Part shown: in pieces, positions 1-64,000 of the stretch
Layout: each line of letters starts with the position of its first letter
How positions within the stretch are numbered: the first letter of the stretch is position 1
Source: Thermanaerosceptrum fracticalcis
GTDB lineage: Bacteria; Bacillota; Peptococcia; DRI-13
Length of the DNA: 64,000 nucleotides
Assembly: GCF_000746025.2 (NCBI RefSeq)
Contig: NZ_CP045798.1
Span: 1,908,501 to 1,972,500 of the forward strand
Direction of reading: 5' to 3'
Position numbers and translations under genes: made by a program
The notes under the pieces: model-generated
Seen by the model: only the letters and a program-made list of their open reading frames with translations
The model's database searches: none
Told to the model about the DNA's origin: nothing

Positions 1-42
1 ATCTGAGAATATTTCTCAATTTTTTTGGCGAAATCCACTTTA

Positions 43-1383
43 TTAAACTAGAACTGCCCGACAACCAGTTCTTTCCACGAGATCTTGATAGTTTCTCCCG
101 CGCAAATCCCTTCCCCGATCATCAAAGGCCAAACCCGGCAGTACCAGAAGATCAGGCTTCTCTTGATCCTGTACATAATCTTCTATAACCTTCAGGAAAT
201 CTTCTACTAATAAGAGCCCGGCGGATTTGATGGTCCCCCCAAAAGTCCTGTTGGGAACAGGAACAATAGTAATATCTATTCCCGGCCTCATGGTTTTATG
301 TAAAGCTTCCCGGAGCAGGGGCTCACCCCATTCTGAAGCCAGAACCAGTACTTTCTCCGCCTTTTTTGTAAGATTCAAAATCTCAGTAGCCAAACTTAAA
401 GGTAAATCATAGTCCATCACCAGACCACTTTTCTCTCCCGGACATACTTCCAGTATAATTATATGCTCTGTCCCGCCGTCAGTAACCTTAATCTCATATT
501 TCCCCGGTTCACTTAAGAGCCGAAAAGCTTCCACCCGGGAAAAAGGAGTAAGGCCATTGATACTGATAATCATTTGTCCCCGCCTTAAACCCGCCGCTTC
601 CGCCTTACTCCCTTTAATTACTCCTGTAATTATTGGCTTTAAATCCAAAAGCCCCGGGGGTTCGATGGTTAGAGGAACACTACACTTTTCCCGGAGGTCT
701 TTCAAGAAAGCCAAAAGTTCCTTTTCCCAACCAGGGGGAGGCTGTAACTTCTCTTCAGTATAGCGGGTAAAACCGGGCAGAAAAACTCTAATGGTCCGAG
801 CACCCTTTTCTTCTAGAAAAAATACAGTCTGGGCCAGGTCTTGCCAACCCGTTATCCAGGGCATGGGTACGATACTGCCGTGATACGAAATTCCCGCAAC
901 TTGCAACCTGGCAGGGGCCTTAAGGGCCTCCTCTGCCAGGTTATCATGCATAATGATTTGACGCATACCAGGTGAACAGGAATTGAGGGAGAGATTGATT
1001 TCCAGGGGTTCCAGGCTTTTTAACAAACTAACCTTTTTTTCGTCCAGTAACGTACCATTGGTTGTTAGCTGAATACCGGTAAGGGGGAATTTATCCCGTA
1101 ATAGCCTCAAGATATCCATCATACGGGGATGGGTAAAAGGCTCGCCTTCCATGATTCTGGTAGCGGATTCGCCGATGACAATCTTTTTCTGAGGCGATAA
1201 AAACATCACCAGGTCTTCTACGGTTTCCCAGTCCAAAGGCGGTAGAAAATAGGCTTCTATTCCTGCGGGGTTTTGCCTGTGGCTGCAGAAAAGGCAGCTC
1301 ACATTGCAGCAAGAGGTGAGGGGTAGGATATTGTAATTTTGCACCGACCTGAAAAGAACCTGTTTTACAAGTCTATCTGCCAT
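43..1383 (-). CDS. Radical SAM protein with central PDZ domain and DUF512-like C-terminus
   Basis: A 446-residue protein. A CxxxCxxC radical SAM cluster motif (CNVSCLFC, about residues 26-33) lies near the N-terminus. A PDZ-like segment (SKAEAAGLRRGQMIISING) is in the middle. The C-terminal third (EWGEPLL, PNRTFGGTIKSAGLL, LPGLAFDDRGRDLRG) resembles the DUF512 part of radical SAM/PDZ proteins. The ATG at 1383 is chosen because AGGAAGAGG precedes it; a longer form from 1419 would overlap fixX. It follows fixX by 10 bp and is probably co-transcribed with fixABCX, suggesting a role in maturing or serving that electron-transfer complex. That role is inference; the substrate is unknown. Confidence 0.8.
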   Translation of the reverse strand: MADRLVKQVLFRSVQNYNILPLTSCCNVSCLFCSHRQNPAGIEAYFLPPLDWETVEDLVMFLSPQKKIVIGESATRIMEGEPFTHPRMMDILRLLRDKFPLTGIQLTTNGTLLDEKKVSLLKSLEPLEINLSLNSCSPGMRQIIMHDNLAEEALKAPARLQVAGISYHGSIVPMPWITGWQDLAQTVFFLEEKGARTIRVFLPGFTRYTEEKLQPPPGWEKELLAFLKDLREKCSVPLTIEPPGLLDLKPIITGVIKGSKAEAAGLRRGQMIISINGLTPFSRVEAFRLLSEPGKYEIKVTDGGTEHIIILEVCPGEKSGLVMDYDLPLSLATEILNLTKKAEKVLVLASEWGEPLLREALHKTMRPGIDITIVPVPNRTFGGTIKSAGLLLVEDFLKVIEDYVQDQEKPDLLVLPGLAFDDRGRDLRGRNYQDLVERTGCRAVLV

Positions 1384-1393
1384 TGGCCTCTTC

Positions 1394-1672
1394 CTAACCG
1401 AATTTATACTGGATACCATAACCTCCCCGGGGATTGCGCCAGTCTATAATCCCTGGGGGACAGCAGTAACGGCACGTACCGCATTCCAAGCAGCCTTCGT
1501 AAGCCGTCAAAATACGGTTTTCTGTCTCATTCCAGGCATAGACTTTAGCCGGGCACATGTAGGTACAGGGTTTAAAATCACACTTGAGACACTCTCCACG
1601 GTCTACAATCCGGATATGGCTGTGTTTATCGGCCTGATAGCGGTTAATAAAGAGTTTATCTTCTATTCTCAT
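1394..1672 (-). CDS. fixX: FixX-type ferredoxin
   Basis: A 92-residue ferredoxin-like protein that passes electrons with FixC in FixABCX complexes. Cysteines lie at about 28, 31, 36 and 40 (CLKCDFKPCTYMC) and at 61, 64, 67, 70 and 71 (CLECGTCRYCCPPG). The second set is the canonical cluster site. The N-terminal set also looks able to hold iron, although it is degenerate in many FixX proteins. The start overlaps the fixC stop by 4 bp, so translation is probably coupled. Confidence 0.9.
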   Translation of the reverse strand: MRIEDKLFINRYQADKHSHIRIVDRGECLKCDFKPCTYMCPAKVYAWNETENRILTAYEGCLECGTCRYCCPPGIIDWRNPRGGYGIQYKFG

Positions 1673-2967
1673 CCTAATGTCCTCCAGAATCCCAGCATAT
1701 CTTTCCCTATCTGTATAGGGCTGCGCATTTCTTTAACAAGACGGTAAATTTTCCGCTGTTTTTCCTTCTTGGGAATACTGTCCACGGTCAGAAACTCTTT
1801 AGCAGCACGGCTCAGCATTTCTGGATACGTTTGGAAAAATTGAGGGTTGTGGTCGAAGAATTGATTGGCATTGCGGTATTTATGTAAATCCTTTAAGACA
1901 AAGGTATCATTCAACCGCTCATGATATTTTTTCAGAAAACCGGCGGAATAATCCCCTGCTTTATGAGCTTCGACAATCACCTCGGCGGCAACCTTCCCGG
2001 AGGTCATGGCCAGATTGGCCCCCTCCCGGTGCAGCCCGTTGACAAGCATGGCCGCATCACCCACAATGACCACACCGTCCCCATATAACCTTGGCACCGC
2101 GTGATAGCCGCCTTCCGGGATGAGCTTGGCTTCGTATTCCTTTAACTCGCCACCCTCTATGAGGGGCTTCACGGCGGGATGACTTTTCATATGCTCTAAC
2201 AGGTCATTGGGATTTACTTTTCGGTCGATCATCTGGGACATGAGGGCCCCTACACCTACGGAAAGGCTCTCCTTGTTGGTATAAATAAAACCGGTACCGA
2301 TCATATTCTTTGTGTTCCAGCCCACCAGCTCGATGGTAGCCCCTTGCCCAGGCTCCAGGCCAAAACGGTCTTCAATCTTTTCCTTGGGTAGAGCGATAAT
2401 TTCTTTGACGGCTACAGCCAGCTGGTCCCAGGCATGGCGTTTTTTAAAGCCCAGCTTTTCCTGGGTAAGAATGGAGTTACAGCCTTCGGCAAGAACTACC
2501 ACATTGGCCAGGACTTCTCCCTCGGGTCGTCCCGTTTTTACACCGATGACCCGGTTGTCTTTCATAAGTAAATCTTCAACCGTTGTCTCACAGACCAGAA
2601 CAACTCCAATCTCCTCGACTTTTTTCCCCATCCAGCGGTCAAACTTGGCCCGCAGCACGGAAAAGTTGTTATAAGGTTCTTCATTGAAAGTCCGGTTGCG
2701 ATAGCCCATTTTGACCACAGCATCTTCAGTGGTTATCCAGAGATTCTGTTCTACCAGGGGTCGTTCCAGAGGGGCTTCCTGCCAGAACTCAGGGAAGACA
2801 GCATTGGTGGCCTGACTGTAAAGGACTGCCCCTGAGACATTTTTGGCTCCGGGATATTCCCCTCTTTCCAGAACAATAACGTTAAGTCCTGCCTGTCCCA
2901 TCACATAGGCTGCTGCCAGCCCGGCAGGGCCGCCGCCTACCACGGCCACATCAAATTTTTCCGGCAA
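1669..2967 (-). CDS. fixC: FixC: ETF-quinone oxidoreductase-like flavoprotein
   Basis: A 432-residue FAD protein. The N-terminal Rossmann motif (VVGGGPAGLAAAY, about residues 9-21), the downstream GDAAMLVNGLHREGANLAM segment and a C-terminal region of about 80 residues fit the FixC/ETF-QO family. In FixABCX it takes the low- or high-potential branch of electron bifurcation and works with FixX and a quinone or ferredoxin. It overlaps fixB by 17 bp. Membrane attachment cannot be judged from the sequence alone. Confidence 0.93.
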   Translation of the reverse strand: MPEKFDVAVVGGGPAGLAAAYVMGQAGLNVIVLERGEYPGAKNVSGAVLYSQATNAVFPEFWQEAPLERPLVEQNLWITTEDAVVKMGYRNRTFNEEPYNNFSVLRAKFDRWMGKKVEEIGVVLVCETTVEDLLMKDNRVIGVKTGRPEGEVLANVVVLAEGCNSILTQEKLGFKKRHAWDQLAVAVKEIIALPKEKIEDRFGLEPGQGATIELVGWNTKNMIGTGFIYTNKESLSVGVGALMSQMIDRKVNPNDLLEHMKSHPAVKPLIEGGELKEYEAKLIPEGGYHAVPRLYGDGVVIVGDAAMLVNGLHREGANLAMTSGKVAAEVIVEAHKAGDYSAGFLKKYHERLNDTFVLKDLHKYRNANQFFDHNPQFFQTYPEMLSRAAKEFLTVDSIPKKEKQRKIYRLVKEMRSPIQIGKDMLGFWRTLG

Positions 2968-4237
2968 GATGAACCCCTCCTTCCGCTACTTTACCCGCAA
3001 TTTTTTGCCGAAACGCCTCCGTCAGCTTAGGGACGATAGTGAATAAATCACCCACAATACCGTAAGTAGCCACTTTAAAAATGGGTGCCTCCGGATCTTT
3101 ATTAATGGCTACGATGACATCTGAAGTTTGCATGCCTACCAGGTGCTGGATAGCCCCGGATATACCGATGGCGAAATAGACCTTAGGACGTACGGTAGTA
3201 CCCGTCTGCCCCACCTGATGGGCCACAGGCAGCCAGCCTGCCTCCACAGCGGCCCGGGAAGCACCTAAAGTTCCCCCCAGGACATCGGCCAGCTCTTGTA
3301 GATAGGCAAAATTCTCTTTGCTGCCCACCCCGCGACCGCCAGCCACGATAATATCAGCTTTATCCAGGTAAACAGCACTGCCTCCCTCACGAATCAGCTC
3401 TACAACCTTCGTCTTAACCTCATTTTCCGTCACGAGTGATTTTTCCTGAATAATTTCTCCCTTCCGTTCCGGGTCTCTTTGCGGCATAGGCATGACCCGG
3501 GGCCGCACCGTAGCCATTTGGGGCCGGTAATTCTTGCAGACAATGGTAGCCATAATATTTCCCCCAAAAGCAGGGCGGGTCTGAAGCAGTAACCGGCTGT
3601 CTTTTTCGATTGACAACTGGGTGCAGTCTGCCGTTAGCCCTGTGGAAAGGAGGGTGGCTACCCTTCCGGAAAGGTCCCTGCCCAGGGTAGTGGCCCCCAG
3701 CAAAAAGATTTCCGGTTTATATTTTTGTACCAGGCTAGCGATGGTTTCCGCATAGGGTTCGGAACGATACTGGGCCAGGACAGGACTTTCCACCAGATAA
3801 ACTTTGTCAGCGCCGTAAAAAACCCCTTCCTGGGCTATTTTTTCAACTCCTTGTCCCAGGATAATGCCACATAATTCCACTTCCAAAGCATTGGCTAGCT
3901 GCCTGCCAGCCCCCAGGAGTTCCCAGCTGACAGGAGCCCCCTCTCCCTCCTGGTGCTCAATAAACACCCATACGCCTTTATATTCACCCGCTTCACCCTG
4001 TGTAGGGCCTTTCACCTCTTTAATCCGTTCAATGCCTCTTTCCACAGTATTTTGTGATTTTCGATCTTCGAGAGTCAAGGCCTGGGTTGGACATACAGCC
4101 ACACAGGCACCGCATTCCGTACATTTTTCGGGGTCCACTTCCACGATGCCGTCTACCAGGGTTAGGGCATCGTAGGGACAAGTTTGGACACAGGCTCCAC
4201 AGCCTATACAATTTCCCCTTAATACTTTAACAGCCAT
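2951..4237 (-). CDS. fixB: FixB / EtfA with N-terminal 2[4Fe-4S] domain
   Basis: Alpha subunit of electron-transfer flavoprotein, 428 residues. An N-terminal ferredoxin domain has two full CxxCxxCxxxC motifs (Cys 10, 13, 16, 20 and 39, 42, 45, 49), followed by the ETF alpha domain and the C-terminal FAD-binding segment ([31 protein letters not shown]). Plain EtfA proteins are about 320 residues; the extra ferredoxin domain is typical of anaerobes that bifurcate electrons or use ferredoxin. The start has GGAGGGAG upstream. fixA lies 10 bp before it. Confidence 0.93.
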
Positions 4238-4247
4238 ATACTCCCTC

Positions 4248-5066
4248 CTAACTGTTGGGGATTATTTTTAAAGGAATTAATTTTTCTACCAGTTGGGCTA
4301 CAACACGGTCAGGATCCTCCTGCCCGCCTGCAATCATTTCTCCACCGGGCCGCTCCGGGGGAGCAAAAATATTGCGTACCATGGTAGGCGAGCCTTTAAG
4401 CCCCAAATACTTATCTTCTACCGGGATATCCTGCTTATTCCAGGTCTCCACTTCATAGCGTGCAGCCCGGATAAGATTAGGTAAGCTGGCATAACGAAGT
4501 TCGTTAAGGTCCTTAACCACTGTGAGCAAAACGGGTAACGCAGTTTTTACCACTTCCCGTCCATTTTCCAGCTTGCGCTCTACCTGGATCTCATTTTTCT
4601 CCCGGTCAATTTTGTCCACTTTCATCACATATGTAAGCTGGGGAATCCCCAGCCGGGCGGCAATCCCCGGGCCCACCTGGGCCGTATCCCCGTCAATAGC
4701 CTGCTTACCGCAAAGAATTATATCCACCTTTTCTTCCTCATTGAGTTTTCGAATGGCCTGGGTAAGCACATAACTGGTAGATAAAGTATCGGCGCCGGCA
4801 AAGGCCTTATCGGAAATGAGGATAGCCCTGTCCACTCCAAAAGAGACTGCTTTCCTCAATGCATCGATAGCTAAAGAAGGCCCCATGGTTATGACGGTAA
4901 CTTTTCCCCCGTACTGATCTTTAAACTTCAGGGCTTCTTCTATGGCATGTATATCATAAGGATTGATAATGGCCGGAACCCCTTCACGAATTAACGTGTT
5001 GGTCTTGGGGTCAATTTTTACTTCCGTAGCATCAGGCACCTGTTTCATGCAAACAACATAATGCAT
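4248..5066 (-). CDS. fixA: FixA / EtfB, electron-transfer flavoprotein beta subunit
   Basis: A 272-residue ETF beta subunit. It opens with the family signature MHYVVCMKQVPDATEVKIDP and contains the GKQAIDGDTAQVGPGIA nucleotide-binding segment. It pairs with FixB and in bifurcating ETFs holds the bifurcating FAD. It is the first gene of fixA-fixB-fixC-fixX-radicalSAM, all on the minus strand and tightly packed. A strong AGGAGG precedes the ATG. The 416-bp upstream spacer holds the operon promoter and the DnaA-box cluster described separately. Confidence 0.94.
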   Translation of the reverse strand: MHYVVCMKQVPDATEVKIDPKTNTLIREGVPAIINPYDIHAIEEALKFKDQYGGKVTVITMGPSLAIDALRKAVSFGVDRAILISDKAFAGADTLSTSYVLTQAIRKLNEEEKVDIILCGKQAIDGDTAQVGPGIAARLGIPQLTYVMKVDKIDREKNEIQVERKLENGREVVKTALPVLLTVVKDLNELRYASLPNLIRAARYEVETWNKQDIPVEDKYLGLKGSPTMVRNIFAPPERPGGEMIAGGQEDPDRVVAQLVEKLIPLKIIPNS

Positions 5067-5204
5067 TTTTTTACCTCCTTCCTGTTAGTATCATAGTTTA
5101 GCATATTATTGATTTTTATGTAAGATTTGCCTAAGAAAGTTCTACCGGAAACTGGCTCTGCATATACTTTAATGGGAATAGTACTGGAAGAACATATGCT
5201 CTAT

Positions 5205-5384
5205 ATATCCACAGTTTCCACAGACTTATCCACAGAATAAACCCTTAAAGAATATGTCCCTAGTCATTATTCTCCACATTATCCACAGGTAATGTGGTTT
5301 TTGTGCTGCTTTTTTATCCACACGAAAATCCTTGATATTTCAGTTATGCACAAAGTTATCCACTTTATCCACAATTTATCCATT
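5205..5384 (+). other. Cluster of DnaA-box-like 9-mers
   Basis: Within 180 bp, five exact matches to the DnaA box TTATNCACA occur on the plus strand, at 5226, 5279, 5314, 5344 (TTATGCACA) and 5365. Near matches lie at 5205 (ATATCCACA), 5270 (TTCTCCACA), 5356 (TTATCCACT) and 5376 (TTATCCATT). All face the same way. No dnaA, dnaN or other oriC-type gene is nearby, so a DnaA-titrating or regulatory cluster is more likely than the main origin. The site lies between fixA and the corC terminator. Confidence 0.75.
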
Positions 5385-5418
5385 CACATGGGACTAAAGG
5401 CGCATCTCTTCTGTGACA

Positions 5419-5460
5419 AAAAAACCAACCAATCCTAATCATAGGAGAGGTTGGTTTTTT
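5419..5460 (-). terminator. Intrinsic terminator after the corC-like gene
   Basis: Stem AAAAAACCAACC (5419-5430) pairs with GGTTGGTTTTTT (5449-5460), with a smaller inner TCCT/AGGA pairing. The A-tract on one side and T-tract on the other allow it to work in both directions. It lies directly downstream of the minus-strand gene ending at 5483. Confidence 0.85.
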
Positions 5461-5482
5461 CTTTTCTCTAGATGACCAGACT

Positions 5483-6757
5483 TTACTCTTCTTCTCCGGA
5501 AGACTCTGTCTTTTTTAAAAGGACTTTTTCGATCCGGTGTCCGTCCATCTGCTGTACTGTCAGTTTTACACCGTCTAATTGAACGCTATCTCCCGTCAAG
5601 GGCACCCGGCCTAATTCGGTAAAAATTAAACCTCCTACGGTGTCAGCCTCTTCGCAAATGAAATTCAAGCCCAGTTTTTCGTTTAATTCGTCTATACGCA
5701 AGCTTGCGTTTACCAGGAATGTCTCTCCGTCAATCTGCTGCAAGTCAGGTTCTTCGCTGTCATGCTCATCCTGGATATCCCCCATAATTTCCTCAATAAG
5801 GTCTTCCAGAGAAACAAGCCCCGCCGTACTGCCATACTCATCTAAGACAATGGCCATATGAATTTTTTCTTTTTTCATGGTTTTAAAGAGTTCATTAACC
5901 TTTTTTGTTTCCGGCACAAAAAGCGTAGAACGCAGATAGTCACAGACATTAAAATCCTTTTGTGCCTGAAGGGCAAGAAAAATCAGGTCTTTAATGTGTA
6001 CTACGCCCAGGATATTATCTACAGAATTTTCGTAAACGGGAATCCGCGAAAACTGTTCTTCCTGAAAAATTTTAATTAGCTCCTCAAAAGATATGTTTTT
6101 CTCCACAGCCACAATGTCCGGTCGCGGCACCATCACATCCCGTACTACCGTATCGGTAAATTCAAAGACTCCATGAATCATCGTCTTTTCTTCCTGGTGA
6201 ATAATCCCGTCCTCCTGGCCCGCCGCCACCAGGCTGATAATCTCCTCTTCCGTAATACCGTTGCTCTGCTGGGAATCTTTAACCCCGAGAACACCGGTAA
6301 TCAGGTCAGTAAAGAACGTCAGCATTTTTACCACCGGATAGAGGATAATCATAAAGAATTTAACGAAGCGAAGCAGGGTAAAGGATACGCGTTCCGCATA
6401 CTGGACAGCTATGGTTTTGGGGGTTATCTCACCGAAGACCAGGATAACCACCGTGAGAAGCAAAGTGGAATAAAGAACACCCATTTTCGGTCCCCAAAGC
6501 TGGATGGCCAAAGCAGCGCCAAGAACCGATGCTGTAATATTAACAATATTGTTGCCAACCAGAATTGTTCCTAAAAGCCGGGCAGGATCATCTAAGAGTT
6601 TATTTACACCAACGGCTTGGGGATGCAGTTCGGAAACCAGATGACGTAAGCGGTACTTGTTAAATGAAGTAAGGGCCGTTTCCGCCGCCGAGAAAAGGGC
6701 CGACAGGAAAACCAAGACTACCAGTATAATTAGCTGATAGCTACTATCAGGGTCCAA
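5483..6757 (-). CDS. CNNM/CBS/CorC-type membrane protein (hemolysin C-like)
   Basis: A 424-residue protein. The N-terminal CNNM (DUF21) domain has about four hydrophobic helices (ILVVLVFLSALFSAAETAL, TILVGNNIVNITASVLGA, STLLLTVVILVFGEITPK). Two CBS domains follow (about residues 200-320; VMVPRPDIVAVE, IPVYENSVDNILGVVHIKDL), then a C-terminal CorC/HlyC domain. Relatives are linked to Mg2+ or Co2+ transport. The start appears to be TTG at 6757, about 11 bases after GAGGAG. It looks monocistronic, with a terminator behind it. Confidence 0.85.
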   Translation of the reverse strand: MDPDSSYQLIILVVLVFLSALFSAAETALTSFNKYRLRHLVSELHPQAVGVNKLLDDPARLLGTILVGNNIVNITASVLGAALAIQLWGPKMGVLYSTLLLTVVILVFGEITPKTIAVQYAERVSFTLLRFVKFFMIILYPVVKMLTFFTDLITGVLGVKDSQQSNGITEEEIISLVAAGQEDGIIHQEEKTMIHGVFEFTDTVVRDVMVPRPDIVAVEKNISFEELIKIFQEEQFSRIPVYENSVDNILGVVHIKDLIFLALQAQKDFNVCDYLRSTLFVPETKKVNELFKTMKKEKIHMAIVLDEYGSTAGLVSLEDLIEEIMGDIQDEHDSEEPDLQQIDGETFLVNASLRIDELNEKLGLNFICEEADTVGGLIFTELGRVPLTGDSVQLDGVKLTVQQMDGHRIEKVLLKKTESSGEEE

Positions 6758-6914
6758 GCTAAGACCAACTCCTCATTATATATTGGCTGTTATTCAGCCT
6801 GTATCTAATATTTGATTATACTAGATTACCCATAATTTATGAATCACACTTTTCCTCCAGCGCAAGTATCTTCCTAAAGAAAAGGATAATATGAGAGGGG
6901 TAAATAACAATAAT

Positions 6915-6949
6915 GGCCTTATCTGTCCCAATATGGGGAAAATAAGGCC
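6915..6949 (-). terminator. Intrinsic terminator after tsaD
   Basis: GGCCTTAT (6915-6922) pairs with ATAAGGCC (6942-6949), with an inner TCCC/GGGGA stem. On the minus strand it is followed by a T-rich run (ATTATTGTTATTT). It lies just past the tsaD stop at 6965, at the end of the tsaE-tsaB-rimI-tsaD series. Confidence 0.6.
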
Positions 6950-6964
6950 GAAACAGCGTAGTTT

Positions 6965-7981
6965 TTAGTACAGTTTTAAGTTGGGCACAGCATTAAGATA
7001 CCAGTCCGCCCGTTCCCCCATTTTATAACGGTAATAACCGGCACAGGCAATCATGGCCGCATTATCCGTACAGTAATGGAAGGGAGGATAAAGAAGTTCC
7101 AGGTTTTCCTCACTACAACGCTCATGTAAGTATTTTCGCAAGGAACTGTTGGCAGCTACTCCTCCCGCCAGTAAAACTGTCTTCACACCTTGCACCCTGG
7201 CAGCTTTGACGGTCTTTTCCACCAAAACTTCTACCACACTGGCCTGAAAACTGGCAGCCAAATCTGCCTTATTCACTTCCTCGCCTTTTTGGGCGGCACG
7301 GTTTAAATAATTTAACACGGCCGATTTTAAGCCACTGAAACTAAAGTCATAGTTATCGTCCCCCAGCCAGGCCCGGGGCAAAGCAATAGCCTTCTCGTCT
7401 CCTTCCTTGGCCAAGGACTCCAGCAGGGGGCCGCCCGGATAGCCTAAACCCATAGCCCGGGCTACTTTGTCATAAGCTTCCCCTGCAGCATCATCCAGGG
7501 TCTGTCCCAATAAACGATAGCGACCATGCCCTTGCATCTCCACCAGGGCCGTATGTCCGCCGGAAACTACCAAACAAACCACAGGAAAAAGGATAGAATC
7601 ATTGCCTAACCAGTTGGCGTAGATATGTCCTTCAATATGATTAACACCGACTAAAGGGAGTTTTAAGGCGTAGGCCAGGGCCTTGGCCGTACTCACACCC
7701 ACCAGAAGCGCACCTACCAGCCCAGGCCCGTAGGTAACGGCAATGGCTGTAAGGTCGTCAAAAGTTATGCCAGCTTCTTGCAAAGCCAAATCGACAACCA
7801 GATTAACCTGTTCCAGGTGATGACGGGAGGCAATCTCCGGCACAACCCCGCCGTATTTTTGGTGAATCTTGATCTGGGAGGCTACCACATTGGCCAATAT
7901 GTCCTGTCCGTCAGCCAGAACAGCTGCCGCCGTTTCGTCGCAGCTGGTCTCAATAGCCAGGATGATTTCTCGTTTCTGCAT
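6965..7981 (-). CDS. tsaD: TsaD, tRNA t6A threonylcarbamoyltransferase subunit
   Basis: A 338-residue Kae1/YgjD-family protein that transfers the threonylcarbamoyl group to A37 of ANN-reading tRNAs together with TsaB and TsaE. Seen: [11 protein letters not shown] near the N-terminus, iron-ligand histidines in NHIEGH (about H115 and H119), the glycine-rich [10 protein letters not shown] and [10 protein letters not shown] segments, and the C-terminal CTDNAAMIA aspartate. RBS GAGGG precedes the ATG. tsaE, tsaB and rimI are immediately upstream, and the clustering supports the assignment. Confidence 0.97.
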
Positions 7982-7997
7982 GTTATCATTCCCTCGA

Positions 7998-8212
7998 ATA
8001 GTTGTCAGTTGATAGTTGATAGTTTGGTAGTAATTTTTAACGTGAACCGTTAACAGTTAACCGTGAACCGTAAATATGAACCCGCTATGAAATTTTTAAA
8101 AACGGTTCACTGTTCACGGTTTACGGTTTACGGTCTACGAATAAGGTTATCTGGACACCACACACTGGGCTCCGGTCATCAATAAATCGGATGTCGGAAG
8201 TCGGAAAGCGGA
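7998..8212. repeat. Spacer filled with degenerate short tandem motifs
   Basis: The 236-bp gap between tsaD and rimI holds no gene. It is built from near-repeats: GTTGATAGTTGATAGTTTGG; AACCGTTAACAGTTAACCGTGAACCG and its inverted echo around 8102-8139 (GGTTCACTGTTCACGGTTTACGG); and CGGATGTCGGAAGTCGGAAAGCGG. The two middle blocks could fold on each other. The same motif families recur in other spacers at about 9.9, 12.6, 18.1, 25.8, 28.0, 30.5 and 32.7 kb. Confidence 0.7.
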
Positions 8213-8217
8213 CGTCG

Positions 8218-8676
8218 TCACTTAGTGATGTCCTTCCACATAATAATGGCATCTTCGTTCGTATCTGTATAATATCCCGGGCGGATACCGGCAGCAACGA
8301 AGCCCATCCTGTGGTAGAGATGCTTGGCCGGTTCATTAGAAACCCGCACCTCTAAAGTCATGCGGGCAACCTTTTTTTCCAGGGCCAAGCGAATCATCCC
8401 ATTAATCAGAAACTCCCCCAGGGCCTGTCCGCGTAAAGCCGGAGCAATGGCAATATTCGTAATATGGGCTTCATCAATAATAATCCACATACCTCCATAG
8501 CCCAGCACAGTCGAGGGATCTTCTTCAGTCGCTACTACTAAGTAGTGAGCGAACTGATTATCTGCCAGTTCGCATGTAAAAGCGTAAGGCGACCAGGGAG
8601 TGGGAAAGGATTTTTTTTCAATGGCAATAACCTGGGTTATATCATCTAAGGTCATGGGTCGCAGAATATATTTCAT
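8218..8676 (-). CDS. rimI: RimI-type ribosomal protein S18-alanine N-acetyltransferase
   Basis: A 152-residue GNAT acetyltransferase. The acetyl-CoA loop appears as ALRGQALGEFLINGMI, with the conserved VSNEPAKHLYHRMGF segment near the C-terminus. RimI acetylates the N-terminal alanine of ribosomal protein S18 and is commonly linked with tsaB, as here: its ATG is 10 bp after the tsaB stop and has GAGGTG upstream. The precise substrate is assumed from family and context. Confidence 0.9.
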   Translation of the reverse strand: MKYILRPMTLDDITQVIAIEKKSFPTPWSPYAFTCELADNQFAHYLVVATEEDPSTVLGYGGMWIIIDEAHITNIAIAPALRGQALGEFLINGMIRLALEKKVARMTLEVRVSNEPAKHLYHRMGFVAAGIRPGYYTDTNEDAIIMWKDITK

Positions 8677-8686
8677 GCTGTCACCT

Positions 8687-9391
8687 CTAACTGCACGACT
8701 GACCCAGCAATCTCGCTTCCGCTTCCGCCGGGCGTATATAAACCGGTTTAAGACTATATAAATCGACGGTCTCCCCAGCCAGCATTTTCTTCCTGCCTAA
8801 CCAGGCCACCTGAGAAGCACGGATCTGCCAGTGGATAGGTGGAGGTATCAAAGCCTGGCTACCCATTATTTCCTGCCAAAGTCCCAGGTATACGGGAACA
8901 CCATCACCTAGCAAAATCACCGGTTCCCGAAAGGCGAGAAGTTCTCGGGCCCATGTTTCCGGGGCAATAGCCCGGGGGGAAACCAGTTCTTCTTCTCCCT
9001 TCCCCGTAAAACGAAATAAAGCTGTATAAACCTCGTGCTTCCTGGCATTCATGACGGGAGCCACCAGGGCCGGTTGTGTCTCCATATTGCCTGCCAGGAT
9101 ACGTAAGGTAGAAATACTCACCAGGGGGACTTTACGTCCCTGGGCCAATCCCTTCGCCGTAGCCATACCTATCCGGAGCCCGGTAAAAGAACCCGGACCC
9201 CCTCCCACAGCAATCCCCTCTATTTGCTCCAGATCAATTCTGACCTGCTTTAAGAGGTCATCGATGAGGGGCAGTAACTGCTCCGAATGGGTTAACCCAA
9301 TATTTAAGACGATTTCCCCCATAATTCCCTGCTCCGAAACCAGGGCCACAGAAGCAACCGGTGTGGAACTCTCAATTCCTAGCACAAGCAT
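8687..9391 (-). CDS. tsaB: TsaB, tRNA t6A biosynthesis scaffold
   Basis: A 234-residue member of the ASKHA-fold YeaZ family. Seen: LGIESSTPVASVALV at the N-terminus and the GGGPGSFTGLRIGMATAKG hallmark at about residues 63-81. TsaB dimerises with TsaD and recruits TsaE for the threonylcarbamoyl transfer step. It overlaps the 3' end of tsaE by 20 bp, which indicates a single operon. Confidence 0.95.
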   Translation of the reverse strand: MLVLGIESSTPVASVALVSEQGIMGEIVLNIGLTHSEQLLPLIDDLLKQVRIDLEQIEGIAVGGGPGSFTGLRIGMATAKGLAQGRKVPLVSISTLRILAGNMETQPALVAPVMNARKHEVYTALFRFTGKGEEELVSPRAIAPETWARELLAFREPVILLGDGVPVYLGLWQEIMGSQALIPPPIHWQIRASQVAWLGRKKMLAGETVDLYSLKPVYIRPAEAEARLLGQSCS

Positions 9392-9857
9392 ATTCTGTCA
9401 TCTCCTCCACCAGTTTTTCTATAGAAGGCCCGTGGGGTTCCAGCCTGATCTGCCTGCCCTCTCCCTTATCTGGCTGGTAAATACGCCGGATAGAGATAAG
9501 AAGATACTCCCGGGGCAAATATGACCTGATAAGATCACTCCACTCCACTGCAGTTACCCCAGGTCCGTAAAAGAACTCTTCATAACCCAGTTCCTCCAGG
9601 GATTCAGGACTGGGTAAACGATATACATCAAAGTGCGTAAGAGGAATCTCCCCCTCATACTGGTGAATCAGTGTAAAAGTCGGGCTAGTCACGGGTTCCT
9701 CCACACCCAGGCCCTGGGCTAATCCTTTGACGAAAAGAGTTTTCCCCGCTCCCAGTTCACCCTCTAAAGCAATGACTTCTCCACCTTTAAGTTTACTTCC
9801 TAATATACAGGCTATGGCCAATGTTTCCTCTGGCGAAAAAGTATCAAATTCCAGCAA
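9372..9857 (-). CDS. tsaE: TsaE, ATPase of t6A tRNA modification
   Basis: A P-loop ATPase of about 161 residues. The Walker A motif GELGAGKTLFVKGLAQG is followed by the conserved SPTFTLIHQYEG and HFDVYRL segments. It drives turnover of the TsaBD complex. I place the start at the TTG at 9857 because TTTGGAG lies eight bases upstream. An earlier TTG at 9878 would add seven residues. First gene of tsaE-tsaB-rimI-tsaD. Confidence 0.93.
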   Translation of the reverse strand: MLEFDTFSPEETLAIACILGSKLKGGEVIALEGELGAGKTLFVKGLAQGLGVEEPVTSPTFTLIHQYEGEIPLTHFDVYRLPSPESLEELGYEEFFYGPGVTAVEWSDLIRSYLPREYLLISIRRIYQPDKGEGRQIRLEPHGPSIEKLVEEMTEYACARN

Positions 9858-9910
9858 ATTCAACACTCCAAACAGCAAATTACTTTTCCCGATTTCCGTT
9901 TACCGACCTC

Positions 9911-9976
9911 TGAAGTCCTGACATGAATTACTATTAACTAGCAACTAGTAACTGGCAACTAATAACTATTATAACC
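9911..9976. repeat. ACTAGTAACT-type tandem motif spacer
   Basis: The spacer between tsaE and the Spo0F-like gene contains imperfect tandem copies of an AACTAGNAACT heptamer/nonamer (ACTATTAACTAGCAACTAG, AACTGGCAACTAATAACT). Same family as the blocks at 18.06 and 30.6 kb. No gene is seen. Confidence 0.55.
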
Positions 9977-10010
9977 TAACTGCGGTAGTAATAGGAAAGT
10001 GGGGGAAAAG

Positions 10011-10032
10011 AAAAAACTCCCGAAGGAGTTTT
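10011..10032 (-). terminator. Intrinsic terminator overlapping the end of the receiver gene
   Basis: AAAACTCC-TTCG-GGAGTTTTTTC on the minus strand: an eight-base stem with a tetraloop and T-run. It begins within the stop codon region of the response-regulator gene ending at 10031. Confidence 0.85.
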
Positions 10033-10432
10033 ATAGACTACTTATACCCGGCATGTTACAAGACTCATTCTTGAGCAGGCTGCCCAGATACTCTTTTAAT
10101 TTTATCACATCGAAAGGTTTCAGGATATAGCCTGTACACCCGTACTTGATCAAATTTTTCACGGTATTTGCCTCACCATAGGCAGTCATAATCACTATCT
10201 TCACATTTTGGTCGAAAGAACGTATTCTTTTCAGGGCCTCAATGCCATCCATCACAGGCATCTTGATATCCATCAGCACTAATTTAGGTTTTAGGTCGGC
10301 GGCTAGTCTCACGCCTTCTTCCCCGTTAGTAGCCGCAGCAATCCTATAATTGTCTTCCTCAAGTACCACAGACAACAAGTTTCTGATTCCCGCCTGGTCA
10401 TCAACAATTAAGATGTCTACTTTAGCAGTCAA
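10031..10432 (-). CDS. Single-domain response regulator, Spo0F/CheY type
   Basis: A 133-residue receiver domain with no output domain. Acidic pocket D11/D12, phospho-acceptor D55 (VLMDIKMPVMDG), T83 and K105 (ILKPFD) are all present. Spo0F-like proteins relay phosphate in the sporulation phosphorelay; most Clostridia lack a full phosphorelay, so the partner kinase and target here are uncertain. The start is a TTG at 10432 with AGGTGAG six bases upstream. The gene stands alone with its own terminator. Confidence 0.88.
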   Translation of the reverse strand: MTAKVDILIVDDQAGIRNLLSVVLEEDNYRIAAATNGEEGVRLAADLKPKLVLMDIKMPVMDGIEALKRIRSFDQNVKIVIMTAYGEANTVKNLIKYGCTGYILKPFDVIKLKEYLGSLLKNESCNMPGISSL

Positions 10433-10528
10433 GGATGGCTCACCTACAGTCTATAAGGTTAGGGGGCACATTTTCTTATAACCTTATACTATAAATTCTC
10501 ACAAATATTCCCTATTTCCTGCGAAGAA

Positions 10529-11713
10529 TTATGTAACATTCATGGATGTTTTGTCGGAATAGACATTTTTACCGTTAATATAGACAGCTTCCACTCTGGT
10601 ACGCCAATCTAACGGGTCTCCCGACATAACCACCAGGTCAGCGTCCTTCCCTTTTTCCAGGCTGCCAATACGTTCATCAAGTTTTAGGATTTTGGCGGGA
10701 TTGATGGTAATGGCTTTTAAGGCCTCTTCTTCCGGCATCCCATGCTTAACGGCAAAGGCGGCGCATAAGGGCAGATACTGAATAGGTGTCACGGAATGGT
10801 CCGTAGTTAAAGCTACCAATACTCCTGCTTTTTGTAAAACTGCCGCTGTCCGCCAGGTGATCTCCGCCAGTTCAACCTTAGCCCGGTTAGAAAAAGATGG
10901 ACCTACGACTACCGGGATCTGGCGTTTCACAATTTCCTCCACAATTTTATGAGCTTCCGTGCCATGTTCAATGACAATTTCTACGCCGAATTCTTCGGCG
11001 ATGCGCATGGCGGTCATAATATCATCGGCCCGGTGGGCATGGGCCCTCAGGGGCATTTGTTTCGTTAAAACCAGACTTACGTTTTCCATACCCAGATCCC
11101 GTTCAAAAACATCCTCCTCTTTTTGGGCCTTAGCTTTTTTGGCAAGATAATCTTGGCCATCCATCAGGGTCTGGCGTAAAAGAGCAGCAATAGCCATGCG
11201 CGTGGAGGGCATTTTCTTCAGTTCGCTGTAGACCCGTTTGGGATTTTCCCCAAAGGCCACTTTCAAACCGGCCTGGGGGACCAGCACCATTTCCTCCATT
11301 GTTCTTCCATAAGTTTTTAAAACCAGGGATGTACCTCCAATGACATTGGCACTTCCGGGACCTGTCATCACCGTAGTCACCCCGCCTTGTAGAGCATCCT
11401 GAAAAGCAAGATCGTAAGGATTTACTGCATCTAAGGCCCGCAATTCAGGGGTAACAGGTTCAGTCATTTCGTTAAGATCATCGCCTTCAAAGGCATAGAT
11501 TTCTTCTAAGATGCCGATATGGGTATGGGCATCGATGAATCCCGGTAAAACCGTTTTACCCCTTGCATCTATAACCTCGGCATCTGAAGGTATAGCTACA
11601 TCGGGACCAACAGCAAGAATCTTGCCGTTTTGCCAGAGAATGGCCCCCTTTTCCCAAAGATTTCCCGCCATGGTATAGATACGACCGTTTACTAAAGCTG
11701 TTTTCTCCAACAT
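10529..11713 (-). CDS. Amidohydrolase (imidazolonepropionase-like metal hydrolase)
   Basis: A 394-residue member of the amidohydrolase superfamily. Seen: an N-terminal beta-sandwich segment (ALVNGRIYTMAG), metal-binding DAHTHIG, HAHRADD, a later conserved TTDHSV aspartate, and the C-terminal GSLEKGKDADLVVMSGDP strand typical of cytosolic amidohydrolases. The substrate is unknown. The ATG at 11713 has TAGGAGTG upstream; an in-frame start at 11737 would run into the preceding gene. Its start lies inside or next to the stop of the Nif3-like gene, so the two are likely co-expressed. Confidence 0.85.
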   Translation of the reverse strand: MLEKTALVNGRIYTMAGNLWEKGAILWQNGKILAVGPDVAIPSDAEVIDARGKTVLPGFIDAHTHIGILEEIYAFEGDDLNEMTEPVTPELRALDAVNPYDLAFQDALQGGVTTVMTGPGSANVIGGTSLVLKTYGRTMEEMVLVPQAGLKVAFGENPKRVYSELKKMPSTRMAIAALLRQTLMDGQDYLAKKAKAQKEEDVFERDLGMENVSLVLTKQMPLRAHAHRADDIMTAMRIAEEFGVEIVIEHGTEAHKIVEEIVKRQIPVVVGPSFSNRAKVELAEITWRTAAVLQKAGVLVALTTDHSVTPIQYLPLCAAFAVKHGMPEEEALKAITINPAKILKLDERIGSLEKGKDADLVVMSGDPLDWRTRVEAVYINGKNVYSDKTSMNVT

Positions 11714-11723
11714 TGCCACACTC

Positions 11724-12554
11724 CTATTTGGGGTCAATTACACCGGAGAAACGTACTACTTCCAACCCGGCTTTTTCCAGTTCCTCAATAATTTGATTGA
11801 TTCCTACCGAATCACTGGCCATATGCCCGGCGACAATCACGTTGCCGATATTTTGTTCTTTAACCTCTTTCACCACATCATCCGGTACATGCATTACAAC
11901 CAGGGTACCTATGCCTGCTTCAAAATAAGCTTTAAACACCTTGGCTCCCCCACTGGTACCTCCGGCAAAAGTGACAAAAACCTTTCCGGCGTAGCTTTCC
12001 TCACTGCCTACCCTGATTTTTGGCTGGGCATGAGTTTTCTGGTACTCGGGTAATTCCATCAGGGCATTTACTACATCTTTTAAAGTAGCTTTGGGATAAG
12101 GACCAATTTTCTCATCCAGGTGTTTTTGCACCACCCTTTGGGCCAGAAAATCGGCCGGGGAATGAATAGCCACAAAGGACATTCCCAAAAGACGGGCTGC
12201 CGAAACGGCCCGGTTATAGTTGGAAACATGCAGGTTGCGTTCTACCTGCTCTTTTCTTTCGGACAGCACTTTTTGGGCCTTATTAATGGGCACGCCTGCT
12301 TCCACCATCCGGTCTATCTGGTTTTCCATAACCTTAAAAAGATTAACCAGGTGTTCACCTTCGGGATGATGGGTGATGAGGCAGTCTACTCCCAGCTCTT
12401 TGGCTAATAGGACTTCACCCACCTCGATATCCACTCCGAAGGCTGCTTTTTTAATATTCTCTCCCGGTACAAGTACGCCGCTGTCCGCGGGTACACAATC
12501 CAAACCGGCCTTTTTTACGGCGATATCCAGGATTTGTTCCGTGGTAAACATCAT
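11724..12554 (-). CDS. Nif3/GTP cyclohydrolase I type 2-like metal-binding protein
   Basis: 276 residues. The pattern ITHHPEG (about residue 60), a central variable part, and a C-terminal VIVAGHMASDSVGINQIIEEL resemble the dinuclear-metal NIF3/YbgI family, although with low overall similarity and altered ligands. The biochemical role of this family is unsettled. The start at 12554 is chosen because AGGAGG lies just upstream; in-frame codons further upstream have no RBS and run through spacer repeat. Confidence 0.7.
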   Translation of the reverse strand: MMFTTEQILDIAVKKAGLDCVPADSGVLVPGENIKKAAFGVDIEVGEVLLAKELGVDCLITHHPEGEHLVNLFKVMENQIDRMVEAGVPINKAQKVLSERKEQVERNLHVSNYNRAVSAARLLGMSFVAIHSPADFLAQRVVQKHLDEKIGPYPKATLKDVVNALMELPEYQKTHAQPKIRVGSEESYAGKVFVTFAGGTSGGAKVFKAYFEAGIGTLVVMHVPDDVVKEVKEQNIGNVIVAGHMASDSVGINQIIEELEKAGLEVVRFSGVIDPK

Positions 12555-12564
12555 TGTACCTCCT

Positions 12565-12772
12565 AACGACTTCCGAATTCCGCATTCCGACACCCGACTC
12601 TTTTTAATATTTTATTCCGTTAGCTGCCTTCAGGACCCCACTACCAACTACCATATCGCTGCCCGTCACTGCTACCTGCTACCCGATAATATGCTGCTAA
12701 TTCGGGTATCGGGAAACGGGAAGCGAAAGTCACTAACAACTACCAACTACCAACTACCAACTAATCAATCCC
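12565..12772. repeat. Spacer of degenerate tandem motifs
   Basis: The gap between the Nif3-like gene and tex contains CGACTTCCGAATTCCGCATT-like units, CTGCTACCTGCTACCCG, GGGTATCGGGAAACGGGAAG, and four back-to-back copies of CAACTAC near 12740-12763. No gene is seen in this stretch. Confidence 0.65.
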
Positions 12773-14911
12773 CCGCATGGTAAGGCTGATTCTGCCCCGT
12801 ATTTTATCCACACTTAACACAGCCACTTTGACAATATCACCCACAGCGACAACTTCCATTGGATGCCTGATATATTTGTCACTCATCTGCGATAAGTGGA
12901 CTAACCCGTCCTGTTTTATGCCAATATCTACAAAGGCCCCAAAATCAACGACATTGCGCACAGTACCCTGTAAGACCATGCCTTCCTGCAAATCATCCAA
13001 AGTTAAAACATCCTGTCTCAATAAAACAGGTGGAAGGTCTTCCCGGGGGTCGCGGCCGGGGCGCTTTAGAGCCTCAATAATATCACGGACAGTGGGAACT
13101 CCCGCCCCCAGTTTCCGGGCCATAGCCTGGGGATCAACGTTTTCCAGGGCAGCTCTGATTCTTTCACCCTTTGTCCGTAAATCATTCAGGGCAAAACCTA
13201 TCTCTGCCAGCAAAAGACAGGCCAATTCATAAGACTCCGGATGAACCGGGGTATTTTCCAGGGGGTTATCCCCTTGGGCGATACGGATAAAACCGGCACA
13301 CTGCTGGAAGGTCTGGGGCCCTAAACGCGGAACCTTTAGCAACTCTTCCCTCAGCCGGAACTTACCCTCTTTTTCCCTGCGGGCCACAATGGCCTTAGCT
13401 ACGGAAGCACTTAAACCGGCTACATATTGTAATAACGAAACCGAAGCGGTATTCAGTTCCACACCTACCGTATTCACACAGGACTCCACCACACCGGCCA
13501 AAGCCTGGTTTAAATCTTTGGCATTTACATCATGCTGGTACTGCCCTACACCTACCGATTTAGGATCGATCTTGACCAGCTCGGCCAAAGGATCCTGGAG
13601 GCGCCGGGCAATGGAGATCCCGCTCCGGTAGGATAAATCCAGCTCGGGAAACTCTTTAGCAGCCAGGGGGGAAGCGGAATACACAGAAGCCCCCGCTTCG
13701 CTGACAATAGTGTATTTTACCGGCAAATCATTTTCCCGGATAAATTCGGCCACCACAGCTTCCGTTTCCCGGGAAGCCGTGCCATTACCTATGGCGATAA
13801 CATGAACATGCCATTTTTTGACGAGAGATTGCAAGAGCTCCTGGGCTTCCTGTTTTTTATTCTGAGGGGGATGAGGATAAATCACGCCAACCTCTAATAA
13901 TTTACCTGTTTCATCGACTACAGCCAGTTTGCAGCCGGTACGAAAACCGGGATCGATCCCCAGCACAACCTGATTGCGTAATGGAGGCTGCAATAAAAGA
14001 TTGCGCAGGTTGTGAGAAAAGACTTTAATGGCCTGCTCTTCACCTTTAGCTGTCAGCTCGTTCCTGATCTCCCGCTCCAAACTGGGAAATAAAAGCCTCT
14101 TGCAGCCGTCTTCCACTGCTTCCTGCATGGCCCCGGCCCCTAAACTTCTAGGGTTAGTCACGAACCTGTGATAAAGAAGATGAATAATCTCTTCCTCCGG
14201 TACCTCGATTCTGACCTTCAGGACATCCTCTTTTTCTCCCCGGTTAATGGCAAGAATACGGTGGGGAGGAATGCTGCGCACAGGTTCCCGGTAAGCATAG
14301 TACATTTCATAAGGTGTAGGTTCGGCACTTTCCCCTTTTGTCACTAATTCCCCTTTGGCCCAATAAACTTTTCTGGCCAGTTCCCTAAGCAAGGGGTCAT
14401 CCGCGACCTGCTCGGCAACGATATCCCTGGCTCCTGCCAGTGCTGCTTCAGGCGAATCAATACCCGCTTCCGGATTAAGATAAGTGCGGGCTATCTCCAG
14501 TAAATCTCCCCCCTCCAGGGATTGATCGGCGATGATCAGAGCCAGGGGCTCCAGGCCCTGCTCTTTGGCAATACTGGCTCTGGTACGGCGTTTGGGACGA
14601 TAAGGACGGTATAAATCTTCTAACTGCTGCAGTGTTGAAGCCTCATTTATTTCAGCAGTTAGTTCCGGAGTAAGTTTACCCAATTCCTCAATAAGGCGCA
14701 GGATTTCTTCTTTGCGTTTGGTCAGATTTTTTAAATACTCCAGCCTTTCCGCCAGTTTTCTCAGGGTCTCCTCGTCCATCTCCCCTGTGGCTTCTTTACG
14801 GTAGCGGGCGATAAAGGGGATAGTATTCCCTTCTTCCAGCAATTTAATGGCCTGTCCAGTACCGCTGTACGACCAGCCCAGCTCCTGGCTTAGTATCTTC
14901 GTAAAATCCAT
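12761..14911 (-). CDS. tex: Tex-family RNA-binding transcription accessory protein
   Basis: A 716-residue Tex protein of typical length. Order: N-terminal helical Tex domain (QELGWSYSGTGQAIKLLEEG), YqgF/RNase H-like core (VVLGIDPGFRTGCKLAVVDE), helix-hairpin-helix pair (SVSLLQYVAGLSASVAKAIV and GPQTFQQCAGFIRI), and C-terminal S1 domain (GMVLQGTVRNVVDFGAFVDIG). Tex binds nucleic acid and influences transcription and expression of toxin or stress genes in several bacteria. The start has GGGGAG upstream. The asparaginase gene ends 13 bp before it. Confidence 0.95.
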   Translation of the reverse strand: MDFTKILSQELGWSYSGTGQAIKLLEEGNTIPFIARYRKEATGEMDEETLRKLAERLEYLKNLTKRKEEILRLIEELGKLTPELTAEINEASTLQQLEDLYRPYRPKRRTRASIAKEQGLEPLALIIADQSLEGGDLLEIARTYLNPEAGIDSPEAALAGARDIVAEQVADDPLLRELARKVYWAKGELVTKGESAEPTPYEMYYAYREPVRSIPPHRILAINRGEKEDVLKVRIEVPEEEIIHLLYHRFVTNPRSLGAGAMQEAVEDGCKRLLFPSLEREIRNELTAKGEEQAIKVFSHNLRNLLLQPPLRNQVVLGIDPGFRTGCKLAVVDETGKLLEVGVIYPHPPQNKKQEAQELLQSLVKKWHVHVIAIGNGTASRETEAVVAEFIRENDLPVKYTIVSEAGASVYSASPLAAKEFPELDLSYRSGISIARRLQDPLAELVKIDPKSVGVGQYQHDVNAKDLNQALAGVVESCVNTVGVELNTASVSLLQYVAGLSASVAKAIVARREKEGKFRLREELLKVPRLGPQTFQQCAGFIRIAQGDNPLENTPVHPESYELACLLLAEIGFALNDLRTKGERIRAALENVDPQAMARKLGAGVPTVRDIIEALKRPGRDPREDLPPVLLRQDVLTLDDLQEGMVLQGTVRNVVDFGAFVDIGIKQDGLVHLSQMSDKYIRHPMEVVAVGDIVKVAVLSVDKIRGRISLTMRGID

Positions 14912-14924
14912 CTCATCTCTCCCC

Positions 14925-15929
14925 TTACTTTAACGTGAATGCCGGTCGGATTTCACCGATAACTTCTTTACGGAAATTCTGAAGCTCTGTGCGGGTGTGA
15001 ATGGCAAGGAGTTCTTTTTCCTCACCGGTAATTAGTCCTAGCTGGTCCAGTACTGCAATTACGGCAGGCCCCACGGCCCGGGTATGTCCATCCTCTATCT
15101 TCAGGGCAATCCCCCATCCCTTGGCAGGTACACTGATGCAAAAAACACCCTCAGCTCCGTCTTTCGCTACTAACTTATTTCCTACGACTTTCATCAGGTC
15201 TGTAGCCAGTCTCCCAGTTCCCGCCACTAAAGAGGGATAGGCAGTCATCGCCTCTCTAAGTTTTAAGGAAGCCTCTTTCCTTTCGGGAGCAAAGCTTTCC
15301 GGCTGGGCCAAACGGGCGTAAGAAAAGGCCATCTTTTCTACAGTCATGGCAAAGACAGGTACGCCACACCCATCAATACCAATAGGAATTTCTTCCGGAT
15401 TAAGGCCGGCAAAATCCGCCATACACTGGAGCATCAACTGCTGAACGGGATGCTCTAATTTATAGTAATCGTCTAAATTCCATTCGTTAAACCGCGTTAA
15501 AATCAACATGCCGGCATGCTTACCGGAACAGCTGCAGTGGAGAACAGTAGGTTCTAATCCTTTAGCTATAAGAGCTTTGGCGCTGGGCCTATGTAGAGGT
15601 GGATGAGTACCGCATTGTAAATAGGCGGCGGTTAAGCCAATTTTACTTAAGACCTGCATGACAACCCGGACATGTTCTTCTTCACCGCTGTGGGAAGCCG
15701 TAAGAACCGCAATTTCCTCCAGGCTTAAAGAATAATGGCTGGCAGCTCCACTCTCCAGGACAGGAATAGCCTGCATCGGTTTAGCCGCTGAACGTATGTA
15801 CGTTAAATACCGGGGATCTCCCGCAGAGGCTACCAGCTTGCCTTCACTATCTACTACAGCCACAACGCCGCGGTGGACACTTTCCACCACATCCCCGCGT
15901 GTCACTTCAACCAGTTTTACTACTTCCAT
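14925..15929 (-). CDS. Asparaginase II family (Rhizobium-type) amidohydrolase
   Basis: 334 residues matching the asparaginase_II family by TRGDVVESVHRG, SAAKPMQAIP, TASHSGEEEHV, HCSCSGKHAGMLI and GIDGCGVPVFAM. The conserved serine, lysine and cysteines of the family are visible in CSCSGKH and GIDGCGVP. Predicted reaction: asparagine to aspartate plus ammonia. The ATG at 15929 fits the RBS AAAGG better than the ATG at 15938. It is upstream of tex, with a 13-bp gap. Confidence 0.85.
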   Translation of the reverse strand: MEVVKLVEVTRGDVVESVHRGVVAVVDSEGKLVASAGDPRYLTYIRSAAKPMQAIPVLESGAASHYSLSLEEIAVLTASHSGEEEHVRVVMQVLSKIGLTAAYLQCGTHPPLHRPSAKALIAKGLEPTVLHCSCSGKHAGMLILTRFNEWNLDDYYKLEHPVQQLMLQCMADFAGLNPEEIPIGIDGCGVPVFAMTVEKMAFSYARLAQPESFAPERKEASLKLREAMTAYPSLVAGTGRLATDLMKVVGNKLVAKDGAEGVFCISVPAKGWGIALKIEDGHTRAVGPAVIAVLDQLGLITGEEKELLAIHTRTELQNFRKEVIGEIRPAFTLK

Positions 15930-16120
15930 TGATTTCATCCTTTCGTTTCGCCACTCTTACATTATTCACCCGAAGATCAAAAATTCATCTTCTACTCTTT
16001 TAGTAACATTAAGAAAGACGAGCATCACTCGCCTTACCACTTAAGTAATATACCATATTTGGAAAATAGTTACCAGTTCTTTGTTAAACACACTAAACCC
16101 ACGTTGTTCTACAAATGCAA

Positions 16121-16144
16121 AAAACGTGGCCTTTACCACGTTTC
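16121..16144 (-). terminator. Intrinsic terminator after mazF
   Basis: On the minus strand, AAACGTGG pairs with CCACGTTT around a six-base loop, followed by TTTTTT. It lies 39 bp past the mazF stop and separates the alr-mazEF unit from the asparaginase gene. Confidence 0.8.
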
Positions 16145-16182
16145 TATTATGTATTCCAACTTACTAACAACTAACAACTAAA

Positions 16183-16536
16183 TTACAGTTCCACCAGCCC
16201 GAGGCTGATCTCCAAGGCACGGCTTACTTTACCCATGGTTACTTCATCCAGGCTGGAAACCTTCTCCTGGAGACGCCTTTTATCGATTGTACGAATCTGT
16301 TCCGTTAAGATTACAGAATCTTTGGTCAAACCACAGCTTTCACAGGATATTTCCACATGGGTAGGCAGCTTGGCCTTGTCAAGCTGGCTGGTTATGGCAG
16401 CAACAATCGTTGTAGGGCTGTATTGGTTGCCTATGTCATTTTGAATGATTAATACGGGGCGTGTACCCCCTTGCTCCGATCCTACCACAGGACTGAGGTC
16501 AGCATAGAAGATATCCCCTCTTTTTACTGTAACCAT
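16183..16536 (-). CDS. mazF: MazF/EndoA-type mRNA interferase toxin
   Basis: A 117-residue PemK/MazF toxin very like B. subtilis EndoA (NdoA). Seen: [32 protein letters not shown], and the C-terminal [14 protein letters not shown]. The family cleaves mRNA at short motifs (UACAU for EndoA). The start is coupled to the mazE stop one base away. Position behind alr and mazE matches the B. subtilis alr-ndoAI-ndoA locus, so it is probably chromosomal core rather than a mobile module. Confidence 0.95.
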
Positions 16537-16537
16537 A

Positions 16538-16813
16538 TCAGAGACACTCCACTAATTTGTTTTGGTAAAGGATATCTACCTCTAGTTCGGAATAAAATGC
16601 CTCCTGAGCTAAAGTAAGATTGATTTGGGCCATCTCCAGATAGCCTCTGCGCATCTGTTCCCGCAGATTTTTTCTTTTGGTTTCTGCTAAATAAAACCGC
16701 ATGGCCTCTCTAATGAATTCGCTGCGGTTCTTCTTCTCTATGGTCATTATCCCGTCAACTTCCTCTAAGAGATCTGCGGGGAGACAAATCATGATGCGCT
16801 TAGTCTCTGACAC
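16538..16813 (-). CDS. mazE: MazE/EndoAI-type antitoxin (ribbon-helix-helix)
   Basis: A 91-residue CopG/RHH-type antitoxin. The DNA-binding strand and helices are [19 protein letters not shown] and [15 protein letters not shown]; the acidic C-terminus ([18 protein letters not shown]) is where EndoAI-type antitoxins engage the toxin. The GTG at 16813 is preferred because GGGAGG is eight bases upstream. It is expected to repress its own operon. Confidence 0.9.
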
Positions 16814-16907
16814 AAAAAGCACCTCCCAATGGAAATAAAAAACCCAGCCTAAAGCATAGGTGCTATATCATTATATATATTATGCGTATATATCGTCAAT
16901 AATTAAG

Positions 16908-18041
16908 TTATTTAACATAAACTCTGGGTACACGGGCAGAAATCATGCAGGTAATTTCATAATTTATAGTGCCCAATTTTTGCGCCAATTCATCCACAGA
17001 GATAAATTTGTCGCCATCATGACCAATAAGGGTTACCATATCCCCCTGTTTTACCTGGGGCTCTAAACCTGTGGCATCAAACATACATTGATCCATGCAA
17101 ATCCTGCCAACCACCGGCGCCAACTGGCCCCGGTAAATTACTTGAGCCTGGCCCGAAAGCAAACGGGAATAACCGTCAGCATAGCCTAGTGGCAGCGTGG
17201 CAATAAGGGAGTTATCTTTGGTAATAAAACGGCCTCCGTAACTAATGGGCGTACCTGGAGGCACTTCTTTCACATGGGAAACCATGGCCCGCAAGGAAAT
17301 GGCTTGTTTGAGGGAAACCTTTTCCAGTTCTACTTCCCCCGAAGGCTCTAGTCCGTAAAGCATAATACCGGGACGCACCATATCAAAATAAGCTTCCGGA
17401 TGGTCAATGATGGCAGCACTGTTCGCTGCATGTTTTATTTTAAACTTGAAACCCGTTTTATCTTCTATCTCCTTAACAAATTGTTCAAATAAAGCCAGCT
17501 GCTGCCGGGTAAAAGATTTATCTTTCTCGTCAGCCTTGGCCATATGAGTAAAGATACCTTCCACCTCTAAAGCCGGTAAGGATAAAATTTTCTCTATCTC
17601 TTTTAGGCTAAGTTCATTGGGGCGTAAGCCAATACGACCCATTCCCGTGTCAATTTTCAGATGGATAACAGCTTTCTTTGCTATTTCTGTAGATATTCGT
17701 GATAATTCTTGAGCTTCCTCCAGGGAAAACACGGTAAGTGTAATTCCGTTTAAAAGAGCCCTCCTGTAATCCTCCTTAGGCGTCCAGCCCAAGATGAGGA
17801 TGGGTTTTTCAATGCCGTTTTCCCTCAACTGGACAGCTTCATTCATGATAGCCACACCAAAACGGTCAGCACCGGCTTTGTCCAGGCTTTTGGCAACTTC
17901 CACCGCTCCATGTCCATAAGCATTGGCCTTGACAATGGCCATCACCTGGACGGCCGGGCCTACCAGACGCCTTACTTCCCGGTAATTGTGAATAATGTTT
18001 GGCAAGCTTATTTCCGCCCACACCGGACGTTCTAGTATCAC
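16908..18041 (-). CDS. alr: Alanine racemase
   Basis: A 377-residue PLP enzyme making D-alanine for peptidoglycan. Seen: PLP lysine in VKANAYGHG (about K38), substrate-region DTGMGRIGLRP, catalytic tyrosine in PISYGGRF, and the C-terminal GTINYEITCMISARVPRVY. Start is GTG with GGGGGTG upstream. The order nnr, alr, mazE, mazF matches the B. subtilis region. Confidence 0.96.
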   Translation of the reverse strand: MILERPVWAEISLPNIIHNYREVRRLVGPAVQVMAIVKANAYGHGAVEVAKSLDKAGADRFGVAIMNEAVQLRENGIEKPILILGWTPKEDYRRALLNGITLTVFSLEEAQELSRISTEIAKKAVIHLKIDTGMGRIGLRPNELSLKEIEKILSLPALEVEGIFTHMAKADEKDKSFTRQQLALFEQFVKEIEDKTGFKFKIKHAANSAAIIDHPEAYFDMVRPGIMLYGLEPSGEVELEKVSLKQAISLRAMVSHVKEVPPGTPISYGGRFITKDNSLIATLPLGYADGYSRLLSGQAQVIYRGQLAPVVGRICMDQCMFDATGLEPQVKQGDMVTLIGHDGDKFISVDELAQKLGTINYEITCMISARVPRVYVK

Positions 18042-18057
18042 AGCTATACACCCCCGA

Positions 18058-18228
18058 TTAGTTACTAGTTATTAGTTACTAGTTACTAGTTATTTGTTGG
18101 TAGTTGGTAGTTGTCAGTGACCGATGCCGCCCGTTTCCCGATTCCCGATATATTTACGGGTAGCTGGTAGCGGGTGGCGGGCAGCGAATAACATAGTCGG
18201 ACTTCGGAAGTCGGATATCGGAAATCGC
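18058..18228. repeat. Spacer of degenerate tandem motifs
   Basis: Gap between alr and nnr: four GTTACTAGTTATTAGTTACTA-type units, then TGGTAGTTGGTAGTTG, then CCCGTTTCCCGATTCCCGAT, then TAGCTGGTAGCGGGTGGCGG, then CGGACTTCGGAAGTCGGATA. This is the most complete mosaic of the motif families in the window. No gene is seen. Confidence 0.7.
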
Positions 18229-19779
18229 TTAACTTTTCAGCGTTTTCAGCGCTAAAGGCAGCGTCTCCACGATGTCGCCGGCCAGCACTCCCCGTATTCC
18301 TTTACTTTCTGCCAAAAGGTCTCCGGCCAGGCCGTGTACATAAACACCCAGCATCGCCGCGCAGGCGGGCTCTAATCCTTGCGCCAGAAAACTTGCGATC
18401 ACACCGGCCAGAACATCACCGGAACCGGCTGTGGCTAAGGACGGGCCGCCGCTGGAATTGATAAAAATGTGGCCGTCAGGTACAACAGTTATGGTAGCAG
18501 CACCTTTTAAAACAATAATCGACTGAAAAAGATCTGCTGCCAGGCGGGCCGTCTCCACCCTGTTGGCCTGTACTTCTTGCGCGGAAACCCCTAACAGTCT
18601 TCCCATCTCCCCCGGATGGGGCGTGAGAATAACTGGAATTTTTGCCGTCTTTAAGATACCCGTATCCTGGGCCAAAACATTAAGACCATCGGCATCGATC
18701 ACTAAAGGAACGAGGGATTCAGCCAAGAGTTTCTCCAAAAGGTCGCCAATTTCCGGGTGAGTACTCAGCCCAGGTCCAAAAACCACTGCTTTCTTATTGG
18801 CTAGGAGCGGGCTCATCTCCCACCAGGCGGCAGCAGCCAAAGTGCGTTCGCGGGTTTCCGCCATTCCTCTGGTGAGCCCTTCGGGGAAGGCTATATCAAA
18901 TAAATCGGCCAGGGAAGCTGGTAAACACGTGGTAACCAATCCTGCACCAGCACGCAGCACAGCTTTACTGGTCAAAAGAGCTGCACCGGTCATACCTCTG
19001 GATCCGGCAATAACCAGAACATGGCCAAAGGAATTTTTGTGCCCCTCCCAGTCACGCTGGGGTAAAAGCTTTTTGGCCAGTTCCCTGTCAATGTAATGTT
19101 CCTCCTTATCCAGGAGGGCAAGGGCATCCTGGGGTAAAGATATATCAGCCACCACAAGTTTGCCCACAAAATGTTTTCCCGGGTACAGTACCAATCCTCG
19201 TTTAGCCCAGGCAAAAGTCACCGTATAATTCGCCTTAATACAGGGGTCACCGACCCTTCCCGTATCTGCATCCAGCCCTGAGGGAACATCTATGGCTAAA
19301 ACCGGGCAGGAACTCTCATTCACAACCTGAATAGCCCTGCTCACATGTCCTTGCGGGTCCCCCCGGAAACCGGTACCGAATATCCCGTCAATAATCAAGT
19401 CACAGTTGTTAAGGCTCAATTTCAATAAATAAAAGCTGTGGTCATCCTGTAGTTGGTGCCATTTCAGGTCTAAACTCTCAATAAAGTGCCAGTTGGTTTT
19501 CACTGCCCCCTGGAATTCCTCGGGCGGAAACAGTAAAAAGAGCTTCACTTCCGCCCCCAGCTGGTGAAGGTGGCGGGCTGCCACCAAAGCATCACCGCCA
19601 TTATTACCCTTGCCCACCAGGATAATGACATAACGTCCAGAGACAGAGGCAAAAATCTGTTTCACAGTCTGTGCTATAGCATTACCGGCATTCTCCATGA
19701 GTAAAACAGTGGGAATACCTCGTTCTTCCACTGCCCACTTATCTAATAATTTCATTTCACTACCCGTTACGATCCGCAT
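18229..19779 (-). CDS. nnr: Bifunctional NAD(P)H-hydrate epimerase/dehydratase
   Basis: 516 residues in two domains. The N-terminal YjeF epimerase (about 1-215) has GKGNNGGDALVAARHL and IDVPSGLDADTGR. The C-terminal ADP-dependent dehydratase (about 230-515) has GSRGMTGAALLTSKAVLRAG, DADGLNVL, TPHPGEMGRLLG and ATAGSGDVLAGVI. It repairs NAD(P)H damaged by hydration. The ATG at 19779 suits the AAGG better than the one at 19785; both overlap the acpS 3' end. Confidence 0.95.
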   Translation of the reverse strand: MRIVTGSEMKLLDKWAVEERGIPTVLLMENAGNAIAQTVKQIFASVSGRYVIILVGKGNNGGDALVAARHLHQLGAEVKLFLLFPPEEFQGAVKTNWHFIESLDLKWHQLQDDHSFYLLKLSLNNCDLIIDGIFGTGFRGDPQGHVSRAIQVVNESSCPVLAIDVPSGLDADTGRVGDPCIKANYTVTFAWAKRGLVLYPGKHFVGKLVVADISLPQDALALLDKEEHYIDRELAKKLLPQRDWEGHKNSFGHVLVIAGSRGMTGAALLTSKAVLRAGAGLVTTCLPASLADLFDIAFPEGLTRGMAETRERTLAAAAWWEMSPLLANKKAVVFGPGLSTHPEIGDLLEKLLAESLVPLVIDADGLNVLAQDTGILKTAKIPVILTPHPGEMGRLLGVSAQEVQANRVETARLAADLFQSIIVLKGAATITVVPDGHIFINSSGGPSLATAGSGDVLAGVIASFLAQGLEPACAAMLGVYVHGLAGDLLAESKGIRGVLAGDIVETLPLALKTLKS

Positions 19780-20153
19780 CCACATTCACCTTCCCCAATG
19801 GCTACAGCCATAGCATAATCGCGGCTGTGGGAAATACTCAGATTAATTTTTTTAATACCTAACTCCTGGCTGCGGTTCAAGAGCTTCCCGTATACACTAA
19901 CCTGGGGCTGACCCTGCTCGTCCGGTAAAATCTCTATATCCCGCCAGGAAACACCGCGCAAACCTAAACCCAGAGCCTTCAGGATAGCCTCTTTCGCTGC
20001 AAATCGCCCGGCCAGGCACTGGTAGCCATTGGCTTTAGCCTGGCAATAACTTTTTTCCCGGGCCGTTAAGACCTTGTCCCACATGGCCGGATGCCGGAGG
20101 GCTGCCTCCCTGACCCGGCTTATTTCGATAATATCCGTACCAACGTATAGCAT
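19767..20153 (-). CDS. acpS: Holo-[acyl-carrier-protein] synthase
   Basis: A 128-residue AcpS, which transfers 4'-phosphopantetheine to acyl carrier protein. Mg-binding aspartate in GTDIIEISRV (D7) and glutamate in LAGRFAAKEAILKAL are present, as is the C-terminal LSISHSRDYAMAVAI. GGAGG lies six bases before the ATG. It overlaps nnr, as in many Bacillota. Confidence 0.96.
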   Translation of the reverse strand: MLYVGTDIIEISRVREAALRHPAMWDKVLTAREKSYCQAKANGYQCLAGRFAAKEAILKALGLGLRGVSWRDIEILPDEQGQPQVSVYGKLLNRSQELGIKKINLSISHSRDYAMAVAIGEGECGCGS

Positions 20154-20262
20154 GTAAAACCTCCAAAAAACGCCTACCGACTTCCCACATCCGACTACCG
20201 AACCTAAGGTTCCCTAAAACTTGCGAATGAAGGATAGCGATAAGCGGCTAACAGTACATGAT

Positions 20263-21600
20263 TTAACCCAATTCTTTTTCTATCACGTCACTGATTAAAT
20301 TTACGACAGTTTCAAGCTGTGTTCTATCTTTTCCTTCGGCCATTACCCTTATTAGGGGCTCAGTACCTGAAGGACGCACCAGTATCCTGCCGGAACCGGA
20401 GAGAGTATTTTCTCCCCGGGCAATTGCTTCCTGAATGGCTGAATTTTTTTCCCAGCCCTGCTTGCTTTTTACCTTAACGTTACGCAGGACCTGCGGGTAT
20501 GTTTCCATAGCCTGAGCCAGAGTACTTAAGGGCTGTCCCTTTTCCTTCAGTACCTGGAGGAGCTGGAGAGACGTCAAGATACCATCACCTGTTGTATTAT
20601 GTTTGAGGAAAATGATATGCCCCGATTGTTCCCCGCCCAGTACAGCACCGGATTCCAGCATTTTTTCCAGGACGAAGCGGTCACCTACCTTGGTTTCCAA
20701 AACCTCAACCTTTTCCTTATGAAAGGCCTGTTTCAAACCCCAGTTGCTCATGACCGTAACAACGATTTTTTTCCCTAATTTATTTTTCTCGTGCAGGTTC
20801 AAACCACAGATAACCAGGATTTTATCTCCATCCACAAGCTCTCCCTTTTCATCTACGGCAATAACCCGATCGGCATCACCGTCATAAGCTAAGCCTAAGT
20901 GGGCCTTATGCTCCAGCACAGCCTTCTGTAAGCCCGCGGGATGGGTAGAGCCACATTCATCATTAATATTGATTCCATCCGGTTCGTTATTGAGGATAAT
21001 GACCTCTGCCCCCAGCCTCCTCAACAGGATGGGAGCTGCCTGGTAGGCGGCGCCATTGGCACAATCCACCACAATTTTTAAACCCGTAAGATCACCCTTT
21101 ACGATGTTCTTAAGAAAATTAACATATCTCTCCACGGCATCCGGTAGGGGGATCACTTTACCCAAATCTGCTCCTGTGGGGCGGGGTAATCCTTCCAAAT
21201 CGCCAAGGACCAGCGCCTCAATCTTTTCTTCCAGCTCGTCATCCAATTTAAAACCCTTATGGTTAAAAAATTTAATGCCATTGTCCGGGGCAGGATTATG
21301 AGAGGCTGAAATAACCGCCCCGGCACAGGCCTCCAGCTCCCGGGTGAGAAAGGCAATGGCCGGAGTTGGTATGACTCCGGCTAAATATACGTCCAGTCCT
21401 GCGGAACAAATTCCTGCCAATAAGGCACCTTCCAGCATAGGGCCTGAATGGCGGGTGTCCCGGCCAATGACAATGGAACCCCTGCCCCTCTCTGGTTTAA
21501 GGAGACTGGCTGCGGCTCTTCCTAATTTAAACGCTAACTCCGGTGTTAACTCACGGTTGGCAACACCTCTTACGCCATCTGTTCCAAACATAACTGCCAT
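20263..21600 (-). CDS. glmM: Phosphoglucosamine mutase
   Basis: A 445-residue alpha-D-phosphohexomutase converting glucosamine-6-P to glucosamine-1-P for cell wall synthesis. Active-site serine S100 in VISASHNPAPDNG, metal loop DGDADR, sugar-binding GGEQSGHI and phosphate-binding RPSGTEPLIRV are intact. It follows cdaA-cdaR in the conserved cdaA-cdaR-glmM order. GlmM binds and restrains CdaA in Bacillus and relatives, linking wall synthesis with c-di-AMP. Confidence 0.97.
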   Translation of the reverse strand: MAVMFGTDGVRGVANRELTPELAFKLGRAAASLLKPERGRGSIVIGRDTRHSGPMLEGALLAGICSAGLDVYLAGVIPTPAIAFLTRELEACAGAVISASHNPAPDNGIKFFNHKGFKLDDELEEKIEALVLGDLEGLPRPTGADLGKVIPLPDAVERYVNFLKNIVKGDLTGLKIVVDCANGAAYQAAPILLRRLGAEVIILNNEPDGININDECGSTHPAGLQKAVLEHKAHLGLAYDGDADRVIAVDEKGELVDGDKILVICGLNLHEKNKLGKKIVVTVMSNWGLKQAFHKEKVEVLETKVGDRFVLEKMLESGAVLGGEQSGHIIFLKHNTTGDGILTSLQLLQVLKEKGQPLSTLAQAMETYPQVLRNVKVKSKQGWEKNSAIQEAIARGENTLSGSGRILVRPSGTEPLIRVMAEGKDRTQLETVVNLISDVIEKELG

Positions 21601-21619
21601 ATTTATAGCTCCTTCCCCT

Positions 21620-22825
21620 TTAACCTTCGTTACTTATGGTTACTTCCACTTTATTCGGTTCCACTTTTAATACCTGGAGGTTATTCGAAATATCCACCTT
21701 TACTTCCAACTGATAAGTCCCCGATGTTAAGCCCGCCAGATCCACTAGTGCCTTGATATCTTCAGCTTTAAGCTTGGCTATTTCTTCATGAGATCCCCGC
21801 ACGGTGATACTAATTTTTTCGGGTTTTAGCATTACTTTAGTCCCTGCCTGCTGGTTTTGCTTATTCAGCGGGATTTCGTTAAACTGCTTGCTGACTGGCC
21901 CTGTCTCTACCTGGATTAACACCTTGACCGTGGGATCATAAAGCAGGCTTATCCCTTCCGGTGAGCTTAGTGTCACCTGGGTAACAAGATTCTGCTGGAT
22001 TCCGGAGATATCGATAGGCTGGGTGGGAACATGGTCCACCAGGTTTAATCTATCATAAGGTCCGGTAATCTTCACTGTTTCCGGCTCTAAAATAATTCTC
22101 GCCACCTGGAAACCCTCGGCGGGCTTTCCGCTTAATACAGGTTTAACGGGTACGACCTTGGTGGGGCTGTTCTTGATGACAGGAATAAAGACCTGGATAC
22201 TTTTAGGGTTAATGTCAAGAGAATTACCCTGTACAAGATTCCCCCATTTGTCTACAATATTGACCGGTACATTTAACACCAGGTTGTCCGTAGCCTGGTT
22301 CAGATCCACCGTCACCCGGGCGGAATCAAGATTGGCCAAAAGCTGCAGGGGTCCCTTCACCACTACCCTGGAAGGCGTAAGAACCGGTTCAAAACTGGCA
22401 TAACCCTGGGCCACGGTATTCTCTATTTTAACCTGGACCGCCAGCTGTTTTTCCTGAATGGCATCGATGCGTAAATGAATACTGGGAGTTTTATTGTAGA
22501 TCAGCTCTACACCTGCCGGAAGCGTAACCTGTACAGGATAATTACCCTCTCCCATTTTAGCCTGGGTTAGATCCACGCTGGCCTTGATATCCTTAGAAGT
22601 TAGGGGATTAATTAGGGAACGGGGTCCTTTAACCTTCAGCTCTATATTCTGGGGCCTATCGCCCGTAACCAGTCCTTCTTTTAAGCCATAATAGGAGACA
22701 GGCACACCCGAAAGAACTTTCTCAATTGTTGGATTCTGCAAATTGGTAACATAAAACCACAACAGTACCGCCAGTAAAATGGCCGCCGCTTTATAGGCGA
22801 TGTCTCTTTTTATCAGTTCATGCAT
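21620..22825 (-). CDS. cdaR: CdaR, YbbR-domain regulator of diadenylate cyclase
   Basis: 401 residues: one N-terminal membrane helix (AYKAAAILLAVLLWFYV, about 9-25) followed by about four YbbR repeats outside the membrane, each with a VxVKGP/KxVxV-like core. In Bacillus CdaR modulates CdaA. GGAGG precedes the ATG. It starts one base after the cdaA stop. Confidence 0.93.
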   Translation of the reverse strand: MHELIKRDIAYKAAAILLAVLLWFYVTNLQNPTIEKVLSGVPVSYYGLKEGLVTGDRPQNIELKVKGPRSLINPLTSKDIKASVDLTQAKMGEGNYPVQVTLPAGVELIYNKTPSIHLRIDAIQEKQLAVQVKIENTVAQGYASFEPVLTPSRVVVKGPLQLLANLDSARVTVDLNQATDNLVLNVPVNIVDKWGNLVQGNSLDINPKSIQVFIPVIKNSPTKVVPVKPVLSGKPAEGFQVARIILEPETVKITGPYDRLNLVDHVPTQPIDISGIQQNLVTQVTLSSPEGISLLYDPTVKVLIQVETGPVSKQFNEIPLNKQNQQAGTKVMLKPEKISITVRGSHEEIAKLKAEDIKALVDLAGLTSGTYQLEVKVDISNNLQVLKVEPNKVEVTISNEG

Positions 22826-22826
22826 A

Positions 22827-23633
22827 CTATGACCTCCAGCTGAACCATGACATGGTATTATTGTGCTTGGTCTGGAGACGTTTACTTAGTATTTCTTTCA
22901 AGGTGTTCTCATCCAGGTACCTGGTTAGACGTCCTTCTTCGGCTATGGAAATAACGCCGGTTTCTTCAGAGACGATAATACCTAAGGCATCGGACTGCTC
23001 GGTTAGACCAAGACCGGCCCGGTGGCGCGTTCCCAGTTCTTTACTAAGGTTAGGATTTTCGGAGAGGGGCAGGAAACAGCCTGCGGCCATGACCCTGTCA
23101 CCGCGGATAATCACGGCACCGTCATGCAAAGGACTTTTAGGAATAAAAATATTCACGAGGAATTCGGTGGAAACCAGCCCGTCAATTTTAATCCCTGTTT
23201 CAATAAAGTCGTTGACGCCTGTTTCTCTTTCAATAATGATGAGTGCACCAATGTTGTTATTTGATAAAACTTTGACTGCCCTCACCACTTCTTCCACCAA
23301 ATTACCCAGGGCCTCCTCATTTAACATGGCCATGGGACGGGCAAAAAACCGGCCCCTTCCCAGCTGTTCCAAAGCACGGCGCAGTTCAGGCTGGAAGACA
23401 ACGGGCAGAGCCACTACGAGTACTGTCTGGACTTGGCCCAGGATCCAGGCAAAAGTGCGAAAACCCAGCCAGTTGCTTAAGAGGGAGGCCATAATTAAGA
23501 CCACAAGCCCTTTAATTAACTGCACAGCCCGGGTACCTTTAATGATCATCATAACCTTATAGATGACAAAAGCTACAATAGCAATGTCGATTATACTGAT
23601 AATATTAAACATTTCCAGTTCCTGTTTTAACAC
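22827..23633 (-). CDS. cdaA: CdaA, membrane diadenylate cyclase
   Basis: 268 residues. Three N-terminal hydrophobic helices (about 8-90) lead into a DisA_N cyclase domain with the DGA motif (SPLHDGAVII) and RHR motif (GTRHRAGLG). It makes c-di-AMP from two ATP. The start is GTG at 23633 with AGGAGG eight bases upstream. First gene of cdaA-cdaR-glmM. Confidence 0.96.
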   Translation of the reverse strand: MLKQELEMFNIISIIDIAIVAFVIYKVMMIIKGTRAVQLIKGLVVLIMASLLSNWLGFRTFAWILGQVQTVLVVALPVVFQPELRRALEQLGRGRFFARPMAMLNEEALGNLVEEVVRAVKVLSNNNIGALIIIERETGVNDFIETGIKIDGLVSTEFLVNIFIPKSPLHDGAVIIRGDRVMAAGCFLPLSENPNLSKELGTRHRAGLGLTEQSDALGIIVSEETGVISIAEEGRLTRYLDENTLKEILSKRLQTKHNNTMSWFSWRS

Positions 23634-24012
23634 CAGGCACCCCTCCTTCTGTACAGCTTATATCTTAAATATATAATCTAGTTTCTACAGTTTAAAGGTA
23701 GATTCCTTTTAAAATCTACCTTATCTTTAGTATTTTTACCACACTTTAGGCTTAAAAAGACCAAGAAAATATTTTTTCCCGTTAAGAACCTTCTCCTGCA
23801 GATTCTACCTTAGAATTGTACCATTTTTTTACAAATCATTGATAGTAATTTCTTCGAATTTATGATAAGATTTTTTAGGCATAATTTTACATTTTATTCC
23901 ATGCGGCCATTTTTTATGACTACTTAGTAAACCGTGAAATACCAAAAATATATCCCTTTAAAAAGCATGCCAGTGTGGTATAATGTGATGTAATGTAAAA
24001 GGGGGGATCTAT
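23634..24012. promoter_or_regulatory. Divergent promoter region, cdaA and DUF881 operon
   Basis: AT-rich 379-bp spacer. An 8-bp perfect inverted repeat GGTAGATT (23698-23705) / AATCTACC (23713-23720) lies about 65 bp upstream of cdaA and could be an operator or leader hairpin. On the plus strand a TATAAT at 23979-23984 with TGTGG in front resembles an extended -10 for the DUF881 gene, whose RBS is AAGGGGGG. The -35 is weak. Confidence 0.5.
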
Positions 24013-24723
24013 ATGCGTAAATGGCTGGTACCAATAACCTTAGTCTGTATTATTTCCGGTTTCTTTCTGGCCTTCCAGCTCAAGGTACAGGCCAGCAATA
24101 CTACTATCAATCCCCTTAGCCAGAAAAATACAAACCTGGTCACCATCATTAAAGATTTGGAAAAAGAAATAAAAATCCAGGAAAACCAGATTGAAAGAAC
24201 CCGTAACGATCTTAACGCCCTGCAGAACCAGCAAAGCAGCAGAAAACTGCAAGAGCTGAAAAACCAGCTTGACAGATTGAAAGTAATGGCAGGACTGACA
24301 CCCGTAGTGGGGAACGGAATTATTATTGTTATTGATGATAATAAAGCAGGTCTCAAGGCCAACCCTAATGATGACCCCAATAAATATATCGTGCATTACG
24401 AACACATCCTCAATCTGGTGAGTGAACTGAAAGTCGGGGGAGCAGAAGCCATTTCCGTGAATGGTCAGAGACTGATCACAACTTCGGAAATTCGTTGTGT
24501 GGGTAACGTAATCCTCGTAAACACCACCAGAATTGCTCCGCCTTTTGAGATTCGTGCCATTGGAAGCCCCAAGCTCCTGGCCGAAATTGTGACCAACGGT
24601 GAATTGGAACTTTTAAAATCTTCGAATTATCCTGTAACTTTGCAGGAGGAAACTGAACTCATCATCCCCGCCTACAAGGGAGAACTTCAATTCAACTACT
24701 CCCAGCCGGCAAAGGAGGGCTAA
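24013..24723 (+). CDS. DUF881 (YlxW-like) membrane-anchored coiled-coil protein
   Basis: 236 residues: an N-terminal signal anchor (WLVPITLVCIISGFFLAF), a coiled coil (about 40-90, IKDLEKEIKIQENQIER onward) and a C-terminal DUF881 domain (GNGIIIVIDDNK, GGAEAISVNGQRL, FEIRAIG). The family is found near division and sporulation genes in Bacillota; function unknown. First of three collinear genes with the DUF1290 gene and a second DUF881 paralogue. Confidence 0.85.
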   Translation: MRKWLVPITLVCIISGFFLAFQLKVQASNTTINPLSQKNTNLVTIIKDLEKEIKIQENQIERTRNDLNALQNQQSSRKLQELKNQLDRLKVMAGLTPVVGNGIIIVIDDNKAGLKANPNDDPNKYIVHYEHILNLVSELKVGGAEAISVNGQRLITTSEIRCVGNVILVNTTRIAPPFEIRAIGSPKLLAEIVTNGELELLKSSNYPVTLQEETELIIPAYKGELQFNYSQPAKEG

Positions 24724-24726
24724 ACT

Positions 24727-25089
24727 ATGTGGCTTCTGCCTGTTCTAGGTTTAATTATAGGTGCCATGATTGGTTCCGCCATTACCTTCCAGGTACCTCT
24801 TATCTATGTTAAATACATGTCTATCGCGGTTTTAGCCTCTCTGGACTCTGTTTTCGGCGGGATACGGGCGGTATTAGAAGACCATTTCGACGGAACCATT
24901 CTCTTAACAGGATTTTTCACCAATGCCCTGCTGGCTGCCTTCCTGGCTTATATGGGAGACCGCCTGGGTGTAGATTTATATTATGCTGCCGTGTTTGCTT
25001 TTGGCGTACGTCTTTTTCAAAACCTGGCTATCATCAGACACAATTTATTGACAAGGTATCGCAAGAAAAGAAAACCCGAACCGAGGTGA
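24727..25089 (+). CDS. sbp: Small basic protein, DUF1290 family
   Basis: 120 residues with three or four hydrophobic helices and a basic tail (RYRKKRKPEPR). Matches the small basic protein (Sbp/YlxX) family by GAMIGSAITFQVPLIYVKY and LDSVFGGIRA. It starts 4 bp after the preceding DUF881 stop. In Bacillus it lies near divIB and ftsAZ; the role is unknown. Confidence 0.88.
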   Translation: MWLLPVLGLIIGAMIGSAITFQVPLIYVKYMSIAVLASLDSVFGGIRAVLEDHFDGTILLTGFFTNALLAAFLAYMGDRLGVDLYYAAVFAFGVRLFQNLAIIRHNLLTRYRKKRKPEPR

Positions 25090-25096
25090 GGAATCC

Positions 25097-25831
25097 GTGA
25101 AAAAAAACCATTGGCAAATACCGATAACCTTGGTTTTCCTGCTTTTGGGTATTTTACTTTCGGTACAATTTCATGCCCAAAGCCGCGTTACCAGCGACCT
25201 TACCATGCAGAGAACAGAAGACCTCATTGCCATGGTACGTGGTCTTTCTGATAAGAGACAAAAACTAGCCCTCGAAATTAGCGACCTGAGTTCCCAGTTG
25301 TACTCTCAACTGCAAAGTGACCAGGACGAGAAAAAATTAATGACCAGCCTCAGGAACGAGTTGGAAAAGCTGCAGATCGTTACTGGAGGTACAGCTTTAA
25401 AAGGACCTGGGTTAGAGGTAACCATTGACCAAAACGCACCCATTCTCTATATCGATTTAATTAGCATTGTTAACGAGTTATGGGGTGCCGGAGCAGAAGC
25501 TGTGGAAATAAACGGGCACCGCATGACGGCTAATTCGGCAATTTTTTATGGGGAAGATGAACAGGCCATGTATATTACCGTCAATAATCACCGATTGCAA
25601 TTTCCCATCGTGATTAAGGCTTTGGGTAATCCTAACAACCTGGAGAAAGGCCTGACTATTCCCGGGGGCATCATGGACAATTTAGCTCTCTTTAAAGCCT
25701 TCCCCCGGCTAAAACAGATGGAGTCTCTAACCATTGCTCCATTAAATGACCCGCCTGTTTTTCATTTCCTTCGGGAGTATAAACCTCCAGAAACACCGGG
25801 TAATCAGGAGCCCAACAAACCTGCCGCATAA
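25097..25831 (+). CDS. DUF881 (YlxW-like) protein, second paralogue
   Basis: 244 residues, same architecture as the gene at 24013: signal anchor (IPITLVFLLLGILLSVQF), coiled coil (about 45-95) and DUF881 domain (GPGLEVTIDQNAP, GAGAEAVEINGHRM, FPIVIKALGNP). GTG start with GAGG upstream. The pair flanking a DUF1290 gene suggests that all three act together at the membrane. Confidence 0.85.
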   Translation: MKKNHWQIPITLVFLLLGILLSVQFHAQSRVTSDLTMQRTEDLIAMVRGLSDKRQKLALEISDLSSQLYSQLQSDQDEKKLMTSLRNELEKLQIVTGGTALKGPGLEVTIDQNAPILYIDLISIVNELWGAGAEAVEINGHRMTANSAIFYGEDEQAMYITVNNHRLQFPIVIKALGNPNNLEKGLTIPGGIMDNLALFKAFPRLKQMESLTIAPLNDPPVFHFLREYKPPETPGNQEPNKPAA

Positions 25832-25900
25832 TTCGGCACCCGCTCCCCGTTTCCCGACTTCCGGCTTCCGATGTCCGAATCAACAGGGCCGATTCACCAG
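25832..25900. repeat. Short tandem-motif spacer
   Basis: CCCGCTCCCCGTTTCCCGAC and CTTCCGGCTTCCGATGTCCG motifs follow directly after the DUF881 stop. Same families as at 12.6, 18.1 and 32.7 kb. Confidence 0.55.
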
Positions 25901-25940
25901 TATGCTATTAATAAAACGCTAATTAGCTACCCAAATTCAG

Positions 25941-25989
25941 AGAACAAATTAAAAGAATGCGCCGTAGGCGCATTCTTTTAATTTGTTCT
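25941..25989. terminator. Perfect 23-bp inverted repeat, bidirectional terminator
   Basis: Arms 25941-25963 and 25967-25989 are perfect complements around a 3-base GTA loop. The G/C-rich core (AATGCGCC/GGCGCATT) is flanked by AAAAG and CTTTT, so it should terminate transcripts from both sides. The right arm encodes the last codons and stop of the minus-strand gene ending at 25978. Confidence 0.9.
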
Positions 25990-27888
25990 TTTCACCGAAC
26001 CCAGTTTTTGTGCAATTTCTCTGGGCCTCGGAATGAAGCCCATCCGGCCTATAATACTCTCCTTATGTATGCGGTGTAAGCCTTTATATATTTCCCATTT
26101 TCTCTCCTCCGACACAGGCGGGGTAAAGAGGTCATAATAATTTTCTAATTCGTTACCATAAATAATTTCCGTCACCGGTATATCCAATTCCCGGAGTTCT
26201 TCCTCCAATGTACCGTTAAAGACATTTACTTTGACCCAATGCTTGGCAAGATAGTATTCAACCTGTTTTGTCATGAGCGTTGCCGGACTTATCTTATCTT
26301 TTATCCAGAGGTACCAGGTATGGTTATCCAGCTGCAAACGGTTAATGGTTCTTTGTTGCAGCTGGTACAAACATTTTTTGTAATCTTCCACATAGAATAC
26401 AGCCCAATTGGCACGCACTTTTCTTAAGGAACCGTCGCTGTAGTTTTCCAGAAGAACCCGGTTCAAACAAGTGTGATAAACAACTGTACGGTAAACATCC
26501 TGGACAGGAAGATAATACTTGTCTTGCAAGGTGAGATGCGGGGTTAAACCAGTCTTTATCCTTCCCTCCACCTGGACCAACTCCACGGGATTTTTGGCAT
26601 AGATAAGGAGTTCCCTTTCTCTGAGGATAAATTCACCTACTATACCATCCGTTATATCATAACTGTTAACTGCGCTTCGCTCCCCCGTCAACCATTTATA
26701 GCAGTATCCACTTTCAAATTCACCGGTTAACAGGATATCTTTCTGACTTTCTAACCAATCCTGGATCTTTTTTACACTGGAAATATGATAAGCGGAACAA
26801 AATACGCGATAGTTCAGAGGATTATCAGAGTCACTATAAGCTAATTCTTGCCTGCCTATTTCCGAAAATTTATCGACATAATAATAGTTCTTTACCTTCA
26901 CTAAGGTTAGATCATAGGAAATCTTTACGATCTCATCCTGAGGTGTATTAACAATCACATAGGCCGAGAGCAATATCTTTCCTTGCTCTTTTTCCAGTCC
27001 TGTAACCTGGGTCCTTAAGAATGTATAGTTTTTTAACTCTTCACCATAATTAAAAATAAACTGGCTTCTTTCCCCTAAGGCAGCCTGCCTTTCCTGGCTG
27101 GATAAATCATAAAGAAGCGCCGCATCCATATTTTTGAGACCTCTTAAATAAATGTTCCCTACCATCCGGGCTGTCAGGTGTGGTGAATAAAATTTATTCA
27201 TGAGTTCCTGCCGTATTAGGTTCCCTGTTTCGAACTGCAAAAGGGTGCCATAATCGTTAATGCCGGAGGCAGGCTGGGAATTAAAGCGGATATTCTGCCC
27301 GTAGGCATCCTGGAGCAAGGCTGCAGCCTCCAGTAGAGTAAGCTCCTGGAAATCATGGGGGGATTCACTTCCCGGCATTGATAATGACAATCGTATACCT
27401 TTCCCATAACTCCTGTAACCAGGATATTTTTTACAGTAATAATCTTTTATACCAGCATGATTAAAACTTAGAAGAAAGTGCTGTGCCTCAATCACTGGTT
27501 TTGTTTCCCCACTTGTCCAGACAACGGTAAGGGTACACTTTCCTTCAAACCTGTCCCGGGAAGCAAAGGCTTTAAGGAAACGCCTTTCTTGACTAGCAGT
27601 TTCCCATCCTGCAGGTCTCTCCGGCGCTAACCGCATTAGGGCATATTCTGCGCAGTCTTTAAGAGGCCCTTCACATTGGCGCACAACTTCCATAAAAAAA
27701 GGAACCAATCTTCTATCCCTGGTTTGCGACAATTCAGAGAGAAAAAGAGACCGGTATTCCTCCCGCAATTCTCCCAAGGCTTTCAGACAAGCTCCCATAG
27801 CGTCATTCGGTTTAAGCTTTATTAACCGCTGGATAATCTCATGAAGAAAGTCCTGTGGTAACTGAAGACAGATTCTTGTTTGCGTCAC
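25978..27888 (-). CDS. Hypothetical protein, 636 residues
   Basis: I do not recognise a family. The first 90 residues are helical and repeat-like (FLHEIIQRLIKLKPNDAMGA, LKALGELREEYRSLFL, LVPFFMEVVRQCEGPLKD), suggesting HEAT-like packing. A large mixed alpha/beta part rich in Tyr follows (KDYYCKKYPGYRSYGKG, RGLKNMDAALLYDLS, KVKNYYYVDKF). There is no signal peptide and no membrane helix. GTG start with AAGGAG nine bases upstream. Monocistronic, convergent with the DUF881 trio. Codon use and an uninterrupted 1.9-kb frame argue that it is real. Confidence 0.75.
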   Translation of the reverse strand: MTQTRICLQLPQDFLHEIIQRLIKLKPNDAMGACLKALGELREEYRSLFLSELSQTRDRRLVPFFMEVVRQCEGPLKDCAEYALMRLAPERPAGWETASQERRFLKAFASRDRFEGKCTLTVVWTSGETKPVIEAQHFLLSFNHAGIKDYYCKKYPGYRSYGKGIRLSLSMPGSESPHDFQELTLLEAAALLQDAYGQNIRFNSQPASGINDYGTLLQFETGNLIRQELMNKFYSPHLTARMVGNIYLRGLKNMDAALLYDLSSQERQAALGERSQFIFNYGEELKNYTFLRTQVTGLEKEQGKILLSAYVIVNTPQDEIVKISYDLTLVKVKNYYYVDKFSEIGRQELAYSDSDNPLNYRVFCSAYHISSVKKIQDWLESQKDILLTGEFESGYCYKWLTGERSAVNSYDITDGIVGEFILRERELLIYAKNPVELVQVEGRIKTGLTPHLTLQDKYYLPVQDVYRTVVYHTCLNRVLLENYSDGSLRKVRANWAVFYVEDYKKCLYQLQQRTINRLQLDNHTWYLWIKDKISPATLMTKQVEYYLAKHWVKVNVFNGTLEEELRELDIPVTEIIYGNELENYYDLFTPPVSEERKWEIYKGLHRIHKESIIGRMGFIPRPREIAQKLGSVKRTN

Positions 27889-28018
27889 TCTTCCACACTC
27901 CTTCTGTCGTATATAGATTTCTTCGCCATAACCCCCTCCACTCCTCCAAAAATTTTCCGCCTTTTTCCAGCACTATTCGCAAGACAACTAAATTTTTGTC
28001 GGTAAATGACATAATGTT

Positions 28019-28060
28019 GATAGTACCGACTACCAACTATCAACCACCAAATACCAACTA
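28019..28060. repeat. CCAACTA tandem-motif spacer
   Basis: CGACTACCAACTATCAACCA and CCAAATACCAACTA: five imperfect heptamers of the YCAACYA type between a terminator and the orphan gene. Confidence 0.5.
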
Positions 28061-28099
28061 AAAAGAGCCGAACCTGACAGAAGCAAGTTCAGCTCTTTT
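28061..28099 (-). terminator. Intrinsic terminator after the D-aminoacylase-like gene
   Basis: AAAAGAGC (28061-28068) pairs with GCTCTTTT (28092-28099), with an inner GAAC/GTTC pairing. The minus strand continues into TTTTTAG. It lies directly behind the stop at 28113. Confidence 0.8.
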
Positions 28100-28112
28100 A
28101 TGATTTATAGTA

Positions 28113-29480
28113 TTAGCTTGTAAGCTTAAGAAATTGGCCGCTGGTACTGCCGGTAACCTTCTGCTCATTCCAAGCCAGGACACCGTTAACCCAAACCTTT
28201 TCTATCCCTTCGGAGAAGGCAACGGGTTTCTCATAAGTAGCCTTGTCCATAACCCGCTGCTCGTCAAATAATACCAGATCGGCTTTATATCCCGGACGGA
28301 TTAAGCCCCGGTCCTGCAGTTTTAGGCGCCGGGCAGGCTCATGGGTCATTTTGGCCACGGCCTTTTCCAGTGGCAGTAACCCCTTTTCTCTAACGAAATG
28401 CCCTAAAAAACGGGGATATGTACCGTAAGCCCGGGGGTGTGTGGCCCGTCCCCCCGTATAAATGCCTGAGTCACTGGCATAGAAAACATGTGGGTGAATA
28501 AGGGCTGCCTCAAGATTCTCCACGCTAATAGAATGACGCAGGGGTTTTGTGCCAATATCATTACCGGAAAAAGTATAGGGATAAACATCGGCTCTCATAT
28601 CTAAGCCTGATTTATTAGCCTCTGCCAGCATGTCCAGGACCCTGGCAAATTTCGGCCAGTTTTGGGGATAGCCGGCCTTAATATGGCTGTATTGTACAGC
28701 TACCCCCGATTTAAGACCGATTTCCACGGTCTCTTCCACCGCTTGCAGCACCTTATCATATTCACTGCGAATATGGGTTGCGTAAAAACCACCATGTTCC
28801 TTGACGACCTCGCAAAGGATTATTAAGTCGTGAGTTGTGGCGAAATTCTGCGGCCAGTACTCGAGACCTATTGATAACCCCAAGGCACCTGCCGAAAGGC
28901 CCTTATGTAAATGTTCCTGCATCTGTCCAAGTTCCGCGGGGGTAACTCTTCCGGCCCGGGGCACACCCTGTACCAACTCCAGTAAAGTCCTGTATCCTAT
29001 TAACAGGCCGTAGTTCATGGATCTTCCCTGGCTGCTCTTCAGAAACCCTGCGATATCACGGGGTGAACGCCCGCAGTTTCCGCCCACTTGAGTTGTTACC
29101 CCTTGTGATAAAAAAGCAGCCATACTCTCGCCACTGTAGAAATAAGATTCCGTGTGCGTATGAATATCAATAAATCCCGGAGCTAATGCATAATTTTTTC
29201 CATCTATTGTTTTCGTACCCGGTGAGGACATAAAGTCACCCACAGCCACAATCTTGTCACCCTTTACTGCCACTTTACCCATAAAGGCAGGGCTACCCGT
29301 CCCATCAACTATCCTAACATGGTCAATAATCCAATCACAATCTATAGGTTGTGGTGAAGCTGAAGATAAAGCGCCTTCCTGGGGAATGGCCTCATGGGTA
29401 TCCCAGCCCATGGTTAAAAGAGTAGCCGCAGCCACAGCCCCCAGACCTAACAAGAACTGGCGTCTAGTCATTTCTTTCAT
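28113..29480 (-). CDS. Tat-exported N-acyl-D-amino-acid deacylase-like amidohydrolase
   Basis: 455 residues. The N-terminus has a twin-arginine signal (TRRQFLLGLGAVAAATLL, about residues 5-22), so export of a folded, metal-loaded enzyme is expected. The mature part fits the D-aminoacylase family: IDIHTHTES metal site, GGNCGRSP, GLSIGLEYWP, THIRSEYDKV, QYSHIKAGYP and a C-terminal LIRPGYKADLVLFDEQRV. The family removes acyl groups from N-acyl-D-amino acids; the actual substrate is unknown. RBS GAGG lies seven bases before the ATG. Confidence 0.83.
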   Translation of the reverse strand: MKEMTRRQFLLGLGAVAAATLLTMGWDTHEAIPQEGALSSASPQPIDCDWIIDHVRIVDGTGSPAFMGKVAVKGDKIVAVGDFMSSPGTKTIDGKNYALAPGFIDIHTHTESYFYSGESMAAFLSQGVTTQVGGNCGRSPRDIAGFLKSSQGRSMNYGLLIGYRTLLELVQGVPRAGRVTPAELGQMQEHLHKGLSAGALGLSIGLEYWPQNFATTHDLIILCEVVKEHGGFYATHIRSEYDKVLQAVEETVEIGLKSGVAVQYSHIKAGYPQNWPKFARVLDMLAEANKSGLDMRADVYPYTFSGNDIGTKPLRHSISVENLEAALIHPHVFYASDSGIYTGGRATHPRAYGTYPRFLGHFVREKGLLPLEKAVAKMTHEPARRLKLQDRGLIRPGYKADLVLFDEQRVMDKATYEKPVAFSEGIEKVWVNGVLAWNEQKVTGSTSGQFLKLTS

Positions 29481-29708
29481 TTTTTGTACCTCTTCGACAT
29501 GCTGTTAACTTAATTAAGTTATTTCGGCACAAAAAGCAAAAAACCTTCTTATTATTCTTACAGTAATTGTCAAATTAATGTCTTTTTTACTTCTCCGGCG
29601 CCGCTTTGTGACTATTTGTTATTGTTTTCACAAAGAAGGATTTATTATAAATGAAGTGAACCATATATTATAAACAGGCCTTATTTATCATTGAAAGGGT
29701 GCATTTTA

Positions 29709-30182
29709 ATGCGAAAATTTTCCCTTAAAATGGAACCCGCCCTTCCGCGGGCGGAAATGGAGCTATTAGCCATAGTGAAGGAACAAGGTGACAAGACTCC
29801 CGTCAGGAAAGGGCTCTTACAGTCGATTTTAGATAACCTGCCCTTTAACATTCTGGTTTTCGATGAAAACGGCTTTATCGCCTATGCCAATCTTAATTTT
29901 TGTAATTTAGTAGGTTATGAGCGTGAAGAAATTCTCGGGCTCCATATCAGCGAATATGCTGAAATACTGGTACCCACCATGCCTTATGACTTTTCCCGGT
30001 TACCAAGAATCCTCCAGGGTGAAATTATCGCCGGCTATCACTATAACCTCACTCATTTGGACGGCACCAATATACTGGTGGAGTTTAATTCCTATCCTCT
30101 GCGTACAGAGCCAGAAGCCAAACCTATTGGTTGTTTGGTAGTCATTAACCCAACAACAGCAAATGTAAATAGAGAAAAATAA
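29709..30182 (+). CDS. Stand-alone PAS-domain protein
   Basis: 157 residues. One PAS domain (about 45-140) with ILDNLPFNILVFDENGFIAY, NFCNLVGYEREEILG and a C-terminal PAC-like stretch (PIGCLVVINP). No kinase, cyclase or DNA-binding output is attached, so it may act by protein contact. The ATG at 29709 is chosen over the TTG at 29691 because AAAGGGTG lies just before it. Monocistronic with its own terminator. Confidence 0.78.
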   Translation: MRKFSLKMEPALPRAEMELLAIVKEQGDKTPVRKGLLQSILDNLPFNILVFDENGFIAYANLNFCNLVGYEREEILGLHISEYAEILVPTMPYDFSRLPRILQGEIIAGYHYNLTHLDGTNILVEFNSYPLRTEPEAKPIGCLVVINPTTANVNREK

Positions 30183-30184
30183 CG

Positions 30185-30212
30185 AGGTGGCCAGATTGGC
30201 CACCTTTGTTCT
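30185..30212 (+). terminator. Intrinsic terminator after the PAS gene
   Basis: AGGTGGCCA-GAT-TGGCCACCT, a 9-bp perfect stem with a 3-base loop, followed by TTGTTCTTT. Confidence 0.8.
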
Positions 30213-30222
30213 TTGTACCTAT

Positions 30223-30453
30223 CTAACAACCGGCACACCCGCTGCAGCCGCCTGTCCGGGAACACGCCGACTTACCACCGGTAATGTCCCCCGAAACTGA
30301 AGATGTACCTCCCAAAACATTGCAGCGTCTGAAAAGTTGTTCTACTTCCTTGCTGCCGCATTTTTCACAGGCGGCATTTTTTCTCTCGCTGAAGGACAGC
30401 TTTTGTGAAAATACATGGTTACAAGTAAGACAACGAAAATCATAAGTAGGCAT
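30223..30453 (-). CDS. FmdB-family zinc-ribbon protein
   Basis: 76 residues. Two CxxC knuckles (CLTCNHVF and CEKCGSKEV) form the FmdB regulatory zinc ribbon; the Gly/Ser/Cys-rich tail (CSRTGGCSGCAGC) is common in this family. MPTYDFRCLTC is the standard opening. Function is not established. GGAGG precedes the ATG. Confidence 0.9.
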   Translation of the reverse strand: MPTYDFRCLTCNHVFSQKLSFSERKNAACEKCGSKEVEQLFRRCNVLGGTSSVSGDITGGKSACSRTGGCSGCAGC

Positions 30454-30483
30454 ATCATTACCTCCATCCTTTGAGCTATCTAC

Positions 30484-30658
30484 TTTCGTCCAAAGTGGTG
30501 ACCAGAGACCAGTGTCCAGTGACCAGTGGAGATAAAAACCGGTTTCTGGTCATGTGTCGCCCGCAGCCTAAAAATCCAAACTGCTTCCACTAGTCGCTAA
30601 TAACTAATAACTAGTAACTAGTAACTTGACCACTGCGAACTGCTAACTGCGAACTATT
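30484..30658. repeat. Spacer of degenerate tandem motifs
   Basis: Between the fmdB-like gene and the M23 gene: GTGACCAGAGACCAGTGTCC-type units, then TAATAACTAATAACTAGTAA units, then GCGAACTGCTAACTGCGAAC. No gene is seen. Confidence 0.65.
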
Positions 30659-30726
30659 ACAGTTCTATTATAGCAACTTGTTGATATATTTTTAATATGA
30701 TTAGCTGAACCGGAGAATAGAAAGCA

Positions 30727-31527
30727 ATGCTGCACCGTAAAAAGAAACCGATCAGGAAATTATTACTGGGCATTCTAGGGATTGTTAGTTTGATTATCCT
30801 AACTGTTATTTTTAATCCCCTCTCCCCACCTGATTACCAGGCCATCTCTTGTTTGGATGGAAAATTTGTGGTTCGAGCCCAGGAGGCGGAAAAAGTAACA
30901 GGTACAGAATGGACCTGGCTTGCTGCCTATTATTATGTGAAAAGAGATTATAAGACCGGCGATCCGGAACCGACCCTTTCCGAACTCATCAGTTCCGCCG
31001 AGGTTTTGAAAGATAGCCGAAAGGCCCGGGAAAATCTCGGACTAACCAAAGAACAATGGAAAGCGGTGCAAGATTACCATAAAAGGTTTAAAAGAACGGG
31101 GTATTTATTTTCCCGTGCCTATTTCTTTCCTTTGGGAAACGTTCAACCCCGCTATGAAGATACCTGGCAGGCGTCAAGGGAAGGGGGCAAACGAGTTCAC
31201 GAAGGAACAGACCTCTTTGCACCCCAGGGGACCGAGGTCTTTGCTGTTACCAATGGCCACATCGAAAAAATGGGGTTTAATCCTCTTGGGGGGGAACGCA
31301 TCGGCCTCAGGGGCGAAGATGGTTTCTACTATTATTACGCCCATCTCTCGGGCTATGCTCCTAACTTAAAAAGCGGCATGAAAATAAACCGCGGGCAGCT
31401 CCTGGGTTATGTTGGTCACACGGGAAATGCCCAAAATACTCCCGACCATTTGCATTTTGGTATGTGTACCCCCTACGGCCAGTGGATAAACCCCTATCAT
31501 TTTCTTGTCTATTGGTCTAATCAATAG
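30727..31527 (+). CDS. M23-family (LytM-type) metallopeptidase, membrane anchored
   Basis: 266 residues. One N-terminal membrane helix (LLLGILGIVSLIILTVIF), a helical linker, then a C-terminal M23 domain with zinc ligands in HEGTD (HxxxD) and HLHFG (HxH). All catalytic residues appear present, so cutting of peptidoglycan cross-links outside the membrane is expected. A role in sporulation or division is possible but not shown. It precedes the FlhG-like gene by 88 bp on the same strand. Confidence 0.87.
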   Translation: MLHRKKKPIRKLLLGILGIVSLIILTVIFNPLSPPDYQAISCLDGKFVVRAQEAEKVTGTEWTWLAAYYYVKRDYKTGDPEPTLSELISSAEVLKDSRKARENLGLTKEQWKAVQDYHKRFKRTGYLFSRAYFFPLGNVQPRYEDTWQASREGGKRVHEGTDLFAPQGTEVFAVTNGHIEKMGFNPLGGERIGLRGEDGFYYYYAHLSGYAPNLKSGMKINRGQLLGYVGHTGNAQNTPDHLHFGMCTPYGQWINPYHFLVYWSNQ

Positions 31528-31614
31528 AAAGAATAATTTATTAGCAAATCCGGTATCCTGCAGGAAAGTTCAGCAAAAATGTAGAATTTATGCAAAAGCC
31601 TGTTAGGAGGTGTC

Positions 31615-32724
31615 GTGGTTTTGCTGGGTAACCGTCCGCTGCAAAGAGGAGATTTACTACAATTAAAAGTGATTTCCCCCATCTACCGGGATATGTATCA
31701 AACAGAGGTATTAGCCGTTGAAGGACAGGCCATGACTGTTTCTATGCCCATGGCCCAAGGTAAGATGGTGCTTTTAAGTGCCGGTACCCCTATGCAGATC
31801 ACGTGTCCCCGCAGTAATATAACCTTTAGTTCGGAGATAATTTCCCGGGGCTTTAAACCGGAACCCCATCTGGTTATCCAGTTACCGTTCCACCTGGCGG
31901 AAGCACGTGGAAATAGACCCCGTGTTATTACTGTTACCAGTGGAAAAGGTGGTGTGGGTAAAACCAGTACTACCATTAACTTAGCCATTACCCTGGCTCA
32001 AATGGGTCAGAGAGTATTCATAATTGATGCTGACTTGGGCACAGCTAATGTCGACGTCTTATTAAATCTGCAACCCAAATATAACCTTACCCATATCATT
32101 AATAAGGAAAAAGAATTACTGGATATCATCGTGGAGGGCCCGGGTGGTGTATACCTTGTCCCGGGAGGCTCAGGTTTGCAGAACCTGGCTAATATTGAGG
32201 AATGGCAGTTTAACCGTTTGATTGCCAGCCTGCAAACACTGGAACAGTATGCCGATATTATCCTTATTGATACAGGGGCAGGACTGGGGAAAAACGTTAT
32301 TAATTTTGCCCTGGCTGCCGATGATATCATTATCATTACTACGCCTGAACCCCACTCCATTACCGATGCCTACGCCATTATCAAAGTTTTGGACGAACAG
32401 CAGCATAAAAAATCACCCCTCCTGGTCTTAAACAGAGTAGAATCCCTCAAAGAATACCAGGAAGTTTCCGGCCGCATGGTCAACGTGGTTAACCGTTTCT
32501 TAACCTTGAAGATGTCAAACCTGGGCTATATTTTGGAAGACCCCACTGTTCCCAGAGCCAACCGCCGCTTAGAGCCATTTGCCCTGCATTATCCCAACTG
32601 CCCCGCAGCCCAGTGTATTAAAAACATTGCACAACAGCTCTTAAATCCGGGTAATGAACACATCCCTGCTCTCCCCACAAACCAAAGCTTTTTCAGCAAA
32701 ATCAAAGAACTCTTCTCACGCTAA
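31615..32724 (+). CDS. FlhG/MinD-like P-loop ATPase with N-terminal YcgR-like (PilZN) domain
   Basis: 369 residues. Residues about 1-95 resemble the PilZN/YcgR N-terminal beta domain (LQRGDLLQLKVISP, YQTEVLAVEGQ, GKMVLLSAGTPMQI). A MinD/FlhG ATPase follows from about 103, with deviant Walker A SGKGGVGKTSTTINLA, DADLGTANVDVLL and LIDTGAGLGKNVI. FlhG proteins set flagellar number and site, but no flagellar gene lies in this window. The start is GTG at 31615 (AGGAGG four bases upstream) or TTG at 31621. The usual PilZ c-di-GMP domain that follows a PilZN is absent. Confidence 0.8.
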   Translation: MVLLGNRPLQRGDLLQLKVISPIYRDMYQTEVLAVEGQAMTVSMPMAQGKMVLLSAGTPMQITCPRSNITFSSEIISRGFKPEPHLVIQLPFHLAEARGNRPRVITVTSGKGGVGKTSTTINLAITLAQMGQRVFIIDADLGTANVDVLLNLQPKYNLTHIINKEKELLDIIVEGPGGVYLVPGGSGLQNLANIEEWQFNRLIASLQTLEQYADIILIDTGAGLGKNVINFALAADDIIIITTPEPHSITDAYAIIKVLDEQQHKKSPLLVLNRVESLKEYQEVSGRMVNVVNRFLTLKMSNLGYILEDPTVPRANRRLEPFALHYPNCPAAQCIKNIAQQLLNPGNEHIPALPTNQSFFSKIKELFSR

Positions 32725-32878
32725 CTCTTTACTTTCGACTTCCGACATCCGACCTCCGACTATGTTAATCGCTTTCAGCCACCCGTAACTATTTCGGAAA
32801 TCGGGAAAAGAGAGCATCAGTCACTACCAACTATCAACTACCAACTAACAACTAATTCACTGCCCACTGCAAACTATT
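32725..32878. repeat. Spacer of degenerate tandem motifs
   Basis: CGACTTCCGACATCCGACCT, then TTTCGGAAATCGGGAAAAG, then CTACCAACTATCAACTACCA, then CACTGCCCACTGCAAACT. It fills the gap between the FlhG-like gene and nrdJ; no gene or cobalamin riboswitch core was recognised. Confidence 0.6.
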
Positions 32879-32896
32879 GCGTGGAGGTATTGAGCC

Positions 32897-34618
32897 ATGA
32901 AAGAACGAAGAGAACCATGTCTCTCTCCTTTGGCCCTGAAAATTTTAGAGGAACGTTACCTGTTAAGGGATAAGGAGAGACATGTCATTGAAACCCCCTA
33001 TGATATGTACAGGCGAGTAGCCGAAACCATGGGCGGCCAGGAAAAAGCACCCGCGGAACAAAAGGAATGGACTGAACGCTTCCTGGAAGGTCTCCTAAAC
33101 TTGGAGTGGTCCCCCGCCAGTCCGTGCTTGATGAATGCGGGCACACCTTTACAACAGTTGAGCGCCTGTTTTGTTCTGGACATTGAAGACAGTATGGAAA
33201 GCATCTTTACTACGCTCAAGGATGCAGCTCTTATCTATAAAACAGGAGGGGGCGTTGGTTTTCACTTCGGTAAACTCCGGGAAAGAGGAGCTCTGGTCAG
33301 TACAACCAAAGGTTATTCCAGCGGTACTGTTGCCTGGCTCAAAGTCTACGATACGGCTGTGGAGGCTATCGCCCAGGGCGGTAAAAGACGCGGTGCTGCC
33401 TTAGGTGTCCTTCCTGTGCATCACCCGGATATCCTGTCCTGGATTAAAGCTAAAGCGATAGATCGAGAAATAACCAATTTTAACCTCTCTGTAGCCATTA
33501 CCGATGAATTTATCAGGGCTGTAGACAGGGATGAATATTTTACACTTAGCAGTCCCCTGGGTCACTCCGTAAGACAGATACCGGCTAGAGAACTATGGAA
33601 TGAATTATGTTATCAAGCATGGTCAACGGGTGAACCGGGCCTATTTTTTATCGACCGGGCCAACAGGGATAACCCCAACCCCCATTTTGGACGAATCTAT
33701 GGGGGGAACCCCTGCAGCGAATTTCTTGCCGTACCCTACAGTTCCTGTAATTTAGCTTCAATTAATTTGGAAAAACATCTTAGAAAATTAAATGGTGGCT
33801 GGGAGTTTGACTGGGAAAAATTCCGGACCACTATTCATACTGTAGTGCGTTTTCTTGATAATATGATCGACGCCAACGTCCTGCCTCTTCCTAAACTCCA
33901 GGAAATGGCCCTGGCAACCCGTCCCATCGGCTTAGGATTTATGGGACTGGCCCGGGTCTTAAAAGCCCTGGAACTGGGCTATCATACCGGGGAAGGGCGT
34001 AGCTTTGCCCAGTCTATGGCCAGTTTCCTCCGCCAGGAAGCAGAAGCAGCCTCCCGGGCCTTAGCTGGGGAAAGAGGGGTTTACCCCGCCTGGTCCGGCT
34101 CCCTGTGGGAGAAAAAAGGCGTGCGCCTCCGCCACTCTAATCTTTTGTCCATTGCTCCCACCGGGACCATCGCTACCCTCACCAATACATCCTGGAGTTT
34201 GGAACCCGAATTTGCCCCCGTCTATCAACGCCGCATCCTGGGGGGAAAAGTCTTCTGGGAAATGGATCCCCAACTGGAGGAGAAACTAAAGGAATTGGAC
34301 CTGGACACACCGGAGCTTCGCCAGGAATTGGAGAAAAAAGGCAGCATTCAGGAGATAAAAGGAATTCCCCAGGAAATAAAAAATGTTTTCGTCTATTCCC
34401 TGGATATTAAACCTGCTGACCATCTGAAAATGCAGGCTGTCATCCAGGAATATGTGGATGGTGCCATCAGCAAAACCATCAACCTCCCGGCCAGCGCCAC
34501 TGTGGCCGAGGTGGCCAAAGCCTACCGGCTGGCTTATGACCTGGGGCTTAAAGGCTGTACCGTCTATCGCCAGGGTACCCGCCTGGACCAGGTGCTTTCC
34601 TTGACTAAAACAAAATAA
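32897..34618 (+). CDS. nrdJ: Class II (adenosylcobalamin-dependent) ribonucleotide reductase
   Basis: 573 residues. Barrel motifs of class II RNR: SPCLMNAGTPLQQLSACFVL (redox Cys about 91), GGGVGFHFGKLR, NFNLSVAITDEF, GGNPCSE (thiyl Cys about 273, Glu 275) and SIAPTGTIATLTNTS. It reduces ribonucleotides without oxygen. It is shorter than many NrdJ (700 or more residues) and ends soon after GCTVYRQGTR, so the C-terminal CxxC tail used for re-reduction is missing. Reduction may use another thiol source. GGAGG precedes the ATG. Confidence 0.92.
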   Translation: MKERREPCLSPLALKILEERYLLRDKERHVIETPYDMYRRVAETMGGQEKAPAEQKEWTERFLEGLLNLEWSPASPCLMNAGTPLQQLSACFVLDIEDSMESIFTTLKDAALIYKTGGGVGFHFGKLRERGALVSTTKGYSSGTVAWLKVYDTAVEAIAQGGKRRGAALGVLPVHHPDILSWIKAKAIDREITNFNLSVAITDEFIRAVDRDEYFTLSSPLGHSVRQIPARELWNELCYQAWSTGEPGLFFIDRANRDNPNPHFGRIYGGNPCSEFLAVPYSSCNLASINLEKHLRKLNGGWEFDWEKFRTTIHTVVRFLDNMIDANVLPLPKLQEMALATRPIGLGFMGLARVLKALELGYHTGEGRSFAQSMASFLRQEAEAASRALAGERGVYPAWSGSLWEKKGVRLRHSNLLSIAPTGTIATLTNTSWSLEPEFAPVYQRRILGGKVFWEMDPQLEEKLKELDLDTPELRQELEKKGSIQEIKGIPQEIKNVFVYSLDIKPADHLKMQAVIQEYVDGAISKTINLPASATVAEVAKAYRLAYDLGLKGCTVYRQGTRLDQVLSLTKTK

Positions 34619-34721
34619 ACCATACTGATATGGCTTGTCTACCAAGTTGTATCTAATCACTAAGATATATATATATATTTGGATTCTTGAGTGAACACAG
34701 AAAATTTAAAGATGTGATAAG

Positions 34722-34753
34722 AAAGCCCACTATCATAATGATAATGGGCTTTT
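34722..34753. terminator. Bidirectional intrinsic terminator between nrdJ and korG
   Basis: AAAGCCCA (34722-34729) pairs with TGGGCTTT (34745-34752), and inner TATCAT pairs with ATGATA. It serves the convergent nrdJ (plus) and kor (minus) genes. Confidence 0.85.
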
Positions 34754-34809
34754 GTACTTGGCATACTTTGTTCTAATAAATTATTCGGAAATACCCGCTA
34801 TTTTTTTGG

Positions 34810-35364
34810 CTAATTCCTTTTTGGCGTTGAAATAGCAAGCTGCATACCAGCTTCGATGGCTTTTTGGTTGAGAGGTAATAAATCATGTCGATGGACAGGC
34901 AATATTTCTTTTAAACTTTCCAGGACCGATTCTGCTTTCAGACATTTGGTGGCAGAAATCAGGGTTCCCAGAAGGATCATATTGGCAATCCGTTCATTAC
35001 CCAGTTCTTTGGCCATGTCATTGGCAGGTACTTTAATAACTTTAACATCCTGTCTTAACGCTTCGCGTGTAACTGTAGATGAATTAACGATAACCAGGCC
35101 GTTTTCACGGATACGTGTTTCGAATTTATCAAAAGAGGGTGCATTCATTACAACCAGCCCTGAGGGCTTACTAACTACAGGGGCATCTATTTCTTCCTCA
35201 GAGAGGATAACAGAGCAGTTGGCAGTCCCACCGCGCATTTCGGACCCATAGGAAGGTATGTACATCACTTGTTTTTGCTCTTTCATGCCAGCATAGGCAA
35301 GAATCCTCCCCATCAGCATTACCCCTTGACCGCCGAATCCTGCCAGGAGAAACTGGTGCATCAT
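34810..35364 (-). CDS. korC: 2-oxoacid:ferredoxin oxidoreductase, gamma subunit
   Basis: 184 residues of the gamma family: LAGFGGQGVMLMGRILAYA near the N-terminus and YGSEMRGGTANCSVIL. Gamma subunits of POR/KOR/VOR help bind CoA. It is the last gene of a four-gene set on the minus strand (ferredoxin, alpha, beta, gamma), one base after korB. The substrate (2-oxoglutarate, branched-chain or other 2-oxoacid) cannot be read from the sequence. Confidence 0.92.
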   Translation of the reverse strand: MMHQFLLAGFGGQGVMLMGRILAYAGMKEQKQVMYIPSYGSEMRGGTANCSVILSEEEIDAPVVSKPSGLVVMNAPSFDKFETRIRENGLVIVNSSTVTREALRQDVKVIKVPANDMAKELGNERIANMILLGTLISATKCLKAESVLESLKEILPVHRHDLLPLNQKAIEAGMQLAISTPKRN

Positions 35365-35365
35365 G

Positions 35366-36112
35366 TTATTCTACCTCCTTGGGTGCCTTAATTACTCCAA
35401 CCGGATAATAGGCTTCCAAATTATTTTCCATCCATTTGATTGCTTCCACTGGCTCAATACCCCAGTTAGTCGGGCAAGTTGATAATATTTCGACAACGCT
35501 AAATCCTTTACCGGCCATTTGCAATTCAAAGGCCTTTCTTATAGCCTTCTTTGTCTTGTTAATAGAAGCCACGCTGCTGATCTTGGTTCTTTCCGCATAT
35601 ACACACCCATCCTGCAGGGCCAGCATTTCCGTCATCTTAATGGGATATCCCGTTAAAGCCGTATTACGACCGTAAGGTGAGGTGGTAGCTTTCATCTCCG
35701 GTAAGGTGGTCGGAGCCATTTGCCCACCGGTCATCCCATAAATACCGTTATTTACAAAGATAACACTTATCTTTTCCCCGCGTACTGCGGCATGAATTAT
35801 TTCAGCAGTACCAATGGCTGCCAGGTCGCCGTCACCTTGATAGGTAAAGACTAAACAATTGGGATGGACACGCTTAACTCCGGTGGCAGTAGCTGGAGCC
35901 CTGCCATGGGCTGTGGCCACCATATCAAAATTGAAATAATCGTAATTGAAGCAGGAACAGCCTACGGAGGCCACACCTATGGTTTTGGACATGACTCCCA
36001 TTTCATCAATAACCTCGGCTACCAAACGGTGAATAATACCGTGAGTGCAACCGGGGCAATAGTGCATTGGCACATCCACAAGGGCTTCTGGATATGAAAA
36101 AATCTTATTCAC
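35366..36112 (-). CDS. korB: 2-oxoacid:ferredoxin oxidoreductase, beta subunit (TPP-binding)
   Basis: 248 residues. CPGCTHG near residue 19, and the TPP/Mg motif YQGDGDLAAIGTAEIIHA with IFVNNGIYGMTGGQ. It carries the thiamine diphosphate and, with its conserved cysteines, the proximal [4Fe-4S] cluster. GTG start with GAGGG upstream; one base from korA. Confidence 0.93.
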   Translation of the reverse strand: MNKIFSYPEALVDVPMHYCPGCTHGIIHRLVAEVIDEMGVMSKTIGVASVGCSCFNYDYFNFDMVATAHGRAPATATGVKRVHPNCLVFTYQGDGDLAAIGTAEIIHAAVRGEKISVIFVNNGIYGMTGGQMAPTTLPEMKATTSPYGRNTALTGYPIKMTEMLALQDGCVYAERTKISSVASINKTKKAIRKAFELQMAGKGFSVVEILSTCPTNWGIEPVEAIKWMENNLEAYYPVGVIKAPKEVE

Positions 36113-37171
36113 CTATTTTCCCTCCTTAACCAGCTCTTTTAATTTACCCAGTACTTCCTCAGGTAACGGTATAACCCCGCCCAAACGGCCATAATGGTGA
36201 ACAGGTCTTGCATTACCAATGGCTAACCTTACATCATCAATCATTTGTCCGGTACACATTTCCAAAGCAAGGAAAGCTTTAACCTGGGGAAGAATATCCT
36301 GGAAGGGCTTTACTGGGAAAGGCCAGACACTGACAGGTCGCAAAAGGCCAGCTTTAATACCTTCTGCACGTGCCATTTTCACTGCAGCTTTAGCAATTCT
36401 GGCAGCAGAGCCATAGGCAACAATTACATATTCAGCATCATCAAGGAGATATGAATCCCACCGCACTTCATTGTTTTTTATCTCATTATACCTCTTGTGC
36501 AGACGCAAATTGATTTGTTCTAATACATCTACTTGAGGATAGGAGGAACTTACGATATTACGGGGGCGATTGTGGTTTTCACATACTGCCCATGTTTTTT
36601 CCGGTTGTTCTTTATTCTCTTCCGGCAGCTCGACAGGTTCCATGATTTGGGCCAGTATACCGTCACCAAGTATCATTACCGGATTGCGATATTTATCGGC
36701 CAGGTCAAAAGCCTCATAAGTCAAATTAACAGCTTCCTGGACAGTAGCAGGAGCCAACACCAGCAAACGATAATCACCATGTCCCCCGCCCCTGGTTGCT
36801 TGCCAGTAATCGGGCTGTGCTCCCTGAATTGCCCCCAGACCAGGGCCGCCGCGCATAATATTTACTATGACACATGGCACCTCTGCACCAGCCATGTAAG
36901 AAATTCCCTCTTGTTTTAAACTAATACCGGGACTGGACGAAGATGTCATAACTCTGGCACCAGCGGCACCTGCCCCTAATACCATGTAGATAGCGGCTAC
37001 TTCACTCTCCGCCTGTAAGAATGTTCCTCCTACTTCAGGCAGACGTTTTGCCAGATATTCAGGAATTTCATTTTGCGGCGTTATAGGGTAGCCAAAAAAG
37101 TAGCGACAGCCGTTACGAATGGCAGCCTCAGCAATAGCTTCGCTCCCTTTCATTAAAATCTTTTCAGCCAA
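36113..37171 (-). CDS. korA: 2-oxoacid:ferredoxin oxidoreductase, alpha subunit
   Basis: 352 residues. Alpha-family segments: GSEAIAEAAIRNGCRYFFGYPITPQNEI, QAESEVAAIYMVLGAGAAGARVMTSSSSPG, VNIMRGGPGLGA and the C-terminal EMCTGQMIDDVRLAI. A TTG at 37171 is the best start, with AGGAGG seven bases upstream; an open frame runs back to 37279 but has no RBS and overlaps the ferredoxin gene. The enzyme makes acyl-CoA, CO2 and reduced ferredoxin from a 2-oxoacid. Confidence 0.92.
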   Translation of the reverse strand: MAEKILMKGSEAIAEAAIRNGCRYFFGYPITPQNEIPEYLAKRLPEVGGTFLQAESEVAAIYMVLGAGAAGARVMTSSSSPGISLKQEGISYMAGAEVPCVIVNIMRGGPGLGAIQGAQPDYWQATRGGGHGDYRLLVLAPATVQEAVNLTYEAFDLADKYRNPVMILGDGILAQIMEPVELPEENKEQPEKTWAVCENHNRPRNIVSSSYPQVDVLEQINLRLHKRYNEIKNNEVRWDSYLLDDAEYVIVAYGSAARIAKAAVKMARAEGIKAGLLRPVSVWPFPVKPFQDILPQVKAFLALEMCTGQMIDDVRLAIGNARPVHHYGRLGGVIPLPEEVLGKLKELVKEGK

Positions 37172-37215
37172 TTTAACTCCTCCTCTTTCCTTAGGCATTA
37201 TATAACTCTTTACTT

Positions 37216-37419
37216 TTAACGATAAACTTCTATACATACATCGGGACAGAATGCATAACAAGAGCCACAACCGGTGCATGCCTCTTCATTTGTTAAAGTG
37301 GCAGGGTTATAACCTTTGCTGTTAGTATAAGGAGCTAATGAAATTATTTTTTTTGGACAAGCGTTAATACATAGAGTACATCCTTTGCAACGTTCCTCCC
37401 GTATTTTGATGTAACCCAT
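37216..37419 (-). CDS. korD: 2x[4Fe-4S] ferredoxin subunit of the 2-oxoacid oxidoreductase
   Basis: 67 residues with two CxxCxxCxxxC motifs (CKGCTLCINACP and CTGCGSCYAFCP). Delta subunit of four-subunit KOR/VOR enzymes, carrying electrons from TPP to external ferredoxin. First gene of korDABC. AGGAGG precedes the ATG. Its promoter is the sigma-54 element about 85 bp upstream. Confidence 0.93.
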   Translation of the reverse strand: MGYIKIREERCKGCTLCINACPKKIISLAPYTNSKGYNPATLTNEEACTGCGSCYAFCPDVCIEVYR

Positions 37420-37502
37420 TAATTAAACCTCCTTTAGATTAAGGTTCTGTTAGTTAAAATAAACAAACCTAGTGGCTAAACCGAGTAGCAATAAATTTAA
37501 TA

Positions 37503-37518
37503 TGCAATAAACATGCCA
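37503..37518 (-). promoter_or_regulatory. Sigma-54 (-24/-12) promoter of korDABC
   Basis: Minus strand TGGCATGTTTATTGCA matches the TGGCAYR-N4-TTGCW consensus, with GG and GC ten bases apart. The same 16 bases occur at 42134 and 49024. Predicted start of transcription is about 12 bp past the GC, near 37492. Confidence 0.9.
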
Positions 37519-37557
37519 ACGGGGAATCTTTAATTTAAACCCTATCATTTAGCAAAA

Positions 37558-37597
37558 TGAGTCAATATTGACTCGCTAATGAACCAATTTTTAAGTC
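37558..37597. promoter_or_regulatory. Paired upstream activator sites (UAS), kor promoter
   Basis: Site one TGAGTCAATATTGACTCG at 37558-37575 is a near-perfect palindrome. A degenerate second site begins at 37580 (TGAACCAATTTTTAAGTC), exactly 22 bp on. The same arrangement stands upstream of the sister promoters at 42.1 and 49.0 kb. Confidence 0.75.
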
Positions 37598-37808
37598 GTA
37601 ACTTTTATTACGGAAACAAATGCCTGTCTTACTTGCTTAGATGAACTTCCTCCATAAAATGGATAAACATTTTAAGATGATTCATAAATGAATCGTACAT
37701 CCTGATAGGCCAGACAATAATACGTCTTCAAACCATTTGAATGGCTTGAAGACGCGTAATTGGGGAGGGGAGGTTTGCTTTAGATAGTTTAAATTTTAGT
37801 GGATAATA
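37598..37808. repeat. Duplicated upstream segment of the activator region
   Basis: Between the kor UAS and the SDR stop. 37671-37702 repeats the sequence at 42305-42337, including the palindrome TGATTCATAAATGAATCG (37678-37695), but no activator gene follows here. The kor control region therefore looks like a copy of the 42.1-42.4 kb intergenic region. A short hairpin CGTCTTCAAACCATTTGAA with TTCAAGACG near 37731-37755 could end the SDR transcript. Confidence 0.65.
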
Positions 37809-38564
37809 TTAACCTGCAGTCCAACCACCATCAATCACCATGTTCGCCCCAGTAATGTAACTCGCTTTAGATGAACAAAGGAAAACTATAAGATGAGCCA
37901 CTTCTTCAGGGGTTCCGGGCCGCCCCAGCAAAGTACGGGATGTGATGATCTGATTCCATTTGGGGTCAGCCAATACACTCTCAACCAGAGGTGTACTTAT
38001 AAAAGCAGGAGAAAGGGAGTTAGCACGAATACCATACTTAGCCCATTCAACCGCAAAAGCCTTTGTTAATTGTTTTACAGCCCCTTTAGTACCTGCATAA
38101 ATTCCCCTTTCTGGCAATACTTCTTCGCTCTGTAACGAACCTATGTTTACAATAACCCCTTTTATTCCCTTCCCAATCATCGTTTTACCTACCTCTTGGC
38201 AAGTAAAAAATGTTCCTTTCATGTTAATATCAACCATAAAATTCCAATCATCTTCGGTATATTCTTCTATGGGTTTTCTTTTATTTACTCCAGCGCAATT
38301 TACTAGTATATCAATTTTTCCTTGTTCTTTTATAACTCCCTCCACCATTTTCTTGATATCCAAAAGGTTCCCGACATCTGCCTGTGTATAACTTGCCTTT
38401 AGTCCCTGAGAAGTTAATTCTTTAACCAATTCCCAACCCTCATCAGCATTTCTACTCACAATAACTGAGTGGGCACCTTCCTTACATAGTTCAATAACTG
38501 TCGCTCTTCCTATACCTTTAGTTCCACCTGTTACCAATGCAATCTTGCCATTAAATTCACTCAC
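37809..38564 (-). CDS. Short-chain dehydrogenase/reductase
   Basis: 251 residues of the classical SDR family. Cofactor motif VTGGTKGIGR (about 11-20), NCAGVNKR, and catalytic Ser with YAGTK (Tyr and Lys). It ends in VIDGGWTAG. Oxidises or reduces a hydroxy/oxo substrate with NAD(P); the substrate is unknown. It lies 67 bp after dctM and is likely the last gene of the TRAP operon, so it may act on the imported acid. GTG start with GGAGGTG upstream. Confidence 0.88.
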   Translation of the reverse strand: MSEFNGKIALVTGGTKGIGRATVIELCKEGAHSVIVSRNADEGWELVKELTSQGLKASYTQADVGNLLDIKKMVEGVIKEQGKIDILVNCAGVNKRKPIEEYTEDDWNFMVDINMKGTFFTCQEVGKTMIGKGIKGVIVNIGSLQSEEVLPERGIYAGTKGAVKQLTKAFAVEWAKYGIRANSLSPAFISTPLVESVLADPKWNQIITSRTLLGRPGTPEEVAHLIVFLCSSKASYITGANMVIDGGWTAG

Positions 38565-38631
38565 TACTTATCACCTCCTCCTTATATTTCAAAAAACTTG
38601 TCCCCATTGTTCTAAATGGTACTGCCCTGAC

Positions 38632-39909
38632 CTAAGCAAACAACTTTACTAGGAAAAGCGACAATCCAGGCAGATACGTGAACAAAAATAAATCCACGAT
38701 TAATATCACTAGAAATGGGAAGGAAGCTTTTACAATCTGTTTAAAGGTAACCTCTTTTAGAAGACCACCGGCGACGAACAGATTGACTCCTAAAGGCGGG
38801 GTTAAAAGACCTATTGTCATATTGACAACCATTATCACTCCGAAATGGATAAGGTCTATATTCATTTTCATCAGCAGGGGAAGGAATATAGGTCCCAAAA
38901 TTATGATAGCTGCATTAAGCTCCATCAAACATCCAGTAATAAGCAGTATTATATTTATCAACAATAAAAGAATGACAGGATCCTTTGCAACGCTTGAAAT
39001 GGCTGTTGCCACTTTTACAGGAATTTGCTCGGTAGTCAATATCCAGCCCATGGCTGTAGCGGTAGCAATAATCAACATAACCATCGCAGAAGTTACCCCA
39101 GCTTCAGAAAAGCTTTTAATAGTTTCTTCATATGTCAGCTCTTTGTAAATAAAAATACCTACGAAAAGACTATAAACACAAGCAACTGTAGCAGCTTCTG
39201 TTGGCGTGAATACTCCACCGTAAATACCCCCCAATATAATCAGAGGCATTAACAAACCCCAAATTGATTCTTTTAGTGAAGAAAGAAATCCTTTTAAAGT
39301 AGGCCTTACAGTTCCTTTATAACCTCGTTTTTTCGCTATAACATAGCACACCGCCATTAAGGAACCACCCATTATAAAACCTGGGATTACGCCTGCCATG
39401 AACAATTGCCCGATGGATGCATTCATGGAAATTCCATAAGTAACAAACGGTATACTGGGGGGGATTATAACGCCGATGGTTCCGGCAGCGGCCATTAAAG
39501 CTACCGCAAAGTCCTTGTCATAACCTGCTTTAATCATAGCCGGTACCATGATTGCGCCTATTGCAACAACAGTCGCTGGAGCTGACCCCGAAATAGCAGC
39601 AAAAAACATACATGCAAGTACGGAGACCAGGGCCAATCCACCGGCCACCGAACCTACCATATTGGTGGCCAGATTAATCAAACGCCTTGATATTCCACCC
39701 CGCTCCATTAACCGGCCCGCTATCATAAAAAGTGGTATAGCCAAAAGGGGAAAAGAATCAAGACCTGTAAACATCCTTTGTGCAATTAAGAATAAAGGTA
39801 CTTTTTGCGTTATTGCTAGCGCTAGCAGTGAGGACAACCCCAAACCGACGGCTAAAGGTACATTCAAGATAACTAATGTTGCAAACGATACTAAAAGTAT
39901 GTTACCCAT
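38632..39909 (-). CDS. dctM: TRAP transporter large permease (DctM)
   Basis: 425 residues, about 12 membrane helices. DctM signatures: PLFMIAGRLMERGGIS, SGSAPATVVAIGAIMVPAM, PPSIPFVTYGI and TPPLGVNLFVAGGL. It forms the Na+-driven transport channel with DctQ. The ATG at 39909 is chosen (GGGAGG upstream) and it overlaps the dctQ end by 8 bp. Confidence 0.92.
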   Translation of the reverse strand: MGNILLVSFATLVILNVPLAVGLGLSSLLALAITQKVPLFLIAQRMFTGLDSFPLLAIPLFMIAGRLMERGGISRRLINLATNMVGSVAGGLALVSVLACMFFAAISGSAPATVVAIGAIMVPAMIKAGYDKDFAVALMAAAGTIGVIIPPSIPFVTYGISMNASIGQLFMAGVIPGFIMGGSLMAVCYVIAKKRGYKGTVRPTLKGFLSSLKESIWGLLMPLIILGGIYGGVFTPTEAATVACVYSLFVGIFIYKELTYEETIKSFSEAGVTSAMVMLIIATATAMGWILTTEQIPVKVATAISSVAKDPVILLLLINIILLITGCLMELNAAIIILGPIFLPLLMKMNIDLIHFGVIMVVNMTIGLLTPPLGVNLFVAGGLLKEVTFKQIVKASFPFLVILIVDLFLFTYLPGLSLFLVKLFA

Positions 39910-40462
39910 TAATAGTTTCACCTCCCGCAATGGCGTTATCCGCTATTACTTGATTTTTATCACTTTCGGTATCTTCTACCGCCTTTAAAGTGAAAATCTG
40001 TTCAATTAGAAGCATGAAATACCGTATAGTCATTAATAGACATCCAACCGGTACTGCGGCATAGGCCCAGACTATAGGCATACGCATGGCAGGAGAGAGC
40101 TGCCCCGTTTTTAGTAACTTCAATGTGTAATCATAACCAATGTAGCTAACAGCACAACAAAAAATAATACAGAAAACGGTAGTAATGATGGAAATATACT
40201 GTTGTACCTTTTTCGGTAAGATCATAACGAACGCTTCAACTCCGATATGCGCACCCTTTTTAACACCTAGGCTTGCACCTATAAAGGCAGCCCAAATACT
40301 CAAATATCTTGCAGCTTCCTCAGCCCAAGAGGATGAATCTCTCAAAACAAAACGAGCTATTACTCCCCAAAATGTAATTGCTGTCATAATGATTAACAAG
40401 ATGGCAATGAGATGGTCTTCAATAAAGGTCAAGATCTTATCTAGCTTTTTTAGAAATCCCAT
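39902..40462 (-). CDS. dctQ: TRAP transporter small permease (DctQ)
   Basis: 186 residues with four hydrophobic helices (LIAILLIIMTAITFWGVIA, YLSIWAAFIGASLGVKKG, ISIITTVFCIIFCCAVSYI, MPIVWAYAAVPVGCLLM). WAEEAARYLSIW is typical. AGGAGG precedes the ATG. Confidence 0.9.
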   Translation of the reverse strand: MGFLKKLDKILTFIEDHLIAILLIIMTAITFWGVIARFVLRDSSSWAEEAARYLSIWAAFIGASLGVKKGAHIGVEAFVMILPKKVQQYISIITTVFCIIFCCAVSYIGYDYTLKLLKTGQLSPAMRMPIVWAYAAVPVGCLLMTIRYFMLLIEQIFTLKAVEDTESDKNQVIADNAIAGGETING

Positions 40463-40562
40463 TTCTCATCCTCCTAATTTCTAATTATGTTGATTAAAGA
40501 GCAACTGGCTTTTTATAAAATCAGCACATGTAGATTTTATGAAACCAGTTGCTCTTATAGTC

Positions 40563-41633
40563 TTACTTCTTGCTTTCAGCTTCTTGCACAGCTTTAAGCA
40601 CCTTATTTAACAATTCCTCTCCCACTTCTTTTTTACCTATTGTGTCATATACTGATTTGGTTGCATCCCTAAATGCCTGAAGCTCTTGTGGTGAAAGTTC
40701 TGTTATTTCCATGCCCGCAGCTTTCAGTTTCTCTAAACCAGCCATAATTTGCTTGTTATTTTCCTCTCTCTCCACTTTCTGCCAGACAAGGGCCCCTTCG
40801 TCAATGATTTTTCTGATATCTTCGCTAAGGCTGTTGTAAAACTTGTCGTTAATCATTAAAATATAAGGATTGTATACATGCCCGTCTAAAGTCAAATATT
40901 TTTGTGCCTCATAGAATCTCATTGAAACAATCAGGGATATAGGATTTTCCTGCCCATCAATTGTCTTTTGTTGTAATCCTGTATATACCTCGTTAAAGGC
41001 CATTGGTGTAGGGCTGGCCCCTAATGCCTTAACAATAGCCATATGTGCGGGGTTCTCCATTGTCCTAATTTTTAAACCTTGCATATCCCCAGGTTTTCGG
41101 ATAGGCCTCACACTGTTGGTATAATGTCTGAAGCCGTTTTCTCCCCATACCAGACCTCTAATACCAGTCTTTGCCTTCATTAAATCTAATATTTCTCTGC
41201 CAACAGGGCCGTCCAGCACCTCGTAAGCAGCTTTTTGAGTAGCAAACAGGTAAGGCAAATCAAATACCATTATTGGGGGGAATATTCCAGGTAACGGTCC
41301 TGAGCTCAATGCGGCCATTTGAATTGTCCCCAATTGAACACCTTCCAGTTGCTCCCTTTCCGCGCCTAGCTGACTGGCAGGGTACGTGGTAACTTTAACT
41401 TTTCCGTTGGTTTTTTCTTCAACGTATTTTTTAAATGCCTGGCACGCAGCCTCCAGCCTGTCATCAACTGCAGGCGAACTGTGAGATAGTTTAATTTCAA
41501 CTACTTCCTGACCTCCGCTGCTTTTTGGTTGATTGGACACTTGTTGTTTTTCTCCACTACAACCAGCTATTAATCCAATACTTATTAGTGCCATAAGCAA
41601 AAATAAACCTAATTTTCGTAATATTCTCATCAT
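40563..41633 (-). CDS. dctP: TRAP transporter solute-binding lipoprotein (DctP family)
   Basis: 356 residues. Signal peptide with lipobox IAGC (Cys about 25), so it should be lipid-anchored outside the membrane. DctP body: KLSHSSPAVDDRLEAACQAF, FDLPYLFATQKAAY, GLKIRTMENPAHMAIVKALG and YTGLQQKTIDGQENP. The arginine in KIRTMENP that grips the carboxylate of the ligand is present, so an organic acid is expected. First gene of dctPQM-SDR. Confidence 0.92.
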   Translation of the reverse strand: MMRILRKLGLFLLMALISIGLIAGCSGEKQQVSNQPKSSGGQEVVEIKLSHSSPAVDDRLEAACQAFKKYVEEKTNGKVKVTTYPASQLGAEREQLEGVQLGTIQMAALSSGPLPGIFPPIMVFDLPYLFATQKAAYEVLDGPVGREILDLMKAKTGIRGLVWGENGFRHYTNSVRPIRKPGDMQGLKIRTMENPAHMAIVKALGASPTPMAFNEVYTGLQQKTIDGQENPISLIVSMRFYEAQKYLTLDGHVYNPYILMINDKFYNSLSEDIRKIIDEGALVWQKVEREENNKQIMAGLEKLKAAGMEITELSPQELQAFRDATKSVYDTIGKKEVGEELLNKVLKAVQEAESKK

Positions 41634-42133
41634 AACAAAACTCCTCCTCTTTCCCCTTATAGATTTAATAAGTAATTGATTTAATAAGTAATTGATTTAA
41701 TAAGTGATTTCAAACATTCTTTCCAACTCCTGAAGTGAAGTAAATAGATAATTGAGACAGGTGGTGACTATCATCCCCCTTTCAAATAAAAAAATGTTTT
41801 TCTTCTTGAACCATGGAACTTTAAATACCTCCTCCACCCGTTAAACTCTCATTTGATTAAATCGCCAACAGTATCTCCTCCTTCTTGAAAATCAATTTTC
41901 TATGTCAAGTCATTTTTAGCTTAAATGTTTGTGCATTATTGCTTTCAATATACTCTGATAGCCATTAAGAGTTTTTCTAATTCACGTGATATTTTCGATA
42001 GTCTATTATTAATATTCTAAAAATTTTATGACTCTCATTCTTTTATCTAAACTTTTTATGTCATATTTCCCTATTTTCCGACATTATTATGGCAAATATT
42101 TTTTATTACCTGTACACTTCATAAATTTAACAA
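41634..42133. repeat. Long leader of the TRAP operon with a 3x16-bp tandem repeat
   Basis: About 500 bp of AT-rich leader between the promoter and dctP. Three copies of a 16-mer (GATTTAATAAGTAATT) stand in tandem at 41662-41709, the third with one change. No gene was recognised in the rest. Confidence 0.65.
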
Positions 42134-42149
42134 TGCAATAAACATGCCA
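42134..42149 (-). promoter_or_regulatory. Sigma-54 (-24/-12) promoter of dctPQM-SDR
   Basis: Minus strand TGGCATGTTTATTGCA, identical to the kor promoter. Flanking bases are also shared for about 100 bp. The leader to dctP would be about 490 nt. Confidence 0.9.
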
Positions 42150-42188
42150 ACGGGGAATCTTTAATTTAAACCCTATAATATAGCAAAA

Positions 42189-42228
42189 TGAGTCAATATT
42201 GACTCGATAATGAACCAATTTTGACTCA
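42189..42228. promoter_or_regulatory. Paired UAS, TRAP promoter
   Basis: TGAGTCAATATTGACTCG at 42189-42206 and TGAACCAATTTTGACTCA at 42211-42228, 22 bp apart (two helix turns), which places both sites on one face of the DNA. They lie about 40-80 bp upstream of the -24 element. Confidence 0.8.
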
Positions 42229-42312
42229 CTATTCTTATTTATAAAGGTTAAAAGCCCTATCTTACTTAGGACAATTACTATATAATATACATAAATATGA
42301 AATATTTTAAGA

Positions 42313-42330
42313 TGATTCATAAATGAATCA
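42313..42330. promoter_or_regulatory. Palindrome in front of the activator gene
   Basis: TGATTCATAAATGAATCA: arms TGATTCA/TGAATCA resemble the UAS arms TGAGTCA/TGACTCA with the same 4-base spacing. It lies 66 bp upstream of the activator ATG and may be used for autoregulation. Confidence 0.65.
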
Positions 42331-42395
42331 TACATCCTTATATGCTAAACAATGAAAACCTCTCCATGTTAAACCAGTGTTTAGGAGGCAAAAAG

Positions 42396-44096
42396 ATGTT
42401 TTCAAGCTTTAAGTACGAGAAGTATATTCCAAGTATTAATAATCATATGTTACATACTTTTATTATAGATGAGAAAGGAGAAATTAGAGCATTAGATGTA
42501 ACTGGGGAGAGATTCCTAAATTCAGTAACCATATCTACATTGAAAGACCACTTATCAAAATTAGAATCTGCATCTTTAACGTCAGGTGCTTCTAGTACAA
42601 GCTTTAACATAGGTAACAAAAGCTATTCGATGAAATTAATCCCGTTAGATTCTGAAAAAATAGTGGTAATTCAAGATATTACTCTTTTCAAATCCATTAT
42701 AGAAGATTTTAAAGAAATTAATCTTATACAATCACAATTGAAAGCTATTTTTGAATCATCATATGATGGAATCTTTGTCACAAATGTTCATGGTACAACT
42801 ATTTGGGCGAACAAAGCTTACGAAAGAATTACTGGCATTAATGTGTCTGATGTTTTAGAAAAAAATATTGTAGATTTAGAGAAAAGCGGTATGTTTACGC
42901 CCATAGTTACACCCACTATCTTGCGAACTCAAAAAAGCCTGACAACAATTCAAACATTCAAAACAGGTAAACAAGCCATAATAACCGGCAGCCCAGTTTT
43001 CAACGAAAAAGGTGAATTAATATATATAATTACTAATGTTAGAGACATCACAGAGCTTAGTATCCTACGACAACAATTAAAAAAGGCAAATGAGTTAACT
43101 GAGCGATATAAAAATGAACTTACTCTACTAAGGACTCACAATCAAAAATATGACGATATCATAGCTGAAAGTCCGAAAATGAAGCATGTAATAACATCTG
43201 CTCTTCAAGTAGCACGATTTGATACCACGGTACTTATTTTAGGAAAATCCGGCGTTGGTAAAGAGGTTATTGCTAAATTAATTCATTCCTCAAGTTTACG
43301 AAACAATCATCCATTTATTAAAATTAACTGCAGTGCAATCTCGCCCAATCTTCTGGAATCAGAGCTCTTTGGTTATGAAGCGGGTGCTTTTACAGGAGCC
43401 TCTAATAAAGGAAAGCCCGGGTTATTTGAACTAGCTGACGAGGGTACACTATTTTTAGATGAAATTGGTGAAATATCACTGGATTTGCAAGTAAAACTTT
43501 TACGAGTATTACAGGAACAAGAAATGTATAGAGTGGGGGGAGTTATACCTAAAAAAGTCAATGTGCGAATTATAACGGCAACAAATCAAAATTTAGAAGA
43601 GATGGTTGAACAAGGAAAGTTTAGAGAAGACCTATATTACCGGCTAAATGTTGTACCCATAGAAATTCCACCCCTTAAAGAGAGAAAAGAAGATATTGTA
43701 CCATTATTATGGCATTTCTGCGAAATTTACAACAAAAAACATAATATGGAGAAATATTTTTCCCCTCAAATAGTTGAGTATTTGGAGAACTACAGTTGGC
43801 CAGGAAATGTGAGAGAATTAAAGAATGTTGTAGAGCGCTTAATCATCATGAGTCCAGATAACGAATTACTACCAAAACATCTCCCTAAACACATTAAGAA
43901 CCTGCATAAGGAACATTCAAATGTTAGAGTAAATAAACTTATACCTTTAAAACAAGCTTTAAGAGAACTGGAAGAACAACTGATCCTTATGGCTCAGGAA
44001 TCCTGTGGCAGCACAAGAAAAATTGCTGATCTCTTAGGAATAAGCCAATCCAGCGTTGTTCGCAGACTCCGCCAAATCCAAAAAACTGGTAGTTAG
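42396..44096 (+). CDS. Sigma-54-dependent transcriptional activator, PAS-AAA+-Fis
   Basis: 566 residues. N-terminal sensing region (1-110), PAS domain (about 112-222, FESSYDGIFVTNVHGTTIW), AAA+ domain with Walker A GKSGVGKE (283-290), sigma-54 contact loop GAFTGA (330-335), Walker B LFLDEIGE (352-359) and WPGNVREL (468-475), then a Fis-type HTH (about 535-560, STRKIADLLGISQSSVVRRL). All catalytic motifs are intact. The ATG at 42396 has AGGAGG seven bases upstream. It is divergent from the TRAP operon and is the obvious regulator of the three identical promoters. Codon use is distinctly AT-rich. Confidence 0.92.
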   Translation: MFSSFKYEKYIPSINNHMLHTFIIDEKGEIRALDVTGERFLNSVTISTLKDHLSKLESASLTSGASSTSFNIGNKSYSMKLIPLDSEKIVVIQDITLFKSIIEDFKEINLIQSQLKAIFESSYDGIFVTNVHGTTIWANKAYERITGINVSDVLEKNIVDLEKSGMFTPIVTPTILRTQKSLTTIQTFKTGKQAIITGSPVFNEKGELIYIITNVRDITELSILRQQLKKANELTERYKNELTLLRTHNQKYDDIIAESPKMKHVITSALQVARFDTTVLILGKSGVGKEVIAKLIHSSSLRNNHPFIKINCSAISPNLLESELFGYEAGAFTGASNKGKPGLFELADEGTLFLDEIGEISLDLQVKLLRVLQEQEMYRVGGVIPKKVNVRIITATNQNLEEMVEQGKFREDLYYRLNVVPIEIPPLKERKEDIVPLLWHFCEIYNKKHNMEKYFSPQIVEYLENYSWPGNVRELKNVVERLIIMSPDNELLPKHLPKHIKNLHKEHSNVRVNKLIPLKQALRELEEQLILMAQESCGSTRKIADLLGISQSSVVRRLRQIQKTGS

Positions 44097-44100
44097 ATTT

Positions 44101-44136
44101 AAAAAAGAAAAAGACGCACACGTCTTTTTCTTTTTT
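44101..44136. terminator. Perfect bidirectional terminator
   Basis: Sixteen-base arms 44101-44116 and 44121-44136 around CACA, with A-tract and T-tract at the two ends. It separates the convergent activator and glcF-like genes. Confidence 0.92.
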
Positions 44137-44251
44137 ATAGTATTGATAAATTAGTGTACATCTAGTACCAATGTCCCCAATTTTTTACCGAAGGCAAATG
44201 CTTCAGTTTTTAACTATCTGAAGATTTAAATATACTCGTTACCTGTTTTCA

Positions 44252-45502
44252 TCAACTTGTCTGCCTTTTGATATTATTGTTCATAATATTTTGAGCAAGA
44301 TACTCTATCGGGTGTAAAACCTGTATATGATAGGATGGGGCAAATAATTTTACGCCTCTTGTGATTTGCATAATGCACGAGGGGCACGAAGCCAACACAA
44401 CATTCGCCGAAGTATCTAAGATATTGTTTATTTTGGCTCTCAAAATTTGATCAGACATCTTAGGCTGCATAACACTATAGACGCCTGCACCACCGCAACA
44501 CCAATTTGAGTTTTTCATTTCTTTCAGTATCGTCCCAGGAATAGCAGAAACAACTTTTCTGGGTTCAATTGTTATCTTTTGCCCCCGCCCCAAATGACAA
44601 GGATCGTGAACAGTAACAATGTCATCTCTTGTTTTATAACTGAAATTGTCAGGTATACCATATTTTATCAGAAACTCATTAATGTCCATCACTTTATCCG
44701 AAAATGCCTTTGCTTCAACAGTGTCTAATAACTCGCCGTATTTTTTAAGAATTCCCCCACAGGTAGCACAGTCAGTAATGATTATGTCATAATTATTAAA
44801 TTCAACATTGTTTATGTTATACTTTGCTAATTCTTCAAAAGTCTGAATATCACCACTAAACCAGTGGGGTGCGCCACAACACTTATTGGACAAATACTCA
44901 ACCTGTGCACCGGAACCCCTTACTACTTTCAACGTAGCCTGTGCTAAAGAGTTAAAAACAGCCAGATTTGCACAATTTCTGAAATACCCTATTTTCAAAG
45001 TAACATGAGCTTTGCCGGGTAATAACGGCAGATCTTCTTTGTAAGCAGGTAAACCTTGTTCTAACCTTCTCACTTCTTCTATAGGATTTAACTTATTAAA
45101 AAATCTGAGTACTTTCTTATCCTTTATTTTTAAATAATATCGTGTGAATTCACCTATAAATTTTAGCATTTTAGGATTAGTTAGCATTTTTTTATAGATA
45201 AATTGGGATATGGCATGGGGCTTTTTAACTTTATTTATGTCTCTTTTGGCCAAATTCATAATCATGTCGGTTTTTACCGCTGAAGGACAGCTTTCTACAC
45301 ACGCTCCACACTGTAAGCACGTTTCAACAGAATGAACAATTTGAGACTGCCACTTATATTTATTCTCTGCCACCAATCTTGCTAATCTTACTCTTCCCCG
45401 GGCAAGATCCATCTCGTTTTTACTCACCTGGTAAGTAGGACATACCTGTTGACAAAGCCCGCACTTAGTACATTTAAGTAGTAACTCATACATGAGCGAC
45501 AT
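44252..45502 (-). CDS. GlcF-like iron-sulfur subunit of a 2-hydroxyacid oxidase
   Basis: About 416 residues. Two N-terminal [4Fe-4S] motifs (CTKCGLCQQVCPTY and CLQCGACVESCPS) and two cysteine-rich CCG domains (NKCCGAPHWF and NWCCGGAGVYSV). Same layout as glycolate oxidase subunit GlcF, which hands electrons from the flavin subunits to the membrane or another carrier. The start is uncertain: 45502 sits close behind GAGGTGG, while the ATG at 45517 directly abuts the preceding stop. Last gene of aldolase-glcD-glcE-glcF. Confidence 0.85.
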   Translation of the reverse strand: MSLMYELLLKCTKCGLCQQVCPTYQVSKNEMDLARGRVRLARLVAENKYKWQSQIVHSVETCLQCGACVESCPSAVKTDMIMNLAKRDINKVKKPHAISQFIYKKMLTNPKMLKFIGEFTRYYLKIKDKKVLRFFNKLNPIEEVRRLEQGLPAYKEDLPLLPGKAHVTLKIGYFRNCANLAVFNSLAQATLKVVRGSGAQVEYLSNKCCGAPHWFSGDIQTFEELAKYNINNVEFNNYDIIITDCATCGGILKKYGELLDTVEAKAFSDKVMDINEFLIKYGIPDNFSYKTRDDIVTVHDPCHLGRGQKITIEPRKVVSAIPGTILKEMKNSNWCCGGAGVYSVMQPKMSDQILRAKINNILDTSANVVLASCPSCIMQITRGVKLFAPSYHIQVLHPIEYLAQNIMNNNIKRQTS

Positions 45503-45517
45503 TCTACCACCTCGCAT

Positions 45518-46606
45518 CTACTTGGTATTAATGCCGAAAAGCATATCAGGATCGATTTTCTTTTTAATCTGGAGATAAGTACTGTGAAAGGTATACTGTT
45601 CTAACAATTTTGCCGTTGCGCTATTTAGTATCCGAGGCATCTTTTCCCCTTTTTTAAATACTCGTAGATACCTGGCTTTTACATCATATATGAATGCTGG
45701 CATTTCGGGCCCCAGGGTTTGAACAACTTCCATTTCATTTATTGTGATATATTCATCGAATTGTGCTGAATTTTCATGTAGTTTATTTAACGCATTCTTT
45801 ATAATGTCTTTATTTGTGTGGATTATTGGTGTATCATTTTTTGTCAGTTTATCAACTAAAAAATCACGCAAGTAATGTACTGCCTCCTGGCTGCCTTCAT
45901 AAACCACCGATATTTTACAAGTCTTGTTATTACTACCTTCACTTACAAAATCAACATTATCGATAATTAAAAATGTAAAATAATGCTTAAAAGGATAAAT
46001 TAGCTTTAGCAAGTTAGGAAGTTCACAAATAGGAATACAGCAAACAATTAATTCCTTATGAGACTTGACTGGTTGCAGTTTAAGGGTTATTTCGGAAATA
46101 AATCCTAAAATCCCTCTACTTCCTATAAATATACTTTTGAGGTCATAACCGCTTGCATTCTTAACAGTTTTACCACCGGTCTTTATAATATCTCCGTTTG
46201 GCAGGATAGCTTTTAGGCCAAGTATACATTGATTAAATTCTTTATTAAAATACGTTCCTTCAGCAACGACACCACCTATAGTACGATCAGGTCTCAGTAA
46301 AGGACTTCGTACAAGAACTAAACCCTCCGGTTCAACAATCTCATCTATTTCATGTAAGGTTATACCGGACTGGACAGTAATAGTTAGGTTCTCTCTCGCA
46401 AGTTCAATAACATTTTTCATATTTCTTGAGGAGAGAAATATATGAGAGCCCCTATTTTCTATTTCCTTTCCTCTTAATGTACTGCCTTGACCGATAGGAA
46501 CTATGGAAATTTTCCTTTCTAACTCCCCAGTATTTTTAATACAAAAAATTATTTCTTTATCAGAAGCAGGAGCGATAATATGTTTCCCACTTTCCATAAG
46601 TTTCAT
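45518..46606 (-). CDS. GlcE-like FAD-binding subunit
   Basis: 362 residues. PP-loop-type FAD-binding segment: VPIGQGSTLRGKEI, LTITVQSGITLHEID, IGGVVAEGTYFNKEFNQ, KTGGKTVKNASGYDLKSIFIGSRG. GlcE proteins are smaller FAD-binding partners of GlcD. Starts with ATGA overlap at the glcD stop, so translation is coupled. AT-rich. Confidence 0.82.
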   Translation of the reverse strand: MKLMESGKHIIAPASDKEIIFCIKNTGELERKISIVPIGQGSTLRGKEIENRGSHIFLSSRNMKNVIELARENLTITVQSGITLHEIDEIVEPEGLVLVRSPLLRPDRTIGGVVAEGTYFNKEFNQCILGLKAILPNGDIIKTGGKTVKNASGYDLKSIFIGSRGILGFISEITLKLQPVKSHKELIVCCIPICELPNLLKLIYPFKHYFTFLIIDNVDFVSEGSNNKTCKISVVYEGSQEAVHYLRDFLVDKLTKNDTPIIHTNKDIIKNALNKLHENSAQFDEYITINEMEVVQTLGPEMPAFIYDVKARYLRVFKKGEKMPRILNSATAKLLEQYTFHSTYLQIKKKIDPDMLFGINTK

Positions 46607-47994
46607 TGTCCACCCTCCTCAGGGATCACCTTTCCCTTATTCAAAATACCCTTGGGGTCCAAGCAATCTTTAATGCTCTTCATGAATTTCAAATCATAAG
46701 GAGAGAACTCCCAAAGCATGTATTTCAATTTTTCAATCCCTATACCATGTTCCCCCGAAATCGTCCCCCCTAAATCTATGGCCAACTGTAAGACTTCATC
46801 ACATGCTTTCTCCATGCGTTCAATCTCCTCCTGATCCCAGGGCGAGTAAAGGAATGTTGGATGAACATTACCGTCACCCGCATGAGCCACTTGCCCAATA
46901 ACAACATTATACTTTTTCGCTATTAATTGGACGGAGCTCAGCATTTCGGGTAACTTATCCCGGGGTACCACAACATCTTGAGCTAATTGTGAAGGTCTAA
47001 TTCTACCCATAGCACCAAAATTAGATTGGCGCGCTTTCCATAACAGGGTCCTTTCTTCCGGAGACTGGGCCTTGGAAACACTAATACAATGGTTTTTGTG
47101 TAGAATTTTTTCTATACGAATTAATGTACCGGGAATCTCAACATCTAACCCATCTACTTCAATAAGAAGTAAGGCTTCAGTGTTAGGGTTTAAACCAAAA
47201 TTTATGTAATCATTTACTGCCTGCGCCGAGGCACGGTCCATAATCTCCAGGGTTGTCGGTATGATACCCTCAGCAATAATCTCTGAGACCGCTTTACCTA
47301 CATCCTGAAGGGATGTAAAAAACGTCAAAAGTGTTCCGGTACTTTGCGGCAAAGGAGTCATTTTTACACATATCCTGGTTATAATCCCAAAAGTACCTTC
47401 GGAACCACAGAACATGCCTGTGATATCAGGTTCCATACCGTAATTTGGGGATAGTATTCCGGTTGTAATTAGTTCTCCAGTAGGCATAACAACTTCAAGT
47501 CCTAAAATGTGATTTTTCGTAACGCCATACCTGACTCCTTTAATACCGCCGGCATTCTCAGCCACATTACCACCTAGACTAGACACACGAAAACTAGCAG
47601 GGTCAGGAGCAAACATATACCCATATGGTTCAATAACTTCCTGCAACTCACCATTGGGCAGGCCTGGTTCAACAATAGCGAATTCATGCTCAGTATTTAT
47701 TTCAAGGATTTTTTTCATCCTGGATAAGACAAGGACAATACCACCATAAATGGGTACAACCCCCCCGCTAAGGCAAGTTCCTGAACCACGGGGCAAGATA
47801 GGTATATCTTCACGATTCGCCAGCTTCACCAGTTCAATGATTTGTTCAGTACTCTCAGGGAATACTACTGCTTCGGGCATGTTATAGTAGGGTGAAGCAT
47901 CATAGGCATATACTTCAAGAGCAATTGTATCAGTAATAACATTCTCCTTGCCAACTATATCCCCGATTCTTTCCAGTAATTCCTTTCTTAACAC
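46603..47994 (-). CDS. GlcD-like FAD-linked 2-hydroxyacid dehydrogenase
   Basis: 463 residues of the FAD_binding_4/FAD-oxidase C family: PRGSGTCLSGGVVPIYGG, SLGGNVAENAGGIKGVRYGVTKNHILGLEVV, VAHAGDGNVHPTFLY and SGEHGIGIEKLKY. Members oxidise glycolate, D-lactate or related 2-hydroxyacids. With the GlcE- and GlcF-like subunits it forms a three-part oxidase. GTG start with GGGGG upstream. Confidence 0.9.
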   Translation of the reverse strand: MLRKELLERIGDIVGKENVITDTIALEVYAYDASPYYNMPEAVVFPESTEQIIELVKLANREDIPILPRGSGTCLSGGVVPIYGGIVLVLSRMKKILEINTEHEFAIVEPGLPNGELQEVIEPYGYMFAPDPASFRVSSLGGNVAENAGGIKGVRYGVTKNHILGLEVVMPTGELITTGILSPNYGMEPDITGMFCGSEGTFGIITRICVKMTPLPQSTGTLLTFFTSLQDVGKAVSEIIAEGIIPTTLEIMDRASAQAVNDYINFGLNPNTEALLLIEVDGLDVEIPGTLIRIEKILHKNHCISVSKAQSPEERTLLWKARQSNFGAMGRIRPSQLAQDVVVPRDKLPEMLSSVQLIAKKYNVVIGQVAHAGDGNVHPTFLYSPWDQEEIERMEKACDEVLQLAIDLGGTISGEHGIGIEKLKYMLWEFSPYDLKFMKSIKDCLDPKGILNKGKVIPEEGGQ

Positions 47995-48066
47995 ACTATA
48001 TCCCCCTTAACTAAACCCCGTATCCGGTAAATCCACTATCAATCATAAAATCTAGTCATAAGTGCT

Positions 48067-48840
48067 CTAACCTATTAATACTGACTTAAAAACGGCTAAG
48101 CGGTCCTTCGAGGCCTGTACAAGTATGCCAGCATCCGTAGAATGCATAATGTACTGTACCCCACGGTCAACCCAATAACGGGCGTCTTCGGGGTCCCGGG
48201 CAAAAGTACCGATGGTCACCCCTTTTTTCCGGCAGGCCTCTGTTACCTTCTCCATGACCGTAACAACACTGGGGTGCTTTACTTGTCCCGGAACACCCAA
48301 TGATTGTGACAAATCCCATGGTCCCAGGAAAATTACATCAATACCCGGAACTGTTATTATTTCCTCGATCTTTTCTGCTACCTGGGCACCTTCAATATGA
48401 ACCACCGTTAATACTTCCTCATTGGAAGTCTGTATATGTTCAGCCGGTGGAGTAACAGAATAACCGGCGGCGCGGACAAAACTGCACAATCCCCTCTTAC
48501 CTTCCGGATAATAACGGGCGGCTTCCATCAGGGTCTTTACTTGCTGTGCCGTTTCAATTTGGGGAATCTGTACACCTTCCGCGCCTGTATCCAAAGCCCG
48601 CATAACATAGGACACTCTTGGCTCGGCAATTCTGACGAGACCAGTAATTCCGGCACTGCGTGCAGCGCGTAACATATGCTCTAATGCAGGAAAATCGTAA
48701 ACACCATGTTCCATATCTATTACCACGAAGTCCCAACCTGTAAGACCCAGTATTTCCACAGAAGCCGGACTTAGACGAGCAAAGGTGCCCATACAAACCT
48801 TGCCTTCCTTTAACTTTCTTTTTAGCATATTCTCACGCAT
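48067..48840 (-). CDS. HpcH/HpaI-family class II aldolase
   Basis: 257 residues. FVVIDMEHGVYDF, GAEGVQIPQIETAQQV and DVIFLGPWDLSQSLGVPG are the signatures of metal-dependent 2-oxo-3-deoxy acid aldolases, which split a 4-hydroxy-2-oxoacid to pyruvate (or oxaloacetate) and an aldehyde. First gene of the operon that also carries the glcDEF-like oxidase. RBS GGAG lies nine bases before the ATG. The actual substrate is unknown. Confidence 0.88.
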   Translation of the reverse strand: MRENMLKRKLKEGKVCMGTFARLSPASVEILGLTGWDFVVIDMEHGVYDFPALEHMLRAARSAGITGLVRIAEPRVSYVMRALDTGAEGVQIPQIETAQQVKTLMEAARYYPEGKRGLCSFVRAAGYSVTPPAEHIQTSNEEVLTVVHIEGAQVAEKIEEIITVPGIDVIFLGPWDLSQSLGVPGQVKHPSVVTVMEKVTEACRKKGVTIGTFARDPEDARYWVDRGVQYIMHSTDAGILVQASKDRLAVFKSVLIG

Positions 48841-49023
48841 TCCTATTTTCTCCTTTCTCTTTCAAAGAACTGTAGCATTACGTCACGGTAAGCCTGAAAG
48901 TAGGTAGCTCAAGTATCTTAAGAACATTATCCAATTCTCCCCCACCGGCATCATTACCATTAATACCCAAATCTTCAGAAGATATATCCACTACAGCCAG
49001 TACCTCACTTATTAAATTTAACA

Positions 49024-49039
49024 TGCAATAAACATGCCA
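49024..49039 (-). promoter_or_regulatory. Sigma-54 (-24/-12) promoter of the aldolase-glcDEF operon
   Basis: Third identical copy of TGGCATGTTTATTGCA on the minus strand. Only the promoter core is shared exactly; sequence on the upstream side then diverges from the other two copies until the UAS. Confidence 0.9.
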
Positions 49040-49078
49040 ACGGGGGATGCTCCACTTCAAAGTGAAAAAATAAGCAAA

Positions 49079-49118
49079 TGAGTCAATAACGACTCATCTT
49101 CGAATCATTATTGACTCA
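49079..49118. promoter_or_regulatory. Paired UAS, aldolase-glcDEF promoter
   Basis: TGAGTCAATAACGACTCA at 49079-49096 and CGAATCATTATTGACTCA at 49101-49118, again 22 bp apart. Spacing is conserved although the sequence between sites is not, which argues for real binding sites. Confidence 0.8.
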
Positions 49119-49122
49119 TTTG

Positions 49123-49161
49123 CTTAAGAAAGTTTATGAAACTCTAAATAAGACAGAATAA
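49123..49161 (+). pseudogene. Relic: 3' end of the 100-residue small-protein gene
   Basis: Translates as LKKVYETLNKTE and stop, the same as the end of the gene at 58721-59023, with nearly identical nucleotides. Nothing of the rest of that gene is present. Confidence 0.85.
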
Positions 49162-49191
49162 AAAAACGCAGGCTAAGCCTCGCGTTTTTTT
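49160..49191. terminator. Terminator copied with the relic
   Basis: AACGCAGGC-TAA-GCCTCGCGTT with A-tract and T-tract at the ends; it corresponds to the terminator at 59025-59050. It may now end the small upstream relic and block read-through toward the UAS. Confidence 0.75.
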
Positions 49192-49222
49192 ATTCTGCCG
49201 TCCATCCTCCATCCATGACTGG
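49190..49222 (-). pseudogene. Relic: 3' end of an SDR gene
   Basis: Minus-strand reading gives PVMDGGWTAE and stop, matching the C-terminus of the SDR at 62677 (LVIDGGWTAE). It follows the terminator directly. Confidence 0.85.
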
Positions 49223-49307
49223 TGCTTTCCCTCACCGCTACAAAATCATAATTTATGACATAATTAAATTAGGTATTTGCCTAACCCTTTCGCTGTTTAT
49301 ATCTGAT

Positions 49308-50229
49308 TTAATATAGGCTCTTGTAGATATTATAGACATCGCTCCAGGTAAGGGGTACATAATTGTTCTTCATCAGGCGTTCTTGCGCCATGGCCGCTGT
49401 AGTAAACATTTCAATCTCTTCTTCCTTCATGCCGTATTCCCTGAGCTGTTTCCTGCGGATAACCACAGAGAGCAGATTATCCAGGGCAGCCAGGGCATCC
49501 TCTCCCTCTTTCAGCCCCATAATTTCTTTAATTAGTTGATTAAAATTCGCTATTTTACCGCTAGGATTATATTGATTATACACCTGCATGACGGCACTGA
49601 AAAACGCGTAGTTTGCCTCACCGTGGGACACGTGATACCCACCACCCAAGGGATATGAGAGGGCATGCACTGCCGCTACCCCGGTATTGGCGAAGGCGAT
49701 TCCCGCATATGTGCTGGCCAGTAAAACCCCTCCAATGTTTTTGTAAGCCGCTTCCTGGCCTTCCTCCGATATTTTCTTATAAACACCCAATATGTCTTGA
49801 ATAGCTTTTACGCTGAAAAGCTCTGTAAAAGGATTGGATTTGGGCGCCAGGTAGGATTCCACTGCGTGAATCAAGGCATCAATGGAACTGAATGCGAAGA
49901 ATCTATACGGCAAACCCTTGAGGAGAGACGGAATTAGCACTGCCTGATCCGGGAATAAAACGGGATTGACTATCCCTTTCTTCACACGGGCCTGGGTATC
50001 TTCCATAATGGATATATTGGTTACTTCGCTTCCTGTGCCGCAGGTGGTAGGAATCACCACCAGCTTTTTATCCTTGACCACCGGACTTCTCCCATATAAT
50101 ATCTCTAGCACATCTTCCACACCCTGGAGTATCAAGATTTTCGCCACATCTATGACCGTGCCACCTCCCACGGCTATTACCCGCTGGTAATCTTTGCCAT
50201 TCAATTCAGAAACGATGGCATTGATCATT
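49308..50229 (-). pseudogene. 4-hydroxybutyrate dehydrogenase, C-terminal part (split by IS)
   Basis: About 306 residues of an iron-type alcohol dehydrogenase closely like clostridial 4-hydroxybutyrate dehydrogenase: IAVGGGTVIDVAKIL, IPTTCGTGSEVTNIS, DALIHAVESYLAP, HALSYPLGGGYHVSHGEANY. The N-terminal 67 codons lie beyond the IS at 51858-52058. Removing the IS and one copy of its 7-bp target duplication restores one open frame (GEPNDKMINAIVS at the join). The enzyme would convert succinate semialdehyde to 4-hydroxybutyrate. An internal ATG at 50228 could in theory give a truncated product without the N-terminal nucleotide-binding part. Confidence 0.92.
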
Positions 50230-51857
50230 CAGTAGTTATGCAGTTTCAGGATAATTTTCCCAATCCCATAACCTAAGTTCCAAAGAATGTGGCCAGAATT
50301 TATCAATAAGCCTTGAAAAACGCTGGGTTGCCGTGTCAAAATAGACTTGGATCAACTGCTCGCAACAGCGGATCCGACAACCGGCGTTGAAGAAGTACCT
50401 TATCACTTCGCAGAGGGAGGGGGCTTGTTCGGCGCCTTCTTTATTGCACTCCCAAGAGGCATAACAAAGAAGGGTCTTCGCTGTAAACAAGAGCTCCACA
50501 TGTGCGAAATGAGCTGTTTCAGACTGAGCATAGCAAGATGTTAAACCAAGATTCTGTTTAGCGGTGCGGTAAAAAACTTCTATTCTCCATCGTTTAACAT
50601 AGGCAGTTGCAGCTTCTTCCGGCGTATCTACGCGATTGCTTATCAGGAGATACGCATCCTTGAAGGTTGCTGGGCATTCTTCCTCCGGAAGAACTATGCT
50701 GCCCTCGACAGCCTGCTTCTCATAAGTGGCTGCAATGGCAGCTATGGGTAAAAAACGTTGTCTAGTAATGGGTTTTCCCTTGCGTGTTAAGGTCTCATAG
50801 GGCATTTTGATGTAAATGTCCGGAATACTGAGAACCGATTCTTTGCCAAGGACCCGAAGCTGGGAATAAACTTCTCGCAGCAGTTGCTTCGGATTAAGTT
50901 TAATGTAGCGTTCCTTTCCTAGTACCGGGTCGTAGATTTTCCTGAATAGCGCTGTGTTACGTTTGGCTTTGGTAACCCAGTCAAAATTTTGACCCATCAG
51001 CCAGTTCAGGAACTTTTTACACAAAAACCAGCGATCCATGGCTACCCATAGTCTGGCCTTGTTCAGCTGACGAGCCTCTGCGAGCATCTGTTTAGCAAGA
51101 TCAAGCTTGCTTTGTTTTTCATTCTCCTGACCGGTTTTAACCCAAAAGCGCCATAACATGGGATATTCAAGACCATTCTTTAAGATAGCCAGGGTCGACA
51201 CAAGATTAATACACCATACATGGCGCTTATCCGAACTGTCAAAGAGCCAACAGAGAAAGGGGATTTTTTTACCGTGAGGATGCTCAATTTTGGTATCGTC
51301 TAAGGCAATGATATCGCCGTCGGTCAGCCTGCTATCCGTATTTTCTTGTAACCTGGCAAATCTGCCCAAAGAGAACCGGAGCCACTGAAAGGGCTTGGAG
51401 AGAAACCGGCTGAAGGCACTTTGAGAGATGATTTGCCCGGAAAGCAGTTGTTGTAAAAATGGAGCTTCCGTTGAAAACTTAGCATTTTGATTTGCAGAAC
51501 TTGAATGATTAACAAGGCCGCAGATGTAGGCAAAAGCCAGGAGCCACGCTGGAATTCCGGAGTGTTTGCGTATTCCGGACTGGGAAAACAGCAGAGACAG
51601 GTCAAATAAATCCCAAATTGTCTTGAGTACCGGGATTCCGGCACCTTGACCGTGATCCTTTTTTTCGAAAGTTGGTTTACACAGTTTCTTCATCAGCATC
51701 ACCCATATCGCTAGAGTGATGGTAGAAAATACCATCCAAAGCGATTATGGGGGCTTTCCGAAAAAGTCAAGCCTTTTTTGTCGAAAATTAGGATCTTTTT
51801 TAAAATATTTTTTGAGTTATCATTTTCTATTTATTTCCACCAACTGCATAACTCCTG
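50230..51857 (-). mobile_element. IS4-like insertion sequence with 7-bp target duplication
   Basis: 1,628 bp. Inverted ends CAGTAGTTATGCAGTT (50230-50245) and its counterpart at 51842-51857 (CAGGAGTTATGCAGTT read inward) differ by one base. GATCATT flanks both sides (50223-50229 and 51858-51864). It carries one transposase gene and interrupts the 4-hydroxybutyrate dehydrogenase gene. Intact ends and duplication suggest recent insertion. Confidence 0.93.
50236..51699 (-). CDS. IS4-like DDE transposase
   Basis: About 487 residues. Likely acidic residues in IALDDTKIEH, VAMDRWFLC and WRIEVFYRTAKQNLGL fit the DDE pattern of IS4/IS701-like transposases. The frame is uninterrupted and fills the element, ending 6 bp from its left end. 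The start is uncertain: ATG codons at 51699 or 51693 are the best candidates, with no clear RBS. Confidence 0.85.
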   Translation of the reverse strand: MLMKKLCKPTFEKKDHGQGAGIPVLKTIWDLFDLSLLFSQSGIRKHSGIPAWLLAFAYICGLVNHSSSANQNAKFSTEAPFLQQLLSGQIISQSAFSRFLSKPFQWLRFSLGRFARLQENTDSRLTDGDIIALDDTKIEHPHGKKIPFLCWLFDSSDKRHVWCINLVSTLAILKNGLEYPMLWRFWVKTGQENEKQSKLDLAKQMLAEARQLNKARLWVAMDRWFLCKKFLNWLMGQNFDWVTKAKRNTALFRKIYDPVLGKERYIKLNPKQLLREVYSQLRVLGKESVLSIPDIYIKMPYETLTRKGKPITRQRFLPIAAIAATYEKQAVEGSIVLPEEECPATFKDAYLLISNRVDTPEEAATAYVKRWRIEVFYRTAKQNLGLTSCYAQSETAHFAHVELLFTAKTLLCYASWECNKEGAEQAPSLCEVIRYFFNAGCRIRCCEQLIQVYFDTATQRFSRLIDKFWPHSLELRLWDWENYPETA

Positions 51858-52058
51858 GATCATTTTATCGTTGGGCTCACCGTAGCCATAATTCTCCTGG
51901 AAGATGACATGACACGGCAGGTTATAGCCTTTCAGATGGTTATCGAAGATTACAGCGTTAGTGACAAGCAAATCCTCCTCATTGAGGGCAAACTCCTGTA
52001 TAAACTCTGGGAAAGTGTCATATTGATAAAGCTCTGTAGGCAATTTAAAACTATACAA
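51858..52058 (-). pseudogene. 4-hydroxybutyrate dehydrogenase, N-terminal part (split by IS)
   Basis: Encodes MYSFKLPTELYQYDTF through YGYGEPNDKMI, the N-terminus of the dehydrogenase whose remainder is at 49308-50229. Past the IS junction the frame reads a few IS-encoded residues (QELCSWWK) and stops. TTG start with AAAGGATG upstream. It lies 42 bp after the permease gene in the same direction. Confidence 0.9.
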
Positions 52059-52100
52059 TTTACCATCATCCTTTCTACGAAGGATATATCGTACTTTTAC

Positions 52101-53546
52101 CTATTTGCTTTGGTCCATACTGCTGCTGCAGCCGATATTACCTACCTTAACTTCCTTGACATTAACTTTTTCGGAAGCTGTATACTCAATCAGGAAGTAG
52201 AGAATGATACCGCTGGCTAAGCCCCAGGCGGCGCCCTTGATAGCCAGGATGGCAGCCATAGTCATAGCCACTCCCCGCTGCATATTGTTATCAAGCATTT
52301 TCATACCGATATATCCACAAGCAAAGGCTTGCACCACCATAGTAAGGGCAAAGAATATACCAAAGGCCGGTTTAATCAGGGTAACCAGGGGCATTAACAT
52401 AACAGCAATAACGGTGGCAGCCCGGAAGGTACCTACGCCTCCCCAGTAGGAAGGTAATGTCTTATATCCCATCTTATACCGTTCTGTTATTGTTAGCAGA
52501 CCGGAAGCCCAGAGAGGACCATTCAAGGGCACCCAGGGCGCGAAGAGACCCATAATACCATTTCTGATGGCTGATACCAGGTTGGAGCGGGAAGCATCAA
52601 ATTCCACAGTTTCATCTTCCCTGGCTGCAGTGGCATCATTAACGATCTCTTTAGCCAAAATAAAGTCGCCGAAGGCGATGATGTACGCGGTCAATGCCAT
52701 GGGCAAGGCATTAATAAAGAACTTTAATTCGGGCCAGCCCAGGCCGAAGACTGTATAATTCTGCAGAACATACCCAAAATTAACGGGTGTCAAAGACCAG
52801 ACGATCTGGGGCACAGGCAATTCTTTCAAGAGATAAGGTCCAACAATAATGGCAAAAAGTTGGGCAGGGACAATTCCCTGATTTCTCAATATCTTAATCC
52901 ACCTGTTCTTTTCGGCAGCTTTGGCAAATGTACCCGAGAATAAGAAGAAATAGGCGATTAAGGTGGAGAGGATAATAGTCATCGGTGCTAACTTTAATCT
53001 AACATTTATTACGTTGAGAGCGGCCGCGAAACCGGCGCCTAGAATAATGCCTCCCCTTACGGAGATGGGGATTCTATCGATTAATTTCTTTCCTACCCCA
53101 GTAGCCCCCATGACGAAAAAGAGCAAGGCTACAAGCAATTGTAAGGCAATCATCGCATGGATTCGATCAGGACCGATGGCATATGCCGATAGATAACCTA
53201 TGGTTAAAGGTAAAGCCGGAGTTATCCAGCCTGGTACAACCGGGTCGCCCAGATGAGCCGGGAGTGCATAGCAGATGGCATTTAAAACACCGAAGGTAAG
53301 GGCTATCTAGAAACTATTAACACCTAAAACCTCCATGGTTGTGGCCACACCGGCGCCTAAACAAGCAACGCCCAAGAACATTGCTGCGAAACATTCTGTC
53401 CATTCCCATTCATAATGTAATAAAGGCAGCCTTATTTTGAAAGGACCAAAGGGTATATAGGGTTGGATTCCTCCATAATCCCTCTTCAAGATAGGAAAAG
53501 TTCCTGACGGTAGTTTTTGCCCTTTTAAGGGTACTTCGCTCGACAT
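52101..53546 (-). pseudogene. Polytopic permease gene with an in-frame TAG
   Basis: One frame from the ATG at 53546 to 52101 (481 codons) is broken only by a TAG at 53307-53309, codon 80. Both halves read as one membrane protein: GVACLGAGVATTMEVLGVNSF before and IALTFGVLNAICYALPAHLG after, with about ten further hydrophobic helices. It has a good RBS (GGAGG). The family is not clear to me; it has the look of a solute:cation symporter. Context suggests uptake of 4-hydroxybutyrate or a precursor. Re-initiation inside the gene (for example at 53153) would give an incomplete protein. Confidence 0.85.
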
Positions 53547-53683
53547 CGCATTACCTCCTTTTTGTTGTTAATCAACTTAATGTTTAAAGCACTTTTATTT
53601 TATAATTAGTAAACTGCCAAATCCCCCCTTTTTTATTAGTTTTTATGATTTAGAATAAAACCACTATACAACATAGTTACAAT

Positions 53684-53699
53684 TGCAAGTTCTATGCCA
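53684..53699 (-). promoter_or_regulatory. Sigma-54 (-24/-12) promoter of the permease-4HBD genes
   Basis: Minus strand TGGCATAGAACTTGCA: GG and GC are ten bases apart and both hexamers fit the consensus. It lies 137 bp upstream of the permease ATG and faces away from the abfD promoter. Confidence 0.85.
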
Positions 53700-53825
53700 A
53701 TATAATTCCTTTAGTTAGTCATCGTTTTATACATGATATTCAACCGCCAACCCTGTAAAACCAAACAATAAAAAATCACCGACACATATGAGAATAATTA
53801 CTTTTGCCTCTACAGGATTAAAAAA

Positions 53826-53936
53826 CAGTGTACCATTGCACTCTTTTGTGCGTTGTTGCACTGTTTCCCATTCAAGTTTGATTCGTTTTATTTTTTCAGT
53901 CTTCTCTAACTGAAAATACTTGTGCAAAAATGCACA
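53826..53936. promoter_or_regulatory. UAS cluster between the divergent sigma-54 promoters
   Basis: Three palindromes of the form TGTGCA-N4-TGCACA: TGTGCAAAAATGCACA (53921-53936, perfect arms), TGTGCGTTGTTGCACT (53847-53862) and a weaker AGTGTACCATTGCACT (53826-53841). They differ from the TGAGTCA sites of the other regulon, so a separate activator is expected, most likely the one at 57104. The sites serve both directions. Confidence 0.8.
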
Positions 53937-54035
53937 TCACCTGTTTTTGCCTTCCTTTTAACCTTACGAAATAAAATTACCCAAGGAAAATTATTATCTA
54001 TATTTAATTTAGTTTGGTTAAAATAGTTCAATACT

Positions 54036-54051
54036 TGGCACACAATTTGCA
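54036..54051 (+). promoter_or_regulatory. Sigma-54 (-24/-12) promoter of abfD
   Basis: TGGCACACAATTTGCA: exact TGGCAC and TTGCA with GG and GC ten bases apart. It lies 54 bp before the abfD ATG, with AGGAGG in between. Confidence 0.92.
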
Positions 54052-54104
54052 TGAATATGATTAATGACCATTATAGAATAAAAACTTATTGAGGAGGTAT
54101 TTGT

Positions 54105-55556
54105 ATGCCCTTAAAAACAAAAGAAGAGTATATTGAATCTTTGCGAAAAATGAAGTTTAAGCTTTATCTCTTCGGTGAAAGGGTCGAAAACATTGTAGAC
54201 AATCCCATCGTCCGCCCTTCCATGAATTCGGTGGCTATGACCTATGAACTGGCCCATGACCCCCAATATGAAGACTTGATGACGGCTACCTCCAGTCTCA
54301 CCGGAAAGAAGATAAACCGCTTCTGTCACCTGCATCAAAGCCATGATGACCTGGTTAAAAAAGTAAAAATGCTCCGTCTCTTAGGTCAAAAGACAGCCTC
54401 CTGCTTCCAGCGCTGCGTGGGGATGGATGCCATAAATGCCGTAGACAGCACTACTTACGAAATAGATCAGAAATACGGCACAGAATACCACAAGCGTTTC
54501 CGCAACTGGCTATTAAAAATGCAGGAAAACGACTGGACAGTGGACGGGGCCATGACTGATCCCAAAGGAGACCGGAGTCTTTCTCCTTCGCAGCAGAAAG
54601 ATCCCGATATGTTTGTCCATGTTATAGAAGAAAGAAAAGACGGTATTATTGTGAGAGGCGCCAAGTGCCATCAGACCGGAGCCCTAAACTCCCACGAAAT
54701 CCTGATTATGCCCACCATTGCCATGGGTGAAGCAGACAAGGACTATGCCATATCTTTTGCCCTTCCTGCAGACAGCGAAGGCATAATCTATATTTACGGA
54801 CGCCAATCCTGCGACACCCGGAAACTAGAAGAGGGAACCATGGACTTGGGCAACGCCCAATTCGGGGGACATGAATCTCTGGTAATTCTGGACAATGTAT
54901 TTGTACCCTGGGAAAGGGTCTTTATGTATAAAGAATATGACTTCTCCGGGATGCTTGTAGAGCGTTTTGCCGGCTATCACCGTCAGAGCTACGGCGGCTG
55001 CAAGGTAGGTGTAGGCGATGTCCTCATCGGGGCAGCAGCCCTGGCCGCAGACTATAACGGAGCCAGCAAAGCCAGCCACATTAAGGATAAGCTTATTGAA
55101 ATGACCCACCTGAATGAAACTCTCTACGCCTGTGGTATCGCCTGCTCCTGCCAGGGCCGCCCCACAGCTACGGGAACCTATCTCATTGACCTGCTCCTGG
55201 CCAATGTTTGTAAGCAAAACGTTACCCGCTTCCCCTATGAAATTGCCCGCCTGGCTGAAGATATCGCCGGCGGACTGATGGTCACCATGCCTTCGGAAAA
55301 AGACCTGAAAAACCCGGAAATTGGCCACTATGTGGAAAAATACCTTAGAGGCGTTTTTGAAATTCCTACAGAACACCGGCTCCGTATCCTGCGCCTCATC
55401 GAAAACCTCACTTTGGGAACGGCGGCCGTGGGCTATCGTACTGAATCCATGCATGGCGCCGGGTCTCCCCAGGCCCAACGTATCGTCATCTCCCGCCAGG
55501 CCAATTTCAATGCTAAAAAAGAACTGGCCAAAAAAATAGCAGGTATTACGGAGTAG
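54105..55556 (+). CDS. abfD: 4-hydroxybutyryl-CoA dehydratase / vinylacetyl-CoA isomerase
   Basis: 483 residues, the usual length. FAD and [4Fe-4S] enzyme that dehydrates 4-hydroxybutyryl-CoA and isomerises the product to crotonyl-CoA. The cluster ligands of the family (Cys99, Cys103, His292, Cys299 in C. aminobutyricum) are present as C100, C104, H292 and C299 (CFQRCVGMD and YHRQSYGGC). The gene is intact and has strong codon bias toward G/C third positions. It is preceded by a sigma-54 promoter. Confidence 0.96.
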   Translation: MPLKTKEEYIESLRKMKFKLYLFGERVENIVDNPIVRPSMNSVAMTYELAHDPQYEDLMTATSSLTGKKINRFCHLHQSHDDLVKKVKMLRLLGQKTASCFQRCVGMDAINAVDSTTYEIDQKYGTEYHKRFRNWLLKMQENDWTVDGAMTDPKGDRSLSPSQQKDPDMFVHVIEERKDGIIVRGAKCHQTGALNSHEILIMPTIAMGEADKDYAISFALPADSEGIIYIYGRQSCDTRKLEEGTMDLGNAQFGGHESLVILDNVFVPWERVFMYKEYDFSGMLVERFAGYHRQSYGGCKVGVGDVLIGAAALAADYNGASKASHIKDKLIEMTHLNETLYACGIACSCQGRPTATGTYLIDLLLANVCKQNVTRFPYEIARLAEDIAGGLMVTMPSEKDLKNPEIGHYVEKYLRGVFEIPTEHRLRILRLIENLTLGTAAVGYRTESMHGAGSPQAQRIVISRQANFNAKKELAKKIAGITE

Positions 55557-55567
55557 CAATAAAACAG

Positions 55568-55611
55568 GGCCAAACAGATTAAAAGTTAAACAAGCAACTG
55601 TTTGGCCTCTT
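55568..55611 (+). terminator. Hairpin between abfD and abfT
   Basis: GGCCAAACAG (55568-55577) pairs with CTGTTTGGCC (55598-55607), a 10-bp perfect stem with a 20-base loop, followed by a weak T-rich run (TCTTCCTGTCTT). It may only partly terminate, or protect the upstream mRNA, so that abfT is expressed at a lower level. Confidence 0.65.
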
Positions 55612-55675
55612 CCTGTCTTCAGGCTATTATTTGTATTCACAAGCAATTTATTTTATTTCGCTGGGGAGTGAGCGT

Positions 55676-56956
55676 ATGTTTTGGAGAAACAGAATTACTT
55701 CAGCAGAAAATGCCATTAAAGCCATTCAATCAGGGTCTCGGGTGGTCATCGGTCATGCTTGCGGCGAACCCCAAACCCTGGTTGAAGCCATGGTAGCCCA
55801 GGCTGAGCGCCTGGAGAATGTGGAAATCGTCCATATGGTAGCAATGGGTAAAGCCAAGTACTGCCAGCCCGGAATGGAAAGGCACTTTCGCCATAATGCC
55901 CTGTTCGTAGGCGGTTCTACCCGGAAAGCCGTACAGGAAGGCAGGGCAGACTATACTCCCTGCTTCTTTTCAGAAATACCCCGCCTCTTTACTAACGGCT
56001 GCCTGCCCGTTGATGTAGCTCTTATCCAAGTCTCCAAACCTGATAATCACGGCTACTGCAGTTTCGGCGTCTCGGTAGATTATACCCGGCCTGCGGCTCT
56101 GGCTGCCAAAACCGTCATCGCCGAAGTTAACGAAGAGATGCCCCGGACCTTAGGAGACTGCTTTATCCATGTTTCCCAAATAGACTATATTGTAGAAACT
56201 TCTGTTCCCCTCATTGAGCTTCCCAAACCCGAAATTTCCCAAGTGGAAGAAAAAATCGGCTACCACGTGGCCCAGCTTGTAGAAGATGGTTCTACCCTGC
56301 AGTTGGGAATTGGGGCCATACCTGATGCCGTACTTCTCTTCCTCAAGGATAAAAAAGATTTGGGCATCCATACAGAAATGTTTTCTGACGGAGTAGTGGA
56401 ACTGGTTGAAGCAGGGGTCATAACAAACGCCGCAAAAACTTTGCACCCAGGTAAAATCGTAGCCAATTTTCTGATGGGCACAAAAAAACTTTACGACTTT
56501 GTAAATGACAATCCCATGGTGGAAATGTATTCGGTAGATTATACCAATGATCCCTTCGTGATTGCAAAGAACCATAAAATGGTTTCCATCAATTCCGCTC
56601 TCCAGGTGGACCTGACAGGTCAGGTCTGTGCAGATACTATTGGGTATAAGCAGTACAGCGGCGTGGGAGGTCAGGTGGATTTCGTACGGGGCGCCAGCCG
56701 TTCGCCTGGGGGCAAATCAGTTATTGCTCTTCCTTCCACTGCCATGGGTGGGAAACTCTCCCGGATTGTCACCTCTCTAGACGAGGGTGCCTCCGTCACC
56801 ACATCCCGTAATGATGTACATTTTGTAGTAACCGAGTACGGCATTGCCGATTTACGCGGCAAGAGTTTACGTCAAAGGGCGGCAGCATTAATACAAATCG
56901 CCCACCCGAATTTCCGGGAAAACCTCTCTAAAACCTTTAAAAACAGGTTTAACTAA
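55676..56956 (+). CDS. abfT: 4-hydroxybutyrate CoA-transferase
   Basis: 426 residues of the acetyl-CoA hydrolase/transferase family: VVIGHACGEPQTL, GRADYTPCFFSEIP, LQLGIGAIPDAVL, SDGVVELVEAGVITN and the C-terminal VTEYGIADLRGKSLRQRA. The catalytic glutamate region is HTEMFSDG. It moves CoA from acetyl-CoA to 4-hydroxybutyrate. The ATG at 55676 has GGGGAG upstream; a longer frame back to 55631 lacks an RBS. Codons match abfD. Confidence 0.93.
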   Translation: MFWRNRITSAENAIKAIQSGSRVVIGHACGEPQTLVEAMVAQAERLENVEIVHMVAMGKAKYCQPGMERHFRHNALFVGGSTRKAVQEGRADYTPCFFSEIPRLFTNGCLPVDVALIQVSKPDNHGYCSFGVSVDYTRPAALAAKTVIAEVNEEMPRTLGDCFIHVSQIDYIVETSVPLIELPKPEISQVEEKIGYHVAQLVEDGSTLQLGIGAIPDAVLLFLKDKKDLGIHTEMFSDGVVELVEAGVITNAAKTLHPGKIVANFLMGTKKLYDFVNDNPMVEMYSVDYTNDPFVIAKNHKMVSINSALQVDLTGQVCADTIGYKQYSGVGGQVDFVRGASRSPGGKSVIALPSTAMGGKLSRIVTSLDEGASVTTSRNDVHFVVTEYGIADLRGKSLRQRAAALIQIAHPNFRENLSKTFKNRFN

Positions 56957-56982
56957 CTTAGATTCTACACCGATCTCCTTCC

Positions 56983-57007
56983 CCTCAAGTCCTTTGAGGT
57001 TTTTTTT
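56983..57007 (+). terminator. Intrinsic terminator after abfT
   Basis: CCTCAA-GTCCT-TTGAGG followed by eight T residues. Confidence 0.85.
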
Positions 57008-57103
57008 ACCCCCGAGAACTTTTCCGGAACAGGATTTCTCTTGGCCATGCAGAACTAAGAAGACTAGGCGACCAGTAATACGTATTTACCGAGGGGTGTG
57101 GCT

Positions 57104-58677
57104 ATGCCAGAAAAAACCTACCTGAATTCCGGAGAATCCCTTACCGAAGAACTCCTTACCATTCTTGAATCCACCTATAATGGCATCATTGCTATCAACA
57201 AGGAAGGAATAGTCACCATCATAACAAGTCTGCGGAACGCTTTTTAGGAAAACCTGCTTCTCTGGTCCTCGGCAGACATATTAAAGAAATTTTGGTTAAT
57301 ACGGGTCTTTTGGAAGTAATGAGAACAGGCCAAGCCCAAGCAGGTCAGAAACTGACTATCGGGGACCGGACCTTTATTACCAACAGGACCCCAATCTATA
57401 AAGACGGGGAAATCATTGGGGCTATCGGTGTCTTTCAGGACATCTCCGACCTGGATTCAATTTCCCGGGAACTCAGGTCGGTGCGGGAAATAAGCGAGGA
57501 GTTGGACGCAATAATTGAATCATCCTACGACGGCATCTATGTTACCGACGGTGTAGGTGTAACTATCCGGGTGAATAAAGCCTATGAACGAATTACCGGT
57601 GTGTTAGCCAAAGAAGTAATAGGGCGTAACATGAAAGATTTAGTCAAAGAAGGTTTCTTTGATCAGTCTGTTACCCTCATCGTCCTGGAAAAGAAGCAGC
57701 CCGCCACCATCATGCAGGAAATAAAGAAAACCGGGAAACAAGTGATTGTCACGGGAAATCCTGTCTACAATTCCGAAGGAAAAATTGTTCGCGTAGTAAC
57801 AAATGTTCGTGATATTACGGAACTTAACACTTTAAAAAGTCAACTGGAAAAGACCCAGAATCTTTCCCAACGTTACTACTCCGAACTCCAGCACTTGAGA
57901 AGCCAGCAAATGGACCTGGAAGGGATGATTGTAGTCAGCCCCGAGATGAAAACTATTATCGAAAAAGTGAAACGGATCAGCCAGGTTGAATCTACCGTCT
58001 TAATCATGGGAGAGTCCGGTGTGGGAAAAGAAAATATCGCCAAACTCATTCACCGTTGCAGTCCCAGGTTTGAGGGGCCTTTTATTAAAATCAACTGCGG
58101 AGCTATCCCGGAAAACCTATTAGAGTCTGAACTCTTTGGTTACGAAACGGGCGCTTTCACAGGAGCCAAAAAAGGTGGCAAACCAGGACTAGTTGAACTG
58201 GCCAACGGGGGTTCTTTGTTTCTTGATGAAATTGGTGAGTTAGGCTTAGCCATGCAGGTTAAACTCCTGCGCCTTCTGCAGGAAAAGGAATTTATCCGGG
58301 TAGGAGGCACACAAACCCAGTTAGCCAATATACGGATTATTGCTGCAACCAATAAAGATTTAAAAGCCATGGTCCAGGAAAAGCATTTCCAGGAAGATCT
58401 ATATTATCGCCTCAATGTGGTCCCTATTTATATTCCTCCCCTCCGGGATGAGATTTCGGAGAACGACCTGCCGGAACACATCAAAGGGCAAATCTCTCCG
58501 GGCGAAAAAAAGGTGAAAACCCTCGAACAAATAGTGGCCGAGATCGAAGAGGACGCTATCTCCAAGGCCTTAGAACGCAACAAAAATATGGAAAAAGCTG
58601 CCCACGCTCTAGGGATTCACAGGACTACCCTTCTCCGCAAAGCCAGGAAGTATGGCATCACTATTAGCGGTTCCTAG
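57104..58677 (+). pseudogene. Sigma-54-dependent activator, frameshifted and internally deleted
   Basis: Same PAS-PAS-AAA+-Fis family as the activator at 42396. From the ATG at 57104 the frame ([19 protein letters not shown]) runs into a stop at 57245; the next frame carries on at once with [19 protein letters not shown], so about one base is missing near 57218-57224. Downstream, Walker [15 protein letters not shown] and [10 protein letters not shown] are intact, but PPLRDE is joined directly to [10 protein letters not shown] near 58450: about 60 residues, including WPGNVREL (sensor II), are gone. The HTH ([17 protein letters not shown]) remains. It was probably the regulator of the abf genes. 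Confidence 0.9.
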
Positions 58678-58720
58678 TTATTAGCAGCAAAGTTACTATT
58701 TACTAGCGAGGAGCTGAACA

Positions 58721-59023
58721 ATGAAAAAAATCGGTATCAAATACTGCGGTAATTGTAACCCACATATTGACAGTCCTGCTATCATCAACTATCTTAAAGA
58801 ACACAGCAAAGGAGAATGGGAGTTTGTCTCCTGGAATGACAATGAGATGGCCCTTTTAATTATCATGAGCGGTTGCCCTGCCGATTGTGCTACCCGCCCT
58901 GATTTTCAAGGTAAAGTCATTTCTGTAAGCGGCCTGTATGTAGACCTACATCCCGTAGAGGAAAAGGTCCTTAAAGAAACATTATTAAAGAAAGTTTATG
59001 AAACTCTAAATAAGACAGAATAA
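58721..59023 (+). CDS. Small CGNCNP-motif protein of unknown function
   Basis: 100 residues. N-terminal IKYCGNCNPHID and a second Cys pair (SGCPADCATRP) could bind a metal or form a redox pair. I have a general recollection of short CGxCNP proteins near organic-acid genes in Clostridia, but no function is known to me. AGGAG precedes the ATG. It is 43 bp after the activator pseudogene. Its last 13 codons are duplicated at 49123-49161. Confidence 0.75.
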   Translation: MKKIGIKYCGNCNPHIDSPAIINYLKEHSKGEWEFVSWNDNEMALLIIMSGCPADCATRPDFQGKVISVSGLYVDLHPVEEKVLKETLLKKVYETLNKTE

Positions 59024-59024
59024 G

Positions 59025-59050
59025 AACGCAGGCTTAGCCTGCGTTTTTTT
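59025..59050 (+). terminator. Intrinsic terminator after the small protein
   Basis: AACGCAGGC-TTA-GCCTGCGTT, 9-bp perfect stem, followed by T-run. The 62-bp repeat array begins at the next base. Confidence 0.9.
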
Positions 59051-59174
59051 AACGTATAGGAAAGTATAAAAATTTTTGTGGTTCTCAGCCCTTGCTAAGC
59101 AAGGGTTTTTTCAACGTATAGGAAAGTATAAAAATTTTTGTGGTTCTCAGCCCTTGCTAAGCAAGGGTTTTTTC
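59051..59174 (+). repeat. 62-bp tandem repeat array, two copies
   Basis: Two head-to-tail identical 62-bp units starting at 59051 and 59113. Each contains a GTATAGGAAAGTATAAAAAT segment, GTGGTTCTCAG, and an intrinsic-terminator hairpin CCCTTGC-TAA-GCAAGGG with TTTTTT. Seven more copies lie at 60700-61133 on the other side of the IS21 remnant. The end of the second copy supplies the last codons and stop of the truncated istA. Confidence 0.95.
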
Positions 59175-60320
59175 ATTTTTTACGGCCCTGGGCTTAGCAG
59201 CTAATATAGGCAGATAGTGTTCCAGTTTCATGATCTTTTCGCCACGGTCGTAGCAGCGGTCATGGATGGCTACCAGCTTGGTTGAATCGTAAATCTCTAA
59301 TCGGTCGACGAAGGCCTCAACACGTAACTTTCTATGGGCATATTCTATGGGGACAGAATAGTAATTACGGCTGAATTGGAAGAGGAGCAGCTTACTTACT
59401 GAAATCATATGAGTGCTGGAACATTTAAACGGGGCTGATGGTAAGGGCCTTAGTTCTTGACGTTCCTGCTCCCAGTCTTTAATACGCAATTGCCGTTGTT
59501 TTTCGCACCAGTTCAGGAGCATACTGTTGAGTTCATCTAATGAGTTGACTTCGGGTACTGGTACTAGGGCATTTTGCCGGACATACTTGACCAGATTCTC
59601 CACCGTCCCCTTCTCATTACCACTGTGGGGATTACAGAACTCGCTGTCAAAAAGATAGTGGGCGCGGAGACTGGAGAAATGCTTATGTTCTTCTCGGTAA
59701 GGTCCCTTTAGGATCTTAGTTACAGCCGTCTTAGGGTTATCGTAGACAAGATTCCAAGGGATTCCTCCCAGCCATTCAAAAGCCCTTCTATGGCCTTCTA
59801 AGAAACCTTCTAGCTTTTCTGTGGGGGAGGCCCATACAAAGGAGACTAGACTTGCTTTAAGTCTTAGGCAGAAGAGGGATACTTCAGTTAACTTACCATT
59901 TATGTAGACCTTGGCTCTCCCCCAATCAACCTGGGCTTGTTCGCCCCAGTCTGCTGTTAGAGGCACATAGGCTTCATTGAGTTCATTTTTCACTATTCTG
60001 ACATATCTCCGTACTGTTGTTTCGCTTCCTGTATAGTCATATTCTTCACAAAGGCGGTGATATATCCTCCTGGCTGTATGTTGTTGTTTTTCGGGTTGGG
60101 TTTTATCTAGTTCTAGCCATTCCCTAATTATTTCTTTATATGGGTCTAATACGGGACAGGGCTTTTCTTGGGATAGTTGGTATTTCGGTATTTCTGAGTT
60201 TTGAAGGGCTTTTCTTACTGTCTGCCGGGCCACGTGTAGATTCCGGCTAATCTTTCGTATGGACCACCCTTCAATGTAATACTTTTTTCTGATATACTCT
60301 TTATCGACCATTCCGATCAT
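59157..60320 (-). CDS. istA: IstA-type IS21 transposase, C-terminally truncated
   Basis: 387 residues. N-terminal HTH (GWSIRKISRNLHVARQTVRKAL), DDE catalytic acids in AQVDWGRA, VYDNPKTAV and NEKGTVENLV. The protein ends EKTLA within the repeat array, about where other IstA proteins continue for roughly 100 residues, and no istB follows. The start at 60320 has AGGAGG seven bases upstream. The element is therefore probably defective. Confidence 0.88.
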   Translation of the reverse strand: MIGMVDKEYIRKKYYIEGWSIRKISRNLHVARQTVRKALQNSEIPKYQLSQEKPCPVLDPYKEIIREWLELDKTQPEKQQHTARRIYHRLCEEYDYTGSETTVRRYVRIVKNELNEAYVPLTADWGEQAQVDWGRAKVYINGKLTEVSLFCLRLKASLVSFVWASPTEKLEGFLEGHRRAFEWLGGIPWNLVYDNPKTAVTKILKGPYREEHKHFSSLRAHYLFDSEFCNPHSGNEKGTVENLVKYVRQNALVPVPEVNSLDELNSMLLNWCEKQRQLRIKDWEQERQELRPLPSAPFKCSSTHMISVSKLLLFQFSRNYYSVPIEYAHRKLRVEAFVDRLEIYDSTKLVAIHDRCYDRGEKIMKLEHYLPILAAKPRAVKNEKTLA

Positions 60321-60444
60321 GTCCTTTCCTCCTGTACGATGTTGTCTTTGCAACTTCAATCATACAGGAATTGGCTCTCGGGGTGGTCAATTTTTTCATT
60401 ATCACAGGCTATGAAAGTGGTCAACTTTTATGTTATCACTACCA
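59175..60444 (-). mobile_element. IS21-family remnant (istA only, one end)
   Basis: The istA-proximal end carries two 22-bp direct repeats starting TGGTCAA and ending TTATCAC (60384-60405 and 60418-60439), like the multiple terminal repeats of IS21 ends; the element probably ends in CA at 60443-60444. The other end with istB is missing, replaced by the repeat array through a shared ATTTTTTA junction. Confidence 0.8.
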
Positions 60445-60445
60445 G

Positions 60446-60526
60446 TATCTCACGGATCCTGAGGTGGTACAACTAAGCCAACGGCTGGATCAATTGTTGA
60501 ATAAGTATTCGGGAAAGCAGGGCTGA
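60446..60526 (+). pseudogene. Spo0E-like aspartyl-phosphatase fragment (3' end)
   Basis: The 26 codons read YLTDPEVVQLSQRLDQLL and then NKYSGKQG with stop, which matches the C-terminal helix of Spo0E-family phosphatases (SxELD-like core in LSQRLD). Its N-terminal half was cut off where the IS21 end begins. Spo0E proteins remove phosphate from Spo0A-type regulators. Confidence 0.75.
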
Positions 60527-60699
60527 ATAAATTGGGAGTTAATTCTTGTTTTGGATTAACTTAGACATGTTTTAAACTGCACGGACGTAGAGAAATATGT
60601 TACCATAGTGGCAGGACTCTCCTTTCGGTAAGTGTGGTCGCAAACATAGCATTTCACCGACAAGGTTCAAGAGTCCTTTTTCCATTTCAGGATTTTTTT
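60527..60699 (+). ncRNA. Structured segment with branched hairpin ending in a T-run
   Basis: AGGACTCT (60614-60621) pairs with AGAGTCCT (60671-60678), CCTT (60622-60625) with AAGG (60663-60666), and CGGT (60627-60630) with ACCG (60657-60660); TTTTT follows. No reading frame is evident. It may be a terminator with a long loop, a small RNA or part of an IS end. Low certainty. Confidence 0.4.
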
Positions 60700-61133
60700 A
60701 ACGTATAGGAAAGTATAAAAATTTTTGTGGTTCTCAGCCCTTGCTAAGCAAGGGTTTTTTCAACGTATAGGAAAGTATAAAAATTTTTGTGGTTCTCAGC
60801 CCTTGCTAAGCAAGGGTTTTTTCAACGTATAGGAAAGTATAAAAATTTTTGTGGTTCTCAGCCCTTGCTAAGCAAGGGTTTTTTCAACGTATAGGAAAGT
60901 ATAAAAATTTTTGTGGTTCTCAGCCCTTGCTAAGCAAGGGTTTTTTCAACGTATAGGAAAGTATAAAAATTTTTGTGGTTCTCAGCCCTTGCTAAGCAAG
61001 GGTTTTTTCAACGTATAGGAAAGTATAAAAATTTTTGTGGTTCTCAGCCCTTGCTAAGCAAGGGTTTTTTCAACGTATAGGAAAGTATAAAAATTTTTGT
61101 GGTTCTCAGCCCTTGCTAAGCAAGGGTTTTTTC
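60700..61133 (+). repeat. 62-bp tandem repeat array, seven copies
   Basis: Units start at 60700, 60762, 60824, 60886, 60948, 61010 and 61072 and look identical to each other and to the two at 59051. Each ends in the CCCTTGC-TAA-GCAAGGG-TTTTTT hairpin. The array is followed by ATTTTTTAACG and then the IS91-like transposase gene 47 bp later. Confidence 0.96.
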
Positions 61134-61179
61134 ATTTTTTAACGAAAGCAGGAAGTAGTTGTTAGAAAGGTGAGAACAT

Positions 61180-62439
61180 ATGGGCCAGGATAATATCTTA
61201 AGAGAGATATTTTTTGATGAGAACAAGCATTGGGAAAAGTTTGTTAATAAATACGAAGACAGAATACGTCCTGTTGTGATAAAGGAAATCAATAAATTTA
61301 ATCGATGTGGACAAAAAGAAGCAGGATTTACTCTGTTCGCATGTCCGGTATGTGGAGAAATGAAAATAGTTCCTCACACGTGTAAGGGACGTTTTTGTAC
61401 ATCGTGCGCAACCGGATACACCCAAGAATGGAGTCGAGAAACCAGTAAAAGAATGTATCCGGTTCCTCATCGCCACATCATGTTTACAGTGGACGAACGT
61501 TTGTGGGAAATATTTACCCGTCATAGAGAACTCTTGAAAGATCTAATGGACCTGGCAGTAAAAATACTATTAGAATGGCTGAAGAAAAGAGGAAAAGTCA
61601 AATCCGGCGCCATGGTAGGAATACATACCTTTGGAGCAAGAATGAACTTCAATCCCCATGTACATATCCTAGTAACTGAAGGTGGTTTTGACGGAGCGGG
61701 GAAATGGGTTGTTAAAGACTTTATCCCATATGTAATGCTGAGGAAAAGGTGGCAGGCGGCAGTAATGGAGATGTTGAAGAAAAAACTGCCGGAACAAGAA
61801 GTTAAACGATATAAGAAGTTGTTTCAAAAGATATGGGATGATAACCCTGAAGGATTTGTAATCTATGGTCCGCCCAATAAAAAAGGACAAGGGTCAGTAG
61901 AAGCCCAAGTAGGATATATAGGGCGGTACATGAGAAGACCTGCCATGGCGTTAAGCAGAATTGTAGACTATGACGGGGAAAATGTAACCTTTAAATACTT
62001 TGATAAAACAGAGCAAAAAGAAAAACAAGAAACCATCACCGTAGAAGAATTCATATCACGGATAATAAGGCATATACCGGATGAGCAATTTAAAACAATC
62101 CGGTATTATGGAATTTACTCCAGAAGGAGTAAAAGATTGGCTGACAAATTAATGGAAGCATACCTGGGAAGGCAGAAAAGAAGGAAAAACGGCCAAAGAG
62201 GAAAGCAACGGATAGGCTGGAGAAATAAAATAGAAGAATTCACAGGAAAAGACCCGTTAGAATGTATGAGATGTAAAGAGATAATGGAATACAAGGGGAA
62301 AGTGTGTCTAAAATCAGGGATATTGAAAGTTGTTGATGCCGTAGATGACTTTGCTAAAAAAAGACTAAAGGAGTTGGCAGGAATAGATGAGCCCAGTAAG
62401 CAGAAAAAGAAAGAAACACGCAAAGAAAAAGCCGCCTAA
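61180..62439 (+). CDS. IS91-family HUH (Y2) transposase
   Basis: 419 residues. N-terminal zinc-binding cysteines (CPVCGEMKIV, HTCKGRFCTSC), HUH motif PHVHILVTEGG (about 168-178), and tyrosines in YIGRYMRRPAMAL. The family moves by single-strand rolling-circle transfer with separate origin and termination ends and leaves no target duplication. RBS AAAGGTG precedes the ATG. No inverted repeats are expected; the ends were not located. Lysine-rich C-terminus. Confidence 0.9.
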   Translation: MGQDNILREIFFDENKHWEKFVNKYEDRIRPVVIKEINKFNRCGQKEAGFTLFACPVCGEMKIVPHTCKGRFCTSCATGYTQEWSRETSKRMYPVPHRHIMFTVDERLWEIFTRHRELLKDLMDLAVKILLEWLKKRGKVKSGAMVGIHTFGARMNFNPHVHILVTEGGFDGAGKWVVKDFIPYVMLRKRWQAAVMEMLKKKLPEQEVKRYKKLFQKIWDDNPEGFVIYGPPNKKGQGSVEAQVGYIGRYMRRPAMALSRIVDYDGENVTFKYFDKTEQKEKQETITVEEFISRIIRHIPDEQFKTIRYYGIYSRRSKRLADKLMEAYLGRQKRRKNGQRGKQRIGWRNKIEEFTGKDPLECMRCKEIMEYKGKVCLKSGILKVVDAVDDFAKKRLKELAGIDEPSKQKKKETRKEKAA

Positions 62440-62641
62440 AGTAGGCGGCAAGGCAACCATCAAATTTGTTTGTTTGCAGTGTAACATAGAAGAAGACATT
62501 CCGAAGGAAGTGGTGGATTACTGCGATATGATGGATGACGGAGATATTTCAGTTCCACCAAGGTTTAGTTGTGAGGTTTGTGGCGGTGAGATGCGCCCAA
62601 AAGAATACTTAGGTGTGCATGGTATTAAATATGAGTTATAG
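62387..62641 (+). CDS. Small zinc-ribbon protein overlapping the IS91-like transposase
   Basis: 84 residues. A basic N-terminus (RKRKKHAKKKPPKVGG) and two CxxC knuckles (CLQCNIEE and CEVCGGEM). Its ATG lies in another frame within the last 53 bases of the transposase gene. A likely accessory or regulatory protein of the element; function unknown. Confidence 0.6.
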   Translation: MSPVSRKRKKHAKKKPPKVGGKATIKFVCLQCNIEEDIPKEVVDYCDMMDDGDISVPPRFSCEVCGGEMRPKEYLGVHGIKYEL

Positions 62642-62653
62642 GAACCAAAGAGC

Positions 62654-62678
62654 GCGCGACCTTGGTCGCGCTTTTTTT
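62654..62678 (+). terminator. Terminator after the IS91 unit
   Basis: GCGCGACC-TT-GGTCGCGC and seven T residues. Its T-run reaches the stop codon of the convergent SDR gene. Confidence 0.88.
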
Positions 62679-63441
62679 ATTCTGCTGTCCAGCCGCCGTC
62701 AATAACCAGCGTCTGCCCCGTCATATAATCAGAGGCCTCCGAGGCCAAAAAGACTGCTGCCCCCGTCATATCTCCCACTTCCCCGATTCGGCGCACGGGG
62801 ATTTTACCGATAATATGGTTGTAAATCTTCTCTTGACTCAATTCCTTTTCATTCATGGAAGTTTTTACATAACCCGGACACAAAGCGTTGACCTGGATAT
62901 TGTAACGGGCCCATTCTAAAGCCAGGGCTTTTGTTAACTGGATGACACTGCCCTTGGCTGCGCAGTAGGGAAGCACCTGCCGGTCTCCCACCAGACCTAG
63001 GATAGAGGCCACATTGATGATTTTCCCCCGCTTCTGTTTTATCATCTCTTTACCCACTGCCTGGGCACAAAAGAATACCCCTTTTAAATCAACATTAAGT
63101 ACCCTGTCCCAATCTTCCTCAGTTATATCCTCCGCCTTTTTGGTAAGGGCCGTACCGGCATTATTTACTAAGATATCAACACGACCAAAGTGATTAATTG
63201 TTTTCTCAACCATATTCTGTATCTGATCAAGGCTGGTCACATCAGTGGAAACAGGCAAGGCTTCCCTCCCCAATCCCTTGATCTCCGCCGCCGTTCCCTC
63301 ACAATCTGCCTGGTTCCGGCTCACCACTATAATATTGGCTCCGTATCTGGCCAAAGCCACGGCTAAGCCGTAGCCAATGCCTTTGGTGGCTCCTGTCACG
63401 ATAGCGACTTTGCCGGACAAATCAAAATGAGTACCGGCCAT
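62677..63441 (-). CDS. Short-chain dehydrogenase/reductase
   Basis: 254 residues. Cofactor motif VTGATKGIGYG, NNAGTALTKK, catalytic Ser and YCAAK, and C-terminal VIDGGWTAE. FabG-like in sequence. GGAGG lies five bases before the ATG at 63441; a longer reading frame upstream is not needed. Its original neighbour was probably the small protein at 58721, because the ends of both are found joined at 49123-49222. Substrate unknown. Confidence 0.88.
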   Translation of the reverse strand: MAGTHFDLSGKVAIVTGATKGIGYGLAVALARYGANIIVVSRNQADCEGTAAEIKGLGREALPVSTDVTSLDQIQNMVEKTINHFGRVDILVNNAGTALTKKAEDITEEDWDRVLNVDLKGVFFCAQAVGKEMIKQKRGKIINVASILGLVGDRQVLPYCAAKGSVIQLTKALALEWARYNIQVNALCPGYVKTSMNEKELSQEKIYNHIIGKIPVRRIGEVGDMTGAAVFLASEASDYMTGQTLVIDGGWTAE

Positions 63442-63559
63442 AAAAACCTCCATCTCGCGCCGCCGGTGCGGGCGACACAAATAGTAATGAAAACAGGTGC
63501 ACACCCACCCTGATTACAGTACAATCTGTCTGAGGAGAAGGCACACTACAAAGCACGGT

Positions 63560-63744
63560 GAGGCGAGTTGCAGACTGCCTCTTGGCTTAAATCAGTATAA
63601 AAACCAGTGTAAGGATCGCCTTACAAGCACAAATAAGTGGTGCCATGAGGCCGCACGCTAATCATTGTTTTAACTCAGCGTTAAATGTGCGGCGATCCAG
63701 TCACTGTCTTCTCCCTCACAATTTCATTGCAAGGAGGGAGAATT
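63560..63744 (+). ncRNA. Structured leader of IS110 element, candidate bridge RNA
   Basis: No open frame. Hairpins: GTAAGG-ATCG-CCTTAC (63609-63624), and a nested structure with GCCGCAC (63650-63656) pairing GTGCGGC (63687-63693) around TTTAAC-TCAGC-GTTAAA (63669-63685). It sits directly upstream of the transposase, where IS110-group elements encode the bridge RNA that pairs with donor and target DNA. That it is the bridge RNA is inference; the left end and core of the element were not located. Confidence 0.5.
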
Positions 63745-64000
63745 CTGAGAATCGTTTATCCCATCTGTTGTGGCGTCGATGTACACAAGACATTTCTCGT
63801 CGCTACGCTCATCACAACGCAGGGTATCGTTCCGAGTTACAAAAAAAAGCGTTTTTCTACCTTTAACAAATCCATTCTGGCGTTTAAGCAGTGGCTGATT
63901 GACAACAACTGCTTTGACGTTTGCATGGAGAGCACCGGGAAGTATTATGTTCCCATATACAATTTGCTGGAGGACAGCATCCGGGTTACCGTCGCCAACC
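63745..64000 (+). CDS. IS110-family transposase, N-terminal part (runs off the window)
   Basis: 85 codons visible. RIVYPICCGVDVHKTFLVAT carries the first DEDD acid (Asp of GVDVHK), and MESTGKYYVPIYNLLED the second. The start looks like the CTG at 63745 (AGGAGG seven bases upstream), as no ATG is near. The frame is open to the window edge. Confidence 0.88.
   Translation, partial: MRIVYPICCGVDVHKTFLVATLITTQGIVPSYKKKRFSTFNKSILAFKQWLIDNNCFDVCMESTGKYYVPIYNLLEDSIRVTVAN

Follow-up and report, generated by a model that had tools for sequence, protein, structure and literature searches.

In Bacillus subtilis, DnaA binds to clusters of boxes located outside oriC. Cluster 4, between gcp (the same gene as tsaD) and ydiF, contains 10 sites and is bound by ATP-DnaA with a Kd of 0.15 μM; at 55 nM, the preference for ATP-DnaA is 16-fold (PMC4447404). 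The clusters at ywcI, trmE/jag, ywlC, yqeG/sda and yydA are of the same kind, with strong DnaA binding outside oriC (PMC4447404). According to the accounts of the work of Okumura (2012) given in PMC5295017 and also in PMC13220808, deletion of six B. subtilis clusters resulted in early initiation, which was partly relieved by restoring one of them. In E. coli, datA and a dense DnaA-box region near oriC (PMC12371093) are likewise chromosomal boxes that lower the free or active DnaA, as proposed below for the locus described here; a feature of datA of its own is that it needs IHF and drives ATP hydrolysis (PMC5295017).

The stretch of DNA analysed here (hereafter, the window) is 64,000 nucleotides long and corresponds to positions 1,908,501-1,972,500 of the single contig (3,805,411 bp) of Thermanaerosceptrum fracticalcis. 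One of its intergenic regions, outside oriC, is densely occupied by DnaA boxes and has the neighbourhood of a known cluster, the 3' side of gcp/tsaD (the B. subtilis place being taken from PMC4447404). These boxes are therefore an extra-origin DnaA-box cluster, a kind already known. With the gcp-ydiF cluster this one shares the place downstream of tsaD, outside oriC, and about ten boxes; it differs in that a CNNM gene stands between tsaD and the cluster and in that the far gene is fixA. With respect to the other B. subtilis clusters the neighbours are different, and the genes adjacent to those clusters are listed as under direct DnaA regulation (PMC8203912).

Organisation and conservation of the box cluster

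The box scan of the window gave five exact TTATNCACA boxes and three boxes with one mismatch at 5205-5373, all eight on the + strand. The first-pass annotation had described a dense, same-orientation cluster with five exact and four near matches in 180 bp, beyond what chance would give. Density, orientation and the five exact boxes were confirmed, whereas only three of the near matches have one mismatch and the fourth needs two. Box 1 (ATATCCACA, 5205-5213) has one mismatch and box 2 (TTATCCACA, 5226-5234) is exact. Box 3 (TTCTCCACA, 5270-5278, one mismatch) and box 4 (TTATCCACA, 5279-5287, exact) are the two halves of a tandem spaced by 9 bp, and are followed by the exact box 5 (TTATCCACA, 5314-5322). 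Box 6 (TTATGCACA, 5344-5352, exact) opens a conserved triplet, TTATNCACA-NNN-TTATCCACA-TTATCCACA, which has in its middle box 7 (TTATCCACT, 5356-5364, one mismatch; in the aligned relatives this box ends in CACA) and is closed by box 8 (TTATCCACA, 5365-5373, exact). The dominant start-to-start spacings are 9, 21 and 12 bp, the layout of the 9-bp tandem being TTATCCACATTATCCACA. Box 4 is found inside a hairpin (CCACATTATCCACAGGTAATGTGG, 5274-5297) that has a T run. This hairpin is partly kept in relatives and may be an inverted partial box, not a terminator.

The whole genome contains 127 exact boxes in 3.8 Mb. At this density, 0.006 exact boxes are expected per 180 bp and the probability of finding at least five is 6e-14, or about 1e-9 per genome; in a Markov simulation of 300 windows of 64 kb, the maximum was 2 boxes in any 180 bp. 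Both calculations rule out a chance origin of the cluster. An RNA element was also discarded, since the Rfam search of the window gave no match.

On the tsaD side, the cluster is preceded by a terminator-like hairpin (AACCAACC...GGTTGGTT, 5418-5461, with the T run on the - strand), recognised by eye, which would end the tsaD-side genes before the cluster. These are the gene of a CNNM/CorC-type membrane protein (PF01595; 5483-6757, - strand), which only some members of the class have at this place, and tsaD (gcp) itself (6965-7981, - strand), the gene tied to the cluster across the phylum. On the far side is fixA/etfB (4248-5066, - strand), which adjoins the cluster only in part of its own class, and a weak promoter-like site (5133-5105, - strand) lies between the cluster and fixA. 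The far end of the cluster carries a LexA-box-like motif, GAACATATGCTC (5190-5201, + strand), kept in own-class relatives and present at this place in several genera of the class even without fixA. A single base separates it from the perfect GAACATATGTTC; related sites, AAACATATGTTC and GAACACATGTTT, are found in the promoter of lexA. The motif is possibly a LexA half-site beside the DnaA cluster.

Conservation in relatives had been indicated by the first-pass annotation as a check. When the 571-bp region was used as a DNA query, 27 out of 40 relatives (genus, order and class) gave matches, many of which span the box region and not the fixA end. In the class-level alignment of the window with nine relatives, 89% of the bases inside boxes are identical to the window as compared to 43% outside (p = 6e-23). 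This result indicates that the boxes are selectively conserved. When the triplet TTATNCACA-NNN-TTATNCACA-TTATCCACA was searched with at most 2 mismatches, it was found in 40 of the 46 class genomes, where not all copies are at this locus, while the reversed control gave none.

Position with respect to the replication origin

A full DnaA match occurs only once in the genome, at C1:2669129. Its distance from the cluster is 755 kb, in agreement with the earlier remark that neither dnaA nor dnaN is found nearby. GC skew, sampled as 20-kb pieces (60 stretches plus the window), flips from negative to positive near 2.67 Mb, at dnaA, and back near 0.82 Mb; these are the only switches, and the skew is negative on either side of the cluster. 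The cluster sits on one chromosome arm, at 0.40 of the half chromosome from oriC. The cluster is therefore not the origin, since the one full DnaA gene is found at the GC-skew switch, at a distance of 755 kb. What marks oriC, a GC-skew minimum with dnaA/dnaN, is absent from the cluster, and the skew check thus placed it outside oriC; no TAG-type run of DnaA-trios, as in a DNA-unwinding element, was obvious there by eye. Within the negatively skewed arm, the skew is locally positive for a few kb at about 57000-63000 of the window, a segment that was perhaps inverted or acquired.

The region upstream of dnaA has boxes of its own, on both strands, with the same TTATNCACA consensus as the cluster. 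The two sites are alike in this consensus and in having pairs spaced by 12 bp. They differ in that oriC coincides with dnaA and with the switch in skew, has boxes on both strands and gave no exact 9-bp tandem. The density of the boxes and the 12-bp-spaced TTATNCACA pairs shared with the oriC of this genome could point to a second or relic replication origin. Nevertheless, we consider such an origin very improbable, considering the position of the two skew switches, the negative skew on both sides of the cluster and the lack of replication genes among the neighbours examined.

The spacing of the boxes also seems to separate the two kinds of site. In a hand count on a small sample of genomes that are not independent, 9-bp tandems accounted for 8 of 15 pairs at tsaD, while among the 16 pairs at oriC there was 1 (Fisher p = 0.006). 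This suggests that the 9-bp tandem is a non-origin arrangement. The layout of the triplet (12, then 9 bp) is fixed over many families. The fixed triplet and the prevalence of 9-bp tandems at tsaD over oriC together suggest that an ordered complex is formed.

Linkage to tsaD and neighbouring genes

We analysed 81 tsaD-anchored stretches, mostly of 20 kb, taking as a cluster at least 3 exact boxes within 250 bp. The stretches represent about 80 families of the phylum, almost every family with a single stretch. A cluster was present in 37 of the 81 stretches; about half of the sampled families have no clear cluster at tsaD. All 37 clusters are at -104 bp to +2.2 kb from the tsaD end, and none was found elsewhere in the 81 stretches. 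The exact boxes in clusters are antisense to tsaD in 136 cases vs. 14. The density of exact boxes is 35 per 10 kb in the first 500 bp past tsaD, while the majority of the remaining bins have 0 to 1. In the class of our organism, a gene such as CNNM intervenes between tsaD and the cluster.

Since these stretches had been chosen by tsaD, the converse scan was carried out with the 18-mer TTATNCACATTATCCACA, placed blind to tsaD. It was found in 172 of 398 phylum genomes, while its reversed control was found in none of the genomes among those listed. Among the 76 listed copies in genomes where the place of tsaD is known, 33 are 0-2.5 kb downstream of tsaD (about 0.1% expected). Of 26 genomes, most of them single-contig, 12 have close box pairs on the same strand at tsaD, 10 have them at oriC and 14 at other places. 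These results show that the linkage of a DnaA-box cluster to tsaD holds across the phylum. The distance between tsaD and oriC ranges from 0.17 to 0.95 of the half chromosome and cluster presence makes no difference to it (p = 0.32); a fixed oriC distance as the reason for conservation is thus unsupported. Five genomes (G057, G063, G109, G180 and G226) without a box pair at tsaD have the TTATNCACATTATCCACA tandem elsewhere, as if the cluster had moved. Separately, a second DnaA-box triplet (e.g. TTATCAACAGAGTTATACACATTATCCACA) at C1:2282689-2282750 and 11 other loci recurs in the order away from tsaD. Some genomes have it downstream of a set of flagellar genes that includes fliS, whereas in others it precedes a cold-shock gene and an hpf/S30AE gene. 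This triplet may represent a further extra-origin DnaA cluster that has been conserved.

Bacilli were sampled through chromosome-like records filed as plasmids. In Staphylococcus aureus, eight boxes (at most 1 mismatch) are found between MutS-like and ABC-F genes, 1.85 kb past tsaD, and in Paenibacillus cellulosilyticus eight boxes are at +4.4 kb from tsaD; these clusters are displaced copies. In single representatives of Listeria, Enterococcus, Fusobacterium, Aeromonas and Prevotella, in three Clostridia and in two Actinomycetota, the 600 bp past tsaD contained no exact box and at most 1 near box. When the stretches from Listeria, Enterococcus, Clostridia and Fusobacterium were scanned with a sliding window, no more than 3 boxes were found in 250 bp.

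As the cluster lies in the spacer upstream of fixABCX, it had been proposed that DnaA might tie energy metabolism to replication. This proposal was not supported, because the cluster adjoins tsaD in dozens of families with other genes on the far side. Within 4.5 kb of tsaD, the 37 cluster loci have radical SAM (13), formyl-THF ligase (11), lgt (6), groES (5) and convergent ABC-F (4) genes, where all families except radical SAM were named by us from reading the sequences; ydiF of B. subtilis is likewise a convergent ABC-F gene. In its own order, the cluster is intact where fixA is replaced as a neighbour by a gene for a radical SAM protein or by some other gene. The cluster does not travel with fixA, which is not adjacent in many families and adjoins it in only some members of the class; any tie to fixABCX is therefore local, and the varied far-side genes rule out a fixABCX-specific element. 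In this species, fixA transcription might nevertheless be affected locally. More generally, the cluster might be a site where DnaA represses or activates the far-side gene (here fixABCX) or governs read-through from tsaD. The cluster is in fact upstream of fixA, with the weak promoter-like site between them, and in B. subtilis eight gene sets are under the direct control of DnaA (PMC8203912). This explanation seems unlikely to us, in view of the varied far-side genes, of the position of the B. subtilis cluster between two 3' ends (PMC4447404), of the absence of gcp and ydiF from the gene sets that the review PMC8203912 lists as directly regulated, and of the terminator-like hairpin that parts the cluster from the tsaD-side genes here.

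Proposed role of the cluster

A titration or regulatory cluster outside oriC, as in some other bacteria, was the interpretation first given to these boxes and is still the best reading. The deletions in B. subtilis give early initiation and our organism, like B. subtilis, has a YabA gene; for these reasons a DnaA sink is the best-supported role, and by extension from B. subtilis a putative sink restraining initiation is the most likely function. We therefore regard as probable, with some reserve, that these boxes form an ancient cluster, passed on vertically, which acts as a DnaA sink and so restrains initiation. Its home would be the 3' side of tsaD, the same place as that of the B. subtilis gcp-ydiF cluster. 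By analogy, DnaA, probably mostly ATP-DnaA, would bind the eight boxes cooperatively, including the two 9-bp tandem pairs, and the bound DnaA would be unavailable to oriC. When a passing fork copies the cluster, sink capacity would be added with each copy. With bound DnaA kept from oriC and the sink copied by the fork, initiation would be delayed, in our proposal, until more DnaA is made.

A sink alone leaves the retention beside tsaD unexplained. The fixed triplet, the excess of 9-bp tandems at tsaD and the ATP-DnaA preference of the B. subtilis copy (PMC4447404) would also fit a site that changes the nucleotide state of DnaA, like E. coli datA or DARS, instead of a passive sink. We give this explanation a low probability, considering that datA works with IHF while B. 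subtilis is reportedly without IHF, Hda, datA and DARS (PMC13220808), and that no partner site was identified here. A further reading, to which we give a fairly low probability, is that the cluster is an ancestral Firmicutes element, beside tsaD since before the split between the phylum and Bacilli, whose 9-bp head-to-tail tandems, antisense to tsaD, build a specific DnaA complex lowering active DnaA.

In the literature searched, we found no earlier description of the 9-bp tandem layout and the phylum-wide tsaD linkage, and no paper joining DnaA boxes with tsaD; 'DnaA-box cluster' and gcp occurred together only in the B. subtilis binding study (PMC4447404). An earlier notice of the conservation elsewhere, for instance in subscription papers, is possible.

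The placement beside tsaD, an essential gene, both across the phylum and in B. subtilis, suggests that a brake on replication arose early and has been kept widely. The effect of a single cluster in B. subtilis looks weak, yet the site has been long selected, as its being tied to the same gene across the phylum and in B. subtilis indicates. With the cluster, initiator titration could be examined outside E. coli at a locus that is defined and comparable, and the 9-bp tandem provides a bioinformatic marker of non-origin DnaA sites, which guards against mistaking such sites for oriC. If the reading as an ancestral element were true, one inherited chromosomal locus would be a general brake on initiation.

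Follow-up and report, generated by a model that had tools for sequence, protein, structure and literature searches.

Control of 4-hydroxybutyryl-CoA dehydratase genes by sigma-54 and a PAS-type activator, with abfD as the target, is a type of bacterial regulation that is already known. In Clostridium, the sigma-54 activator XanR governs the regulon abfD-nifU-hyp-ach-golB (Nie et al., 2019, PMC6615313), and COG2368, which includes 4-hydroxybutyryl-CoA dehydratase, is listed as sigma-54-regulated in Clostridia in the portion of a 2025 survey drawn on here (PMC12316311). According to the portions of the Clostridium study used here, motif similarity follows helix-turn-helix (HTH) similarity among such activators, operons of most groups as a rule have several sites upstream, and most upstream sites in Clostridiales lie at a distance of 100-250 bp (PMC6615313). 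A second described system is that of PrdR, a PAS-AAA+-HTH protein (NCBIfam NF041552), the sites of which are given in the same portions as TGT and ACA separated by 10-12 bp (PMC6615313).

The locus described here lies in a window, the whole 64,000-nucleotide stretch that was analysed, which comprises bases 1908501-1972500 of the single 3.8 Mb contig of Thermanaerosceptrum fracticalcis. Like the XanR regulon, it combines sigma-54, an enhancer-binding protein and abfD as the first gene of a target operon, with a sigma-54 promoter and several sites upstream. The operon content of the two systems differs, and the XanR motif is termed "distinct" in the portions used here (PMC6615313). Among NCBIfam models, that of PrdR gives the best match to each of the two activators encoded in the window, at 57104 and 42342; the two scores, 368.8 and 432.6 bits in ascending order, lie far below its equivalog cut-off of 795, so that neither is assigned as PrdR, and the PrdR sites are unlike the operators of the window. 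The combination of operator, recognition helix and site geometry set out below was not found in those parts of the literature that were searched for the operator or for a 4-hydroxybutyrate activator, a comparison that did not extend to the motif of XanR. In our assessment, the intergenic region upstream of abfD is very probably a single enhancer common to two sigma-54 promoters that face away from each other in a 4-hydroxybutyrate gene cluster, bound by an activator of the 57104 type, in a circuit that is now most likely inactive.

Two -24/-12 promoters were identified by motif match, one on the minus strand at 53684-53700 (TGGCATAGAACTTGCA at 53684-53699), preceding a permease-dehydrogenase operon, and one on the plus strand at 54035-54051 (TGGCACACAATTTGCA at 54036-54051), preceding abfD and a CoA-transferase gene. 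Both carry the TGGCAY-N5-TTGCW signature of sigma-54-dependent promoters and are exact copies of TTGGCAYN5TTGCW, a sequence present at 30 sites in the whole 3.8 Mb genome and at none for the reversed control. With up to one mismatch allowed, the window contains eight -24/-12 sites against a shuffle mean of 2.1, a number reached in none of 100 shuffles. The preliminary description had placed promoters at 53684 (minus) and 54036 (plus), and both are indeed there, among the 30 genomic sites. The genome has one sigma-54 gene (a single PF04552 match, 211.8 bits) and approximately 30 sigma-54 activators (L002-L031), one of which (L029/L030) is interrupted by one TAG beside an intact-looking promoter.

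On the plus strand, abfD (54105-55556) encodes a member of the 4-hydroxybutyryl-CoA dehydratase/vinylacetyl-CoA isomerase family with HpaB domains, which aligns over nearly its full length with the 4-hydroxybutyryl-CoA dehydratase of gamma-aminobutyrate metabolism (1u8v; E 7.7e-241). At the level of the alignment no difference from that enzyme was seen, and the same activity is predicted. The gene is intact, and a dN/dS of 0.013 relative to the copy in genome G001, at a dS near saturation (2.9), indicates that selection has maintained it for at least the greater part of its past. That copy is the closest relative by sequence (94%) and sits behind another open reading frame, with no comparable intergenic region when read by eye. 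Seven matches to abfD were found in the window's own genome, two of which (L067 and L068) have other sigma-54 activators and promoters directly upstream. The next gene (55631-56956, plus) was identified by domain and NCBIfam searches as an acyl-CoA:carboxylate CoA-transferase; its scores do not reach the curated cut-offs of the named NCBIfam models, and its context points to a 4-hydroxybutyrate CoA-transferase.

The genes on the minus strand are damaged. The permease gene (52101-53546), which has no Pfam family, is interrupted at 53307-53309 by an in-frame TAG; an intact relative approximately 75% identical (L081) has a histidine at that position, and a reading of the TAG as a coded residue was set aside on that ground. 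Downstream, a 1.64-kb insertion sequence (50224-51863, minus; transposase at 50236-51735) with 22-nt terminal repeats that are 86% identical divides an iron-type alcohol dehydrogenase gene. The N-terminal piece of the dehydrogenase (51831-52058, minus) resembles the beginning of the dehydrogenase at locus L063 (54% identity, E 1e-25), while the remainder (49308-50228, minus), a Fe-ADH domain, was aligned to residues 66-370 of 30sm_A; both pieces match one gene region in genome G005. The nearest solved relative is labelled Cvir-Hbd2, the NCBIfam model for 4-hydroxybutyrate dehydrogenase matches below its cut-off, and the split gene is probably, to judge from its sequence, a 4-hydroxybutyrate dehydrogenase. 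Taken together, the cluster looks like one for the uptake, oxidation, activation and dehydration of 4-hydroxybutyrate, which we infer to be the substrate. Orthologues of the permease were sought in the 45 other genomes of the class, with matches in two, at 48-49%, and a search of contigs returned only the L081 relative (75%), whose surroundings differ and include no abfD match. As a route to an orthologous locus or operator the permease was thus abandoned; the activator and HTH routes did yield an operator.

Between the promoters lie three candidate operator sites: site 1 at 53827-53842 (AGTGTA-CCAT-TGCACT, AGTGTACCATTGCACT), site 2 at 53847-53862 (TGTGCG-TTGT-TGCACT, TGTGCGTTGTTGCACT) and site 3 at 53921-53936 (TGTGCA-AAAA-TGCACA, TGTGCAAAAATGCACA). 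Relative to TGTGCA-N4-TGCACA they have three, two and zero mismatches in 12 positions, respectively, and site 3 is the sole exact copy in the genome. Where the preliminary description had spoken of three palindromes, the cluster of three sites stands, but only one is a perfect palindrome, the other two each being off at one of the 10 positions of the core GTGCA-N4-TGCAC. Sites with at most three mismatches to the full palindrome are no more frequent in the window than expected (18 against a chance mean of 19.3), so the signal resides in the clustering. When the 559-bp intergenic region was shuffled, 23 of 3000 shuffles gave an equally good cluster, defined as a perfect G+C-containing 6-4-6 palindrome having three or more copies with three mismatches at most. 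When the core was treated as known, no shuffle out of 3000 produced three sites at two mismatches or fewer; 23 of 3000 is the fairer figure, because the fixed core was picked after the relatives and this region had been seen.

Genome-wide, the palindrome with up to two mismatches occurs at 69 places, compared with 36 for the reversed control, a count too loose to define a regulon and rejected for that purpose. Among the matches listed, the one-mismatch places at 841747, 2055620 and 3129008 had no sigma-54 promoter in the stretches fetched, and neither did the stretch around 41822 (CGTGCATAACTGCACG), where the core is intact; an extended stem followed by T residues makes the latter read as a terminator. 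A TGTGCA-N6-TGCACA repeat directly after the activator gene of L016, near position 1550880, is likewise followed by T residues and was not retained as an operator. Such terminator-like repeats, along with the chance-level count in the window, are what would be expected if the inverted repeats upstream of abfD were themselves accidental or terminator-like hairpins with no regulator. To this explanation we give almost no credence, given that no run of T residues flanks either the 53827 or the 53921 site when inspected by eye, that so few shuffles match the cluster, and that a distant genome (G071, below) repeats both the sites and their spacing.

The operator was assigned by comparison with relatives. 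The activator was searched for in 398 genomes of the phylum, and a search with the HTH alone returned 12 of these at E <= 1e-7, the window's own genome included. Three genomes from as many other families (G071, G086 and G142) have an activator with the same type of recognition helix, ARTTVLRK or HRTTLLRK, adjoining abfD and a CoA-transferase gene. Exact GTGCA-N4-TGCAC cores are present in the gap, three in G071, where they stand between the activator and abfD, and one each in G086 and G142; the sigma-54 promoter is exact in G071 and G142, and G086 has AGGCACGGCTTTTGCT, one base off. The G071 activator is intact (704 aa) and 62% identical to the 57104 activator over 397 aa; its class is represented by this one genome only. 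No exact core was found in the stretches fetched from the remaining eight genomes of the HTH search, which have other helices (G047, G307, G134, G394, G289, G081, G122 and G118), in two of which a weaker repeat (one mismatch in G289, more degenerate in G047) was set aside because it reads as a terminator.

Across 95 distinct activator C-termini from 108 loci, an exact core lies beside the activator gene in three of the five with an RTT[LV]LRK helix and in one of the 90 others (Fisher p 2.8e-4), and that one is a hairpin followed by a T-rich run, which was discounted as terminator-like. The two misses within the helix class are the window itself, the sites of which are approximately 3 kb upstream of the activator gene, before abfD, and G472, which has one one-mismatch site and the gene of a CaiB-type CoA-transferase, rather than abfD, as its target. 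Because the class was defined after the first positive genomes, G472 is the sole held-out case and supports the pairing only in part. A further search of 63 genomes yielded mostly other helices; among the loci returned, RTT[LV]LRK appeared in G472 and G142 only.

The preliminary description had proposed two nearby sigma-54 regulons with distinct operators and paralogous activators, and had further suggested that each operator could be assigned to its activator. The first proposal was borne out, the operator of the other regulon being GAGTCA-N4-TGACTC, which with up to one mismatch occurs at five places in the genome, four of them beside three similar promoters at 37503, 42134 and 49024. The assignment itself found support too, if not from proximity, which alone is insufficient: helix, operator and abfD occur together again in distant genomes, and this favours GTGCA-N4-TGCAC as the partner of the 57104-type activator rather than of the 42342 activator.

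The geometry of the sites is also shared. Measured to the -24 element of the abfD promoter, the site centres lie at 201.5, 181.5 and 107.5 bp in the window and at 205.5, 183.5 and 105.5 bp in G071, an agreement within 4 bp that three randomly placed sites reach in 1.2e-4 of draws. Such shared spacing speaks for the two imperfect window sites being genuine. The arrangement in G142 and G086 is different, with one exact core and one two-mismatch site each, 23 and 21 bp apart, and not three sites. From the minus promoter the three window sites are separated by 135.5-229.5 bp, so that they can serve both promoters; the distances to the abfD promoter fit the 100-250-bp range given for Clostridiales in the portions of the study cited above (PMC6615313).

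In the proposed mechanism, dimers of a 57104-type PAS-AAA+-HTH activator would bind the three GTGCA-N4-TGCAC sites, which are approximately two and seven helical turns apart. The PAS domains would sense a metabolite, upon which the dimers would assemble into a hexamer ring, and DNA looping would carry the ring to sigma-54 polymerase at either promoter, where the polymerase would be remodelled. In this organism, the circuit would fail at the activator step.

The activator gene (57104-58677, plus), delimited from its open reading frames, a domain search and an alignment to the G071 protein, is broken. The frame that begins at the ATG at 57104 stops at 57245-57247, after 47 codons, and the remainder continues in another frame, in an open reading frame at 57292-58677. 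Sigma54_activat (PF00158), HTH_50 and HTH_8 domains were recognized, the translation contains the GAFTGA loop, and the Fis-type HTH (58510-58659, plus) has the helix HRTTLLRK. Residues 568-646 of the intact G071 activator are unmatched, with approximately 12 codons in their place, and the Pfam search that detected the AAA+ lid (PF25601) in the 42342 activator did not find it in the 57104 activator. With a frameshift and a missing segment, the gene does not encode a complete AAA+ module with lid in one open frame. ATPases of this kind have their nucleotide site between lid and alpha/beta subdomain, according to the part of the source used here (PMC7175178), so that a protein without the lid would be expected to be inactive.

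The preliminary description had recognized this activator as damaged, and the frameshift and lost lid agree with that view, which missed the wider decay seen in the permease stop and the dehydrogenase insertion; in its present state, the 57104 activator is unsuited to a test of the operator assignment. The single-base lesions could be sequencing errors, which the insertion and the missing lid hardly are. Given a frameshifted activator that lacks its lid, a stop codon within the permease gene and an insertion in the dehydrogenase gene, the regulon in this genome is probably a silent relic, in which the promoters and the three sites persist although the activator gene and two target genes are broken. 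The locus thus carries a warning that intact-looking promoters and operators are no proof of a working regulon.

The persistence of abfD under selection for most of its history at least, together with the presence of roughly 30 activators of the same class, the closest of them 59% identical to the 57104 activator, might suggest that the operator is real and is now driven in trans by another, intact activator of the genome. We regard this as unlikely, since the only HTH match in the genome at E <= 1e-7 is the 57104 gene itself, leaving no other RTT[LV]LRK-type helix, since the three promoters that go with the 42342 activator carry GAGTCA-N4-TGACTC as its operator, and since the repeat at L016 has a wider spacer and runs into a terminator-like stretch of T residues. 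It is highly improbable, moreover, that the shortened protein of the 57292-58677 frame binds and blocks the sites as a passive or negative regulator. That frame does still hold one PAS domain, the GAFTGA loop and the HTH, but its listed start is a TTG with no clear ribosome site before it, as judged by eye, and the breakage of neighbouring genes is consistent with plain decay. For 4-hydroxybutyrate use in anaerobes of the phylum, the locus offers an operator, an activator type and a target that are open to testing.

The pairing of helix and operator, which recurs across families, may have a wider counterpart. TGATGC-N6-GCATCA occurs near the promoters of family members with QST[VI]VRK helices (L004, L090 and L099). 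Written in the same 6-N6-6 form, the perfect site of the window is TTGTGC-N6-GCACAT and the sites of the 42342 activator are TGAGTC-N6-GACTCG or similar. A helix-to-half-site code in the activator family is plausible from these sequences; L100, L103 and L109, which also have QSTVVRK, count against a simple one, their arms standing in the opposite order, with GCATC before GATGC. A fuller proposal, which we consider tentative and rather unlikely, would be that a dyad of fixed layout has its half-site set by the helix (TTGTGC for RTT[LV]LRK, TGATGC for QST[VI]VRK and TGAGTC for QSSVVRR), so that the code could be derived from genomes, and that the window presents an instance of operators outliving their activator, the remnant of which may persist as a non-activating DNA binder.

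Several further features of the window were observed. Three promoter-operator cassettes of the 42342-type activator (37491-37730, 42121-42366 and 49006-49118), 75-79% identical by blastn, precede three different operons and look duplicated. Beside the 49024 promoter lies a 67-bp copy (49126-49192, 93%) of the 3' end and terminator (58988-59051) of the gene at 58721-59023, which points to an earlier rearrangement involving both regulons. Finally, a tandem array with a 62-bp step (60689-61141) stands beside transposase genes and is partly repeated 1.5 kb away, at 59032-59182.
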